Positions 1 through 64,000 of a stretch of 64,000 nucleotides of DNA are shown piece by piece; the stretch's first letter is position 1, and each line of letters opens with the position of its first letter. The position numbers were made by a program, and so were the translations under genes. The notes beneath the pieces are model-generated. The model was not told where the DNA came from and did not search any database. It saw only the letters and a list, made by a program, of their open reading frames with translations. The stretch spans positions 31,466-95,465 of the forward strand of contig JAQTXW010000001.1 of NCBI GenBank assembly GCA_028688575.1. Direction: 5' to 3'. This stretch comes from Methylotenera sp. (GTDB lineage Bacteria > Pseudomonadota > Gammaproteobacteria > Burkholderiales > Methylophilaceae).

Positions 1-25
1 TTGAGTAATCTCAAGTTTACGACAT

Positions 26-50
26 AAAGGAGGCATAGGCCTCCTTTTTT
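26..50. terminator. intrinsic terminator-like hairpin (aaaggaggc-ata-ggcctccttttt)
   Basis: Perfect inverted repeat AAAGGAGGC/GCCTCCTTT followed by T-tract at left edge of window. Confidence 0.75.
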
Positions 51-55
51 GTTAA

Positions 56-547
56 ATGCATACTCCTCTAAAATATCTCCAGCACTACCCCATTGCCTTG
101 CAAGATAAAATCAGGCAGCTGCACAGCCAGAACCAGCTAGGCGATTACCTTGCTCAGCGCTATCCTCAAGGCCACGCTATACAAACGGATAAGGCACTCT
201 ATCAGTACAGCAATGAAATAAAGCAGGCATTTTTACGCAATGCGCCGTTGTTAGACAAAGTCTATTATGACAGTCGGTTGAGCATAGCACATCACGCGCT
301 GGGCCTTAACACGGCCATTTCCAGAGTACAAGGCGGCAAACTGAAAGCTAAGAAAGAAATCCGAATTTCTGCTTTATTTAAAGAAGCACCTGCTGATTTT
401 TTACGCATGATTGTGGTACATGAGCTGGCGCACTTGAAAGAGCGCCATCATGACAAGGCATTTTACCAGTTATGCCAGCACATGGCACCAGACTACCATC
501 AGCTGGAATTCGATTGCAGGGTCTATTTAACCTGGAAAAACTGTTAG
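56..547 (+). CDS. YgjP-like M48-type metallopeptidase domain protein
   Basis: HELAHLKERHHDKAFYQLCQHM zinc motif typical of the YgjP/WLM-like family. Confidence 0.8.
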   Translation: MHTPLKYLQHYPIALQDKIRQLHSQNQLGDYLAQRYPQGHAIQTDKALYQYSNEIKQAFLRNAPLLDKVYYDSRLSIAHHALGLNTAISRVQGGKLKAKKEIRISALFKEAPADFLRMIVVHELAHLKERHHDKAFYQLCQHMAPDYHQLEFDCRVYLTWKNC

Positions 548-595
548 CCAAAAACTATCATGCATTTGATGTTTGAACAAACATGTCCCAAATCG

Positions 596-1789
596 TCACT
601 CACTTTTAGTTATCCATAACTTGCTTTGTTTGAGCACTAGCCAGCTAAAAATCAAATATCCAGCCATGGCCATGGCCAAGCCTGAGGGCGCATACCATAC
701 CAATGGCACAATGATTCCTGCTGATATTGTAGATAACAGCATTTGTATAAAGGCCTGCCCCGATGCTGCCGTACCGCGTATTTTAGGGTGTCTATCAAGA
801 GCAGCGAGCGAGAGTATCGGCATAGCCAGCGCCATACCCACATTAAACAAGGCAACGGGTAGAATATTATTAACAGAATTTACTGGCAACACAAAACATA
901 CCAACAGATTTAACAAGACCATCGCCGCCATCCATAAATAAGCCAGTTTAACGACCTTATGACGAGCGTACCGACCTGCAGCGCGCTTAGCTAAATATGA
1001 GCCTAGCACCATGCCTAACACTGTAGGGATAAACATCCAGCCAAACTGGTGTTCACTTAACCCCAAGTGCTTTACTAAAAAAACCGGGCTGGCAAGTACA
1101 TATACAAAAAAGCTGGCAAAGTTGGCACCTAAGGCAAATACGACAAAATTAAATTCCTTATCGCTAAAGATAATACGGTAATCTTTTATCACTTGCTTTG
1201 CAGAGAGTGGCATGCGCTTTTCTTTGTGCATGGTTTCTGGCAGATAATACACAGCGGCCCATAAACTGACTGCTGCATACAAAGCTAAAAATACAAAAAT
1301 CGCCTGCCAGTGAATGCCGAGTAACAACCCGCCAATGATAGGTGCTACAGCAGGTGCAATGCCAAATAACATCTGCACGGTTGCCATCACGCGCTGTGCC
1401 TGTGCTCCTTCAAATAAATCACGTACCATTGCGCGCGCAACAACATTGCCAGCGCCGCCAGAAATACCCTGCAACGCGCGAAAAAACCATAAGGTTTCAA
1501 TATTTGGGGCAAAAGCACAGCCAATCGAGGCAAACACAAACACGCCTAGTCCAATTTTAATTGTTGTAATGCGCCCGATTGAGTCTGAAATGGCACCATG
1601 CCATAGCGTCATTAGCGCATAAGGCAGCAAGTAGAAGGTAAGGCTCTGCTGTAGCGCTAGTGGACTTGCCTGCAAACCGTCTTCCAAGGCAGGAAAAGCA
1701 GGTAAATAGGTGTCGATGGCAAAAGGAGCCAGTGCGGCCAGGCTTGCCAGTACAACCGCAAATAACAAAGGAGATGAAGAATGTCTCAA
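596..1789 (-). CDS. Bcr/CflA-type MFS drug resistance transporter
   Basis: 12-TM MFS; N-terminal FAIDTYLPAFPAL and GxxSDxxGR motifs; start codon is TTG. Confidence 0.85.
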   Translation of the reverse strand: MRHSSSPLLFAVVLASLAALAPFAIDTYLPAFPALEDGLQASPLALQQSLTFYLLPYALMTLWHGAISDSIGRITTIKIGLGVFVFASIGCAFAPNIETLWFFRALQGISGGAGNVVARAMVRDLFEGAQAQRVMATVQMLFGIAPAVAPIIGGLLLGIHWQAIFVFLALYAAVSLWAAVYYLPETMHKEKRMPLSAKQVIKDYRIIFSDKEFNFVVFALGANFASFFVYVLASPVFLVKHLGLSEHQFGWMFIPTVLGMVLGSYLAKRAAGRYARHKVVKLAYLWMAAMVLLNLLVCFVLPVNSVNNILPVALFNVGMALAMPILSLAALDRHPKIRGTAASGQAFIQMLLSTISAGIIVPLVWYAPSGLAMAMAGYLIFSWLVLKQSKLWITKSE

Positions 1790-1804
1790 AATATACTTTC
1801 TAAT

Positions 1805-1839
1805 AAAAAACGCGCTGCTGATTTAATCAGTAGCGCGTT
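1805..1839 (-). terminator. intrinsic terminator downstream of pqqE
   Basis: aacgcgctgctgatt/aatcagtagcgcgtt inverted repeat (one mismatch); on minus strand followed by TTTTTT. Confidence 0.8.
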
Positions 1840-1892
1840 AGATTAACCTAGATTACGCGTTATTACTACGCCATCACTGCATAAACAAAGTG

Positions 1893-3116
1893 CTATGGCA
1901 AGGCATGGAACTCATCCACGCGTGCCTGCAGTTCACCTGCAATCATTTTTTTGGAATTTTTGTCGTTGCGAAACACAATAGGCTGAGCCGCAATTGCAGG
2001 GTTCTTGGCATCTTCAATCGCTTGGTCAATCAAGTGATGATAAGGTGATTTACTGCATACTGGGTCGGCAGCTTCTGCGTCACCTGTCAGCAAGAAAGAT
2101 TGGCAGCGACAACCTCCCAAGTCTTTTTCTTTTTCCTCACAGCTACGGCATGGCTCTTTCATCCAGCTATCGCCGCGATATTTATTAAAAGCTGGCGATT
2201 CTTTCCAGCTCCATCCCAGGTCATTATCTTTAACATTAGGAAACTGCATATTAGGCAGCACGCGTGCTGAGTGACAAGGCAACACATCACCGTTGGCAGT
2301 GACAATCATAAACACTTCACCCCAGCCATTCATGCATTTTTTTGGCCGATCCGAGAAGTAATCGGGCACGACAAAGAAAATCTTCATTTTACTGCCTGAT
2401 TGCGCTCTGAATTCATTGGTGACTCTTTCCGCCTCATCTACCTGCTCTTTTGTCGGCATTAACTGACTGCGGTTGACCAGCGACCAGCCATAATATTGCG
2501 TATTAGCCAACTCGATATATTCAGCACCCAGCGCATCTGCCATTTCCAGAATCTGCTTCATGTGGCCGATGTTGTAACGATGAATCACCACGTTAAGCAC
2601 CATGGGGTATCCATGCCCTTTAATCATGGCGGCTACTTTTTTCTTGAGCTCAAATGTTTTGGTGTTGGTAATGAAATTGTTAATCTCTTCGGTAATATCG
2701 TGCATTGACAGTTGGATATGATCCAAACCGCCTTCTTTAAACGCTTGGATGCGCTTTTCGGTTAAGCCTACACCTGACGTAATCAAATTGCTGTAATAAC
2801 CTAGTTTTTTAGCCTCAATCACGATCTCTTCAATATCATCACGCAGTAAGGGTTCACCGCCTGAAATCCCCAGCTGAATTGCGCCAAGTTTACGCGCATC
2901 GCGCAATGCCTGTATCCATTGCTCGGTGGTGAGTTCATTTTGGGTGTGCTTGTCGTAATCGGTCGGGTTGTAGCAAAACGCACAATGCAAAGGGCAGCGG
3001 TAAGTCACCTCGGCTAACAGCCATAGCGGTTGAGTTTGCGTGGCGCTGGCTGCCACACCGTTATTTTGTGCAATGGTTTTTTGCACCACTGATTCACCTA
3101 AAGAGGCTTGTGTCAT
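1893..3116 (-). CDS. pqqE: PQQ biosynthesis radical SAM protein PqqE
   Basis: CPLHCAFCYNP radical SAM motif, SPASM-type C-terminal cysteines (CRSCEEKEKDLGGCRCQ), PQQ gene context. Confidence 0.96.
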   Translation of the reverse strand: MTQASLGESVVQKTIAQNNGVAASATQTQPLWLLAEVTYRCPLHCAFCYNPTDYDKHTQNELTTEQWIQALRDARKLGAIQLGISGGEPLLRDDIEEIVIEAKKLGYYSNLITSGVGLTEKRIQAFKEGGLDHIQLSMHDITEEINNFITNTKTFELKKKVAAMIKGHGYPMVLNVVIHRYNIGHMKQILEMADALGAEYIELANTQYYGWSLVNRSQLMPTKEQVDEAERVTNEFRAQSGSKMKIFFVVPDYFSDRPKKCMNGWGEVFMIVTANGDVLPCHSARVLPNMQFPNVKDNDLGWSWKESPAFNKYRGDSWMKEPCRSCEEKEKDLGGCRCQSFLLTGDAEAADPVCSKSPYHHLIDQAIEDAKNPAIAAQPIVFRNDKNSKKMIAGELQARVDEFHALP

Positions 3117-3136
3117 TTTACTACTCCTGAATTCGC

Positions 3137-3418
3137 TTATAACTTACGTAGCCAAGCCTTGCCAACAGCAAGCTCAAACATGCCAATAATATCTTGCTCG
3201 ATGTTTTCAGCATCGGGAAACGCTGCTTTTAATTCAGCAATAATGTCAGCCACGCTATTTTTGCCATCTAATCTTTTTAAAATTTCACCTGCCCCACCAT
3301 GGAGCTTTACCATGCCTTCAGGGAAAAGAATCACATAGCTATTCTGCGCTTCTTCCCACTGGAAACGATGATGCGGTGCAAGTGCGTAAATATCCGATTG
3401 TTGTATTGTTACTTCCAT
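3137..3418 (-). CDS. pqqD: PQQ biosynthesis peptide chaperone PqqD
   Basis: LFPEGMVKLHGGAGEILKRLDGKNSVADII typical PqqD. Confidence 0.95.
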   Translation of the reverse strand: MEVTIQQSDIYALAPHHRFQWEEAQNSYVILFPEGMVKLHGGAGEILKRLDGKNSVADIIAELKAAFPDAENIEQDIIGMFELAVGKAWLRKL

Positions 3419-3583
3419 AAAGCTACCTTAAATTAAATCGTGGCAATCAAACTACAGCATAACACTCGCTCAATACTATTATGTCATTCCAAAACAACTT
3501 AAATTTTGCATGAATGAGCCTGTTTCGAAATGACACCTACGCTTAATAGTAATGTGCTGTTAAAAAATTTCTTAACTTGCCGA

Positions 3584-4348
3584 TTAACTTACATTCATTA
3601 CAGGCTGACGTAAATAATCGCGCCCTTCCACTTTTATGTCTGTACTTTGTAGCATAATGGCATCCGCCATCACCCAGAGTACATCTAACTTAAACTGCAG
3701 AATTTCTAGCGCACGTTCTTGTAGTTCACGCGTCTGACCAAAATAATCCAGCGTAATAGACAAACCCTGCTCTACATCTCGGCGTGCCTGTGTTAGACGA
3801 TTCTTAAAGTACTGCATGCCCTCTGGGTTAATCCATGGATACATATCAGGCCATACATCAATGCGTTGCTGGTGGATATGCGGCGCAAATAATTCAGTTA
3901 AACTTGAACATACAGACTCCTGCCATGGACGCTGCTTAGCAAAGTTAATGTATGCATCTACCGCAAATCTGGTGCCAGGTGCCACTAATTTTAAAGACAT
4001 CACTTCTTCACGTGTTAAGCCGACGGCGTGTCCCAAATGGATCCATGCTTCAATACCGCCTTCCCCACCCTCAGCAATCTGGCCGCTGCCATCATGGTCA
4101 AAAATACGCTGAATCCAGCCACGGCGTAATTCACGGTCAGGACAGTTAGAGAGAATCGCCGCATCTTTCATCGGGATTGCAATCTGATAGTAATATCGAT
4201 TGGCCACCCAAGCCTGCATTTGCTGTTGAGAAAGCTTGCCTTCATACATCAGCACATGAATTGGGTGGTAAATATGATAGCCCTTGCCCTTTTCACGTAG
4301 TTTCGCTTCAAACTCTTCCCTGCTCCAAGGTGCTAATTTTTCTGTCAT
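3584..4348 (-). CDS. pqqC: pyrroloquinoline-quinone synthase PqqC
   Basis: [25 protein letters not shown] conserved PqqC sequence. Confidence 0.97.
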
Positions 4349-4414
4349 TTTCTTTGCCCTTCTCTAAAAATTCAAAAACCACATGAAACCACGACGTTTC
4401 ATGATAAAAAGTTT

Positions 4415-5332
4415 TTATAAAATGATATCCATACCATCATAAGCCACTTCTATTTTGTGCTCATTAAGAATCGCCCGCTCGGCAGAGTCTTCACGCAAAA
4501 TAGGATTAGTGTTGTTGATATGGATTAAGACTTTTCTCACATCTCCAAATTTGTCCAGATCTTCGATCATGCCGTTTGGGCCAGACTGTGGGTTATGGCC
4601 AATACTGCGCGCGGTTTTGGTCATCAATCCCAAATCAATCATTTCTGTGTCTGTCCAGAATGTGCCATCCACCATAATGCAATCCGCCTGATTCATGAGC
4701 GCTGGCAAATGCGGCTCTATTTCTGCAAGCCCTGGTGAATACCAGCATTTTTTACCTGTGCTAACTTCTTCAATCAGCACGCCAATGGTGTCACCTGGTT
4801 GCGGATTATTGCGGTGTGGTGAATATGGCGGTGCCGCGCTTTTTAATGCCACGGTTGTAAATTTAAGATTAGGGACATTCGGTATAGTAAAACTGGTTTT
4901 GCCATCTACTGGCACTTGATGGTGATTGATCCCACAGTAATGACCCAATATATTAAGCACCTGATTGCCTGAAGTTAAATCACCATACACCATATCAGTA
5001 CAGTAGATTTCACGCTTCACAGTACCCTCGCGCAGCATATACAAGCCTGTTGTATGGTCAATCTGTGCATCAATCAACACAATTGCCTGAATCCCTGTAT
5101 CGCGAATATTTCGCGCTGGTTGTAATGCTGGAAAATCCTGAATTTGCTGTAATACATCAGGAGATGCATTGAACAGTACCCAATTCACGCCATCGCTGCT
5201 TACGCAAATCGAGGATTGTGTGCGTTTAGTTGCTTTGATTGTGCCTTTACGCAAACCATCACAGTTATAACAATTACAGTTCCACTGAGGGAAACCTCCG
5301 CCTGCCCCTGCGCCTAATACATGAATGTGCAT
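4415..5332 (-). CDS. pqqB: PQQ biosynthesis protein PqqB
   Basis: VLGAGAGGGFPQWNCNCYNCDG N-terminus characteristic of PqqB (MBL fold). Confidence 0.97.
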   Translation of the reverse strand: MHIHVLGAGAGGGFPQWNCNCYNCDGLRKGTIKATKRTQSSICVSSDGVNWVLFNASPDVLQQIQDFPALQPARNIRDTGIQAIVLIDAQIDHTTGLYMLREGTVKREIYCTDMVYGDLTSGNQVLNILGHYCGINHHQVPVDGKTSFTIPNVPNLKFTTVALKSAAPPYSPHRNNPQPGDTIGVLIEEVSTGKKCWYSPGLAEIEPHLPALMNQADCIMVDGTFWTDTEMIDLGLMTKTARSIGHNPQSGPNGMIEDLDKFGDVRKVLIHINNTNPILREDSAERAILNEHKIEVAYDGMDIIL

Positions 5333-5414
5333 ATTTTTTACGATTCTTTAATTAATTCTGATATTTTATTTTCTAAAAAAAGCTTAGTGCCTAATTTAAA
5401 AAAACGATCTTTTA

Positions 5415-5446
5415 TAAAAAAAGGCTGTCTTACGGCAGCCTTTTTT
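5415..5446 (-). terminator. intrinsic terminator/attenuator between pqqA and pqqB
   Basis: AAAAAGGCTG...CAGCCTTTTT stem with T-tract on the minus strand, between pqqA stop and pqqB start. Confidence 0.75.
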
Positions 5447-5464
5447 ATGATACGTAATCGCTAA

Positions 5465-5536
5465 TTACTTGTTCATTACGTACATTGTCACTTCAAAGCC
5501 AAAACGCATTTCAGTAGCTGCTGGTGTAGTCCACAT
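5465..5536 (-). CDS. pqqA: PQQ precursor peptide PqqA (23 aa)
   Basis: Manual translation MWTTPAATEMRFGFEVTMYVMNK with the conserved E-x3-Y crosslink pair; AAAAGGAAATGATC-ATG ribosome site; upstream of pqqB. Too short for the ORF track. Confidence 0.96.
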   Translation of the reverse strand: MWTTPAATEMRFGFEVTMYVMNK

Positions 5537-5694
5537 GATCATTTCCTTTTAAGTTGTTTTAAGTTCGCCACAAACAAATCGTTGTAACGTGAGAAGCATT
5601 GTGCGCGCATCCAGGCACTAAGAACACCGCGAACTTACCGAATACTACCTAAGTAAATTCATGATGTGATGTAATAAAACGTGATTAGGGAAAA

Positions 5695-6804
5695 TTAAGC
5701 AGACTTGATAATTTCAGTCAGCACTTGCAGAAATTTCGCATTTTCAGCAAACAACCCGACACTCACTCTAAGATAATCTGGCATCTCATAGTTAGCGACA
5801 GGCCGGACTATCACGCCCTTTTGCAGCAACTGCCGATTTACTTGCGCGGCATTGGGTATTTTTACACTTACAAAATTGGCAAATGACGGGATGTAGCTCA
5901 GACCCAGTGCATCAAAGCCTGTAGTGATCTGCAACATACCCGCCTGATTCAGTGCGTAGCTGCGGGCAACAAAATCTTCATCTGCTAAAGAAGCAATCGC
6001 AGCGGCTTGTGCAATACTATTCACGTTAAACGGCTGTCTGACACGGTTTAGCATGTCCACCACTTGCGGATGACCTAAACCAAAACCAACACGCAAACCA
6101 GCTAAGCCATAGGCTTTAGAAAAAGTTCTGGAGATTAGCAAGTTATCAAACTCATGCAACCAATTGATGGCTTCAGATTTATGCTCAGCTGACAAATACT
6201 CATCATAAGCCTCATCCAGCAAAACAAGTATATGTGTGGGTACTTGTTTTAAAAAAGCGTACAAATCATCTTTTGCAAGTAAAGTGCCTGTTGGATTATT
6301 TGGGTTTGCAATAAAAATAATCTTGGTTTTGTTACTGATTGCTGCAAGCATGCCTGACAAGTCATGGCTGAAGTTCTTTGCGGGCACAACAACTCCCGTT
6401 GCCCCTACCGCCTGTGTGACGAGCGGATATACAGCAAACGCATGCTGGGAATATATGGCTTCATCACCTGGGGTTAAATAAGTGCGTGCCGCTAACTCTA
6501 AGATATCATTTGAACCGTTACCAAACACAATTTGCTCTGGCGCCACCTTAAATTTTTGACTGATTGCACTACGCAATTCAAAAGCATTACCATCTGGGTA
6601 GCGCGCAATCTCAAAAATGGATTCCTGTATTGCATAATCAGCTTTGGGGCTGATGCCTAAAGGGTTTTCATTGGAAGCCAACTTAACAATGTGTTCAACC
6701 TTCAGTCCTATCTCGCGAGCGAGCTCCGTGATGGGCTTTCCGCCCTGGTACGGCGCAATAGATTGAATGTAATGAGGAGCTTGAGGTGTTGTCATGGTGA
6801 GCAC
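5695..6804 (-). CDS. hisC: histidinol-phosphate aminotransferase
   Basis: KLASNENPLGISPKA, SRTFSKAYGLAGLRVGFG PLP motif. Confidence 0.93.
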   Translation of the reverse strand: MLTMTTPQAPHYIQSIAPYQGGKPITELAREIGLKVEHIVKLASNENPLGISPKADYAIQESIFEIARYPDGNAFELRSAISQKFKVAPEQIVFGNGSNDILELAARTYLTPGDEAIYSQHAFAVYPLVTQAVGATGVVVPAKNFSHDLSGMLAAISNKTKIIFIANPNNPTGTLLAKDDLYAFLKQVPTHILVLLDEAYDEYLSAEHKSEAINWLHEFDNLLISRTFSKAYGLAGLRVGFGLGHPQVVDMLNRVRQPFNVNSIAQAAAIASLADEDFVARSYALNQAGMLQITTGFDALGLSYIPSFANFVSVKIPNAAQVNRQLLQKGVIVRPVANYEMPDYLRVSVGLFAENAKFLQVLTEIIKSA

Positions 6805-6882
6805 GATAAAACAGTATAAAAATAAAACAGGGTCAAAAAATCAAGTCGTTTGAATGCAAACCCAAACAAACATTACTGCGAT

Positions 6883-7977
6883 TTAAGTCACAGCAACTGG
6901 ATAGGATCCCAGGCATTTGACAAAAGAAGCGCGCTGCTCAACTTCCTGCAATGCGGACGCAACATTCACATCCTGGGTGTGTCCCTCTATATCAACATAA
7001 AACACATATTCCCAGCGCCCTGCTTTTGCAGGCCTTGACTCTAGTTTGGTCATGCTCACTCCATGTTGAGCTAGCGGTTCCAGCAAATTCAATACTGCCC
7101 CTGGCTGATTTTTGGCTGCAATTACCAGCGAAGTTTTATCTTGCCCAGAAGGCGCCACTTCATGTGGTGACAGCACTAAAAAACGCGTTGTATTATTAGG
7201 GTCGTCTTCAATATTCTCTGCCAATACGTGAAGATCAAACAACTCTGCCGCCCGTTTGCTTGCAATCGCCGCGGCAAATGTGCCATCTGATGCAATCAAA
7301 TCATGAATCATCTGAGCAGCACGCGCATTGCTGGTCACCGCCTCACGCTCCGCCGCTGGCAGCATCTTGTTTAGCCATTCATGACACTGCGCCAAAGACT
7401 GAGCATGTGAAAACACGTGTGAAATTTTTTGAATGTCGGATTGCCTGGATAACAGACAATGATGAATCGGAATGGTGACTTCACCGCAAACTTTCAGTGG
7501 GCTAGTCAGCAGCAGATCTAAAGTTAAGCCCACAGCACCTTCATTAGAGTTTTCAACAGGTACGATGCCATAGTCAGCCTGGCCGGCTTCTACACTGCGA
7601 AACACCTCATCAATAGAACCACATACAACGGCTGTTTTGCCTTCGCCAAATTGCTTGAGTGCGGCTTCTTCGCTATAAGTACCCAAAGGCCCGAGAAATG
7701 CAACAGCAAGTTCTTTTTCCAGCGCCCTGCAATTAGACATCACACTGCGGAAAATGCTCGTCACCGCCCCTGCAGGCAGCGGGCCTGTGTTTTCTTCCAT
7801 CAACCGGCGCAACACCTGCGCTTCGCGCTCTGGACGATAAATAACCCCATCCTCTTTTAATTCACCAATATGACGCGCATGCTCGGCACGTGCATTGACG
7901 AGTTTTAATATTTGCGTGTCTATCGCATCTATTTGTTCGCGATGCTGCTTGAGTTGATTAATTAATTGGTCAGACAT
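6883..7977 (-). CDS. pheA: bifunctional chorismate mutase/prephenate dehydratase
   Basis: N-terminal CM helix region, FLGPLGTYSEEAAL PDT motif, C-terminal ACT domain (ESRPAKAGRWEYVFYVDIEGH). Confidence 0.95.
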   Translation of the reverse strand: MSDQLINQLKQHREQIDAIDTQILKLVNARAEHARHIGELKEDGVIYRPEREAQVLRRLMEENTGPLPAGAVTSIFRSVMSNCRALEKELAVAFLGPLGTYSEEAALKQFGEGKTAVVCGSIDEVFRSVEAGQADYGIVPVENSNEGAVGLTLDLLLTSPLKVCGEVTIPIHHCLLSRQSDIQKISHVFSHAQSLAQCHEWLNKMLPAAEREAVTSNARAAQMIHDLIASDGTFAAAIASKRAAELFDLHVLAENIEDDPNNTTRFLVLSPHEVAPSGQDKTSLVIAAKNQPGAVLNLLEPLAQHGVSMTKLESRPAKAGRWEYVFYVDIEGHTQDVNVASALQEVEQRASFVKCLGSYPVAVT

Positions 7978-7979
7978 GT

Positions 7980-9056
7980 TCAGTGCGCTTTTTCAAACTG
8001 CTTCATATAGTTAACTAAAGCCTCTACGCCCTCTATCGGCATGGCATTATAAATGGAGGCACGCATGCCACCCACCATGCGATGGCCTTTTAACTGCAAT
8101 AGCCCCTGTGCTTCAGCTCCCTTTAAAAACGCATCATTCAATGATTCGTCTTTAAGAAAAAATGGAATATTCATGCGTGAGCGATTTTTAACTGCGACCT
8201 TATTGATATAAAAGTCAGTACCGTCAATATAATCATATAGCAAACTGGCTTTTTTGATATTAACTTGCTCTATTGCTTCTACTCCACCCAAAGACAGCAA
8301 CCACTCAAACACCAGTCCCGCAATATAAATACTGTAAGTAGGCGGCGTGTTAATCATAGATTGATTCTCAGACTGCATTTTCCAGTTAAACACAGCTGGG
8401 GTAATCGGCAAGGCACGATCAAGTAAATCTTCACGCACAATGACAATACACAAACCTGCTGGGCCGATATTTTTTTGCGCACCACCATAAATCACACCAT
8501 ATTTTGTCACATCTATCGGGCGAGAAAGAATATGCGAAGACATATCGGCCACAATCGGCACATTACCAGCGTCTGGCAAACCATCAAATTCCACGCCATT
8601 GATGGTCTCATTGGTACATATATGCAAATAAGCTGCGTTTTGATTAAGTTTCCAGCAATCAAATGCGGGAACATCAGTGAAATTCTCGGCCTCGCTGCTG
8701 GCAACCACATTGATTTTTCCGTAGGCACGCGCATCTTGAACGCTACGTTTTGACCATGCTCCTGTGACTACATAATCAGCCTCACCAGCACCCAGCAAAT
8801 TCATTGGGATCACTGCATTTTCAGCAATCGCACCACCTTGCAGAAACAACACTTTGTAATTTTGCGGAATATTCAACAAAGTGCGCAAATCAGTTTCTGC
8901 CTTGTTCAGAATACCCGTGAACTCTTTACCACGGTGCGACATTTCCATCACACTCATGCCAGAGCCATGCCAATCAAGCATTTCTGCTTGCGCGCGTTCA
9001 AGCACAGCTCTAGGTAACACTGCAGGACCTGCTGAAAAGTTATAAATTTTATTCAT
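7980..9056 (-). CDS. serC: phosphoserine aminotransferase
   Basis: [33 protein letters not shown]. Confidence 0.97.
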
Positions 9057-9204
9057 ATTCTATATTTTCTATTAGCGCAGGCTAAGGCGGCTAAACGCAA
9101 TACAATCCCAATTTGCACAGTAAAACAAAAACAAAGCAGAAAACTGATATTGATTATGGGCTAAGTTGATCAATATACATGGTCACTTATTACCCACAAA
9201 TCAG

Positions 9205-11748
9205 CTACTCTTCATCATCTGTTTCAACGATTTTCTCTATCCCAGAAAGCTTCTCGCCTTCGCCCAGATTGATCAGCGTCACACCTTGCGTTGCGCGGCC
9301 TAGCTCTCGAATTTCTTTCACGCGCGTACGAATCAAAACACCGCCCGTAGTAATGAGCATAATTTCATCTTCATCACTCACCAATTTTGCGGCAACGACC
9401 AAGCCATTACGTTCGCTTACTGCGATTGCTTTTACGCCCTGCGTGCCACGGCCAGAATGACGGAAATCCGCTAACACAGTACGTTTACCGTAGCCATTTT
9501 CTGTGGCCACCAGTACAGTTTGCTTATCATCATCTGCAATGAGTAATGATAGCACCTGCTGTTTAGCTGCAAGCCTCATGCCGCGTACACCACGTGTGGC
9601 ACGTCCCATTTGCCGCACTTCCTCTTCATCAAACCAAACAGCCTTACCGCCATTAGAAACCAGTACGATGTCATTGTTGCCATTAGTCACTTCGGCGCCA
9701 ATCAAGTAATCACCGTCATCCAGATTAATCGCGATAATGCCTGACTTACGTGGGTTGGCAAATTCAGTCAGTGCAGTTTTCTTCACAGTACCTAATGCGG
9801 TTGCCATGAATACAAAGTGATTTTCATCAAATTCTTTGACTGAAAGAATCGCATTGATTTTCTCACCTTCTTCCAGCGGGAATAAGTTTACAATCGGCTT
9901 ACCACGTCCAATTCTGCTACCTTGCGGCACTTCATAGACTTTTAACCAATAAACTCGGCCACGGCTACTAAAACAGAGGATGTAATCATGGGTGTTAGCC
10001 ACAAACATCTTATCGATAAAATCATCTTCTTTGGTAGGTGCTGCCTGCTTACCACGCCCGCCACGCCTTTGCGCACGGTACTCATCCAGCGGTTGTGATT
10101 TGATATAGCCCGTATGCGACAACGTGACCACGACGTCGGTAGGTGTGATTAAATCTTCCAGCGACAAATCCTGTGCATTCACTACGATTTCGCTGCGACG
10201 TTTGTCACCGAACTGTTTTTTGATTTCAGTCAGTTCATCACTGATAATTGTCGTTACACGCGATGCATTAGCTAGAATATCCAGCAAATCTGCAATCACA
10301 TCCATGACTTCTTTATATTCATTGACAATTTTGTCTTGCTCAAGGCCAGTTAAGCGTTGCAAACGCATTTGTAAAATCTCTTGCGCCTGTACGTCACTCA
10401 ATTTGTAGCCTTTGGGTGTCAAACCAAAATCGACACTTAAACCCTCAGGTCTTGCCGCTTCCATCGCAGCACGCTTGAGCATTTCCTCCACCACTGGAGA
10501 ACTCCATGCTTTGGCCATCAAGTCCACCTTAGCCTCAGGCGGCGTTGGCGCAGCTTTAATAATGGCGATCATTTCATCCACATTGGCCAATGCTACTGCC
10601 AGGCCTTCCAACACATGCCCTCGCGCACGCGCTTTTTTCAACTCAAACACTGTGCGCCGTGTCACTACTTCACGGCGGTGGCGTAAAAACGCCTCCAGCA
10701 TCTGTTTAAGATTCAGCAGGCGTGGCTGACCGTCAAGCAAGGCCACCATGTTCATACCGAACGTATCTTGCAGCTGTGTTTGTTTATACAGGTTATTCAA
10801 CACAACTTCAGGTACTTCACCGCGCTTTAGCTCTATGACCACGCGCATGCCTGATTTATCAGACTCATCACGCAAGTCTGAAATACCTTCTATTTTCTTT
10901 TCGTTAACAAGCTCGGCGATTTTCTCAATCAAAGATTTTTTATTCACCTGATACGGCAGCTCATCAATAATAATTGACTGACGACCACCTTTATCCATAT
11001 CCTCAAAGTGAGTGCGTCCGCGCATCACCACACGCCCACGCCCTGTACGGTAACCTTCTTTTACGCCAGTCGTGCCATAAATAATACCTGCGGTCGGAAA
11101 ATCAGGCGCAGGCACTAATTCAATTAATTCTTCTACCGTGGTTTCGGGGTCTTTAAGCAAAGTAAAACAAGCATCCAGCACCTCATTAAGATTGTGTGGT
11201 GGAATGTTAGTCGCCATCCCTACCGCAATACCTGAGCTACCATTAATCAAAAGATTGGGAATGCGTGCTGGCATAATGAGCGGCTCATGTTCAGAACCGT
11301 CATAATTAGGGCCAAAGTCAACCGTTTCCTTGTCGATATCAGCAAGCAGCTCATGGGCAATCTTTGCCATGCGGATCTCGGTATAACGCATCGCCGCAGC
11401 ATTGTCACCATCCACCGAACCAAAGTTGCCTTGACCATCCACCAGCATATAGCGCAACGAGAAATCCTGTGCCATACGCACAATCGTGTCATATACCGCC
11501 GTATCGCCATGCGGGTGGTATTTACCAATCACATCACCCACGATACGCGCAGATTTTTTATAGGGCTTGTTGTAGTCATTGGACAACTCGTGCATCGCGT
11601 AAAGCACACGTCGATGTACGGGTTTTAAACCATCTCGCACGTCTGGCAACGCACGACCTACGATTACGCTCATAGCATAATCTAGGTAAGAACGCCGCAT
11701 CTCATCTTCTAAACTAATCGGTAAGGTTTCTTTAGCGAATTGATCCAT
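9205..11748 (-). CDS. gyrA: DNA gyrase subunit A
   Basis: [38 protein letters not shown] GyrA-box, C-terminal beta-pinwheel. Confidence 0.98.
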
Positions 11749-12059
11749 AGTTGACTAACTTATCATTGTTTTTTGAGTGACCCAATTCTAGCATGATTAG
11801 CAGGCAAATTAACCTCCTAAAGCATACTTTTAACCCAGATTCCCCATTAAGATTTGAAGTGGTAATTAAGATGCCACACCAGTGCCCGCTTACGAGATTT
11901 TTTGACATCGCACATCCATGAAGTGCAAAAAACCTCAGCCCTAGAGGTGAAGCTCATATCCTAGCAAAGGATAGTGTGCACAAAACTCGTACTCATAGGC
12001 AATACCAACCTAGTACAAATGCAACGCTTGCTGAGCCACATTTAGCTAATGTCGTAAAA

Positions 12060-12836
12060 CTATGGCACTTTGTAATTTTCCTGCGTCAATAAATCGATAC
12101 CACACTCAAGATTCTCGACCCAGTCAATAAAATGATTTACCATTTTCTTGCCAACAAAGGCGCGCCCATGTTGCGGAACGATAGAATCTATATCCAAGGT
12201 TCGCACCATTGCCGCCCATAACCGACAAGCCTTGTTTGAGCTCATATAGCGACGATGAAAAGGTAACATGGCATGGAGATGATCATCAAAATCAGTCACA
12301 GGCTCAACGGCTAGATCATGGTGCACCAAGGACGCGCCCAAGTCTCCAGAAAACAATATCTTGCTAGTGACATCATAAAACTGAAAATTCCCCTCAGAAT
12401 GCAGAAAGTGGGCAGGAATCGCCTTAATTACAGCATCACCAAGCCTGATATTCATACCCAAATCAGGAATGCCGATGATGCGATCCTTTGTGTTACCTAC
12501 ACTGCAAAAGTGCGGCAGAAAACGCTCCCAAATAGCAGGCGCCAGCACTTTGCACTCAGTCCCAATTAACCATTTATTAATTGAAGCAACAATATCAGGG
12601 TCTTGATGCGAAGCAAAAATGAAATCCAATTTTCGGAAATGAAAATACTTCCCCATGCTAGTCACCAAAGCGTTATAGGTCATGTTGCCACCAGGGTCAA
12701 TCAGCGCACCATGCCCATTATTCACTATAAGAAATTGGTTTGATTGCACAGCCTCATCTGAAGTATCCGTATCAGACAAATCACTAAACTCAATACATAC
12801 ATGCTTGCCGTTATTAAACAGTTCCGATGCCATCAC
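12060..12836 (-). CDS. MBL-fold oxygen-binding di-iron (ODP-like) protein
   Basis: SHQDPDIVAS and LHSEGNFQFYD motifs, FSGDLGASL; flavodiiron-like beta-lactamase core without a flavodoxin domain. Confidence 0.8.
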   Translation of the reverse strand: MMASELFNNGKHVCIEFSDLSDTDTSDEAVQSNQFLIVNNGHGALIDPGGNMTYNALVTSMGKYFHFRKLDFIFASHQDPDIVASINKWLIGTECKVLAPAIWERFLPHFCSVGNTKDRIIGIPDLGMNIRLGDAVIKAIPAHFLHSEGNFQFYDVTSKILFSGDLGASLVHHDLAVEPVTDFDDHLHAMLPFHRRYMSSNKACRLWAAMVRTLDIDSIVPQHGRAFVGKKMVNHFIDWVENLECGIDLLTQENYKVP

Positions 12837-12860
12837 TTACCCTTGTTTTAAAAATAAAAT

Positions 12861-12900
12861 ATCCACCCCTTTGACTTACATAACAGCCAAAGGAGTGGAT
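12861..12900 (-). terminator. putative terminator of metZ
   Basis: ATCCACCCCTTT/AAAGGAGTGGAT (11/12) arms; minus strand followed by ATATTTTATTTTTA. Confidence 0.6.
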
Positions 12901-13025
12901 TTGACTTTTCATCGGTATACGTCAAGCAGACTAGGTTAATCCACACTCACTTATCCACATACCCAAGGGACATTTTTACACCAAAACTATTGCAAGATAA
13001 TGATACACATCAAACAAAATGTATT

Positions 13026-14213
13026 TTATTTTGCCAATAAAACTAAATCTGCTTTCAAGTCTTCAATATGTTCCAAACCCACGGCAATTCTTACCAAGCC
13101 ATCGGTAATGCCTGCGGCAACCCGTGCCTCTGGCGATACTCTGCTATGGGTAGTACTGGCGGGATGCGTAATTGTACTTTTTGCATCACCCAAGTTAGCG
13201 GTAATAGAAATTAATTGCGTGGCATCAATCAGCGCCCAAGCCGCCTCTTGGGCTGTCTGCCCTGCTTTTGGTTTTACTTCAAACGTTACAATTCCGCCAC
13301 CACTCAATTGTTGTCGCATGGCCAAAGCATGCTGTGGGTGTGACACCAATCCTGGATAATGCACGCGTGCCACCTGTGGCTGCGCTTCTAACCAGCCTGC
13401 TAAAGCCAATGCATTTTTAGCGTGTGCCTCCATACGTACATGCAGCGTTTCCAGACCTTTCAAAAACACCCAGGCATTGAATGCACTCATAGTGACACCT
13501 GCCGTGCGTAAAAAGCCATAAACTGGCTCCATTAAAGCTTTAGAGCCCAGTACTGCACCACCCAAGCATCTGCCTTGCCCATCAATGTATTTAGTCGCTG
13601 AGTGAATCACAATATCGGCACCTAGTGCCAATGGCCGCTGTATGGCAGGTGTGCAAAAACAATTATCCACCACTAAATACACCCCTGACTTGTGCGCAAT
13701 ATTAGCCAACAACTGAATATCGCAAACTTCAGTCAGAGGGTTTGAGGGGGTTTCGACAAAAAATAACTTTGTTTTAGCTGTTACTGCCGCTTGCCACTCA
13801 TCTGGATTAGTCAGTGATACAAAAGTCACTTCCAGCCCCCAGCGTTTCAGAATGTTGCTAAAAAGCTGCACGCTAGTGCCAAAAATGCTGCGCGAGGCCA
13901 CCACGTGGTCACCTGCCGCGCACAAGCCCATTACACACGCCAGAATCGCCGACATTCCACTGGATGTTGCCACGCACTGCTCTGCGCCTTCAAGGGCTGC
14001 AAGTTTGTTTTGAAACATCGTAACTGTAGGATTGGTAAACCTTGAATAAATGTTGCCAGGCTCAGTGCCACCGAATCTTGCAGCAGCTTGAGCCGCACTT
14101 TTGAACCTGAAACTTGAATTCAGGAATAATGCTTCCGAGTTCTCACCAAACTCGGTTGATTCACTGCCAGCACGTACGCTTAAAGTTTCTGGGTAATAGG
14201 ATTGTTCGTTCAT
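13026..14213 (-). CDS. metZ: O-succinylhomoserine sulfhydrylase
   Basis: Cys/Met-metabolism PLP enzyme: SATKYIDGQGRCLGGAVLG; MetZ-like N-terminus. Confidence 0.9.
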   Translation of the reverse strand: MNEQSYYPETLSVRAGSESTEFGENSEALFLNSSFRFKSAAQAAARFGGTEPGNIYSRFTNPTVTMFQNKLAALEGAEQCVATSSGMSAILACVMGLCAAGDHVVASRSIFGTSVQLFSNILKRWGLEVTFVSLTNPDEWQAAVTAKTKLFFVETPSNPLTEVCDIQLLANIAHKSGVYLVVDNCFCTPAIQRPLALGADIVIHSATKYIDGQGRCLGGAVLGSKALMEPVYGFLRTAGVTMSAFNAWVFLKGLETLHVRMEAHAKNALALAGWLEAQPQVARVHYPGLVSHPQHALAMRQQLSGGGIVTFEVKPKAGQTAQEAAWALIDATQLISITANLGDAKSTITHPASTTHSRVSPEARVAAGITDGLVRIAVGLEHIEDLKADLVLLAK

Positions 14214-14254
14214 TATTAATATCTCAAAATTAATATCTCAAATTTTATGGGCAT

Positions 14255-14294
14255 AAAAAAACCCGTCAAAGTCTTAGCTAAAACGGGTTTTTTT
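14255..14294. terminator. bidirectional terminator between purF and metZ
   Basis: AAAAAAACCCGT-16nt-ACGGGTTTTTTT perfect 12-bp stem. Confidence 0.85.
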
Positions 14295-14382
14295 GTTTAC
14301 TCGCTTTAGCTGTGTTTATAATGCGCCCGCAAGCTGAGTGTGGCTTTGGTTAATGTTAGCAAACTCAAATCAGCGCAAATTT

Positions 14383-14411
14383 ATGTTAGTCCTAAGTTAA
14401 AACAGAGTCAA
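14383..14411 (-). promoter_or_regulatory. candidate sigma70 promoter for metZ (TTGACT-N17-TAACAT)
   Basis: Minus-strand hexamers at 14411-14406 and 14388-14383, spacer 17, in the purF-metZ intergenic region. Confidence 0.5.
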
Positions 14412-14443
14412 GCATATTCAAAAAACATTCCCCAATAAAAGTG

Positions 14444-15988
14444 TTACGCGCTTCCCTCTGCTTCCAGCTCGCTTGTGTTAAGCAGGTTTAAATCCAGCTG
14501 TGTGATGGAGTTTGCAGGTTTATCATCTTTTTTTCCATCGCCACGGGCTGATTCAATTTTTGCCAAATACGCCTCAGTAATATCACCCGTGACATACTTG
14601 CCATCAAAACATGAGCAGTCAAAATCCTTGATATTGGCATTATTGGCTTTAATGCCGTCAATTAACGCGTCTAAATCCTGATAAATTAAGCCATCAGCAC
14701 CAATTTCCTTACAAATTTCTTCATCAGTACGGCCTGTTGCCAGTAGCTCATCGCGGCTAGGCATATCTATACCATAGACGTTAGGAAACCTTACCGGCGG
14801 TGCCGCTGAGGCAAAATATACTTTATTAGCGCCTGCATCACGTGCCATCTGCACAATTTGCTGAGAAGTCGTGCCGCGCACAATCGAGTCATCCACTAAC
14901 AGTACATTCTTACCTTTAAACTCTATGCCGATAGGATTTAACTTCTGGCGGACTGATTTTTTACGCAAAGCCTGGCCAGGCATAATAAACGTGCGACCAA
15001 TGTAGCGGTTTTTGATAAAGCCTTCACGGTAATCCAAGCCTAATGCAAGGCCAACCTGAAGCGCACTGGGGCGGCTAGTGTCAGGAATAGGAATCACCAC
15101 ATCTATTTTCTTGTCAGACCATTCACGTTTGATTTTTTCAGCTAGCGTCCGCCCCATATCCAAACGGGTTTGGTAAACAGAAACACCGTCTATGACTGAA
15201 TCAGGGCGCGCCAGGTAAACGTATTCAAAAATACACGGGTTCAATTTGGCGACATCTGAACATTGACGCGCATATAAATTGCCTTCCATATCAATAAATA
15301 CCGCTTCGCCAGGCTCAACATCGCGCAACACCTTAAACCCGAGTACATCCAAGGCCACACTTTCAGATGCAACGATATATTCCGTACCTTTTTCAGTCTC
15401 GGCCTTGCCTATCACCAATGGTCGAATACCGTTCGGGTCGCGAAACGCAAGCAAACCAAAATTTGCAATCATTGCAACTACAGCATAGGCACCCTTGCAG
15501 CGATTATGTACGCCAGTTACTGCATCAAACACCATGTCTGTATTAAGCACAGCATTACGTGAGGTTTTCTCAATTTCATGTGCAAGAACATTGAGCAGCA
15601 CTTCTGAATCTGAGGTCGTGTTAATGTGCCGCAAATCTTGTTTAAACATCTCAGATTTCAGCTGCTCTGAATTGGTGAGGTTACCATTGTGCCCCAGCAC
15701 AATACCAAACGGAGAGTTGACATAAAAAGGCTGAGCTTCAGCCGCATTAGAAGAACCAGCAGTAGGATAACGCACATGCGCGATCCCCGCATTGCCAACC
15801 AGGTTACGCATGTGACGGGTTTGAAATACATCCTTCACCAACCCGTTATTTTTATGCATAAAGAACGTATTACCATCGCAGGTCACAATCCCCGCAGCAT
15901 CTTGTCCTCTGTGTTGCAATACCAGTAGCCCATCATACAGCAACTGATTCACTGGGTTTTTACCAACAATACCTACAATTCCACACAT
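14444..15988 (-). CDS. purF: amidophosphoribosyltransferase
   Basis: [10 protein letters not shown]-terminal Cys, [22 protein letters not shown] motif. Confidence 0.98.
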
Positions 15989-16080
15989 GTATCAAACCTT
16001 AAATGATAATTTAATTTCGAATAGAATCTTTGCCATAACCATTGCACCTGCTTAAGTCTGCAAAAAAACAAGTCACAATT

Positions 16081-16587
16081 CTAGTCGTATTTAACACGTT
16101 TAGCGATATTTTCAGGCAACCATGGCAGGCAACTGATAACCAGCGCCTCTATAGGTGCACTAAACATAGCATTGCGCCATCTTGCATCTTTGGGCATTTC
16201 GGTAAAGCCTGCCAAAAACACCAAAACACAAACAATCAACAAGCCACGCACTACGCCAAACAAGCCCCCTAAAAATCGGTTCAAGCCCCCCAGACCTACT
16301 TTCTTAAAAATGGCGGACAGTGCAATTCCTAACAAACTCGCTAACAACAGTGTTGCTAAAAATAATGTCAGAAAACCTGCTAAAACACGCAATGTTTCAC
16401 TGGGAATATCCACAGGCATCATCGGTAAAATCTGGTCGGTATAGGTTCTCGCTACATAAAATGCAGCCACCCAGCCCACGATAGCAAGTATCTCTCGAAC
16501 CAAGCCGCGCATCACACTTAAAATAAGCGACAACCCAATGATTGTGAGTACAGTGTAGTCAAAAACCGTCATGACGCAACACAACAA
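16081..16587 (-). CDS. cvpA: CvpA family membrane protein (likely start 16572, MTVFDYTVL)
   Basis: 4-TM CvpA sequence upstream of purF in the conserved cluster. Confidence 0.9.
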   Translation of the reverse strand: MLCCVMTVFDYTVLTIIGLSLILSVMRGLVREILAIVGWVAAFYVARTYTDQILPMMPVDIPSETLRVLAGFLTLFLATLLLASLLGIALSAIFKKVGLGGLNRFLGGLFGVVRGLLIVCVLVFLAGFTEMPKDARWRNAMFSAPIEALVISCLPWLPENIAKRVKYD

Positions 16588-16644
16588 CCATGAGTAGCAG
16601 TAGCGCAGAGCCTACCGTGAGTGACGCGCTCAATGTAAGCACTT

Positions 16645-17313
16645 TTACTCATTCAAAATCACAATGCCCGACAAACCAATTTCTTTTATTTTAGCGAGCG
16701 CATCCGCAGCCGCCTGTCGTGAACCAAACAGGCCTACCTTAAGGCGGACACCCTCACCTTTGGACGTGGAAACTTTTTCTGTAATAGTAGAGAATCCAGC
16801 TTTTTTTAACTGATCTTGCAAGCGTTTAACGTTTGCAGCATCCGAGTAAACGCCAATCTGCACCACAAAATTTTCAGCTATTTTTTTTTGCGTGACGGTG
16901 TCAGCTATTTTTCCAGGCGACGCAGAAGATTCTGCTTTTGTTACTTTTTCAGTGACACTCGCAATTTTTTGTTGCGGCTTAGCCGCTTGCTGCTCTTTTT
17001 CGGCGATGAGGCTCTCTAGGGTAAGCGCGTTCTCGACCACAGCATCATGAGATATAGGAGCACCACCTTGGTCACTGCCAGTGACATCTTCATGATTGAG
17101 GGTAGGGTTATGAGGCGTATCTAATGGCAAAGCCTGCAATGGTTTGGGCATGACGATACTAATCGCTTCCTGCTGGTTTGTAGCCACTCTATCCTGCAAT
17201 ATCTGAGGCAGAATCACCAGCATCAGCAACACTAAAGCAATAGCCCCCACCAAACGACGTCGTGCCCTTTTCTTTAGTGACAAAGCTTGATCTTGCGCTA
17301 TCTCAGGGGGCAT
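16645..17313 (-). CDS. SPOR-domain protein (DedD-like)
   Basis: N-terminal TM, C-terminal FVVQIGVYSDAANVKRLQDQLKKAGF SPOR repeat. Confidence 0.88.
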   Translation of the reverse strand: MPPEIAQDQALSLKKRARRRLVGAIALVLLMLVILPQILQDRVATNQQEAISIVMPKPLQALPLDTPHNPTLNHEDVTGSDQGGAPISHDAVVENALTLESLIAEKEQQAAKPQQKIASVTEKVTKAESSASPGKIADTVTQKKIAENFVVQIGVYSDAANVKRLQDQLKKAGFSTITEKVSTSKGEGVRLKVGLFGSRQAAADALAKIKEIGLSGIVILNE

Positions 17314-18734
17314 TACTGCTTCCTTATCAATGTAGTTTGGTGGTTAAACAAATACTGCATCACACTTGCCACAGTAAAAAACGAACCGAAGGCGACTATT
17401 TTATCATTTTCGTTTCGATGCATACAGGTTTCCTTATCATGTGTAGCCTGAAGATAAGCAGCCTCCACTGAAGAAAAAACTTTAACCTCAGCGGTAGGGG
17501 CGGCCTCAGCCAGCGCACTTGCGAGTCGCTCGACCGCAATACCACGCGCATGGTCAATTGCAGCAATATACCAGACATCAATTTCAATCTTAACTGCCTC
17601 AATCACACCTTTAATATCCTTGTCAGCCAACATTGAAAATACCGCCAATACTTTAGGTGCCGGCTCAACATTTTGCCTAGATGACGACCAAGCCAATCTT
17701 AGGGCATTTAAATTAGCAGCCAGAGCCATTGCGGCATGAGGGTTGTGAGCGACATCCAGTATTAAATCCGCATCATACTCACTTACATAAAAGCGACCTG
17801 GCAAAGAGACTTGACGCATCGCCTCTGCGATTGCTTCTGTTTTTACAGGCAATCGCCACTGCAACGCATGCATTGCAGCGACCGCACACGCAGCGTTATT
17901 AAGTTGGTAGTCACCTGATAAAGCGGGTAAAGGCAGTGTGTAAATCAGCTTGTCATCAACCCAAAACTCCCATGTTTCACCATGAGATTTAAAATCAAAT
18001 GCATGGTGGATACATTGCAATTGAGCACCAATTGACTGTGCATGGGCAATCAGGGTGCTCGGGGGGTGACTATCACCACAAATTGCAGGCGTATCTGCAC
18101 GGTAGACGCCAGCTTTTTCAAATCCAATACTTTCTCTTGTATCCCCTAGAAAATCTTGATGGTCAAGATCCACATTGGTCACAATTGCACAATCTGGATT
18201 AAAAGCATTCACCGCATCCAGCCGGCCACCCAGCCCAACCTCCAAAATGGCGATATCAATGTTAAGTTGATTAAAATGCCAGATGGCGGCCAGCGTGCCT
18301 ACCTCGAAATAAGTCAGTGGAACATCAGCCCCGTGAGAACCAGTTCTCGCCTGATTAATGACCGAGAATGCCTCACAAAGCGCACTATCTGAAGCTTCAG
18401 CACCATTCACTCTCACACGTTCGTTGTAGCGTAGTAAATGCGGCGACGTGTAGCAGCCAACCAGATAGCCTGCACACTGATAAGCCTGTGACAACATCGC
18501 GCAAGTGGACCCTTTGCCATTTGTGCCAGCGACGGTGATAATTTTAAACTTTGGCGTTAAATCTAACTTTTGGATGATGAGCTGAATGCGATCCAAGCCC
18601 ATTTCTATCGCACTCGGATGCAGTCGCTCGATATAACTGAGCCATGACGGCAAATCCGCGGGCTCATCTCTAGACATTTCAGGAGATATTTTAGGGTTCG
18701 ATAGTTCCAGGCCAGGCAATTCAAGCTTAGTCAC
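17313..18734 (-). CDS. folC: bifunctional folylpolyglutamate synthase/dihydrofolate synthase
   Basis: TVAGTNGKGSTCAMLSQAY Mur-ligase P-loop; overlaps next ORF by 1 nt. Confidence 0.96.
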   Translation of the reverse strand: MTKLELPGLELSNPKISPEMSRDEPADLPSWLSYIERLHPSAIEMGLDRIQLIIQKLDLTPKFKIITVAGTNGKGSTCAMLSQAYQCAGYLVGCYTSPHLLRYNERVRVNGAEASDSALCEAFSVINQARTGSHGADVPLTYFEVGTLAAIWHFNQLNIDIAILEVGLGGRLDAVNAFNPDCAIVTNVDLDHQDFLGDTRESIGFEKAGVYRADTPAICGDSHPPSTLIAHAQSIGAQLQCIHHAFDFKSHGETWEFWVDDKLIYTLPLPALSGDYQLNNAACAVAAMHALQWRLPVKTEAIAEAMRQVSLPGRFYVSEYDADLILDVAHNPHAAMALAANLNALRLAWSSSRQNVEPAPKVLAVFSMLADKDIKGVIEAVKIEIDVWYIAAIDHARGIAVERLASALAEAAPTAEVKVFSSVEAAYLQATHDKETCMHRNENDKIVAFGSFFTVASVMQYLFNHQTTLIRKQ

Positions 18735-18801
18735 GTAACAAGACCTTTAATCTAGAAACCACCTAAAAAAGCGCTCTAATCAACGAAATTAATCTATTCA
18801 G

Positions 18802-19665
18802 TTAGGCTGCCACTGGCAAACGCATTAGATTAGCCAGAATAGTCGCTAGACGATCGCGCATTTCACGACGGTCTATAATCATATCAACCGCACCATGCTC
18901 CAGCAGGAATTCAGCCCTTTGGAAACCATCGGGCAGTGTTTCACGTACCGTTTGCTCAATCACGCGCGGCCCTGCAAATCCAATGAGTGCCTGTGGTTCT
19001 GCCACAATCACATCGCCCAGCATGGCAAAACTTGCAGACACGCCACCCATCGTAGGGTCTGTCAGCACTGAAATATAAGGCAATCCCGCATTGCTAAGTT
19101 GGGTCAAAGCCGCACTGGTTTTAGCCATTTGCATCAACGAAAATAAACCCTCTTGCATGCGCGCGCCACCACTGGCAGCAATACAAATGAAGCCCATTTT
19201 ATTGTCAATCGCCGTTTGCACGCCACGCACGAATCGCTCACCAACCACAGAACCCATGGAGCCGCCCATGTACTTAAATTCAAACACCGCAACGACGACA
19301 GGCACTAATTTAATTGAGCCCTGCATAACGATTAATGCATCCTTCTCATTCACCGTCCTTTGTGACTCTTTGATACGGTCAGCATAAGTCTTGCTGTCTT
19401 TAAACTTCAAAGGGTCAATTGGCTGTACTTCAGCGCCAATCTCAAACTGCCCCTCTGCATCCAGCAACTGAGCCAAACGTGCACGTGCACCAATACGGTT
19501 ATGAAAACCGCACTTTGGGCAAACCTCAGCATTGTCTTCAAGATCTTTGCGATAAAGTACAGACTGACATGAAGGACACTTACTCCACAAACCTTCAGGT
19601 ACTGTTTTTTTATCCGCGCCAACCACACGTTGAATTTTTTGCGGTAATTTATTTAACCAACCCAT
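18802..19665 (-). CDS. accD: acetyl-CoA carboxylase carboxyltransferase subunit beta
   Basis: N-terminal CPSC..CPKC zinc finger; [26 protein letters not shown]. Confidence 0.98.
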
Positions 19666-19705
19666 TTAATTCCCCTTATCCATCTTACGTAACCGCAAAC
19701 TGACG

Positions 19706-20506
19706 CTATCTAGCATCTACTGCCGCTTTTAATTCATCCATCAGCACCGCCACATTATCAAACAGATTCTCATCATTTGATGCTTCAATTGCCTGCACCA
19801 TGCGGCTGCCAACAACCACTGCATCAGCAATCGCTGCTGTCGCTTTTGCTGTGGCAGCATCCCTGATACCAAAACCCACACCTACAGGTAAATTTGTCTG
19901 TGTGCGAATGGATTTAACCCTATCAACGACTTCTGTAATATTCAAGTTAGCCGCACCTGTCACACCCTTGAGCGACACATAGTAAACAAATCCGCTTGCC
20001 TGCTTCACAATCAAATCCACGCGTGACGGCTCAGTTGTCGGTGACAACAAGAACACAGGGTCAATATTACGGGTGCGCAGTTCCTGAACAAAATTACCAC
20101 ACTCTTCTGGTGGGTAATCCACCGTAATCACGCCATCTACATCAGCAGCCTTTGCTCTATCCGCAAATACCACAGGACCGATCGCCTCTATCGGATTAGC
20201 GTAGCCCATTAAAATAATGGGGGTCTTCTGATCTGTCTGGCGGAAGGCTTTCACCATATTCAACACAGCAGTCAAACCCACCTTATGCAACAATGCACGC
20301 TCACTGGCGCGCTGAATCACAGGGCCATCTGCCATTGGATCAGAGAATGGCACACCAAGCTCTATCATGTCGGCGCCATGCGCTACCAAAGTATGCATTA
20401 ATTTAACCGTATGCTGGGGATGCGGGTCACCTGCAGTGATGTAGGGAATCAACGCGGTCTTGCCTTGTTGTTTAAGCGTGTTAAAAGTAGATTGAATGCG
20501 CGACAT
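19706..20506 (-). CDS. trpA: tryptophan synthase alpha subunit
   Basis: ALIPYITAGDP, IELGVPFSDPMADGPVIQ; likely start MSRIQSTF rather than the ORF-track start at 20581. Confidence 0.97.
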   Translation of the reverse strand: MSRIQSTFNTLKQQGKTALIPYITAGDPHPQHTVKLMHTLVAHGADMIELGVPFSDPMADGPVIQRASERALLHKVGLTAVLNMVKAFRQTDQKTPIILMGYANPIEAIGPVVFADRAKAADVDGVITVDYPPEECGNFVQELRTRNIDPVFLLSPTTEPSRVDLIVKQASGFVYYVSLKGVTGAANLNITEVVDRVKSIRTQTNLPVGVGFGIRDAATAKATAAIADAVVVGSRMVQAIEASNDENLFDNVAVLMDELKAAVDAR

Positions 20507-20528
20507 AGTAATTCTTAATTTTTTAAAG

Positions 20529-21731
20529 TTATAAAGTAATATTTGCCAGTTTAGCCACCGTATTGATGTCTTTATCCCCACGTCCAGATAAATTCACTAA
20601 TACAACTTGGTCTTGACTCATGGTTTTAGCGAGTTTTTCGGCGTAAGCGAGTGCATGACTGGACTCTAAAGCGGGGATAATGCCTTCAGTGCGGCATAAG
20701 TTGTGAAATGCCGCCATAGCCTCATCATCCGTAATGGCCACATATTCCGCCCGTTTGATATCCTTAAGCCAGGCATGCTCAGGACCCACGCCAGGATAAT
20801 CCAGCCCAGCAGAAACTGAATGTGTTTCGATAATCTGACCATCCGCATCCTGCATCAGGTAAGTACGATTTCCATGCAGCACACCTACAGGACTATTTGC
20901 AGTCAGGGGTGCGGCGTGCATGCCCGTTTCAATACCGTGGCCTGCGGCCTCAACGCCAATTAGACGTACATTTGGCACATCAATGTAAGGGTAAAAAATA
21001 CCCATAGCATTAGAGCCACCGCCAACGCATGCCACAACAGCATCAGGCTGACGCCCTACCATCTCCTGCATTTGTGCTTTAGCCTCAACGCCTATCACTG
21101 CCTGAAAATCACGCACCATCATGGGATATGGATGCGGGCCTGCCACAGTGCCAATGATATAAAACGTATTGTGTACATTAGTTACCCAATCGCGCATTGC
21201 TTCATTCAGCGCATCTTTCAGTGTTTTTGAGCCACTTTCAACAGGCACGACCGTTGCGCCTAAAAGCTTCATCCTGAAAACATTAGGTGCCTGACGCTTC
21301 ACGTCTTCAGACCCCATATAAACCACACACTCAAGCCCCAACCTGGCAGCAATCGTAGCCGTAGCCACACCATGCTGACCCGCGCCCGTTTCCGCAATCA
21401 CACGGGGTTTACCCATGCGTTTTGCCAGCAAAGCTTGACCAATTGTATTGTTAATTTTGTGCGCGCCCGTATGGTTTAAATCTTCACGTTTTAAGTAAAT
21501 CTGCGCACCGCCCACTTTATCTGACAAGCGCTTGGCATGATAAATTGGGCTGGGACGACCCACAAAATGTTTTAAATCGTATGCAAATTCAGCCAAAAAC
21601 TCAGGATCATGCCGATACTTCTCATACATTACACGTAGCTCTTCCAAGGCTTCAACCAAAGTCTCTGCCACAAACGTGCCACCAAACTGACCAAAATGCC
21701 CACGAGCATCTGGCATGTCATAAAGCTGCAT
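20529..21731 (-). CDS. trpB: tryptophan synthase beta subunit
   Basis: [31 protein letters not shown]. Confidence 0.98.
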
Positions 21732-21768
21732 TATTTACTCTCCACTTAAAACCAATTACTCAACTTCA

Positions 21769-22410
21769 TTATTCCGCATAGACCTGCTGCATAAACGCGG
21801 CCATTTTAGCTTCGTCTTTAATCCCTTTTGACGACTCAACGCCACCACTCACATCAACGGCATAAGGCTGCACCTGTGAAATTGCCTGTGCAACATTATC
21901 AGCATTCAACCCACCTGCCAGTATCACAGGCTTATCCAATGAGGGCGGTATCAACTGCCAATCAAACACCTGCCCCGTGCCGCCAGCCACACCCTCGGTA
22001 TAAGTGTCCAGTAATAAGGCTTTTGCGGCAGAAAAATCTTTTGCACATTGTACCAAATTTGTATCACTCTTTATGCGAATCGCTTTGATAAATGGCTGCC
22101 CATAACTTTCGCAAACTTCTGGTGTTTCATCACCGTGGAACTGGAGCAAATCCAACCGCACGGCTGAAGTCACGGCTTTAACAAAATCAGGGGCTGCATT
22201 CACAAACAGACCAACCACACTTACAAAAGCTGGCATTGCCTGCACAATCATCTGTGCCTGCTGCAAAGTCACAGCTCTTGGACTGGGTGCATAAAACACC
22301 AAGCCTATTGCATCGGCACCAAGCGCCACTGCCTGCAAGGCATCTTCTGCGCGCGTAATACCACAAATTTTGACCCTAACTCTCACAAAAATTACCTTTT
22401 CATCCATCAA
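21769..22410 (-). CDS. trpF: phosphoribosylanthranilate isomerase
   Basis: [38 protein letters not shown]. Confidence 0.96.
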
Positions 22411-22435
22411 CCACTACGCAGGCTGTATTGTAACG

Positions 22436-23221
22436 CTAAACCAGTATTTTCAAGCCTTGCGTGGGCTTTATTGGCAACGCCCATTTTTTATCATATCCCA
22501 CCCCTGTCAAGTATAAGCCTGCGGGTGAAAAGGTGGGAGGTGACAGTGTACGGTCTTTATTCTGTAGCAATGCTTTAATGTACTCAGGAGGGTGCGCGCC
22601 TTTACCAATATAAATCAAAGCACCCACCATATTGCGCACCTGATGCTGCAAAAATGCATTGGCAGAAAAATCAAAGATAAAATAATGATCCACTTTTCTT
22701 ACATCTACTCTAGTCATGGTGCGTACGGGCGACTTGGCCTGACACTCAGAAGCCCTAAACGCTGAAAAATCATGCTCCCCCAACAAATAACCTGCCGCCT
22801 CATACATCGCATCAAAATTTAAAGGTAAATGAAACCAACCTGCCTTGGTCGCCATCAATGCTGGCGCTACTGGCGCATTGTAAAGCAGGTACTGATAGCT
22901 ACGGCTGAACGCTGAAAATCTGGCATGAAAATCCATATCGACCACACACGACCACTCAACACGTACCGTTGGCGGTAAAAAAGCATTGACGCCACGTACC
23001 CAGGCAGAATTTGGCCTAGTCACTCCGGTATCAAAATGCACCACCTGTGTCAGTGCATGAACCCCTGTATCAGTTCTGCCTGCTGCATGCACCCTGACGA
23101 CATGTCCAGCAATGTTTTTAATCGCTGCTTCGAGTGCATCTTGCACACCACATAGTGAAGGTTGACTCTGCCAGCCACAAAAATGCGCCCCGTCATAGGC
23201 CAGCCCCATGGCGATTCTCAT
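22436..23221 (-). CDS. truA: tRNA pseudouridine(38-40) synthase
   Basis: YDGAHFCGWQSQP, AAGRTDTGVHALTQV, FLQHQVRNMVGALIYIG. Confidence 0.97.
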   Translation of the reverse strand: MRIAMGLAYDGAHFCGWQSQPSLCGVQDALEAAIKNIAGHVVRVHAAGRTDTGVHALTQVVHFDTGVTRPNSAWVRGVNAFLPPTVRVEWSCVVDMDFHARFSAFSRSYQYLLYNAPVAPALMATKAGWFHLPLNFDAMYEAAGYLLGEHDFSAFRASECQAKSPVRTMTRVDVRKVDHYFIFDFSANAFLQHQVRNMVGALIYIGKGAHPPEYIKALLQNKDRTLSPPTFSPAGLYLTGVGYDKKWALPIKPTQGLKILV

Positions 23222-23847
23222 ACATACTCCAAACTAATCACCACAAGCAAAATCAATGACATCACACACAACACCATATAATCAATGAAAGCCAATGACC
23301 GCTCAGGGAAGGCAATCACTTCAGGTGCTTCATTCGCCGCAATATATTGTTCCACATCACCAAAATGATTAAAGTTAAATTTGACAGATTGATTAAGCGC
23401 CAAAGTTTCAACATATTTTAGCGTCAGTAGCAACCTGACTGAAAAACGCCTGACATCAAGCCCGAAAATCGCTAGGGGATGTAACGCCATGGTTAAACCT
23501 GCCATTAAATCCTCTTTTTGTGTTGAGGCTAGCAACACGCTTAAGGCGGCCAAAGCCACAATGAGCCTTGCAATTTGCATCAAGCCATGCACCACCCCCT
23601 CATAAGTGGGAGAGTAATTTACTGGCAGATATGGCAGGAGTTCGCCAGGTGTCAAATAAGCATAAACGACCAATATCGAGACAAAAAGCCAGCGCATTCT
23701 TTTTAGTGCGCAGCAAAAATGCGCTGACTGAAAATAAAGTGCGGCCAAAGCCATCGCCAGTGCATAAAGAATCAGCATTTCATGCCGCAAAAAACCAGCA
23801 ATAAGTAACAGTGTAATAACACTGTAAATTTTCACAAAAGGATGCAT
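23218..23847 (-). CDS. CbiQ/EcfT-like integral membrane protein
   Basis: Multi-TM protein resembling ECF transporter T components; overlaps truA start. Confidence 0.5.
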   Translation of the reverse strand: MHPFVKIYSVITLLLIAGFLRHEMLILYALAMALAALYFQSAHFCCALKRMRWLFVSILVVYAYLTPGELLPYLPVNYSPTYEGVVHGLMQIARLIVALAALSVLLASTQKEDLMAGLTMALHPLAIFGLDVRRFSVRLLLTLKYVETLALNQSVKFNFNHFGDVEQYIAANEAPEVIAFPERSLAFIDYMVLCVMSLILLVVISLEYV

Positions 23848-24000
23848 ACATTCATCGTATTTTATTGTTCAATTTTTACTGTTAATTTAGTCATGTGATG
23901 GAAGTTCGACTTCTAAAATATAAAGAGCAAGGGAATAAGGGAAAAAGCACACTTATCCCATTAAGCGCTTATGACCATTAAGCTAACTTGCAAAGCAACA

Positions 24001-24028
24001 AAAAAGCCGAGCAAAGCTCGGCTTTTTT
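24001..24028. terminator. bidirectional terminator downstream of fimV
   Basis: AAAAAGCCGAGC-aaa-GCTCGGCTTTTTT. Confidence 0.9.
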
Positions 24029-24040
24029 GTTTTATCTGCT

Positions 24041-27000
24041 TCAAGCCAAACTTGCGATTAATTGTTCAGCTTTCAAGCGCTGTTGAGGACCACCCTCTTT
24101 CAGCACCTCTTCCAAAAGCTCACGTGCACCTTCTTTGTCATCCATATCAATATAAGCCGCAACCAAATCAAGCTTGATATCCACATCCTGATTTTCAGGT
24201 ACTGCTGTTGAGCCAATATCTATCGCCACGTCTTCGGCCACTTCTTCTGCTAAAGCTTCAGCACCATTATCACCTAAATCAAGACTAATGGATGAAAAAT
24301 CAAATGCATTTGCCTCAGCTTTATCTGATGCCGACATTTCAAGCACAGGTACTTCATCTTCTTGCGCCAAAGGTAAATCAAATGAAATCTCATCCGTGAC
24401 ATTACTATCACCCAGTGATTCAAATGCCTGTTCTACTTTAGAAATCGCCTCAACCGCTACTGGTTCAGCAGTTGCGGATTCAGTCGAATCCAGATCCAGA
24501 CTAGGTAATGCCAAGCTAGCCAGCGTATTTTCAGCATTTAATTCGGTTGTTGCTGATGACTGCTCTAGCTCTGCATGATCAACACCTAAGTCATCGCTTG
24601 GGAAGTCAATGCTCAACGCGTCAGCAATTTTTGCCTGCTGCTCGTCTAGCGTTTCTGCCGAGACAGTCTCCAGCGCATTGCCTGCGTCCGTACCTAATTC
24701 AGATGCGTCACCAGATGTGTCATTTGAAAAGTCGCTGGCCAAATTAAAGTTAAGCGCAGGTGCCGTGTCGGAAAAAGCAGGCGTGCTAGCACCTAAATCT
24801 TCGCTATCACCCGCTTCAATTGAGGTAGCCGTTATTGGTGTATCATCAGCCAGGCCGCCTAATGTAAACTCTAACGCCTCCTCATGATTGCTACCGCTAT
24901 TTGAGTTTGCAACTTCATCTGTTTGAGCATCAATGCTAACTCCTGAAACCAATGGCTCAACAACACTTTCAGCCACAGCCTCATTTTCAGCCACGTCTAA
25001 ATCAAATACAGAATCAGACTCAACAGACTCAGAAGCCCCAAAACTATCAGTGATCACTGAATGTGCATCTTCGATTTTCTCTTCTGGCTCTGCTAAATCA
25101 TCACCTAATGAAAAGTCCAATGCATCGTCTTTGGCTAAAGCAACATTAGCAAAATCTGAAATATCCAGTTTAGATGCTTCCTCAGCTGCTAGAGGCAGTG
25201 GCGTGTTCGATAGGTTATAGAGTGGATTATCTGGCTCCAACTCAATACCAAGCGCAGCCACTTTAGCCCATGTCTCGTGTTCAGCACCTAGCGTGGTATA
25301 TAACTCACCTGCAATCGCCTCAAAAGCAGAGATATCTTTACGCCCTGCGTACATTTCCAGCAACTTGAGATGCAACTCATAGCGCTTGGGCTCTTTAACA
25401 ATTGCATCTTTAAGAATCTCTTCAGCCTGCGCATCACGGCCATAAGCCATATACACTTCTGCCTCAGCGATGGGGTCAACATCATTGGTATCAATCATGC
25501 TGCCATCAGCACTTTGTGCAAAATCAGTCAGGAATGATGTATCGGAGTTACTTGAGTTACCAGTGGTGTTGCCAAATACAGTGTTAGCACGTAAGCCCCC
25601 AGAGGTGAGGATGCCTCGCTCAAAGCTGTCTAAATCTTTTTTACGTTTATTACGTAAAAATAGCCAGCCCGCAAGCAAAAGCACCAGTGCAGATGAGCCA
25701 GCCACTATAGGCAACTCTAAATTATCAAACACGCTATCCAGAAACGATGGTTCAGCTTCAGGCTCTGCTACTTGCGCAGCAGGTGGTGTCTTTTTGGGCG
25801 GCTGCGCTTTAACTTCTTCTGTAGCTTTTGTCACGTCATCAGCTGATTGAGCTGGTGCTGTTTCAGTTGAAGTTTCAGCTGCTGGCGACTCTAGCACTTC
25901 TGCAGCATTTTTTTGCAGATCGGTCATTGTCTGGTTTTTTAGTGCCAGCAACTTTTGCATGTCTTCAATTTGCTTTTCTAGCGCATTTGTTCGCTCCTGC
26001 GCGTCTTTGAGTGCTTTTTCGCGCGCTGTGGCTTCTTCTTGCAATGCTAAAATTTTGGCATCATATTCAGCAGACCCTGCCGTACCGCTTGCCGCAGCCT
26101 CTTTAGCACCAGCAGACAGCTTAACAATATCTTGCGCACCTGATTTAACGGCAGCAGCTTTATCTTCAGCCGTCGTAATCTTGCCGCCTGCAGATTGTTT
26201 TTGTTCACTTTCTTCAGCGACTGGTGCCGATTGCACAGTATCCGCAAGCGCATTGCGGTAAGCATTCCAATTACTTGCATGCGCCTTAATGGTTTTTTTA
26301 GCCTCTTTTATATCGATGGCTGCAAGCGTATCTTTACTAGGTGCTTTAATTATTTGACCAACTTTAAGCTGGTTAATATTATTGTTGGCAAACGCCTGTT
26401 TATTACTTTCATACAAACCAATCAGCATTTGATCAAGACTTACCCCATCAACCTGCAACTCTTTTGCGACAGAGCTTAATGTATCGCCTTTGACAGTGAT
26501 AAGCTCGCCATTATTATCAGAGGCTGGATTTTGACTACGACTGGTTTGTGTTAAGTTTTGTGAAGAGACTGATGAAACAGAATTTTCTGAGGTAGTGGTC
26601 TTAGCTGGTGTAATTTTTACTGGTGCTGCTTGCTCCGCAACGGGCTTGTATTCAGGCGGGTCGAGCAGCAATGTATATTCCCGCAACAAACGGCCTGATG
26701 CCCAATCCACCTGAATCAGCATATCAAGGTAGGGGTCGTTGATTGGCTGATTAGAGTGCACTCTTAACACAGGCGCACCATTGGTATTTTTTGCCAATTC
26801 GACTTTAATCGTGCTGTGCACACCCAGTCGCGCAATGCCTTGAACCGCATAGGCTTCTTCAGAGGCAATGGCAGCGGTTAAAGAAGAAAGCTCATCAGGA
26901 GTCACAGAGAGGAGTTCGATTTCTGCCTTTAAAGGTTCTCCCAAACCTGAATTGACGTTTAGTTTACCTAAACCAGCTGTGTAGCCGATTACAGGCATAA

Positions 27001-27067
27001 ATGCCAGGCAGACCGCGAGTGATATTTGCTTTATTTTTGATTTATGCACATTGCTACCTTTAATCAA
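24041..27067 (-). CDS. fimV: FimV/HubP-family polar peptidoglycan-binding protein
   Basis: N-terminal GLGKLNVNSGLGEPLKAEIEL, LysM-like segment, central TM, acidic region, C-terminal FimV motif (DIKLDLVAAYIDMDDKEGARELLEEVLKEG). Confidence 0.94.
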   Translation of the reverse strand: MIKGSNVHKSKIKQISLAVCLAFMPVIGYTAGLGKLNVNSGLGEPLKAEIELLSVTPDELSSLTAAIASEEAYAVQGIARLGVHSTIKVELAKNTNGAPVLRVHSNQPINDPYLDMLIQVDWASGRLLREYTLLLDPPEYKPVAEQAAPVKITPAKTTTSENSVSSVSSQNLTQTSRSQNPASDNNGELITVKGDTLSSVAKELQVDGVSLDQMLIGLYESNKQAFANNNINQLKVGQIIKAPSKDTLAAIDIKEAKKTIKAHASNWNAYRNALADTVQSAPVAEESEQKQSAGGKITTAEDKAAAVKSGAQDIVKLSAGAKEAAASGTAGSAEYDAKILALQEEATAREKALKDAQERTNALEKQIEDMQKLLALKNQTMTDLQKNAAEVLESPAAETSTETAPAQSADDVTKATEEVKAQPPKKTPPAAQVAEPEAEPSFLDSVFDNLELPIVAGSSALVLLLAGWLFLRNKRKKDLDSFERGILTSGGLRANTVFGNTTGNSSNSDTSFLTDFAQSADGSMIDTNDVDPIAEAEVYMAYGRDAQAEEILKDAIVKEPKRYELHLKLLEMYAGRKDISAFEAIAGELYTTLGAEHETWAKVAALGIELEPDNPLYNLSNTPLPLAAEEASKLDISDFANVALAKDDALDFSLGDDLAEPEEKIEDAHSVITDSFGASESVESDSVFDLDVAENEAVAESVVEPLVSGVSIDAQTDEVANSNSGSNHEEALEFTLGGLADDTPITATSIEAGDSEDLGASTPAFSDTAPALNFNLASDFSNDTSGDASELGTDAGNALETVSAETLDEQQAKIADALSIDFPSDDLGVDHAELEQSSATTELNAENTLASLALPSLDLDSTESATAEPVAVEAISKVEQAFESLGDSNVTDEISFDLPLAQEDEVPVLEMSASDKAEANAFDFSSISLDLGDNGAEALAEEVAEDVAIDIGSTAVPENQDVDIKLDLVAAYIDMDDKEGARELLEEVLKEGGPQQRLKAEQLIASLA

Positions 27068-27201
27068 ACTAAAATTTGCAATATGAAAATAACATCAAAT
27101 AGTTAGGGATGCAAGCTCATAATGCACATTATATGTAACTGCCGTCTAATCTGGCATTTTTAAAACGGATAAATTTGTTAGCTAAAAACTTAAGTCTGGC
27201 C

Positions 27202-28314
27202 TTATTTTTCTATTAAAATCCGTAACATACGACGCAAGGGCTCTGCCGCACCCCACAATAACTGATCGCCCACAGTAAATGCAGAAAGATACTCCCCACC
27301 CATATTTAGTTTGCGCAGTCTACCCACAGGGGTGGTTAAAGTACCTGTTACCGCCGCAGGGGTTAAATCGCGCATACTCGCTTCCCGCTCATTTGGCACC
27401 ACTTTTGCCCACGGATTCGCCTCAGCCAGCATCTGATTTATTTCATTTAACGGCACATCTTGTTTTAGTTTGAGGGTTAAAGCCTGACTATGGCAGCGCA
27501 TGGCACCAATGCGTACGCATAGCCCATCGATTAATATCGGGTTGGTGTCGCGTCCTAATATCTTATTGGTTTCAACGCCACCTTTCCACTCCTCTTTACT
27601 TTGTCCGTTACCTAGGTCTTTATCAATCCACGGGATCAAACTGCCTGCTAACGGCACGCCAAACTGCGCAGTTGGAAATTTTTCATCACGCAGTGTACCT
27701 GCAACTTCTCGGTCAATATCCAATATGGCAGAAGCGGGATCTTTCAGGAAGTCGCTTGCTACACGGTGCGCCTCACCCATCTGATTCAGGAGTTCGCGCA
27801 TGTTTTGCGCGCCAGCACCTGAGGCTGCCTGATAGGTCATAGCGGTTGCCCACTCCACAAGATCTGCTTTAAATAAGCCATTGAGCGCCATAAGCATGAG
27901 TGAAACAGTACAGTTGCCACCCACCCAATTTCTCCCGCCTTGAGTAAGCGCATCTTTGATGACGTGCATATTCACGGGATCAAGAATAATCACTGCGTCT
28001 TTTTCCATGCGCAATGTGGAGGCTGCATCAATCCAATGTCCATGCCAGCCAGCGTTGCGCAATTGAGGGAACACTTCAGTGGTGTAATCCCCGCCTTGAC
28101 AGGACACAATGGCGTCCATTGCTTTTAACGCAGAAATGTCTTTGGCATCGAGCAACGCGGGGGTTTCTTTACCTACATTAGGGCCTTTGCCGCCTACTTG
28201 TGAGGTAGTAAAAAACTGAGGCTCGATGAGTGCAAAATCATGCTCTTCCAGCATGCGCTGCATGAGTACAGAACCAACCATACCTCGCCAACCGACAAAA
28301 CCGACTTTTAACAT
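27202..28314 (-). CDS. asd: aspartate-semialdehyde dehydrogenase
   Basis: [31 protein letters not shown] active-site Cys. Confidence 0.97.
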
Positions 28315-28344
28315 AATGAATTCTCGAGTTTGATTAATACAAAA

Positions 28345-29400
28345 TTATAAAGCTGCAACTACGGCGTCGCCCATCGCAGAACACCCGACCTTACTGGTGC
28401 CTTCTGTCCAAATATCAGCCGTTCTAAAACCTTGTGCTAATGCCTTTTTAACTGCGTTTTCAATACGGCCAGCATTAACTTCATCATTAAAGGTGTAACG
28501 CAACATCATGGCGGCTGAAAGGATGGTAGCTAATGGATTTGCCACATCTTTGCCAGCAATATCAGGTGCTGAGCCATGGCTAGGCTCATACATGCCCTTA
28601 TTGTTTGCATCTAATGACGCTGAAGGCAGCATACCTATTGAACCAGTGAGCATAGAGGCTTCATCTGACAAGATATCACCAAAAATATTGCCTGTGACCA
28701 TCACGTCAAATTGCTTGGGGGCGCGAATCAATTGCATAGCAGCGTTATCGACATACATATGGCTCAATTCAACCTCTGGATAATCAGTTGAAAGCTCAAT
28801 CATCACCTGACGCCACAACTCAGTCGTTTCCAACACATTCGCCTTATCGACCGAACACACTTTTTTGTTGCGCTTCATGGCAATCTCAAAAGCCACACGA
28901 CCAATGCGCTTGATTTCAGACTCGTTATAACGCATGGTGTTGACACCCTCACGCTCGCCGTTTTCAAGCATTGAAATACCACGCGGTTGACCAAAATAAA
29001 TATCGCCAGTCAACTCACGCACAATCATGATATCCAGCCCTGAAACCACCTCAGGCTTGAGTGTGGAAGCAGAGGCCAGCTCAGGGTACAGTAGTGCTGG
29101 ACGCAAATTAGCAAACAGGTTTAACTCTTTGCGTATGCGCAGCAAACCTCGTTCAGGGCGCAGATGACGCTCTAATTTGTCATACTTCCAGTCACCTACA
29201 GCACCTAACAGCACAGCATCGGCCTCTTGAGCAAGCTTCAGTGTTGCATCAGGCAAGGGGTCGCCAGCAGCCTCATAGCCCGCCCCGCCAATTGGCGCTT
29301 CCGTCATTTCCAAATTTAGATTAAGCGCCTTTAATACCTTTACCGCTTGCGTAACAATTTCTGGACCTATGCCATCACCTGGCAGCACTGCAATTTTCAT
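28345..29400 (-). CDS. leuB: 3-isopropylmalate dehydrogenase
   Basis: [39 protein letters not shown]. Confidence 0.98.
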
Positions 29401-29440
29401 GAACTAACTTTCTTATCTTAACATATTGATTAATAATAAT

Positions 29441-30079
29441 TTAGGCGAACAACCAAGGTTGGGATTTTTGATGCTTTTCTTCAAACGCCTTGATTTTATC
29501 TTGATGCTGCATGGTTAAGCCAATGTCATCCAGCCCGTTTAACAGGCAATGCTTGCGAAAGGCATCCACCTCAAACGGGTAAACTTTTCCATCAGGTGTA
29601 GTCACAGTCTGTGCGTTTAGATCAACGGCTAACTTGTAGCCATGATTTGCAAATACCTCAGTAAAAAGCGCATCAATGATGTCAGTACTGAGCACTATCG
29701 GTAACATGCCATTTTTAAAACAGTTATTAAAGAAAATATCAGCAAAACTCGGTGCCATGATGACTTTAAAGCCATAATCCTCCAATGCCCATGGTGCATG
29801 CTCACGGCTGGAACCACAGCCAAAATTTTCTCGGGTGAGCAAAATACTTGCTCCCTGATAACGTGGCTGATTCAGCACAAAACCCTGATTAAGCGGACGA
29901 TGGGTGTTATCCATGCCAGGCTCACCACGGTCTAGATAGCGCCATTCATCAAAAGCATTCGGTCCAAAACCGCTACGCTTGATTGATTTCAGAAACTGCT
30001 TGGGAATGATGGCATCAGTATCCACATTAGCGCGGTCTAGCGGTGCAACCACCCCATTTAATTGCGTAAAAGCTTGCAT
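29441..30079 (-). CDS. leuD: 3-isopropylmalate dehydratase small subunit
   Basis: [28 protein letters not shown]. Confidence 0.98.
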
Positions 30080-30103
30080 GTTTATTCTTAACTTTAAATT
30101 GGT

Positions 30104-30229
30104 TTATTTAGTAGATTTTTGAATGGCTTCGCCACCCTTTTCGATATCTTTACCGATCCCTTGAACGGTGTTACATGCTGATAATGATGCAACAACCATC
30201 AAAAATAAGAATACTTTCTTCATTGACAT
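30104..30229 (-). CDS. entericidin A/B-family lipoprotein (41 aa)
   Basis: Manual translation MSMKKVFLFLMVVASLSACNTVQGIGKDIEKGGEAIQKSTK: lipobox LSAC plus NTVQGIGKDIEKGG entericidin core; not in ORF track. Confidence 0.9.
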   Translation of the reverse strand: MSMKKVFLFLMVVASLSACNTVQGIGKDIEKGGEAIQKSTK

Positions 30230-30250
30230 ATCCCTCTCACAAATACAAAA

Positions 30251-31666
30251 TTAAAAATTTCTAACATCCACAAAATGACCAGCCACCGCCGCTGCTGCAG
30301 CCATTTCAGGGCTCACCAAATGCGTACGACCGCCCTGGCCCTGCCGCCCCTCAAAGTTGCGGTTGGATGTTGACGCGCAACGCTCGCCTGGTTCCAATCT
30401 ATCGGCATTCATCGCCAAACACATTGAGCAACCTGGTTCGCGCCATTCAAATCCCGCCTCAGTGAAAATCTTATCCAGCCCTTCACTTTCAGCCTGGGCT
30501 TTTACCAAACCTGAGCCTGGCACCACTAAAGCCAATTTTACATTAGGCGCAATATGCCTACCCTTCGCCACCGCCGCAGCCGCGCGCAAATCTTCAATAC
30601 GCGAATTGGTGCACGATCCAATAAACACTTTATCAATGGCAATGTCAGCAATCAGCGTATTCGGCGCTAAGTCCATGTAGGCATATGCACGCTCCCAATC
30701 TGCGCGTTGCACATCATTTTTAGCAAGATCCAGACTCGGCACTTTACCATCCACGCCCACAACCATCTCAGGCGAAGTACCCCATGTCACCTGTGGTTTA
30801 ATCTCTTCGGCCTTCAACTCAATCACCGCATCAAACTTAGCGCCATCGTCTGACACCAAAGTGCGCCAGTAAGCCACGGCCAATTCCCACTGCTCAGCCT
30901 TAGGCGCAAACGGACGGTCTTTCACGTAACTGATGGTCGTGTCATCAACCGCCACCATCCCTGCACGTGCGCCAGCCTCAATCGCCATATTACATAAGGT
31001 CATGCGACCTTCCATGCTTAAACTGCGGATCGCTGAGCCTGCAAACTCCATGGCATAGCCTGTGCCGCCCGCCGTGCCTGTTCTAGCAATAATGGCCAGT
31101 GCCACATCTTTAGCCGTTACGCCTTTTTGCAACACGCCCTCTACTCTGACCAGCATCGCTTTAGATTTTTTCTGCACCAGACATTGCGTGGCCATGACGT
31201 GCTCAACTTCAGAGGTACCAATCCCGTGTGCCAATGCACCAAACGCGCCGTGCGTACTCGTGTGAGAATCACCACAAACCACCGTCATCCCAGGCAATGT
31301 TGCGCCCTGCTCTGGGCCTACTACGTGCACAATGCCCTGGTTTTTATCCATAAATGGAAAGTAGGCTTTCGCACCAAACTGACGAATATTGTCCGTCAAT
31401 GTTTCAATTTGCAAACGCGCCACAGGGTCAGCGATGCCGGCTAAGCCTTTATCCCAGCCATTGGTCGGGGTGTTGTGGTCGGCTGTTGCCACAATAGAAG
31501 AAACTCGCCATGGTTTACGGTGCGCTAAACGCAAACCCTCAAACGCTTGCGGACTCGTGACCTCATGCACCAAATGGCGATCAATATAAATCAATGCCGT
31601 GCCATTTTCTTCTGTCACCACATGACTATCAAACAATTTATCGTACAACGTTTTTGCCATAACCAT
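30251..31666 (-). CDS. leuC: 3-isopropylmalate dehydratase large subunit
   Basis: [45 protein letters not shown]. Confidence 0.98.
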
Positions 31667-31686
31667 CTCTTTAAGCGCGATTCGCT

Positions 31687-32181
31687 TTAATCCCTAAAAT
31701 TACCAAACTGCAACGGAAAGTCCGTCACATTCTTTTTCACAAACGCAATCGCCTCCTGCAGCACATCACGTTTTGCACCGTTCACACGTACAGTATCACC
31801 TTGAATACTTGCCTGAACTTTCATGCCAGAATCTTTAATCAACTTAGTAATGCGCTTAGCTAAATCGCTATCAATACCTGCACGCAATTTCATTTCCTGC
31901 TTGACTTTGTTACCTGAAATTTTTTGCACATCTTTGTGCTCAAGGCGCTTGGACGAGTCAGGCTCTTTTTTTTCCATCGCTGGCAGCAAAATATCCTTTA
32001 CTTGATCCAGCTGAAAATCATTATCGCCAAAAATCGTGATAATGCTGTCTTTCTCATTCAACTCCACCTTGGCTGAGCTACCTTTAAAGTCATAGCGATT
32101 TGTGATTTGCTTGCCCGCGGTATCTATCGCGTTTTTCAACGCGACCATATCAACTTCGGAGCTAATATCAAAACTAGGCAT
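31687..32181 (-). CDS. YajQ family nucleotide-binding protein
   Basis: [34 protein letters not shown]. Confidence 0.96.
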
Positions 32182-32297
32182 GTGAACTCCTCATCTATTT
32201 AGTGCTTAATCTGGACAAAAATTTAATCAAAGCAGACAACTCAACCTTTGGCGCTCCGCACAAACAACAAAGCTCAAGCCTGCAACATCCGTTGCAA

Positions 32298-32609
32298 TTA
32301 TTCAAAATGGCAAACGTAGTCTAATGTTTCCACTGTTTCTATATCAAAACTGGAATTACCTGGCACAGTGAATTTTTCACCCGCAGTGTATGTTTTCCAA
32401 GCTTCTTCACCTTTAAGCCGCACCTTACATACACCCGTATTAATTTCCATCAACTCAGGTGCTGCCGTATTAAACGTGAGCGTGCTAGGAAAAATCACAC
32501 CTATCGTGCTGCGTGTACCATTAGGAAACATCACCGTGTGGCTCACACATTTACCATCAAAATAAATATTCGCCTTCTTTTTTACGCTGACATGATCAAA
32601 TTGTGCCAT
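32298..32609 (-). CDS. ppnP: pyrimidine/purine nucleoside phosphorylase (YaiE/PpnP)
   Basis: [29 protein letters not shown]...[15 protein letters not shown]. Confidence 0.92.
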
Positions 32610-32872
32610 TTTGCTGCTTCCATATAAATTTCAAAGCCCTATTATCGCAGAAAAAACAGTGCTATCCAAGAAAGACACCTTTGCTGACAATCTGTTTCGA
32701 AGAACCTTGCCCGTTAGCACCATCATTGCCAAAAAAATTCGAGGGCAACGCAACATCCTAAAGCAACGAGCCTGCCATACTGAAGGTGACATCTTTTTCA
32801 AATGCTTTTTTTCAAGTTGCACTTTATCGAGCTACAGTGCAATATACAAGCCTTAATTGGGAGATTAAACCT

Positions 32873-33418
32873 ATGTCTTGGAAAAACACCAGTTCACGCT
32901 ATGGCACTTTATCAATTACACTGCATTGGTTGATGTTGATTTTATTGATTGCAGTATATGCCACCATAGAGCTGCGAGAACTTTATCCCAAAGGCAGCGA
33001 CCCGAGAGAGGCGCTCAAAGCCTGGCATTTCATGTTAGGTTTATCCGTGCTATTACTTGTGAGCATCCGCGTTTATGCAAGGCTTACTTTTATTGAGCCT
33101 AAAATCACCCCCGCGCCAAATCCATTACAAAATTTTGCAGCAAAAATAGTGCATTTAGCGCTCTATGGCTTAATGATAGGCATGCCGATACTAGGCTGGA
33201 GCCTACTCAGTACAGCAGGCAAGCCTGTGCCATTTTTCGGGCTAGAACTGCCGCCACTGATTGCTGAAAATAAGGCGCTGGCAAAAACACTCAAAGAACT
33301 ACATCAAACCATAGGTCTAGTTGGTTATTATTTAATCGGCCTACATGCCGCGGCGGCTTTATTTCACCATCACATCATAAAAGATGACACGCTCAGCCGA
33401 ATTTTACCGCGCCGATAA
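32873..33418 (+). CDS. cytochrome b561 family protein
   Basis: RYGTLSITLHWLMLILLIAVYATIELRELYPKGS; conserved His residues; likely start MSWKNTS at 32873 (ORF track starts at 32786). Confidence 0.9.
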   Translation: MSWKNTSSRYGTLSITLHWLMLILLIAVYATIELRELYPKGSDPREALKAWHFMLGLSVLLLVSIRVYARLTFIEPKITPAPNPLQNFAAKIVHLALYGLMIGMPILGWSLLSTAGKPVPFFGLELPPLIAENKALAKTLKELHQTIGLVGYYLIGLHAAAALFHHHIIKDDTLSRILPRR

Positions 33419-33471
33419 CACAATCAATGAATTAAAAACGTTACTAAACAGCACATTTAAAAGAGGTTTGA

Positions 33472-35175
33472 ATGGCACGCCCAGAAAAGATTCGCTTAGG
33501 TGAAGTATTAGTTCAACAAAACCTAATCACTACCCAAGACTTGAGCCAGTCACTAGAGGAGCAAAAACGCACAGGTCGCAAGCTAGGCAAGATTTTTATT
33601 GACAATGGCTTAGTCACCGAAACACAGATATCAGAAGCGCTTGCCCAGCAGCTTAAAATCCCCTACATTAATCTCCAGCAGTTTAGTCCTCAAACTGAGT
33701 CCATCAACAAACTGCCTGAGGCACAGGCAAGACGTTTTCGCTGTGTAGTGCTGGAAGACAGAGGCTACGCCTATCTTGTTGGCATGGTGGACCCAACCGA
33801 CCTGTTCGCTTACGACGAGGTGGCCAGACTACTGCGCAAAGATATTGAACTTGCCGTAGTACAGGAAAATGCGCTGCTGCAACTCATAGACCGCAGCTAT
33901 CGCCGCACGGACGAAATTTCAAGTTTAGCGGTAGAACTCGGGCAGGACTTAGGTGACACCGCCATTGATTTTGCCGCCTTGGGCATCAGCAGTGGCAGTG
34001 AAGAAGCGCCTGTCGTCAAATTATTACAGACTATTTTTGAAGATGCCGTCCAGGTGCGTGCTTCAGACATTCATATTGAACCACAGGAAAACAAACTCTA
34101 TATCCGCTTCAGAATTGATGGTGTCATGCATCTGCAAACGGAAGCTGAGCTTAAAATTGCACCTGCGCTGGTGTTGCGCCTGAAACTAATGTCAGGCCTG
34201 GATATCTCAGAAAAACGTCTGCCACAAGATGGCCGCTTTGCGCTAAAAATCAAAAATCAGCCTGTTGATGTGCGTATTTCAAGCATGCCAACGCAATATG
34301 GCGAATCAGTCGTAATGCGTTTACTCATTCAGGATGGCGCCAACTTTTCGCTGGAAAAACTAGGCATGCCTCCAGAAATGCTTGAACGATTCCGCAAACT
34401 GATTCATCGGCCAAGTGGCATGGTGTTGGTTACAGGGCCTACGGGGAGCGGTAAAACCACAACACTCTATGCCGCACTCAATGAGTTAAACTCAAACGCC
34501 AATAAAATCATCACTGTTGAAGACCCTGTTGAATATCGCCTGCCTGGCATTACCCAAGTGCAGGTGAATGAAAAAATAGAACTGGATTTTTCACGTGTTT
34601 TACGCTCAGCACTCAGGCAAGACCCCGATGTGATTCTCGTGGGCGAAATGCGCGACCAGGAAACCGCTCAAATCGGCTTAAGAGCGGCCATGACAGGTCA
34701 CCTGGTACTCTCCACCCTGCACACCAACGACGCCACCAGCACACTGGTCAGAATGATAGACATGGGTGCCCCGCGCTTTATGGTCGCCACTTCCATCTTA
34801 GCTGTGATTGCACAGCGCCTGGTAAGAATCATTTGCGACAACTGCAAAGAAAGCTATACACCAGCACCATTTGAGCGCGCATGGCTTGCGCTTGAGCTCA
34901 ATGATCAAACAGATACACATCAATATGTGCATGGCAAGGGATGCAGCCTATGTAATGGCACTGGCTACCAAGGGCGTATCGGCGTATATGAACTGCTCGA
35001 AATGAACAATCAGCTCATTGATGCTGCCAGCCACCACGACCCCAACTACTTCATTAAAATGGGTCGTCAGCACATGGCGGGCAAGACGCTACGCAAAAGC
35101 GCTGTGGATTTAGTCATCACCAAGCGCACCACCATTGCCGAAGCCATGCGTATTAGCAACCAATTTGAAGAATAA
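33472..35175 (+). CDS. mshE: MshE/GspE-type secretion ATPase with N-terminal MshEN repeats
   Basis: GPTGSGKTTTLYAAL Walker A, GEMRDQETAQIGLRAAMTGHLVLSTLHTND, zinc CDNC..CSLC; tandem RLGx..Q / KLGx..Q motifs. Confidence 0.93.
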   Translation: MARPEKIRLGEVLVQQNLITTQDLSQSLEEQKRTGRKLGKIFIDNGLVTETQISEALAQQLKIPYINLQQFSPQTESINKLPEAQARRFRCVVLEDRGYAYLVGMVDPTDLFAYDEVARLLRKDIELAVVQENALLQLIDRSYRRTDEISSLAVELGQDLGDTAIDFAALGISSGSEEAPVVKLLQTIFEDAVQVRASDIHIEPQENKLYIRFRIDGVMHLQTEAELKIAPALVLRLKLMSGLDISEKRLPQDGRFALKIKNQPVDVRISSMPTQYGESVVMRLLIQDGANFSLEKLGMPPEMLERFRKLIHRPSGMVLVTGPTGSGKTTTLYAALNELNSNANKIITVEDPVEYRLPGITQVQVNEKIELDFSRVLRSALRQDPDVILVGEMRDQETAQIGLRAAMTGHLVLSTLHTNDATSTLVRMIDMGAPRFMVATSILAVIAQRLVRIICDNCKESYTPAPFERAWLALELNDQTDTHQYVHGKGCSLCNGTGYQGRIGVYELLEMNNQLIDAASHHDPNYFIKMGRQHMAGKTLRKSAVDLVITKRTTIAEAMRISNQFEE

Positions 35176-35180
35176 ACAAA

Positions 35181-36401
35181 ATGCCCCAATTCGCATACAA
35201 AGGCCGCGACAATCAAGGAAGCCTGGTACAAGGCATCCTTGAAAGCGCCGACTCTAGCAGCGCAGCCTCACAACTTGCCAATCTGAACATCACCCCGATT
35301 GAAATCAAGGCAGGCGCGGACATTAACAAAGAGATCTCGATTGAACTTTTTGCCGAAAAAATTGAATCGATCGACATCATGCTGTTTAGCCGACAGATGT
35401 ACACTTTGCTCAAAGCGGGCATTCCCATCATGAATGCACTGAGCGGCTTGCAGGTATCCACTGAAAACAAAGCTTTTAGTGCAGTGATTGGCAACATCCG
35501 CGAGAGTTTAGCCTCTGGACGTGAACTCTCGAGCGCGCTTGCGCAGCACCCTAAGGTATTTTCCAGTTTTTATGTCAGCATGGTGCGCGTGGGTGAAAGT
35601 ACAGGCTTACTGGACAATGTATTTTTACGGCTATTTGAACACATTGAGTTTGAGCGCTTTATGCGAGATCAAATCAAATCCGCACTGCGCTACCCTACCT
35701 TTGTGGTGATCGCCATGGCCGTGGCCATCGTCGTGGTAAACTTATTTGTCATTCCCGCTTTTGCAAAAGTTTTTGAGAGTTTTGGTGCTGAACTCCCACT
35801 TATGACAAGGATTTTGCTGAATTTCTCAGGATTTATGCAAGCCACCTGGCCTTACCTGCTTGTCTTGCTCATCGGCGGGGTTTTTTTGTTTCGCACCTAC
35901 ACAGCGAGTGGCGCAGGCAAATACAACTGGGATAGCTTTAAATTACACATTCCGATTGCAGGGAAAATCATACACAAAGGCACCATGGCGCGCTTCGCCA
36001 GAAGCTTTGCCTTAGCTAGCAAAAGCGGCGTACCCATTACCAACAGTTTAAAATTAGTCGCACAAACCGCAGACAACGACTATGTTGCGCAGCGCATTGA
36101 CAACATGCGCGATGGTGTGGAGCGTGGCGAAAGTATTTTACGCACGGCCACCAGCAGCGGTGTATTTAACCCGATTGTGCTGCAAATGATTGCCGTGGGT
36201 GAGGAGTCTGGCTCATTAGATGACTTAATGGAAGAAATCGCCGACATGTACCAGCGTGACGTTGAATATGAAATCAAAACCTTGGGTACACAGATTGAAC
36301 CCATCCTCATTGTGTTTCTGGGAATCATGGTGCTGATTCTGGCCCTGGGCATTTTCTTGCCGATTTGGGACCTGGGCAACATTGCGCTACACAAAGGCTA
36401 G
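35181..36401 (+). CDS. mshG: type II secretion/MshG-type inner membrane platform protein
   Basis: MPQFAYKGRDNQGSLVQG; two GspF domains. Confidence 0.93.
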   Translation: MPQFAYKGRDNQGSLVQGILESADSSSAASQLANLNITPIEIKAGADINKEISIELFAEKIESIDIMLFSRQMYTLLKAGIPIMNALSGLQVSTENKAFSAVIGNIRESLASGRELSSALAQHPKVFSSFYVSMVRVGESTGLLDNVFLRLFEHIEFERFMRDQIKSALRYPTFVVIAMAVAIVVVNLFVIPAFAKVFESFGAELPLMTRILLNFSGFMQATWPYLLVLLIGGVFLFRTYTASGAGKYNWDSFKLHIPIAGKIIHKGTMARFARSFALASKSGVPITNSLKLVAQTADNDYVAQRIDNMRDGVERGESILRTATSSGVFNPIVLQMIAVGEESGSLDDLMEEIADMYQRDVEYEIKTLGTQIEPILIVFLGIMVLILALGIFLPIWDLGNIALHKG

Positions 36402-36441
36402 CCTACAACAATGCATTTAAGTTCACCCTAAACGGCCTGAC

Positions 36442-36897
36442 ATGCACAAACACATGGGTAGAATCCGATTTGATTTTGCAGTCACAGTCAGCATTATTTG
36501 CATCATTGCAACATTTTTGCTCCACAGTCTTAGGCAGATGCAAAATGGTGTAGACAAAATGATTCATGACGCAGAACTTAACAACCTGCGACTCAGCCTT
36601 GCTGAAAGCTGGGTGCACAGGCAAGTAACCTACCAAACTGTCGATACCAAAAATCTGGTAAACACCAACCCCATGCGCCTAATTAATGAACCGCCTAAAA
36701 ATTATATCGGTGAAAAAACCACCCGCCCAGTCAACAAATACAAGGTTTGGTATTTTGATATCAATAAAAAAGAGTTAGTATACGTGTATAGTAGCAATGA
36801 AGAAGCACGTTATGTATTGGTAAGTCATGTACAAGGCGCAGAAACTTCACCTTTAAGCATAGGTGGTTTAGACTTGCTAACCGCCAGTAACCGTTAA
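36442..36897 (+). CDS. MshF-like small single-TM protein
   Basis: N-terminal TM FDFAVTVSIICIIATFLLHSL; position directly after mshG. Confidence 0.55.
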   Translation: MHKHMGRIRFDFAVTVSIICIIATFLLHSLRQMQNGVDKMIHDAELNNLRLSLAESWVHRQVTYQTVDTKNLVNTNPMRLINEPPKNYIGEKTTRPVNKYKVWYFDINKKELVYVYSSNEEARYVLVSHVQGAETSPLSIGGLDLLTASNR

Positions 36898-37069
36898 TAT
36901 AGAGGACGCGCATTTTGTGACCGAACCTTGTATCTTGCTAACATTTAAGTTACTTGCAAATATTGACGTAACAGATATTTTTTTACAGTTCAAACACCAG
37001 CTTACAAAACTAAATTACAGATAGACACATTTTGAGCTGGATAAATATATCAACATAAGGAATACAACA

Positions 37070-37612
37070 ATGTTAAACAAAGCAAAAGGTTTTACCCTCA
37101 TTGAGCTAATTGTGGTCATTATTATTTTAGGCATCTTAGCCGCCGTTGCCCTGCCCAGATTCACTAACCTGCAACGGGATGCTCGCATTGCCAAGCTCAA
37201 TGCAGCCAGGGGCAGCGTTGCTGCAGCTGCTGCTTTGATTCACGCCACTGTACTGGCAAGAAACAATGTGGCAGACACTGTCGCATGCCCTGGTGGCGGT
37301 ACTGCCAACAACAGCAATGGTGCAACAGGTACTGTATGTACAGAGAATGGCCTTGTTAACCTGGTTAGAGCCTATCCTGATGTCACAGCCGTTGGCGGGT
37401 CGGGCATCTTATCTGCCGCAGGCTTAACCACCATATTCAACCCCACATTGGCACAATTGCAGGCAGAGGGTTACAACTACACCGCTTCTGCCACTGTGGC
37501 AACCTTTCAGATTCAAGGTGCACCCACACCAGCCAGTTGCCAGTTCACCTATACTGAAGCGCCGATTAATGGTGCCCCTGCAATTTCTGCGGTTGTGACC
37601 ACAGGCTGTTAA
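37070..37612 (+). CDS. type IV prepilin (MshB/MshA-like)
   Basis: KAKG^FTLIELIVVIIILGILAAVALPRF class III signal; four Cys in mature protein. Confidence 0.9.
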   Translation: MLNKAKGFTLIELIVVIIILGILAAVALPRFTNLQRDARIAKLNAARGSVAAAAALIHATVLARNNVADTVACPGGGTANNSNGATGTVCTENGLVNLVRAYPDVTAVGGSGILSAAGLTTIFNPTLAQLQAEGYNYTASATVATFQIQGAPTPASCQFTYTEAPINGAPAISAVVTTGC

Positions 37613-37735
37613 TCTATGCCCTTGTCAGCGGCATCTATTGATGCTGCTGGTATTTTTAATGCACTGCACCTTACCATCCGCATGAAACAACCGCATGAGA
37701 AAAATTAGCATGTTAAACAGCACCTGTTCATTTTT

Positions 37736-37765
37736 TTGAACTCGTGCCGATAATTGTAATATGAT
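37736..37765 (+). promoter_or_regulatory. candidate sigma70 promoter (TTGAAC-N18-TATGAT) upstream of the second pilin gene
   Basis: Hexamers at 37736-37741 and 37760-37765; followed by strong RBS aaaggag before ATG 37808. Confidence 0.55.
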
Positions 37766-37807
37766 ATGTTTGTGTAATTTCAGATTTCTTAAAGGAGTGT
37801 TTATATT

Positions 37808-38242
37808 ATGAAGCAGCAATCGGGTTTTACGCTGGTTGAATTAGTCGTCGTCATTGTAATTTTAGGGATTTTGGCAGCTACGGCATTACCAAGATTTATC
37901 AACTTAACTGAAGATGCAAACATTGCCGCAGCCAATGGCATGGCAGGCGGACTACGCTCTGCGGCAGGCGTTGTGCAGGCACGTTTCTTTGCCACTGGCA
38001 CCAATTCCAGCCCTGTCACCATGGCAGACACATCAACAGTCACTGTAAGCACAACAACAGGCCTGCCTACAGCAGACGCAACAGGCATTGTGGCCGCGAT
38101 GCAGTCGGTCGATGGCTTCACTGTAACGCACGCCGCAGGCGTATCAACATTTGCTCTTACAAAAACACCCGCTTGCTTGGTCACTTACACCGCAGCAACT
38201 GGTGCAGTGAGTACCGCAGCCGTTACAGCAGCCAATTGTTAA
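37808..38242 (+). CDS. mshA: MshA-like major pilin candidate
   Basis: KQQSG^FTLVELVVVIVILGILAATALPRF; C-terminal Cys pair ACLV...AANC. Confidence 0.85.
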   Translation: MKQQSGFTLVELVVVIVILGILAATALPRFINLTEDANIAAANGMAGGLRSAAGVVQARFFATGTNSSPVTMADTSTVTVSTTTGLPTADATGIVAAMQSVDGFTVTHAAGVSTFALTKTPACLVTYTAATGAVSTAAVTAANC

Positions 38243-38305
38243 TCGTTGATGGATTGATCATGCTGACTTAAAATTCAACGTGACATATTCCACCGCAATA
38301 CCGCA

Positions 38306-38767
38306 ATGAAGCAAGCATCAGGCTTTACTATCGTAGAACTTGTCGCAGTAATTGTGATTACAGGCATCATTGCCGCAATTACTGCGCCTCGTTTTATTGG
38401 GCGCGATGCCTTTGATGCACGCGGTGATTTTGGCACTTTATCTTCGGCACTGCGTTATGCTCAAAAAACAGCCATTGCACAACGCACTATCATCTACGCC
38501 AACATCAACACGAGTGCACGCACAGTGTGCCTCGGCTACACCAGCAATTGCAGCAGTCCTGTGATAGACCCTGCAACGCAGGCGGCTTATGCCAAAAATC
38601 TATCCAACAGCATTACGCTCAGTGCCAGTAGCACCATTATCGGGTTTGATGGCCTAGGCAGACCCAACCCCAACACCACTGCTACATTGACCATCCAGAA
38701 TGCAGTGATAACCACAGAACCTGCGCGCATCATCACGGTAGAAGCAGAAACAGGCTATGTACACTAA
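38306..38767 (+). CDS. mshC: MshC-like minor prepilin
   Basis: KQASG^FTIVELVAVIVITGIIAAITAPRF. Confidence 0.75.
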   Translation: MKQASGFTIVELVAVIVITGIIAAITAPRFIGRDAFDARGDFGTLSSALRYAQKTAIAQRTIIYANINTSARTVCLGYTSNCSSPVIDPATQAAYAKNLSNSITLSASSTIIGFDGLGRPNPNTTATLTIQNAVITTEPARIITVEAETGYVH

Positions 38768-39356
38768 TCGCACACATACGCGTGGCGTAACACTGGTTGA
38801 ACTGGTGGTATTTATTGTGATTATCAGCGTGGCATTAGTTGGCATACTCAAAGTGCTCGAAATCACCAACCGCGGCAGTGCAGACCCGCTGATTCGCAAA
38901 CAGGCGCTGGCAATTGCCGAGTCACTCCTGCTTGAAATCCAGCAACAGTCTTTTACCTACTGTGACCCCAATGATGCCAACGCAAGTACCGCCACAAGTA
39001 TCGCAGCATGTGCTGCCACAGCGCAAGACCCCAACCCTGCAGGCACAGGCAACATTGCAGGGCCATTTCCCAACACGGAGAGCCGATACAGCAATACCAA
39101 CCCATTTGATAACGTAGCAGATTATGGCGGGTTTACCATGCCCAGTGCAGAATGTGCAGGCATATGTCATGCAGGTGACGCCACACCGCTGGCAGGTTTA
39201 AACAATTACAGTGCCAGCGTGAGCATCACGCGTGCTGGAGGCGCATTTGCGTTAGCCAATGATGCCGCACTCAAAATTAATGTCACTGTCACGGGGCCAG
39301 GCAACACTGAAGTGTCCATTGCAGGTTACAGAGTTCGATATGCGCCCAATAGCTGA
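38757..39356 (+). CDS. mshD: MshD-like minor prepilin
   Basis: THTRG^VTLVELVVFIVIISVALVGILKVL; overlaps preceding gene. Confidence 0.75.
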   Translation: MYTNRTHTRGVTLVELVVFIVIISVALVGILKVLEITNRGSADPLIRKQALAIAESLLLEIQQQSFTYCDPNDANASTATSIAACAATAQDPNPAGTGNIAGPFPNTESRYSNTNPFDNVADYGGFTMPSAECAGICHAGDATPLAGLNNYSASVSITRAGGAFALANDAALKINVTVTGPGNTEVSIAGYRVRYAPNS

Positions 39357-40224
39357 TTTATCCATCAACACAGCAGGCACTCAGGCAGTTCAACGCATGC
39401 AGCGTTATGACACCTCGTCTGTTAATGGTTTTACATTAGTTGAGTTAGTGGTGGTCATCACCATCACGGCGATTCTTGCGGCAGGAGCGGCACTATTTAT
39501 CGGCAACCCGACCCAATCGTTTTTTGATAGCGAGCGCCGCGCCAATTTAACAGACCGCGCTGACACCGCCTTGCGTCGCATGGCAAGAGACATACGCAAC
39601 GCCTTGCCTAACAGCGTGCGAACAACTAATAACGGTGCAGACAGCCTATTAGAGTTTGTGCCCGTGATGGGCGCAGGACGCTATCGTGCCAGCATCGGCA
39701 ACAACGCCGCTGACAACCCGCTAGATTTTACCAATGCGGCAGATAACAGTTTTGATGTGTTGGGTTTTCCGATGACGGTCAGCAGTAATAGTGCGCTCGT
39801 GATTTATAACTTAGGCATCCCTGGTGCAGATGTTTACCAAGGTACCAATAGACGCAGCTTGAATAGCGCAAGCAATAGCACAACGCTGAGTTTTACTGGA
39901 GGCAACTTTCCGCTGGCCTCGCCTTCTAGCCGATTTTTTGTCACTTCAACCCCCGTGAGTTATGTGTGTGACATGACAAACCGCACCTTGTGGCGCTATA
40001 GCGGTTACAACTTTCAGGCGGCACAGCCTGGCAGTGTTGCTGCGTTGGATGCGCTCACTTCAGCAGTGAGGCATCCCCTTGCCAACAATCTTAATGCCTG
40101 TGAAATCAACTACGCCAGTGGCGTACTGGAGCGCACTGGCATCGCAACCATTCGACTCAGCATGACAGAAGACAGCGCGCAAGTAACCTTGATGCACCAG
40201 ATTAATGTGGTGAATTCGCCATGA
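39340..40224 (+). CDS. mshO: MshO-like minor prepilin
   Basis: SVNG^FTLVELVVVITITAILAAGAALFI; likely start MRPIADLS at 39340 rather than ORF-track 39259. Confidence 0.75.
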   Translation: MRPIADLSINTAGTQAVQRMQRYDTSSVNGFTLVELVVVITITAILAAGAALFIGNPTQSFFDSERRANLTDRADTALRRMARDIRNALPNSVRTTNNGADSLLEFVPVMGAGRYRASIGNNAADNPLDFTNAADNSFDVLGFPMTVSSNSALVIYNLGIPGADVYQGTNRRSLNSASNSTTLSFTGGNFPLASPSSRFFVTSTPVSYVCDMTNRTLWRYSGYNFQAAQPGSVAALDALTSAVRHPLANNLNACEINYASGVLERTGIATIRLSMTEDSAQVTLMHQINVVNSP

Positions 40225-40682
40225 GAAATCATCACCAACTGCCATTCGCACGTGGTTTTTTACTGCCTGCGGCCATTTTTTTACTGGTGATATTAGCCGC
40301 ACTTGGGGCTTATGCACTCAATATCAGCAGTGTGCAGCAGGCCACCTCCACTCAGGACGTGCAAGGTAGCCGCGCCTATCAGGCAGCTCATGCAGGCATT
40401 GAATGGGGCATTTATCAGGTGCTAGACCCTGGTACGGCTAATTTAGCCGACTGCCCTGCTGCCACCTCGCTTAACATTGACGGGTATAATGTGCTGGTGA
40501 ACTGCAATCAATCTGCAGATTTTAACGAGCAAGGTACCCAGCGCACGATTCGTGTTTATGAATTAACCTCAACAGCAAGTCGCGGTGTTGCAGGAACCAT
40601 CAGTTATAGTGAGCGACAATTGCAGTCAACATTAAGCAAATGCCGCGCTACTGATGTTATTCCTGCATACCAGTGCAGTTAA
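40221..40682 (+). CDS. mshP: MshP-like/PilX-type pilus assembly protein
   Basis: RGFLLPAAIFLLVILAALGAYALNISSVQQATSTQDVQGSRAYQAAHAGIEWGIYQ. Confidence 0.75.
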   Translation: MRNHHQLPFARGFLLPAAIFLLVILAALGAYALNISSVQQATSTQDVQGSRAYQAAHAGIEWGIYQVLDPGTANLADCPAATSLNIDGYNVLVNCNQSADFNEQGTQRTIRVYELTSTASRGVAGTISYSERQLQSTLSKCRATDVIPAYQCS

Positions 40683-40694
40683 TCACGCACCAAC

Positions 40695-43600
40695 ATGAAA
40701 ATAATAATGCGTATCTTTAATCACCAGCTACATAGCCTCATCATTCTTGCGGGTCTGGTTTTTAGCCTGCCAAGCTATGCCTGGTACGATAACAACTGGA
40801 ATTACCGGGTGCCGATTGAGGTGCCCGCAGGCACACCTGTCAACAGCACAATCACTGTAGATGTCAACTTTGCCGCACTCCTTGCAACATTAGGTGTCGC
40901 GGGTACATTGGATATCAATTCGCCTCGCATCGTGCGGCCCAGCGACCTTGCTTTAGCCACCACACAAGAATTTACCGACAGTAGATTTAACAACACAACT
41001 GACGCTTTGACGAATGGTCGTGGTGAAGTGCGGTTTTTATTGCAGGATGCAGGCGCCAGTACGTATTTTTTATACTTTGACATCACCGCCAATGGCACCA
41101 AACCGATTAATCCACAAACACCCATTAATGGTCACTTTGAGTTTGGAGGCACAGGTACACAAAACCCGCCCGCCTGGACTGCCACAAAAATAAACAATAA
41201 CTTTGACGCACAAGTCAGGCCGAGCGAAAACCCCAACATATCCGAGCCCAGCGGCACACCGAATACGGTCACGACTATCGGCACACCTTTAACAGGTAAT
41301 TTCTCTTATCTGCTTGGTTCACGCACCAACACCGAGCCCACCAACGCCTCGCCAGCGGTGACATTAAGACGAACCATCACAGTGCCAGCCACCACACCAG
41401 GCAACTTAACCATTCACTACCGTTTAGAAGGATGGGATAGCTCTGACAATGGCGCCAACACCTGGGACTTTCTACGGATTCGACTGATTAACGCATCCAC
41501 CACTGAAATCGTAGGCCCTACGTTTGGGAACTATGTCACGTTCCCTTTTAGCCCGAATAAAGGTACAGGCCAAATCTCAAATTCTGCATCAGGTTATGGA
41601 CGCTACAACTTTTGGGACATGAGTAGCAATGGTGTTCATCGCTCGGGAATGACGCTTGCCGCAGGCTCAGCGCCGTGGTTTACGCGCAGCGTTGCTTTAA
41701 CCCCATTTTCAGGGCAAACCATCACGCTACAAATTACCATGAACATGGCCACCCAATTTAAAAGCTGGGTGCACATAGATGACGTTGAATGGAGTGTCAC
41801 GACCGCAACACTGGGTCAACCTACCATTAAACCGCAAGTTGACCATATTGAAATATTGCATGCAAGTGGCAATGGTGTAACATGCTCGCCAAGCACACTC
41901 ACCATTCGCGCCTGTGCTAATGCATCATGCAGCGAGCTTTATACGGGTGAGGTTACAGGCAGTCTAACTGCAACAGGCACTGGCACAGCTAACTGGCAGG
42001 ATGGCACTGCAGATTTCACGATAGGTAGCAGTGGCTTTGTCACAAAAACCTTACAACTTACCTCTGTCAATACTAATGTTTCTTCAACTTTAGGTACATC
42101 CGCAGTAACACCAACGCCCACAGCAGCAACAGCTTGCAATTTTTCAGGATGCTTATTTACTGCAAGCAATGCAGGCTTTTTGTTTGATGTCCCGCATCAC
42201 GTGGCAGGGTCAATACAGACGGTTACAATCAGTGCCGTGAAAAAAGCAGACAACACCAATGCCTGTCTACCTGGGTTTTCTAATGTAACGCGCACCTTAC
42301 GCATGACCTGTAACTACATCAACCCTAACACTGGAACGTTGCCAGTGCTGGTCAACACCCGATACTTGAATAATACCAACACGGCGAATAATGCCTGCGC
42401 CTCGGCTAACCCTGTAAGCCTAGACTTTAATAACACGGGTACAGCCACTGCAGATATTAGTTACCAAGATGTTGGTAATATGAGCTTAACCATAGCCTAT
42501 GCAGGCTCAGCCGCTACCAATGATGTGGGTTTATCCATGAATGGCTCAGATACATTTATTGCAGCACCAGCCAGCTTCAGCATTTCAGGAGTAACTGCCG
42601 CACCGATTAAAGCGGGTGAAAATTTTAACGCCACGGTTAGCGCCAAAAATGCTGCAAATGTCACCACGCCCAATTTTGGCAAAGAAAGCCCCGCTGAGAA
42701 TGTTACCTTAACTTTTAGCAAATGCCAGCCAATGGGAGTCAATGCTACTAATGGCAACTTTACTGGCACAGCGGGCGCCTTTACCAATGGCGTTGCGGCG
42801 AGCAGCAATCTCAACTGGAGTGAAGTGGGCAACGGTGACCTGAGTGTTCACCTTGCCAGCGCGAGTTATTTAGGTTCTGGCTTCACCGCTTCCGGCAATA
42901 CGGGCACAGGCGGCACAGCATGCAATGGCGCGGGCAATGTTGGACGTTTTATTCCCCATCATTTCAACACTGTGGTCACCAAGGGCTGTAGCACTGGCGG
43001 CTTCACCTATTCTGCGCAGCCTTTTAGCGTGGAAGTCACCGCGGTGAATGCGCTAGGTAATACTACCCTGAATTATGATGGCTCACTCAATACCACGCCC
43101 AATTTTGCAAAAACCGTGACTTTGTCCAATGCGGGCAGCACTGCAAATTTCAGCAACCATGTGCTGAATTTGACTGATTTTGCGAGTGGCGTTGGCGTTA
43201 AAAACAATGTGACTTACACCAACACAAGCGCACAAACTCCGCCACTCAACATTACCTTACGTGCAACAGATACCGACAACGTCACTTCACTAGGATACAC
43301 TGAAGGCATTACGGAAATCCGCAGTGGCCGCGTCATGCTGCAAAACGCCTACGGCTCGGAACTGCTGGATTTGCCAATGACAATGGCGGCACAATACTGG
43401 AATAACAACGCATGGCTATTCAATGGTAATGACAGCTGTACCACTGGGGTTAATTTAACATTCACTGACCCCAACCTTGCCGATGGACTGGTGCCAGCTG
43501 AATCCTGTGTTTGGGACACAGGCAACCCTGGCAGCTCGGGTTTAGGCTGCGGGGCAGCAGGCACGCTGGCCAACCGATTTAGAAAGCCCCCTAACAATGG

Positions 43601-43781
43601 CCACTTTAACTTGAACCTGCGTGCGCCAGGTGCTGGAAATTCAGGCTCACTTGATGTGACAGCCATTGTGCCAGACTGGCTAAAATTCAATTGGACTGGC
43701 ACAGGAGTGAGCAACCCAAGCGCACGTGCAACTTTTGGCATTTACAAAACACCGATTATCTATATACGGGAGAATTACTGA
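40695..43781 (+). CDS. mshQ: MshQ-like secreted protein (DUF6701-type C-terminal region), putative pilus tip/adhesin
   Basis: Signal peptide ending SYA; DUF2341-like WYDNNWNYRVPIEV start; Cys-rich beta repeats; position after mshP. Confidence 0.75.
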   Translation: MKIIMRIFNHQLHSLIILAGLVFSLPSYAWYDNNWNYRVPIEVPAGTPVNSTITVDVNFAALLATLGVAGTLDINSPRIVRPSDLALATTQEFTDSRFNNTTDALTNGRGEVRFLLQDAGASTYFLYFDITANGTKPINPQTPINGHFEFGGTGTQNPPAWTATKINNNFDAQVRPSENPNISEPSGTPNTVTTIGTPLTGNFSYLLGSRTNTEPTNASPAVTLRRTITVPATTPGNLTIHYRLEGWDSSDNGANTWDFLRIRLINASTTEIVGPTFGNYVTFPFSPNKGTGQISNSASGYGRYNFWDMSSNGVHRSGMTLAAGSAPWFTRSVALTPFSGQTITLQITMNMATQFKSWVHIDDVEWSVTTATLGQPTIKPQVDHIEILHASGNGVTCSPSTLTIRACANASCSELYTGEVTGSLTATGTGTANWQDGTADFTIGSSGFVTKTLQLTSVNTNVSSTLGTSAVTPTPTAATACNFSGCLFTASNAGFLFDVPHHVAGSIQTVTISAVKKADNTNACLPGFSNVTRTLRMTCNYINPNTGTLPVLVNTRYLNNTNTANNACASANPVSLDFNNTGTATADISYQDVGNMSLTIAYAGSAATNDVGLSMNGSDTFIAAPASFSISGVTAAPIKAGENFNATVSAKNAANVTTPNFGKESPAENVTLTFSKCQPMGVNATNGNFTGTAGAFTNGVAASSNLNWSEVGNGDLSVHLASASYLGSGFTASGNTGTGGTACNGAGNVGRFIPHHFNTVVTKGCSTGGFTYSAQPFSVEVTAVNALGNTTLNYDGSLNTTPNFAKTVTLSNAGSTANFSNHVLNLTDFASGVGVKNNVTYTNTSAQTPPLNITLRATDTDNVTSLGYTEGITEIRSGRVMLQNAYGSELLDLPMTMAAQYWNNNAWLFNGNDSCTTGVNLTFTDPNLADGLVPAESCVWDTGNPGSSGLGCGAAGTLANRFRKPPNNGHFNLNLRAPGAGNSGSLDVTAIVPDWLKFNWTGTGVSNPSARATFGIYKTPIIYIRENY

Positions 43782-43930
43782 GTGTATGAACATCACCGCC
43801 AGATAAACCAAGGCAATCAACGTAATTTATATATAAAATTATCTTATATTACAATAAGTTAAACTATACATCTTAATGTGGTATATACTCTTAACACTTT
43901 TTAACATTTGGGTCGTGCTAGAATAATCGC

Positions 43931-44872
43931 ATGAAATTGTTTTCAAAACAAAAAAAAACAGGCTGGCTCGTGATAGGCACCGAAAATGCCAGCACGCAGG
44001 TTGTGCATGTCATCAAGCAAGCCAAACAAAAGCCTGTGGTTGAAATCGCACAAACTTTTACCGGCACAATTCAAGATGAAGCTGGCTTGCAGGCGATCAA
44101 TGCCGAGCTTGATTTAAATAGTTTTCATTGTGCCTTACTGTTAAAGCAGGGTGAATATCATATTCTTCAACTGGAAAAACCCAACATTCCAGCCAATGAA
44201 ATAAAACAGGCAGTGAGCTGGAAAATCAAAGACATGATTGATTATCCTGTAGAGCAAGCCACGATCGACGTGATTGATATCCCTGCCGACCAGACAAAAT
44301 CAAACCGCCAGTCTTTTGTTTATGCAATTGCGGCACGCAATGAGCGCATTGGCGGTTATATGCAACGCTTTGAAAAACTCGGCAAAAACGGGTTGGAGGT
44401 GATTGATATACCAGAAATGGCGCAACGCAACATTGCAGCCTATTTGGAGCAGGAAAATCGCGGCCTGGCACTGTTATCAATCAACGGCAAGGGCTGCCTG
44501 CTCACCTTTACCGCAAATCAAGAACTCTACTACGCAAGACAAATTGATTTAAATATAGATGCGTTCACCAGCGATGACAGTGAACAAAAGTCTAACCTTT
44601 ATGAACGCTTAGGTTTGGAGATTCAGCGCTCACTTGATAACTTTGAGCGCCAATTTCCGCAGCTGACTATTAATCGGCTCGCTTTAGCCCCCTTTGAAGG
44701 CAGGGAAGATTTTTATGATTACTTAACTTCCTACCTGTACATTCAGATTGACCGTTTTGAGTTATCTGACATATTTAGTTTTGATGCTGACACCGCACCT
44801 AAAAGTTTGGCTGAACAAGCAGCCTTACTACCCGTGCTAGGTGCCGCCTTGCGTGATGAGGCTGCGCGATGA
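43931..44872 (+). CDS. mshI: MshI/PilM-like assembly protein
   Basis: PilM-like actin fold pattern (LLKQGEYHILQLEKPNIPANEIKQAVSWKIKDMIDYP). Confidence 0.75.
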   Translation: MKLFSKQKKTGWLVIGTENASTQVVHVIKQAKQKPVVEIAQTFTGTIQDEAGLQAINAELDLNSFHCALLLKQGEYHILQLEKPNIPANEIKQAVSWKIKDMIDYPVEQATIDVIDIPADQTKSNRQSFVYAIAARNERIGGYMQRFEKLGKNGLEVIDIPEMAQRNIAAYLEQENRGLALLSINGKGCLLTFTANQELYYARQIDLNIDAFTSDDSEQKSNLYERLGLEIQRSLDNFERQFPQLTINRLALAPFEGREDFYDYLTSYLYIQIDRFELSDIFSFDADTAPKSLAEQAALLPVLGAALRDEAAR

Positions 44873-45630
44873 GCCAACAGATCAATTTAATCAATCACAG
44901 CCTGATTAAACAACAAGCGTTTTTGACTTTTAAGCGCGCGGTGTTAATCACCCTAGGCTTAATGCTCATCCTCGCCTTGTACACCACCTACGCAGAAAGC
45001 AACCTGACACGGCTCACAGCGCAACGCCAGCAGTTGGCAAGTGATTTGAGCCAGGCTCAAACCCAATTAGCAGGGTTGGCAGCCATGCATAAGCCGCATG
45101 AAGCAAACCCCTTGCTTATGCTTGAGATTGACCAATTAACAGAAAAGCTCAACTTGCAGCAGCAGGTGCTTGCCACAATTAACAAAAGTGCCAATCGTCC
45201 AGAAAATAGCTATGCCGCAATTATGCGCGGTTTTGCACGCCAAACCACTGACGGTTTATGGTTAACAGGTTTTCATTTAGATAGCTTATCCAACCAACTC
45301 AGTATCCAGGGCGCTACATTAAAGGCGGATTTAGTCCCAGAGTATATCGTCAAACTAAGCACTGAACCTGCATTTAAAGGCAGGCTGTTTTCTGGACTGA
45401 ATATCCAGCAACCCCAACTCAACAACCAGACGCATTCACAAGAAAACCCCAGCAACAAAGCCAGCGACGTCCTAGATAGTCAAGATACAGCAGTTACCAG
45501 CGCAACACCCGCGTATATTGAGTTTTCACTGATTTCTAACCATGCTGATTCAGCACAAATGGCAACGCATGCTAACACACCCGCATCGAATGTCGTCATA
45601 CAGAAAGCTGCCACTGGAGATAGATCATGA
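44869..45630 (+). CDS. PilN-like assembly protein (MshI2-type)
   Basis: Single N-terminal TM + coiled coil; QQINLIN start; ATGA overlap with previous gene. Confidence 0.75.
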   Translation: MSQQINLINHSLIKQQAFLTFKRAVLITLGLMLILALYTTYAESNLTRLTAQRQQLASDLSQAQTQLAGLAAMHKPHEANPLLMLEIDQLTEKLNLQQQVLATINKSANRPENSYAAIMRGFARQTTDGLWLTGFHLDSLSNQLSIQGATLKADLVPEYIVKLSTEPAFKGRLFSGLNIQQPQLNNQTHSQENPSNKASDVLDSQDTAVTSATPAYIEFSLISNHADSAQMATHANTPASNVVIQKAATGDRS

Positions 45631-46313
45631 ATGCAGCATTCGGCAATTTATGGCAAATGCTAACCACCAAGTTTGAGGCACTTAACACACGTGAGCGCTG
45701 GATGGTATTGGCAGCGTTACTTGCAGTGACTTATGCTGTAATGAATTTATTATTCATAGCCCCACAGGACGCACAACAAAAAAAAATGCTTTCAGAAACT
45801 GCCAATGACCAAGCACTCCTCGCCGACTTGCAACAACAGATTCAACTATACGACCATCGCGCCAACTTAGACCCTGATGCTGCCAATAAGCAACGCATTG
45901 CCGAATTACAATCTGATTTGCTTGCACTGGACAATGCACTCGAGCAGGCACAAGCTTCACTGATCCAGCCTGAAAAAATGCCAGAACTACTGCGCAGTCT
46001 TTTGCAGCGCAATGGCAAATTAAAACTGGTGGCACTTAAAACATTGGCTGTAGAAAACATTGTCCCAAGCCCACCTGCAAGTGAATTAGCAGAGAAAAAC
46101 CCGGTTGCGGCAGAGTTTTCTGGATATAAACATGGTGTAGAACTCACCATTGAAGGTCGCTATCTGGATCTAATGGATTATGTTGCCGCTTTGGAGAAAA
46201 CACCCTGGCACCTACTCTGGAGTAAAGCAGAATTATCAGCAAAATATCCTGTTAACCAATTAAAATTAACGGTTTACACACTGAGTTTGGATAAAGCATG
46301 GTTAAGCATCTAG
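45627..46313 (+). CDS. mshJ: MshJ/PilO-like assembly protein
   Basis: TLNTRERWMVLAALLAVTYA TM then coiled coil; overlap with previous gene. Confidence 0.75.
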   Translation: MNAAFGNLWQMLTTKFEALNTRERWMVLAALLAVTYAVMNLLFIAPQDAQQKKMLSETANDQALLADLQQQIQLYDHRANLDPDAANKQRIAELQSDLLALDNALEQAQASLIQPEKMPELLRSLLQRNGKLKLVALKTLAVENIVPSPPASELAEKNPVAAEFSGYKHGVELTIEGRYLDLMDYVAALEKTPWHLLWSKAELSAKYPVNQLKLTVYTLSLDKAWLSI

Positions 46314-46729
46314 CATCAAGCAGCGCTTACACGCAACATTGGCTGTCATTAAAAAGCGTATCTGGCTGCATATTGGTGCTGGGCTTTTTGTTATCGCCAT
46401 GCGCTTTTTCTGACACATTGAAAGACCCAACACAGCCACCTGCTGCGCTTTACGACCCAACTGGAGCGTATCAGTCTGACGAACTCACAACTGGGCCTAT
46501 GTTACAATCCATTATCCATGGGGCAAATTATCACGCGGCTATTATTAACGGGCAGAAAGTGCTGGTGGGTCAAAAATTTAATGGTGCGACATTAATCAAG
46601 CTCACAACACGTGAAGCTGTGCTGCGCAACCCAGACAAAAGTTTACAAACGCTGGTGCTGGACTTTGCTTTTGATAAGAAATCATCGGCTATTGCACCAG
46701 CAGGTAATTTAAAAAAGTCAGGCAGATAA
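46298..46729 (+). CDS. mshK: MshK/PilP-like protein
   Basis: DPTQPPAALYDPT, LQSIIHGANYHAAIINGQKVLVGQKFNGATL. Confidence 0.75.
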   Translation: MVKHLASSSAYTQHWLSLKSVSGCILVLGFLLSPCAFSDTLKDPTQPPAALYDPTGAYQSDELTTGPMLQSIIHGANYHAAIINGQKVLVGQKFNGATLIKLTTREAVLRNPDKSLQTLVLDFAFDKKSSAIAPAGNLKKSGR

Positions 46730-46806
46730 TTTTGCTGTCCAGGTTTTTAAAAAAAAACTTAAAAGTAAAAAAATCGTAAACGTTAGCCAAACATAACGAG
46801 AATGCT

Positions 46807-48543
46807 ATGCACAACATTGTAATAAAACTATCGCCGTTATTAGTTTGCTTGCTACTTGCAAGCTGCACTGGATTTTCTACCGTGCCAGACCAAAGCACCA
46901 TGAATACCATTCAAAATGAGTTGGCTATCGCAAGCCAGCCTGCCAGCGCCGCACCCACCCCAGCAGAAGTCAGCGATGCGTTATTACCACCGTTAAAAAT
47001 TGCATTACCCAAAACAACCGCAAAAAAACTGGAACAGCGCTTTGACCTAGTCATTAACAACGCACCTGCCAACCAAGTGCTCATGGGCATTGTTTCTGGC
47101 ACGCGCTACAGCATGCTGGTGCACCCAGATATAACGGGGTTAATCTCTGTGAACCTTAAAGATGTCACCGTATTTGAGGCACTAGACGCGTTGCGCACAC
47201 TTTATGGCTACGAATACAAAGTAGATGGCTCACGTATTTTTATTGAGCCACAATCAATGCAGACCCGTGTCTTTCAGGTGAACTACATTGTAGGGCAACG
47301 CCGAGGTTCCTCAGATACACGGGTCACCTCAGGCTCAATCAGCAGCAGCAATAACCAGCAAGGCACTGGCAACACAAACACACAGGTCACCAGCAGCGTC
47401 AGTGGCTCAAACAACAGCACAAATCGGCCTCTGACCAGCACCAGCATCACCACCTCATCCAATAATGATTTCTGGCAGGATTTAACAGACTCCCTTAATG
47501 GGATTGTCGGTAGTGAAAATGGCCGTCGCATCATTGTCAACCTGCAATCAGGGGTGATTGTGGTACGTGCCATGCCTAATGAAATCCGAAATGTGGAAAG
47601 CTTTTTACGCTTAATGCAGGTTTCTATTGAGCGGCAAGTGATCCTTGAAGCAAAAATTATCAACGTACAGCTCAACGACAATTCACAAAGCGGTGTGAAT
47701 TGGTCAGTCTTTGGCCGCAGTGGCTCAAACACAGGGATCGTTGGCAATCTGAACGCCAACACGCAATTGGCCAATTCAGGGAATGGCAACTTAGTCAGCG
47801 GTGATTTGGGTGCTGCAGGCGGCACCTTAATTTCTAATGCTGCAACCACGGCTTTAGGCGGGCCTTTATTTGCGATTGCGTTGCAAGGTGCCAACTTTGC
47901 CGCTCTGCTTTCATTTCTGGAAACACAAGGTGATGTGCAGGTGCTATCAAGCCCGAGAATCGCATCGATCAACAATCAGAAAGCTGTACTCAAAGTGGGC
48001 ACGGATGAGTTTTTTGTCACAGGTATTTCATCCAACACCACCACCTCAGTCGGCGCCACCTCAGTGATACCAGAGGTGACGTTGCAGCCTTTCTTTTCTG
48101 GCATCACCCTGGATGTGACCCCGCAAATCGATCGCGATGACAACATTATTCTGCATATGCACCCTTCAATCAGTCAGGTTTCCACAGTGAACAAGCAAGT
48201 CACACTTGGCGGCACTACGGGCAATATCAATTTGCCGTTAGCGTCTAGTAATGTCAGCGAAACAGACAGTATCGTGCGCACACGCAATGGCCGTGTCATC
48301 GTGATTGGTGGTTTGATGACGGAAAGTACAACGAGCGCAAGATCCAAAGTGCCAGGTTTAGGTGATGTCAAAGGGGTGGGTTCGGCATTCCGTCAGCAGG
48401 GCGCAACTAAAAACAAATCTGAATTAGTAATCTTACTCAAAGCTTCTGTCGTGCAAGGCCAGGATAGCTGGGCAAGTGATATATTATCCAGCCAGCAGCG
48501 CATTGAAGGCATGCAAAGAACAGCTCCTGCCAGCAGTGATTAA
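46807..48543 (+). CDS. mshL: MshL-type secretin lipoprotein
   Basis: LLASC lipobox; secretin signature VQVLSSPRIASINNQKAVLKVGTDEFFVTG...VIVIGGLM. Confidence 0.93.
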   Translation: MHNIVIKLSPLLVCLLLASCTGFSTVPDQSTMNTIQNELAIASQPASAAPTPAEVSDALLPPLKIALPKTTAKKLEQRFDLVINNAPANQVLMGIVSGTRYSMLVHPDITGLISVNLKDVTVFEALDALRTLYGYEYKVDGSRIFIEPQSMQTRVFQVNYIVGQRRGSSDTRVTSGSISSSNNQQGTGNTNTQVTSSVSGSNNSTNRPLTSTSITTSSNNDFWQDLTDSLNGIVGSENGRRIIVNLQSGVIVVRAMPNEIRNVESFLRLMQVSIERQVILEAKIINVQLNDNSQSGVNWSVFGRSGSNTGIVGNLNANTQLANSGNGNLVSGDLGAAGGTLISNAATTALGGPLFAIALQGANFAALLSFLETQGDVQVLSSPRIASINNQKAVLKVGTDEFFVTGISSNTTTSVGATSVIPEVTLQPFFSGITLDVTPQIDRDDNIILHMHPSISQVSTVNKQVTLGGTTGNINLPLASSNVSETDSIVRTRNGRVIVIGGLMTESTTSARSKVPGLGDVKGVGSAFRQQGATKNKSELVILLKASVVQGQDSWASDILSSQQRIEGMQRTAPASSD

Positions 48544-48549
48544 ACCTGC

Positions 48550-49470
48550 ATGTATTTAAAGCATTTTGGATTAACTGAGTTACCGTTTAGTATCACACCT
48601 GATACTAGCTTTTACTTTGCCTCCAGCAGCTATCAGAATGCACTCAACACACTCATATTCGCCATCAATACTGGTGAGGGGTTTATAAAAATCACAGGCG
48701 AGGTCGGCACGGGCAAAACATTACTTTGCCGTAAATTGATGTCTAGCTTGGATGAGAGTTTCAAGATTGCCTACATCCCTAACCCGTATCTTGAACCGCA
48801 ATCACTGCTCCTGGCATTGGCTGAGGAGTTGGATGTCACTTTATTGCCTGAAGCACAAACAACGCAACATATCCTCCTGAACGCACTGACGCATGCCCTG
48901 CTTGACTTTGCAAGAAGCAACATTAAAGTGGTCATCTGTCTGGATGAAGTGCAGGCAATGCCCACAGAAACGCTGGAAGCGCTCAGATTATTAAGCAACC
49001 TTGAAACCGAAAAAAGAAAACTGCTGCAAGTAGTTATTTTTGGCCAGCCTGAACTTGAAGACAAGCTTAACCATCCCGCCATACGTCAATTGAAACAAAG
49101 AATCACTTTTGATTACCAGCTGGATCAATTAAGCAAAGATGAACTGGGTTATTACGTCAATCACCGTCTAATTATTGCAGGCTACAAAGGAAGTCGCATA
49201 TTCAGTCCTGCCGCTTTATACTGGCTTTATCATTACTCTAAAGGCATACCGCGGCTAGTGAACATATTGGCGCATAAAGCCATGCTGGCGAGCTTCGGCA
49301 AAGGCAAGCATCAAGTGAGTTACCGTGAAGTATTGGCAGCTGCGCGTGATACGAAATCGGTGAATACTAATGCGGGCAACATGCAACTGGGCAAGTTTCT
49401 GTTACCAGCTGTTTTGAGTGTCGGCGCATTAATTTTGGTAATTTACGTTAACAATGCTGGCTTTTATTAA
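48550..49470 (+). CDS. mshM: MshM/ExeA-type AAA ATPase
   Basis: GEVGTGKTLLCRKL Walker A, VICLDEVQAMPTETLEALRLLSNLET. Confidence 0.92.
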   Translation: MYLKHFGLTELPFSITPDTSFYFASSSYQNALNTLIFAINTGEGFIKITGEVGTGKTLLCRKLMSSLDESFKIAYIPNPYLEPQSLLLALAEELDVTLLPEAQTTQHILLNALTHALLDFARSNIKVVICLDEVQAMPTETLEALRLLSNLETEKRKLLQVVIFGQPELEDKLNHPAIRQLKQRITFDYQLDQLSKDELGYYVNHRLIIAGYKGSRIFSPAALYWLYHYSKGIPRLVNILAHKAMLASFGKGKHQVSYREVLAAARDTKSVNTNAGNMQLGKFLLPAVLSVGALILVIYVNNAGFY

Positions 49471-49498
49471 ACCCAGATTCATCTAGAAAAGATCAAAC

Positions 49499-50692
49499 AT
49501 GAGTTTAATCAATCAAATGTTAAAAGACCTGGAGCAACGTGGAGCTAGTGCCAACAGCGAGCCGCCACCGATTGCGCTGGCGTCACATGCCTTTATCCCA
49601 GAACAAAAATCGCCTGTCGCCAAAATCGTCATCAGCCTACTGGTACTCGGCGCTGCTTTAGCCTATTACCTGCTTTTAATAGCCAACAAACCAGTTACCT
49701 CACAACCTGCTCCCATACTCAGCACCGATAACACAGTACAAACTGAAACAGCACGAACAATCTCGGCCCCAGTTGCGCAAGCCCCCGAGCAAATGGAGCC
49801 TGCCGAGATGACACCGCCAGATCATGCAGCTTCAAGCGAGCCTGTGATGGCAAACAGGTCAGGTGCCACTATTGAAACCAATACAAAAACAGTGACACCT
49901 GCTGTTGCGAACAAAACTAAAGCAGCAGTCAGTGCAGAACTTAAGCCGCAGTTTGAATCCGTGCTTAAATTCAGTACAGACACGGCACTTATTGCTCAAA
50001 ACAATGGCAACACAGGTAATGACATTGAAGGCAAAACCGTCACCAAAAGCAACCAAAACTCTAAAGCTTCAGCAGAAGTAAATAAAAAAATCCGACCTGA
50101 GCAAAGTTCAAATTATCACCTACAGCAAGCTTTGTCTTATTTGCAGCAAGGCCGTGTAGCCGAGTCTATAGAAGCTTTAAACAAGGCGCTTGAGTTAAAC
50201 GCAGCAAACCATGAAGCAAGGTTAACTTTAGCTAGCATCCTCTTGGATAGCCACCGGCCATCTGAAGTAAAGACTCTTATGAGTAATGGGCTTGCTATCG
50301 CACCTGAGCAAAATGAATTTCGCATCGCACTTGCCAGATTGCAACTGGAAAATGGTGAGCAACCCGCCGCACTTCATACGCTGGAACAAGGTAAGACTTA
50401 TGGTGCCCAGCATGCTGATTTTCAGGCATTTTTAGCCACACTCCAGCAACGCGCATCCAAGCATGACGAGGCAATCAATCACTTCTCAACAGCATTATCT
50501 TTAGAGAAAGATACCAGCAGCAATACTGCCAGCAACGCTTTAATTGGCCTAGGGATATCCTTACAGGCAACTGGCAGGCTCAGTGAGGCGAAAACTGCTT
50601 TCACACAGGCTCAACAAACAACACAAAACCCAGCGCTACTGCAGTTTGTTGAAATGGAGCTTAAGAAATTAAATCAGCGCTTACAAAATTGA
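49499..50692 (+). CDS. mshN: MshN-like TPR protein
   Basis: MSLINQMLKDLEQRGA N-terminus characteristic of MshN; C-terminal TPRs. Confidence 0.88.
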   Translation: MSLINQMLKDLEQRGASANSEPPPIALASHAFIPEQKSPVAKIVISLLVLGAALAYYLLLIANKPVTSQPAPILSTDNTVQTETARTISAPVAQAPEQMEPAEMTPPDHAASSEPVMANRSGATIETNTKTVTPAVANKTKAAVSAELKPQFESVLKFSTDTALIAQNNGNTGNDIEGKTVTKSNQNSKASAEVNKKIRPEQSSNYHLQQALSYLQQGRVAESIEALNKALELNAANHEARLTLASILLDSHRPSEVKTLMSNGLAIAPEQNEFRIALARLQLENGEQPAALHTLEQGKTYGAQHADFQAFLATLQQRASKHDEAINHFSTALSLEKDTSSNTASNALIGLGISLQATGRLSEAKTAFTQAQQTTQNPALLQFVEMELKKLNQRLQN

Positions 50693-50743
50693 ATTTCGCT
50701 ATTCTTTCAATCCTCAAGTGACCATTATCTAAGATGGATGATG

Positions 50744-52981
50744 TCACTTTCTCCATTTAAGCAGCAGACTATTGGTCACCACACTCACGCTACTCAATGC
50801 CATCGCAGCACCAGCCACCACGGGATTTAAAAAACCCATGGCAGCCAAAGGGATGCCAACCACGTTGTACACAAAAGCCCAAAATAAATTCTGCCTTATT
50901 TTTTGATAAGTTCTTTGCGAGATTTCAATGGCCTCTGCCACCAGCGCAGGGTCGCCCCGCATCAATGTGATACCTGAAGTATGCATAGCAACGTCAGTAC
51001 CGCTGGACATCGCAATCCCCACATCGGCAATTGCAAGGGCGGGGGCATCATTCAAACCATCGCCAACCATAGCCACACGACCGTTATGCTGCTTTAGTTG
51101 ATGAATGATACTGGCTTTTTCATCGGGCAACACCTGCGCGTAGACTTCTGTAATGCCAAGCTGATTTGCAACTTTAGAGGCACTACCCTGATTGTCGCCA
51201 GAAATAAGCACTGCTTTGATGCCAAGCTTGGTTAAGTTAGAAATTGCCTGGGCAGAGGTGGACTTAATTGCATCACCAAAAGCTAAAACAGCTAACAGTT
51301 TAGGGGCGAAATTTGGCATGGTACTTTCCCGTGCTAGCCAGGATACACTGTACCCCTCTGCCTGCAATGCCTCTGATTGAGATTTCATTTTCCCTAAGTT
51401 CACCCGTAACGCGCTCATCATACGCGTGTTGCCAAGATAGATTTTTTTAGCCTCCACCACGCCAACCACGCCTTGCCCTGGTATGGCCTTGACATCCTGC
51501 ACTGCTTTGAGTGTCATTTGTTTTTTTTCTGCCGCTTGGCACACCGCTTTTGCCAATGGGTGCTCACTACCCGCCTGCAAACTCGCCGCCAGCAACAGCA
51601 ACTCATCCAGATCTTGAGGACTGGCGTCGGCCATGATCGAGGCCAGTACAGCCAAATCAGGATGCCCCTCAGTTAACGTGCCAGTTTTATCAAAAGCAAC
51701 GGTCTTAAGCGCATGCGCGAGTTCCAGCGCCTCGGCATCTTTAATTAAAACGCCCCGCCGCGCGGCCACACCTGTGCCCACCATAATCGCGGTCGGTGTT
51801 GCCAAACCTAATGCACATGGGCAGGCAATCACCAGCACGGCCACCGCGTTTAAAATAGCCGCCTGCCAGTCACCTGCAAACACACCCCATCCGAAAAAAG
51901 TTATCATGGCAATCACGATGACGACTGGTACAAACACGGCACTCACCTTATCGACCAAGCGTTGTATGGGCGCTTTTTTGGCCTGAGCTGATTCAACTAA
52001 ACGTACGATGCGAGCCAGCACAGACTCAACCCCCACGGCGACAGTGCTTAACTGCAACAGTCCTTCACCGTTCATTGAGCCGCCCGTCACCCAGTCGCCA
52101 GTTTTTTTGGTGACTGGTAAACTTTCCCCTGTAATCAGTGATTCATCCACCTGACTCTCACCTTGCAGAATGCGTGCATCCACAGCAATGCGCTCACCGG
52201 GACGCACGATAACTGTATCGCCCACTTTAATCTCAGCTATAGCAAGCTGCACTTCCATGCCATCACGCAGCACATTTGCACTTGATGGTCGTAAGGTATT
52301 CAGCGCACGTATCGCCTGCGTGGTCTGCGCTTTGGCACGCCCTTCCAGCCATTTTCCCAACAGCACTAATGTAATGACGATGCTGGCAGTTTCAAAATAT
52401 AAATGCGTTGAACTTGTATGCGTGGCCGAAAACAACAAATACACACTTAGACCATAAGCAGCTGAAGTGCCAATGGCCACCAGTAAATCCATGTTACCTG
52501 TACCAGCCTTTAACGCATGCCAGCCTGCATTATAAAAACGCGCACCCAACCAAAACTGCACAGGGGTTGCCAACAGCCATTGCAGCCAGCCTGGCAATGC
52601 ATGCTGCATCCCCAGCCACTGTGCCAGCATCATTAAAAATAACGGCAATGAGAGTATGGCAGCCAATATCACCGCCCATAAATCACGGGTATGGCTATTT
52701 GAAGCGAGAGATTCACTAGATGAAAGTGCGCTTTCACTTGAATTTAGCAAATGTGCTTGATAACCAGCTAAACTGACCGCAGAAGTGAGTTGTTTGACAT
52801 CGACTTGAGGTGTCAGTCCAGTGACCTGGGCAGTCTCTAACGCAAGGTTGACCTCAGCGCTTAATACACCAGGTACTTTTAATAATGACTTTTCAACATG
52901 GTTGGCGCAGGAAGCACAGGTCATACCGCGAATGGCAAACGACCATGTATGACTTGATTGGCTATTGAGTAATTCAGACAT
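50744..52981 (-). CDS. copA: copper-translocating P-type ATPase
   Basis: [18 protein letters not shown] domain, [19 protein letters not shown]. Confidence 0.94.
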
Positions 52982-53089
52982 TACGTTTTAATATTTAGAT
53001 GCTAATTGATGAGCAGTTGATTATAATCCCGCCCATGCTTCATTCACACGATTATATTCACGTGGGTATATAAATAAGGATAACAACTA

Positions 53090-54022
53090 ATGGCAGGTGC
53101 CAGCCTTTTAACACTGATTGATGATATCGCAACCATATTGGATGACGTCGCCGTCATGACCAAAATTGCCGCAAAAAAAACAGCGGGCGTTTTAGGTGAC
53201 GACCTAGCGCTTAACGCACAGCAGGTCACTGGGGTCAATGCTGATCGAGAGTTGCCAGTAGTATGGGCGGTTGCCAAGGGCTCTATGGTCAATAAAATGA
53301 TTTTAGTGCCCTTGGCACTTGTCATTAGTGCATTACTCCCTTGGGCAATCACCCCCTTACTCATGCTTGGCGGCTTGTTTTTATGTTTTGAGGGTGTGGA
53401 AAAGCTGTTCCACAAATGGTTTCACTCGGCGAGTGAGCAGGCACACATTGCACCGCATAAAATCGGACAAGACGAGCGCAACGCATTGGAGATAAATGAA
53501 AAGGAAAAAATCAAAGGGGCGATTCGTACTGATTTTGTATTATCTGCCGAAATTATTGTCATCACGCTAGGCACCGTGGCGAGCGCCAGCTTTAGCCAGC
53601 AAATTGCCGTTTTAACGGGCATTGCCGTCATCATGACCGTTGGGGTGTATGGGTTAGTTGCAGGCATTGTCAAACTGGATGACGGTGGCATTTACCTGAC
53701 AAAAAGCAAAGGCAGCGACATCATTGCCAAACTTCAAAGGAAACTGGGCTTGATGATACTGGGGTTTGCGCCCTACATGATGAGGACCTTATCCATAGTG
53801 GGCACTGCCGCCATGTTTTTGGTGGGTGGTGCCATATTGGCACATGGTAGCCCATCTCTACATCAGCTGATTGAACATACGGGCAACAGTTTAAGTCACG
53901 GGTTATTGCAGACAATCACTCCTACCTTGCTCAATGGCGCATTAGGCATTGCGGCAGGCATCGCCACTTTAACGCTGGTGCTAGGCATAAAAAAATTACA
54001 CGCACAACTAAAAACAAAATGA
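53090..54022 (+). CDS. DUF808 (YedI-like) membrane protein
   Basis: MAGASLLTLIDDIATILDDVAVMTKIAAKKTAGVLGDDLALNAQQVTG. Confidence 0.93.
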   Translation: MAGASLLTLIDDIATILDDVAVMTKIAAKKTAGVLGDDLALNAQQVTGVNADRELPVVWAVAKGSMVNKMILVPLALVISALLPWAITPLLMLGGLFLCFEGVEKLFHKWFHSASEQAHIAPHKIGQDERNALEINEKEKIKGAIRTDFVLSAEIIVITLGTVASASFSQQIAVLTGIAVIMTVGVYGLVAGIVKLDDGGIYLTKSKGSDIIAKLQRKLGLMILGFAPYMMRTLSIVGTAAMFLVGGAILAHGSPSLHQLIEHTGNSLSHGLLQTITPTLLNGALGIAAGIATLTLVLGIKKLHAQLKTK

Positions 54023-54282
54023 ACTTGATAAACATTCCTGATCTAGTTGGCTATATTGCCGCTTTTTTAACAACGCTGGCGTTTGTTCCACAAGCGCATC
54101 ACTCGTGGAAGTCCCGTGACTTATCTGGCATATCGCTACCCATGTATAGCCTATTTAGTCTGGGCGTACTGGCATGGCTCATTTATGGATTAATGATACA
54201 AAGCTGGCCGATTATTATGGCAAACAGCATTACACTGGGGCTGGCCTGTGTGGTGTTGTTTTTAAAACTTAAACACAAATAA
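54019..54282 (+). CDS. SemiSWEET/PQ-loop family transporter
   Basis: 87 aa, 3 TM, GYIAAFLTTLAFVPQAHHSWKSRDLSGIS PQ-loop. Confidence 0.9.
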   Translation: MNLINIPDLVGYIAAFLTTLAFVPQAHHSWKSRDLSGISLPMYSLFSLGVLAWLIYGLMIQSWPIIMANSITLGLACVVLFLKLKHK

Positions 54283-54294
54283 TTGAGTATGCAG

Positions 54295-54951
54295 TTATTG
54301 CGATTTTAAAAAGCCAAGTTCAATTAACCCTTTTCGCAAAGCCTCCTCTACCTTTTTATACCCTTGTGCATTAGGGTGTATTGCATCTGATTTCAAACTG
54401 TTTTTTGCCAAGACATCAGAGAATATGTCTTCAATCAGTGGCGTGCCTGTTTCTTTAGCTAAAGCGGCATAAAGCTCATGATCGGACAAATTGCCAAAAG
54501 CCGCCCCTATTGGGCTAAATTTAGGAATCGCCAATAGCACGGCTTGAATGTGGTGTGTTTTTGCCTGTTGCAAAATCGCCTTTAAGTTATTTTTAGTTTC
54601 CGCCTCAGATATCTGTCTTAAAAAATCATTACCGCCAAGCTCCACTATTAACAGATCAATTTTGCTTTCATCAGCATGATAGGTTTCCAGCAAGTCTGGT
54701 AAACGCTGCAAGCCATCCGCAGATGTGTTGCCTGGCACACCTGCATTCACCAATTGCCATTGCGTATTGGCAGCAAGCAAGCTGACATAATCTTCACCTT
54801 TTGCAGCGCCTGTGCCATAGCTCAGACTATCACCTAACACCAGTACGTTAGCCCCGCTGTGGAGCGCGGAAAACTCGGACTTTGCGCCACACGCCACTAA
54901 CAGGACAGCCGCACAGAGCAGCCCCAAATGAATCAAGCGTTTGATTAACAT
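54295..54951 (-). CDS. SGNH/GDSL arylesterase-type lipoprotein (TesA-like)
   Basis: LLVAC lipobox, LVLGDSLSYGTGA, GGNDFLR, DAIHPNAQGY. Confidence 0.92.
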   Translation of the reverse strand: MLIKRLIHLGLLCAAVLLVACGAKSEFSALHSGANVLVLGDSLSYGTGAAKGEDYVSLLAANTQWQLVNAGVPGNTSADGLQRLPDLLETYHADESKIDLLIVELGGNDFLRQISEAETKNNLKAILQQAKTHHIQAVLLAIPKFSPIGAAFGNLSDHELYAALAKETGTPLIEDIFSDVLAKNSLKSDAIHPNAQGYKKVEEALRKGLIELGFLKSQ

Positions 54952-54956
54952 TGAGT

Positions 54957-56774
54957 TTATCGCCTTAATTTATAAACCAGCACATGATCACCTGCAGGAA
55001 AGCCAAAAATAGCATTACCCCCTGCAACCACAGCAATATACTGCTCGCCATCCACTTCGTAACTGATCGGTGGTGCATTTACCCCTGCTTCTGCACTCGC
55101 TTGCCACAGCTGCTCACCTGTTTTGCTATGATAGGCATTAAATTTACCCTCACCCTCACCCATGAATACCAAATCGCCCCGCGTAGCAAGCACCCCGCCC
55201 ATGAGCGGCTGCGTTGTTTTGGCCTGCCAGCTTATTTTACCTGTCGTTAAATCAATCGCTGACAACACGCCCCAGCGCGGATCTTGAGTCGGTTCAGAAG
55301 ATGCGTAGCGGATAGGCGCTAAGCCATCTTTTGCCGGTTCTTCTACCAGTGTATATTTAATCGGCGCATGAATGCCTGCCACGTAAGCTGTCTGCTGCAC
55401 TTCATCTAAAGCGCTCGGGCTCCAGTTAGAACCTCCCAAAATCCCAGGATACAACACCGTACCTTCTTTGGTGGCTTTAGCAAAAAGATTCTTTTGTGGC
55501 ACAAACGCTTCAGACTTCATCAGCAGTGCACCTGTCGCCCTGTCATTCACATAATACCAGCCTGTTTTACCCGCCTGCCCGACTGCGGGAATTTTTTTAC
55601 CCTCCTGCACATAGTCAAACAACACTGGCGGACTTGCTAAATCATAACCCCACACATCATGCGGCACCTGCTGGTAATGCCATTTAATCTTGCCTGACTC
55701 TGTATCCAGCGCAACCAGTGAAACGGTATACAGGTTATCTCCAGGCCTGGAGATATCATTCATCTGTGGGGATGGGTTTCCAGTACCAAAAAATAAAGTA
55801 TTTGTTTGTATATCAATGGCTGGTGTGCTCCATGCTGACCCGCCACCATAACGCCAGGCATCCTGATTGTTTTTAAGATTTGCCTTTTCAGACGCGATAT
55901 CACGATTAAGCGAAACGCCATCTGAGGTGGTTTCAGCAAATACGCCCTCCCAGCCTTGGGCTGGAATCGTATCAAATTGCCAGACACGCTGACCATTATT
56001 CACATCGAATGCTGCCAAAAAGCCTGGTCGGCCATAACGACCATCCACCCCAATCACCGCGCCTAAAGGTGCATCCAATCTGGGCGTGTCCACATGCAGT
56101 CCATAACCTACGCCTGTAACGCCCACAATCACCTTGCCACGATAAACAACAGGCGCCATGTTGATGCCAATACCAGTCCCGCCATAGGATTCTTTTTTAC
56201 TTTTGGCATCATGCCGGCTTAATGAACTGGTATCTTCAGTCAGTGCTGTGTCATCTGCAACATCAGTATCCCAAAGTTTTGCGCCTGTTTTAGCATCCAA
56301 TGCAATCAGTCTGGCATCTACTGTACCAAAAAAGACTTTACCTTCACTCACTGCAACCCCTCTGTTTGCCGGGCCGCAGCACATCTTCCAACCTGCCTTG
56401 CGCGTATGCTGGTAGCGCCACAATTCACTGCCCGTTTTTGCATCAAGTGCCACAACGTGGTTGTAAGGTAAAGACACATACATCACGCCTGCCTTGACTA
56501 TAGGCGTAGCCTGAAACGTAGCAGATACGCCACTTTTAAAGTGCCAGGCCATTGTAAGATTTTTAACATTTTTCGCATTGATTTGTGTCAGTGGTGACAT
56601 GCGCTGGTTAGTGTAGTCGCGTCCATAACTTGACCAGTCGCCATTGGCAATTTCCTGCGGATTTGCGGGCAATCCTGAACATGCAGTAATCGTAAGACAC
56701 GTCAATATCAACAACCCTGTCTTTAAAAATCTTGCATTGACCCATCTGGGCATTATTTGCTGCTTACTCATCAT
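54957..56774 (-). CDS. PQQ-dehydrogenase-like beta-propeller lipoprotein
   Basis: LTITAC lipobox; MCCGPANRGVA vicinal Cys; FFGTGNPSPQ; QAGKTGWYYVNDR; repeated W-docking-like motifs. Confidence 0.88.
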   Translation of the reverse strand: MMSKQQIMPRWVNARFLKTGLLILTCLTITACSGLPANPQEIANGDWSSYGRDYTNQRMSPLTQINAKNVKNLTMAWHFKSGVSATFQATPIVKAGVMYVSLPYNHVVALDAKTGSELWRYQHTRKAGWKMCCGPANRGVAVSEGKVFFGTVDARLIALDAKTGAKLWDTDVADDTALTEDTSSLSRHDAKSKKESYGGTGIGINMAPVVYRGKVIVGVTGVGYGLHVDTPRLDAPLGAVIGVDGRYGRPGFLAAFDVNNGQRVWQFDTIPAQGWEGVFAETTSDGVSLNRDIASEKANLKNNQDAWRYGGGSAWSTPAIDIQTNTLFFGTGNPSPQMNDISRPGDNLYTVSLVALDTESGKIKWHYQQVPHDVWGYDLASPPVLFDYVQEGKKIPAVGQAGKTGWYYVNDRATGALLMKSEAFVPQKNLFAKATKEGTVLYPGILGGSNWSPSALDEVQQTAYVAGIHAPIKYTLVEEPAKDGLAPIRYASSEPTQDPRWGVLSAIDLTTGKISWQAKTTQPLMGGVLATRGDLVFMGEGEGKFNAYHSKTGEQLWQASAEAGVNAPPISYEVDGEQYIAVVAGGNAIFGFPAGDHVLVYKLRR

Positions 56775-57107
56775 GCTTTCCTTTTTTACACATGGTTAGC
56801 GCTTCACCTATTCACTCACAGAACTATACAGATTTGTATACCACATGCCAATATATACATTTTTTAAAGTTAACTCACCATGAAATTCATGATTTTTTCA
56901 CAGCATAACGCTTAAGGACTTGCTGCGAACATCAGGCCACATTCATCTAAATCTAACGTTTGCAGGATATAAATAAGGACTAGTGGCGATTTTAATACCA
57001 GACTTACAGATTTAGGGCGATTTCAGATGTCTAAATTTGTTTTTTCAACAACCAATCCTAACAGGCTATACTAGTGTCGACAAGATAGCACACGATGGAG
57101 TAACCTC

Positions 57108-57701
57108 ATGAACAACCGTATTCAGCAACTATTAGCGCAAATCACTGCACTTGAAGATGACTTGCGTAACGCACTTAACGAGCAGCAATCAAGCATTTAT
57201 TTTCAAATCAAAGGAAAGCGCGTTGAATTTGAAAAATCCATCAAAGAAACACACCGCAAGTTAAAAACCAATTTTTTTCGCTGGCTTATCACCAGCCGAC
57301 CGCAAAATCTGATTACTGGGCCCATTATCTACGCCATGATTATCCCTTTAGTCGTGACCGATGTATTTATCACCTTTTACCAACTGACCTGTTTTCCGAT
57401 TTATGGAATTAAAAAAGTACGCAGAGCGGACTACATTATCTTTGACAGACAGCAGCTTCACTATCTGAATTTTATTGAAAAATTTCATTGCACTTATTGC
57501 GCCTATGGTACAGGCATGATTGCCTACATCAGCGAAATTGTGGGTAGAACTGAACAATATTTTTGCCCCATCAAGCACGCCAGAAAGATTTTAAGCACAC
57601 ATAGCCGATATCAGCATTTTTTAGAGTTTGGTGATGCAGAAGACTATGAAGCTACACTTGAGCAATATAGAAAAGCTTTAAATAAAGAAGCAGAGTCATA
57701 A
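57108..57701 (+). CDS. uncharacterised membrane protein with CxxC motif
   Basis: Hydrophobic segment LITGPIIYAMIIPLVVTDVFITFYQLTCF; FHCTYCAYG...EQYFCPIKH. Confidence 0.75.
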   Translation: MNNRIQQLLAQITALEDDLRNALNEQQSSIYFQIKGKRVEFEKSIKETHRKLKTNFFRWLITSRPQNLITGPIIYAMIIPLVVTDVFITFYQLTCFPIYGIKKVRRADYIIFDRQQLHYLNFIEKFHCTYCAYGTGMIAYISEIVGRTEQYFCPIKHARKILSTHSRYQHFLEFGDAEDYEATLEQYRKALNKEAES

Positions 57702-57771
57702 AGTGACGCATGTGTGCTTGGGCGCGTGTATCATTTGGTACAAATTTCCAGAGAGGATTTTTTATTGAATT

Positions 57772-58734
57772 TTATGATGTGCCTTTATAGCGCGAGCCGA
57801 AAAACTCCATCATTAAAAAGTCCTCCAAACCCGCATTATCTTCAAGTCGTGCTGACTGAGTAACCGAGCGCCCCAAGCGGTGCGATTCCCACTGGAAGTC
57901 CCCATCATAATGACTGCGAATTAAAGCAATCATGCGTCTGATCATCACCAGCCTGACATCTTCGCCAATTTGCGCCTGCACCTCAAAATACTGCAAGTTG
58001 GCACTACTAAAATCATTAGTCCAACCCCGAAACGAAAAGGTCGCGCTACGCATATTTAAGCTGGTAATTTCAAATATACCATTCGTGCCTACTTTCAAGT
58101 TACGCTTAATGCGCTCATCACGTATTTGCTCATCACTGAGGGCACGCTCACGCGCCATCGCCTCTGCATTCTGCCGTGCAGCTTCTGTCGTCCCACCCTG
58201 TTTTTGAGCGCGCATCGCCAGCATATACGACTGCATATCAGGATAGTCTTCAGGCCGAATCTCTTTTTCAGGCGTTTTTACCAGAGGCGGTTTCGCCTCG
58301 TTCGGTTTGACTAATGTTTCTGGCACACTGAAAGCTGGTTTTTCGCTGGTAATAACTTTTGGCGTCGGAGTCTTTGCCATCACCTTAGGTGGAGGATTTT
58401 TAGGTTTTTCCAACTTAGGCACTGGTTTTGGCGGTGGTTCAGCAGGTTTTTGCATCAACTCTTCCTGCAGTTTGCCAAGTGGGATACTCGGCAGCAAACT
58501 TACCTGCATGGCGGTTGAAGGCTTTACACGAGGTTCTTCAAGTTTGATACTGGGCGCAAATAATAATATCAATGCATGCAGCAGCAATGAGATTAAAACG
58601 GCAATGAGCGTACTGCGGCTTATATGAATGCGGATAAAAAAGTCATCCCTTACAGGCATTGCCGCCGCACCTGACAAAAAATCATCAAAACTGGGTGCTA
58701 ATACAAGCGGTGCTTTTGTGCGGCTTTGTGACAT
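57772..58734 (-). CDS. TonB-like single-TM protein with Pro/Lys-rich linker and uncharacterised C-terminal domain
   Basis: N-terminal TM STLIAVLISLLLHALILLF followed by PPPKPVPKLEKPKNPPPK linker; starts 2 nt after hrpA stop. Confidence 0.75.
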   Translation of the reverse strand: MSQSRTKAPLVLAPSFDDFLSGAAAMPVRDDFFIRIHISRSTLIAVLISLLLHALILLFAPSIKLEEPRVKPSTAMQVSLLPSIPLGKLQEELMQKPAEPPPKPVPKLEKPKNPPPKVMAKTPTPKVITSEKPAFSVPETLVKPNEAKPPLVKTPEKEIRPEDYPDMQSYMLAMRAQKQGGTTEAARQNAEAMARERALSDEQIRDERIKRNLKVGTNGIFEITSLNMRSATFSFRGWTNDFSSANLQYFEVQAQIGEDVRLVMIRRMIALIRSHYDGDFQWESHRLGRSVTQSARLEDNAGLEDFLMMEFFGSRYKGTS

Positions 58735-58736
58735 GG

Positions 58737-61700
58737 CTATAGCTGCATATCCGCCCAGGCTTTTTCCAGTCGTTTGATTGATATTGGAAATGGCGTTTTA
58801 AGCTCTTGTGCAAAAAGTGAAACTCTCAACTCTTCAATAAGCCACCTGAAATCCTGTAATGCAGGGGGAATATCTAAATGTGCGGCATTCAAGGCATTGA
58901 CTCTATCCTGCCATTTCTGCCAAATTCCTCCCACGCTAGCTGCGTTCTTGCCGTCACGGTCGGGGTTGGCTGGCTGTTTTTCCATTCGTAAACGTAACGC
59001 CTTTAAATAACGTGGAACGTGCTGCAAGCGCTCCCACGGCGTCTGGCTTAGACATCCCTTATAAACCAACAAGCCGACTTGCTGATCTAAATCACGTTTT
59101 AGCCTATTGACCGTGGCTGGCAACTGCGCCTGCTTTTGCACCAGCAATTGATATTCATTGGCAACCGCCTGCACCTGACGAGCAACGGCGTCTTTTACCG
59201 CAGGCAAGCGTGTTCTGGCGCGTTGCTTTAACTTCATAAAATCTTCATTCGAACGTGGCAGGTCATCTTCGCCGATAAATGCACGGTCGGCAATCGCGAG
59301 CACCATATCCTCACGTAACTCATCTGCTGACATTACGTTGCGCAATGTCAGCGCGTACTGATTAAAGTTGGGCAGGCTTTTTTCAAGCTGCTTCATTTGT
59401 TCTTTCAATTCAAAACGCATTAAGCGACAGACACCTTTACGGTGGCTTCGTTCCGCTTCACGCTCAGTATCAAATAGCTTGACCGAGATACTGTCATCAG
59501 CATCTTCCAGTGCAGGGTAACCCGTCACTTTTAATCCATCGCGCTCAAAACTCAGCGTTTGCGGCAAATCTCCAAAATCCCATTGTTTAAGCCCAGTTTT
59601 TTCAATATCAGGTGAAGCATTCCTGAAAGTAAGCTGTGCGGCTGAACCCAGTTGTTTTTTTAGCAAGTGCCAGTCACGCCCCATTGCCAGCTCACGCCCT
59701 GCATCATCAATGACACTGAAATTCATTAAATGGTGTGCTGGTATATCGGCCAGATCCCAGTCTTCCTTGCTAATTTTCAACGTGGTTTGATGCTGAATGT
59801 AAGCGGCTAAGGTTTCCAGTAAAGGTCTAGAGGAGTCATTATCAATATTTTCAAGAAATCCTGTCACAAACTCTGGCACAGGGACGCATACACGGCGGAA
59901 TGCCTTAGGTAGCGCTTTAATCAGGTAGGTCAGTTTCTCACGTAGCATGCCTGGTACCAACCACTCGGTTTGCACAGGGTTGAGCTGATTCAGCAAAGCA
60001 AGCGGCACGGTTGCGGTCACCCCATCTAATACATGTCCAGGTTCGAAACGATACTTCAGGCTAGTTTCCACGCCATCCAACATAATTTTTTCAGGGAACT
60101 GCACCGCAGTAATCGCATCAGCTCCGTGGCGCATCAAATCATCGCGCGTTAAATATAATAGCTTGGGATTCAGTTTTTCTGCATCCGCGCGCCATTTCTC
60201 AAAACTTGCGGCATTATAAATATCCGTAGGGACCTTAGCATCGTAGAATGCAAATAACTGATGCTCATCCACCAGCACATCCTGACGGCGCGCCTTATGC
60301 TCCAACTCTTCAACTTCTGCGATCAGGTGTTCATTAGACTTAAAAAAAGCCGCTTTTGTATCAAACTCACCATTTGCCAGCGCTTCACGTATGAATATCT
60401 CACGCGATTCCACAGGATTAATTGGGCCATAATGCACTCGACGCTTAGGAATAATCGTCACACCATACAGACTCACGCGCTCCCACGCGTTGACCATGCC
60501 CATTTTCCTATCCCAGCGCGGGTCTGAATAATGGCTATCGGTGAGGCCGCGCGCTAAAGGCTCAATCCAATCTGGCTCTATCTTTGCAACGCCACGCGCG
60601 TATAATTTGGCCGTATCCACCAACTCAGCCGCCATCACCCATTTTGGCCGTGTTTTTTTAAGCGTGGAACCAGGCGCAATATAAAAACGAATACCGCGAG
60701 CACCTGCGTAAGACTCACTCTCACCATCTTTAAAGCCGATATTGCCTAGCAGACCCGCTAGTAAGGCTTTATGAATCTGCTCGTAACTGGCTTCCTTCTC
60801 ATTGGGCTTAAATTCCATTTCCGACACGATTTCCAGCAACTGCCCATGTAACTCTCGCCATTCTTTCAGGCGTAAAAATGACAGGAAGTTGGCATGACAT
60901 TGGTTCAGCAGGTCTTTGTTAGATTTTTTATGCTTAAGTGCATGTTCAAACCAGTCCCACAGCTTGAGATAGCTCATGAAATCAGAGCCCTCACCTGCAA
61001 ATTTTGCATGTGCATTATCCGCCGCCTCGCGTTTATCCATAGGGCGCTCACGTGGGTCTTGTATGCTCAACACACTCGCGATAATGAGAATTTCATTTAA
61101 ACAGGCCTCACGTCTGGCCGCCAGAATCATGCGTCCCACGCGTGGGTCCAACGGCAGTTTAGCTAATTGCAATCCTGTTTCTGTAATTTGGCGCTTGCTA
61201 TCTACTGCACCCAACTCTTGCAAAAGCAGATAACCATCAGCAATCAAGCGCGAAGATGGCGCCTCGATAAACGGAAACTCAGCCACATCTCCCAAACGTA
61301 GCGCCGCCATGCGCAATATCACACTGGCCAGTGAACTGCGTAAAATCTCAGGCTCGGTAAACTCTGGCCTGCCGTTAAAATCTTCTTCTGAATAAAGCCG
61401 CACGCAAGTGCCATGAGAAACCCGCCCGCAGCGCCCTGCACGCTGCTTGGCCGCTGCCTGGCTGATTTTTTCAATTTGCAACTGCTCCACCTTGGCGCGC
61501 GGACTGTAACGATTTACCCGTGCCAGACCTGCATCAATCACATATTTAATGCCTGGCACCGTGAGCGAAGTCTCAGCCACGTTGGTTGCCAGCACAATGC
61601 GACGGCTACTATGGCTTTTAAAAATCTTTTGCTGGTCTTCAATCGAAAGCCGCGCAAACAAGGGCAACACTTCAATATGCTTTAGCTTAGCGGAACGCCC

Positions 61701-62804
61701 CTGATATTTACGCAAATGGTCGGCCACATCGCGAATTTCGCGCTCACCGGGCAGAAACACCAGAATATCGCCGTCACCAAGCCTGAGTAAATCATCGGCT
61801 GCGTCCAAAATCGCTTCTTCAATAGCCTCCTCTTCGTCATCCTCTTCCAGCCAACGTGCCTCACTCTTGGCTTTGCGTGCGATACCCAAAATATTTCTGG
61901 ATGAGATGTTTTCGGAGCCAATCTCTGTATCGTCCTCCAAATCAAACTGTATACACTCAGGGGCTGCTATTTCTTTCGAACGAAAACCAGCTTTACCTAA
62001 AGGTCGGTAGCGAATTTCAACGGGATATGTACGACCCGACACTTCAATCACAGGTGCCCCATTAAAATGCTGCGAAAACCTGTCCGCATCAATCGTCGCC
62101 GAGGTGACAATGATTTTCAAATCAGGACGTTTCGGCAATAACTGTTTTAAGTAACCCAGCAAGAAATCAATATTCAAGCTGCGCTCATGCGCCTCATCAA
62201 TAATGATGGTGTCATACGCATTCAGGAACTTATCCCCTTGCGTTTCAGCCAGCAAAATGCCATCGGTCATCAGTTTAATGTAACTGGCTTCGGACAGCCT
62301 ATCGTTAAACCGCACCTTATACCCCACGACCTCACCCAACGGTGAATGAAGCTCCTGCGCAATGCGTGATGCCACTGAGCGCGCTGCAATACGGCGCGGT
62401 TGCGTGTGACCAATCAACCCAGACACACCTCGCCCTAATTCCAAACAAATTTTTGGTAACTGCGTTGTTTTTCCAGAGCCAGTTTCACCGCACACAATCA
62501 CCACTTGATGCTGATTGATTGCCGCTGAGATTTCATTCTTTTTGCTACTGACTGGCAATTCTTGCGAGTACTCAGGTTGCGGTAAATTCGCCAAACGTGC
62601 CTGATATTTAAGTTGAGATCTGTGTATCCTCTGCGAAATATCCTGTAGCGATTTTTCAACTGATTTGTTTTGCTGAGCGAGTGTTTTGGCTTGATTAAGC
62701 CTGTTTTTAAGCGGGTAACGGTCAGCCAGCATGCAGGTAGGCAATTGCTGCCATAAGGCATGAATTAACTGAGCTGGCGTATTGGTTTGCGAATGGCTGG
62801 ACAT
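58737..62804 (-). CDS. hrpA: ATP-dependent RNA helicase HrpA
   Basis: GETGSGKTTQLPKICLELG, DEAH box, HrpA-specific C-terminal DUF3418-like region. Confidence 0.97.
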   Translation of the reverse strand: MSSHSQTNTPAQLIHALWQQLPTCMLADRYPLKNRLNQAKTLAQQNKSVEKSLQDISQRIHRSQLKYQARLANLPQPEYSQELPVSSKKNEISAAINQHQVVIVCGETGSGKTTQLPKICLELGRGVSGLIGHTQPRRIAARSVASRIAQELHSPLGEVVGYKVRFNDRLSEASYIKLMTDGILLAETQGDKFLNAYDTIIIDEAHERSLNIDFLLGYLKQLLPKRPDLKIIVTSATIDADRFSQHFNGAPVIEVSGRTYPVEIRYRPLGKAGFRSKEIAAPECIQFDLEDDTEIGSENISSRNILGIARKAKSEARWLEEDDEEEAIEEAILDAADDLLRLGDGDILVFLPGEREIRDVADHLRKYQGRSAKLKHIEVLPLFARLSIEDQQKIFKSHSSRRIVLATNVAETSLTVPGIKYVIDAGLARVNRYSPRAKVEQLQIEKISQAAAKQRAGRCGRVSHGTCVRLYSEEDFNGRPEFTEPEILRSSLASVILRMAALRLGDVAEFPFIEAPSSRLIADGYLLLQELGAVDSKRQITETGLQLAKLPLDPRVGRMILAARREACLNEILIIASVLSIQDPRERPMDKREAADNAHAKFAGEGSDFMSYLKLWDWFEHALKHKKSNKDLLNQCHANFLSFLRLKEWRELHGQLLEIVSEMEFKPNEKEASYEQIHKALLAGLLGNIGFKDGESESYAGARGIRFYIAPGSTLKKTRPKWVMAAELVDTAKLYARGVAKIEPDWIEPLARGLTDSHYSDPRWDRKMGMVNAWERVSLYGVTIIPKRRVHYGPINPVESREIFIREALANGEFDTKAAFFKSNEHLIAEVEELEHKARRQDVLVDEHQLFAFYDAKVPTDIYNAASFEKWRADAEKLNPKLLYLTRDDLMRHGADAITAVQFPEKIMLDGVETSLKYRFEPGHVLDGVTATVPLALLNQLNPVQTEWLVPGMLREKLTYLIKALPKAFRRVCVPVPEFVTGFLENIDNDSSRPLLETLAAYIQHQTTLKISKEDWDLADIPAHHLMNFSVIDDAGRELAMGRDWHLLKKQLGSAAQLTFRNASPDIEKTGLKQWDFGDLPQTLSFERDGLKVTGYPALEDADDSISVKLFDTEREAERSHRKGVCRLMRFELKEQMKQLEKSLPNFNQYALTLRNVMSADELREDMVLAIADRAFIGEDDLPRSNEDFMKLKQRARTRLPAVKDAVARQVQAVANEYQLLVQKQAQLPATVNRLKRDLDQQVGLLVYKGCLSQTPWERLQHVPRYLKALRLRMEKQPANPDRDGKNAASVGGIWQKWQDRVNALNAAHLDIPPALQDFRWLIEELRVSLFAQELKTPFPISIKRLEKAWADMQL

Positions 62805-62879
62805 ATCGCCAGCATTTTATCATGCCAGCACGTATTCATTCATATTGAAAAGCTGCAAAACAAGGACTGCCAGCTAACT

Positions 62880-62955
62880 TGGTAGGGGATGCGAGGCTCG
62901 AACTCGCGACAAACGGATTAAGAGTCCGCTGCTCTACCAACTGAGCTAATCCCCC
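62880..62955 (-). tRNA. tRNA-Lys(CTT)
   Basis: 76-nt cloverleaf GGGGGATTAGCTCAGTTGGTAGAGCAGCGGACTCTTAATCCGTTTGTCGCGAGTTCGAGCCTCGCATCCCCTACCA; anticodon CTT, encoded CCA. Confidence 0.95.
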
Positions 62956-63180
62956 ATAGTGGGCGTAATTATGTTGTTATTACTTGAACCTGTCAACTTT
63001 GCAGGCAGTAGCAAATAGTATGAAAAATGAGACATCGGCAGAAGTGATGCGTGTTGCATAAAAAGATTTGACAGTCATGCTTGCATGAGAATGAGGCAAT
63101 TCCTTAAAGGAAACACGGAATAACTGACTACGGTATTCTGTGTTCACAGACACACAGGTCACATAGTTAATATTTCATCA

Positions 63181-63224
63181 CTGAACCATCATTGAACCAT
63201 CGTTGATTCATGATTGAATCATTG
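63181..63224. repeat. four degenerate 11-bp tandem units (ctgaaccatca/ttgaaccatcg/ttgattcatga/ttgaatcattg)
   Basis: Read directly from sequence. Confidence 0.7.
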
Positions 63225-63229
63225 CCGCT

Positions 63230-64000
63230 TTATCCATTTAAAAATCGCGATTTCATCATTTCTAAATTCAACGTATTCAAAATTTCCTCGATACGTGCTG
63301 AGGCATTCTTACGTGGTTGACCTGTATATTTAGCGATAATCAGCTCGTTTTTCATGGAATGCTCCCAGCCCACCAATTCAGTGACGGTAAGGCTGTAACC
63401 TGCCGCCTCCAACTGCAAGCACCTCAACACATTGGTGATCTGACTGCCAAATTCACGGGTGTGTATCGGATGACGCCAGATTTCACTTAATGGCGTTTTG
63501 CCAAAGCTTTCATTTTTATGCTGCCTCAATACACTGGCCACCTCTGCCTGGCAACATGGCACCAGCACCATATAGCGCGCGTGCTTTTTTAAACCAAACT
63601 GAATAGCATCATCAGTGGCTGTGTTGCAGGCATGCAGTGCCGTGACGATATCCACTTGGGCTGGAATCGTATTTGAGCTGATAGACTCCTCTACCGTGAG
63701 GTGTTCAAAGCACATACGCGTAAAACCTAATTGCAGCGCGAGTTTCTTGGAACTTTCTACTAACTCAGCACGCGTTTCAATGCCAACGACTTGACCTGCA
63801 TCAAGCTGCTTTAACAACAAATCGTAGAGAATAAACCCTAGGTAAGACTTGCCAGCACCATGATCGACCAACACAGGGTTATCGTTTTTTGCCAACACTT
63901 CGTTAAAAAGCGGTTCAATAAAATTGACCAAGTGATAAACCTGCTTGAGCTTACGCCGGCTATCTTGATTCAGCTTGCCATCTCGGGTCAGTATATGCAG
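63230..64000 (-). CDS. SAM-dependent methyltransferase (5' end beyond window)
   Basis: VDHGAGKSYLGFILYDLL motif I; frame stays open upstream of the TTG at 63931 to window end (LHILTRDGKLNQDSRRKLKQVYHL-VNFIEPLF). Confidence 0.8.
   Translation of the reverse strand: MHILTRDGKLNQDSRRKLKQVYHLVNFIEPLFNEVLAKNDNPVLVDHGAGKSYLGFILYDLLLKQLDAGQVVGIETRAELVESSKKLALQLGFTRMCFEHLTVEESISSNTIPAQVDIVTALHACNTATDDAIQFGLKKHARYMVLVPCCQAEVASVLRQHKNESFGKTPLSEIWRHPIHTREFGSQITNVLRCLQLEAAGYSLTVTELVGWEHSMKNELIIAKYTGQPRKNASARIEEILNTLNLEMMKSRFLNG

Follow-up and report, generated by a model that had tools for sequence, protein, structure and literature searches.

Does a quinoprotein whose catalytic Asp and Glu metal ligand appear to have been replaced still oxidize alcohols and, if not, what is it kept for? 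The question is raised by a gene in the 64,000-nucleotide stretch of a Methylotenera sp. genome analysed here (the window; contig JAQTXW010000001.1). The original prediction, based on an alignment by eye, described its product as a lipoprotein homologue of PQQ dehydrogenases that either has a rearranged active site or is a non-catalytic PQQ or propeller protein.

An intact quinoprotein gene

The gene occupies 54957..56774 on the minus strand, reading from 56774 as an intact ORF of 605 amino acids, and the plus strand of this interval contains stop codons. All of the segments originally singled out (MCCGPANRG, GVTGVGYG, GTGNP, HDVWGYD and QAGKTGW) are found in this ORF, which we refer to as the WGYD protein. 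It matches the PQQ dehydrogenase superfamily (Pfam PF01011) with 326 bits against a cut-off of 26.7, and scores below the cut-offs of narrower models, including PQQ methanol/ethanol dehydrogenase (TIGR03075; 425.8 versus 480 bits), membrane-bound glucose dehydrogenase (GDH; TIGR03074; 268 versus 833), BamB (TIGR03300; 103 versus 285) and acido-empty-quinoprotein group A (TIGR04528; 333 versus 650). AlphaFold2 returned a confident propeller (pLDDT 87, pTM 0.88), with quinohemoprotein alcohol dehydrogenase (ADH) and PedH as the nearest PDB folds at a TM-score of about 0.7 (Foldseek). The host genome (2.25 Mb, 93 contigs) encodes further quinoproteins: two of XoxF type, one MxaF-like and one more divergent.

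The N-terminus carries a lipoprotein signal peptide (residues 1-31) followed by a lipidated Cys32 (LTITA/CSG; 56679..56774, minus strand), and with Ser at +2 the lipoprotein would be expected to go to the outer membrane. The lipobox noted originally is therefore present in this protein, but as a trait of the wider clade it is mainly confined to Methylophilaceae, where most members have it; outside this family most members carry ordinary signal peptides. We thus rejected lipoprotein nature as a defining trait of the clade. The distribution of the lipobox argues that lipidation is lineage-specific, the lipid anchor being a predicted local addition to a family that is periplasmic as a whole.

The catalytic Asp and the Glu ligand are replaced

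In PedH the metal ligands and the catalytic Asp have well-established roles, and a phmmer search of the PDB aligned the WGYD protein to this enzyme (6zcv; PedH residues counted off the printed alignment), pairing PHDGWDFD with PHDVWGYD. The motif that gives the protein its name (residues 375-378; 55641..55652, minus strand) thereby places Gly376, codon 55647-55649, at the catalytic Asp (PedH D323, MxaF D303) and Asp378 at the +2 Asp (PedH D325). MAFFT and HHalign gave the same pairing, so the reading of both positions by eye was right. Where lanthanide enzymes such as XoxF and PedH have a D-x-D motif with both acids, the WGYD protein has G-Y-D, with the second Asp alone. As evidence of lanthanide use or of an alternative catalytic role we consider this Asp weak: it is shared by the sister clade described below and by the membrane-bound GDH of Escherichia coli (PMC11996626), and is thus no proof of lanthanide use. 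The resemblance to that enzyme lies in the D-x-D-type motif with its +2 Asp, whereas the WGYD protein has no membrane domain and has lost the catalytic Asp.

The Glu ligand (MxaF E177, PedH E199) is likewise absent, as the original prediction had it. Where the canonical loop reads GTNGGEYGIRG, the WGYD protein has a 34-residue stretch (residues 218-251, GVTGVGYGLH...GVDGRYGRPG; 56022..56123, minus strand), and this replacement allows two registers. Anchored at the N-terminal side (MAFFT; HHalign against canonical sequences) the Glu falls on Gly223, and anchored at the C-terminal side (phmmer; HHalign against the sister clade) it falls on Arg246; neither is acidic. Gly223 is Gly in 80/80 clade members and position 246 is variable, and because only 57% have Arg there we rejected the idea that the positive charge of Arg246 takes the place of the metal. 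A His in the new loop, His227, is kept in 77/80. Both halves of the stretch, GVTGVGYG and GVDGRYG, resemble the original loop, so a duplication is possible.

The Asn ligand is retained (PedH N281, here Asn333; 55776..55778, minus strand; phmmer and alignment), leaving two of the four PedH protein ligands gone. At the position of MxaF Glu55 the protein has Gln88 (56511..56513, minus strand), as do 77/80 members, versus Glu in 9/10 of the sister clade; this change means little alone, since some canonical paralogues also have Gln there. A second clade-specific insertion, unremarked in the original prediction, spans residues ~177-200 (56175..56246, minus strand) and contains E180, conserved in 77/80.

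A single conserved clade

A search for orthologues sharing the G-Y-D pattern, as the original prediction had suggested, recovered 80 aligned proteins with W-G-Y-D, whose pairwise identity averages 59% and falls no lower than 36%, so that the substitution is not a local mutation. Gly376, Asp378, Asn333, Arg138, Lys403 and Gly223 are invariant in 80/80, and His372 is invariant as well. One further clade member (L138) reads WGMD. The catalytic Asp is kept in 31 canonical paralogues, drawn largely from the same genomes as the WGYD proteins, and in a sister clade of WDLD quinoproteins. A maximum-likelihood tree gave a support of 100 to the WGYD branch, 100 to the WDLD branch and 98 to their joint branch, and dN/dS ratios of 0.03-0.14 over eight pairs indicate purifying selection. 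The change to Gly376 was fixed once and then held under selection; it is not decay. What might have been the peculiarity of one protein is instead an old, conserved subfamily that is nearly restricted to PQQ producers.

The WDLD proteins (L091 and L099-L107), which occur in the same bacteria, are 42-44% identical to the WGYD proteins and have C-terminal motifs in common with them. They differ in keeping the catalytic Asp, a Glu in GGEYG and mostly Glu55, and in having neither insertion. The active site of L155 reads WDFD, a WGYD-matching string occurring elsewhere in that protein, and L185 (G311:C35:53500-56400) is a second, unrelated quinoprotein-like ORF on a long branch that lacks the catalytic Asp (IAHEVWVRDS).

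The PQQ pocket is retained

With PQQ contacts assigned from established MxaF and ADH structures, which we take to apply here, the pocket is kept. The vicinal pair Cys132-Cys133 over the PQQ site (56376..56381) is kept in 77/80 members and the stacking Trp315 (MxaF W243; 55830..55832) in 76/80, being missing in four; Lys403 (MxaF R331, a PQQ-contacting Lys/Arg position; 55566..55568) is invariant, and Arg138 and Asn450-Trp451 (the NW of ADHs, MxaF N387 region; 55422..55427) are also present, all on the minus strand. The PQQ-contact residues, Asn ligand and Cys pair of TIGR03075-type enzymes are thus all found (C132/133, R138, W315, N333, K403 and N450). Mean conservation over eight PQQ-contact positions was 97%, a value reached by 3 in 20,000 random column sets. 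Three WGYD proteins (L094, L095 and L096) lack the vicinal Cys pair (IFGPPSNRG) and keep the other motifs.

Distribution follows PQQ synthesis

Within Methylophilaceae, relatives with E <= 1e-60 are present in 127/150 genomes. Across the order the gene is held by 29/300 genomes (32 matches less three of sister type alone), and the phylum sample added 5 more genomes with relatives. The PQQ synthesis gene pqqC is present in 26/29 holders of the order versus 33/271 non-holders (Fisher p 5e-18), an association that ignores phylogeny and kinship and to which other quinoproteins also contribute. The three holders without pqqC are assemblies 78-82% complete, and every tested holder at least 90% complete has it. 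Among PQQ producers of the order, a link with XoxF was not significant (17/26 holders versus 16/33; p 0.29). We therefore rejected a methylotrophy link via XoxF: what the gene follows is PQQ, not methanol oxidation. The gene is also absent from 33/59 PQQ producers of the order, including some close relatives, and so cannot be a general requirement for PQQ handling.

The gene is also kept in ten reduced Methylophilaceae genomes examined, nine of 1.2-1.4 Mb and one of 1.8 Mb, in which PF01011 (E <= 1e-10) matches just two ORFs: the WGYD protein and one other, identified as XoxF in the three where it was checked. Two related genomes without the WGYD gene each have a single PF01011 match; in G015, where it was checked, this is XoxF. 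In the sampled genomes of genus g10 the gene is missing, truncated or split (G030:C1:73970-75274; G071:C17:31081-32809), with PQQ synthesis and XoxF present in those checked (G010 and G030).

Gene neighbourhood gave no functional clue and was rejected as one, since sharing is confined to close relatives. Among the loci compared, conserved neighbours did not extend beyond Methylotenera-type genomes, and neither a cytochrome c nor an accessory gene accompanied the WGYD gene; a CXXCH protein adjoins it at one locus (L118). Directly downstream, 5 bp from its stop codon, lies a GDSL-type lipoprotein gene (54295-54951, minus strand), whose adjacency is conserved only in Methylotenera-type genomes and which appears degraded in L056. 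The window also holds the complete pqqABCDE operon of the host genome (1893-5542, minus strand), ~50 kb from the WGYD gene and including a PqqA-like peptide, MIMWTTPAATEMRFGFEVTMYVMNK, at 5465-5542. A XoxF-like protein encoded beside a WGYD gene, L074 (G172:C21, about 35102 onwards), has WDYG and, at the Glu loop, GGGWG; its Glu ligand is apparently Gly and its catalytic Asp is kept.

Weighing the possible roles

The prosaic explanation, that this is an ordinary PQQ alcohol dehydrogenase whose Asp and Glu were misaligned by eye, could appeal to the ambiguous register of the Glu loop and to acids that the insertions might supply (E180, D229). It is largely refuted, and we give it very little weight: the Asp position is unambiguous by all methods, neither Glu register yields an acid and the protein falls short of the TIGR03075 cut-off. 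Three alignment methods and the fixation of Gly376 across the clade make a shifted alignment improbable. Both options of the original prediction survive, with the exception that near-restriction to PQQ producers argues against a propeller without PQQ. Such a structural propeller, a BamB-like scaffold or binding protein in which the old pocket is merely the core of the fold, would fit the low-scoring matches to BamB-type models and folds, the match below cut-off to the acido-empty-quinoprotein group and the lipobox of most Methylophilaceae members. We regard it as unlikely, given that the PQQ-contact residues are conserved above background and that nearly every genome encoding the protein also has pqqC. 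Quinoprotein homologues without PQQ are already foreshadowed by the name of the TIGR04528 model, which matches all 57 alignment proteins scanned; the WGYD protein scores below its cut-off, and the WGYD clade lives in PQQ producers.

The main rival to the reading we prefer is an active quinoprotein with a rebuilt centre, holding PQQ and a metal through Asn333 and Asp378, using another base (for example, His227 or Asp378) and acting on a substrate unlike simple alcohols. A precedent for the base is soluble GDH, which abstracts the proton with His rather than Asp. The invariance of Gly376, Gly223, Asp378, His372 and Asn333, the retention of His227 in most members and the conserved insertions favour this possibility because a purely degenerate site would drift, and the near-restriction to PQQ producers is consistent with it. 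The divergent L090/L097/L098 lineage, however, has WGYD without His227, no cytochrome or substrate genes were found nearby and half of the PedH protein ligands have been lost. We hold a rebuilt centre to be a real but rather doubtful prospect.

Our preferred reading, held tentatively and at somewhat less than even confidence, is of a PQQ-binding quinoprotein that has lost Asp/Glu-metal catalysis and perhaps retains or hands over PQQ. The WGYD protein probably binds PQQ, and we infer from its residues that ordinary Asp-assisted alcohol oxidation with calcium or a lanthanide would not occur. It belongs to a distinct periplasmic subfamily of single origin in which the propeller and the pocket for PQQ survive (disulfide/Trp sandwich, Arg138, Lys403, Asn333 and Asn450) and the metal and catalytic centre has been replaced: the catalytic Asp has become Gly, the rebuilt loop has no Glu ligand and Glu55 has become Gln. 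More speculatively, its most likely job would be to hold PQQ in the periplasm, as buffering, retention or hand-over to dehydrogenases such as XoxF, and in most Methylophilaceae it would do so tethered to the membrane by lipid. We prefer this reading because the protein is partnerless, linked to PQQ and kept in minimal genomes. Against PQQ holding stand the PQQ producers that lack the gene and the few members without the Cys pair or the stacking Trp; moreover, a Gly that never varies and a new loop that is conserved might just as well be signs of a remade active site.

That bacteria can have, and profit from, a periplasmic protein dedicated to binding PQQ is shown by PqqT of Methylobacterium (PMC12124388). 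The precedent makes a PQQ-holding role plausible, though it is no proof; PqqT is a different protein, and the likeness, confined to the proposed job of keeping PQQ in the periplasm, is a functional analogy in which a retired dehydrogenase scaffold may do PqqT-like work. The closest structural comparison is with the lanthanide-dependent ethanol dehydrogenases PedH and ExaF (PDB 6zcv and 6zcw), with which the WGYD protein shares the PQQ propeller, the equivalents of N281 and D325 and the Cys pair; it differs in Gly376 for D323, the loss of E199 and two insertions, at ~31% identity (Foldseek alignment). Our literature search, partial in coverage, found no paper on this subfamily. Judged against the structures, family models and paralogues compared here, the WGYD clade is a new, fixed subfamily variant in a known superfamily.

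Implications

On balance, we expect the WGYD protein to represent either a new catalytic architecture (for example, with a His base in the rebuilt loop) or a dedicated PQQ-holding protein derived from a dehydrogenase and kept in minimal methylotroph genomes. Whether a quinoprotein depends on calcium or on a lanthanide is predicted from its sequence by way of the catalytic Asp and the ligands to the metal, and a conserved subfamily that has lost both the first Asp and the Glu would wrongly be annotated as alcohol dehydrogenases. Because it persists alongside XoxF in very small genomes of methylotrophs, the WGYD protein is a candidate for a component still missing from the picture of PQQ handling in the periplasm, or for new PQQ chemistry.
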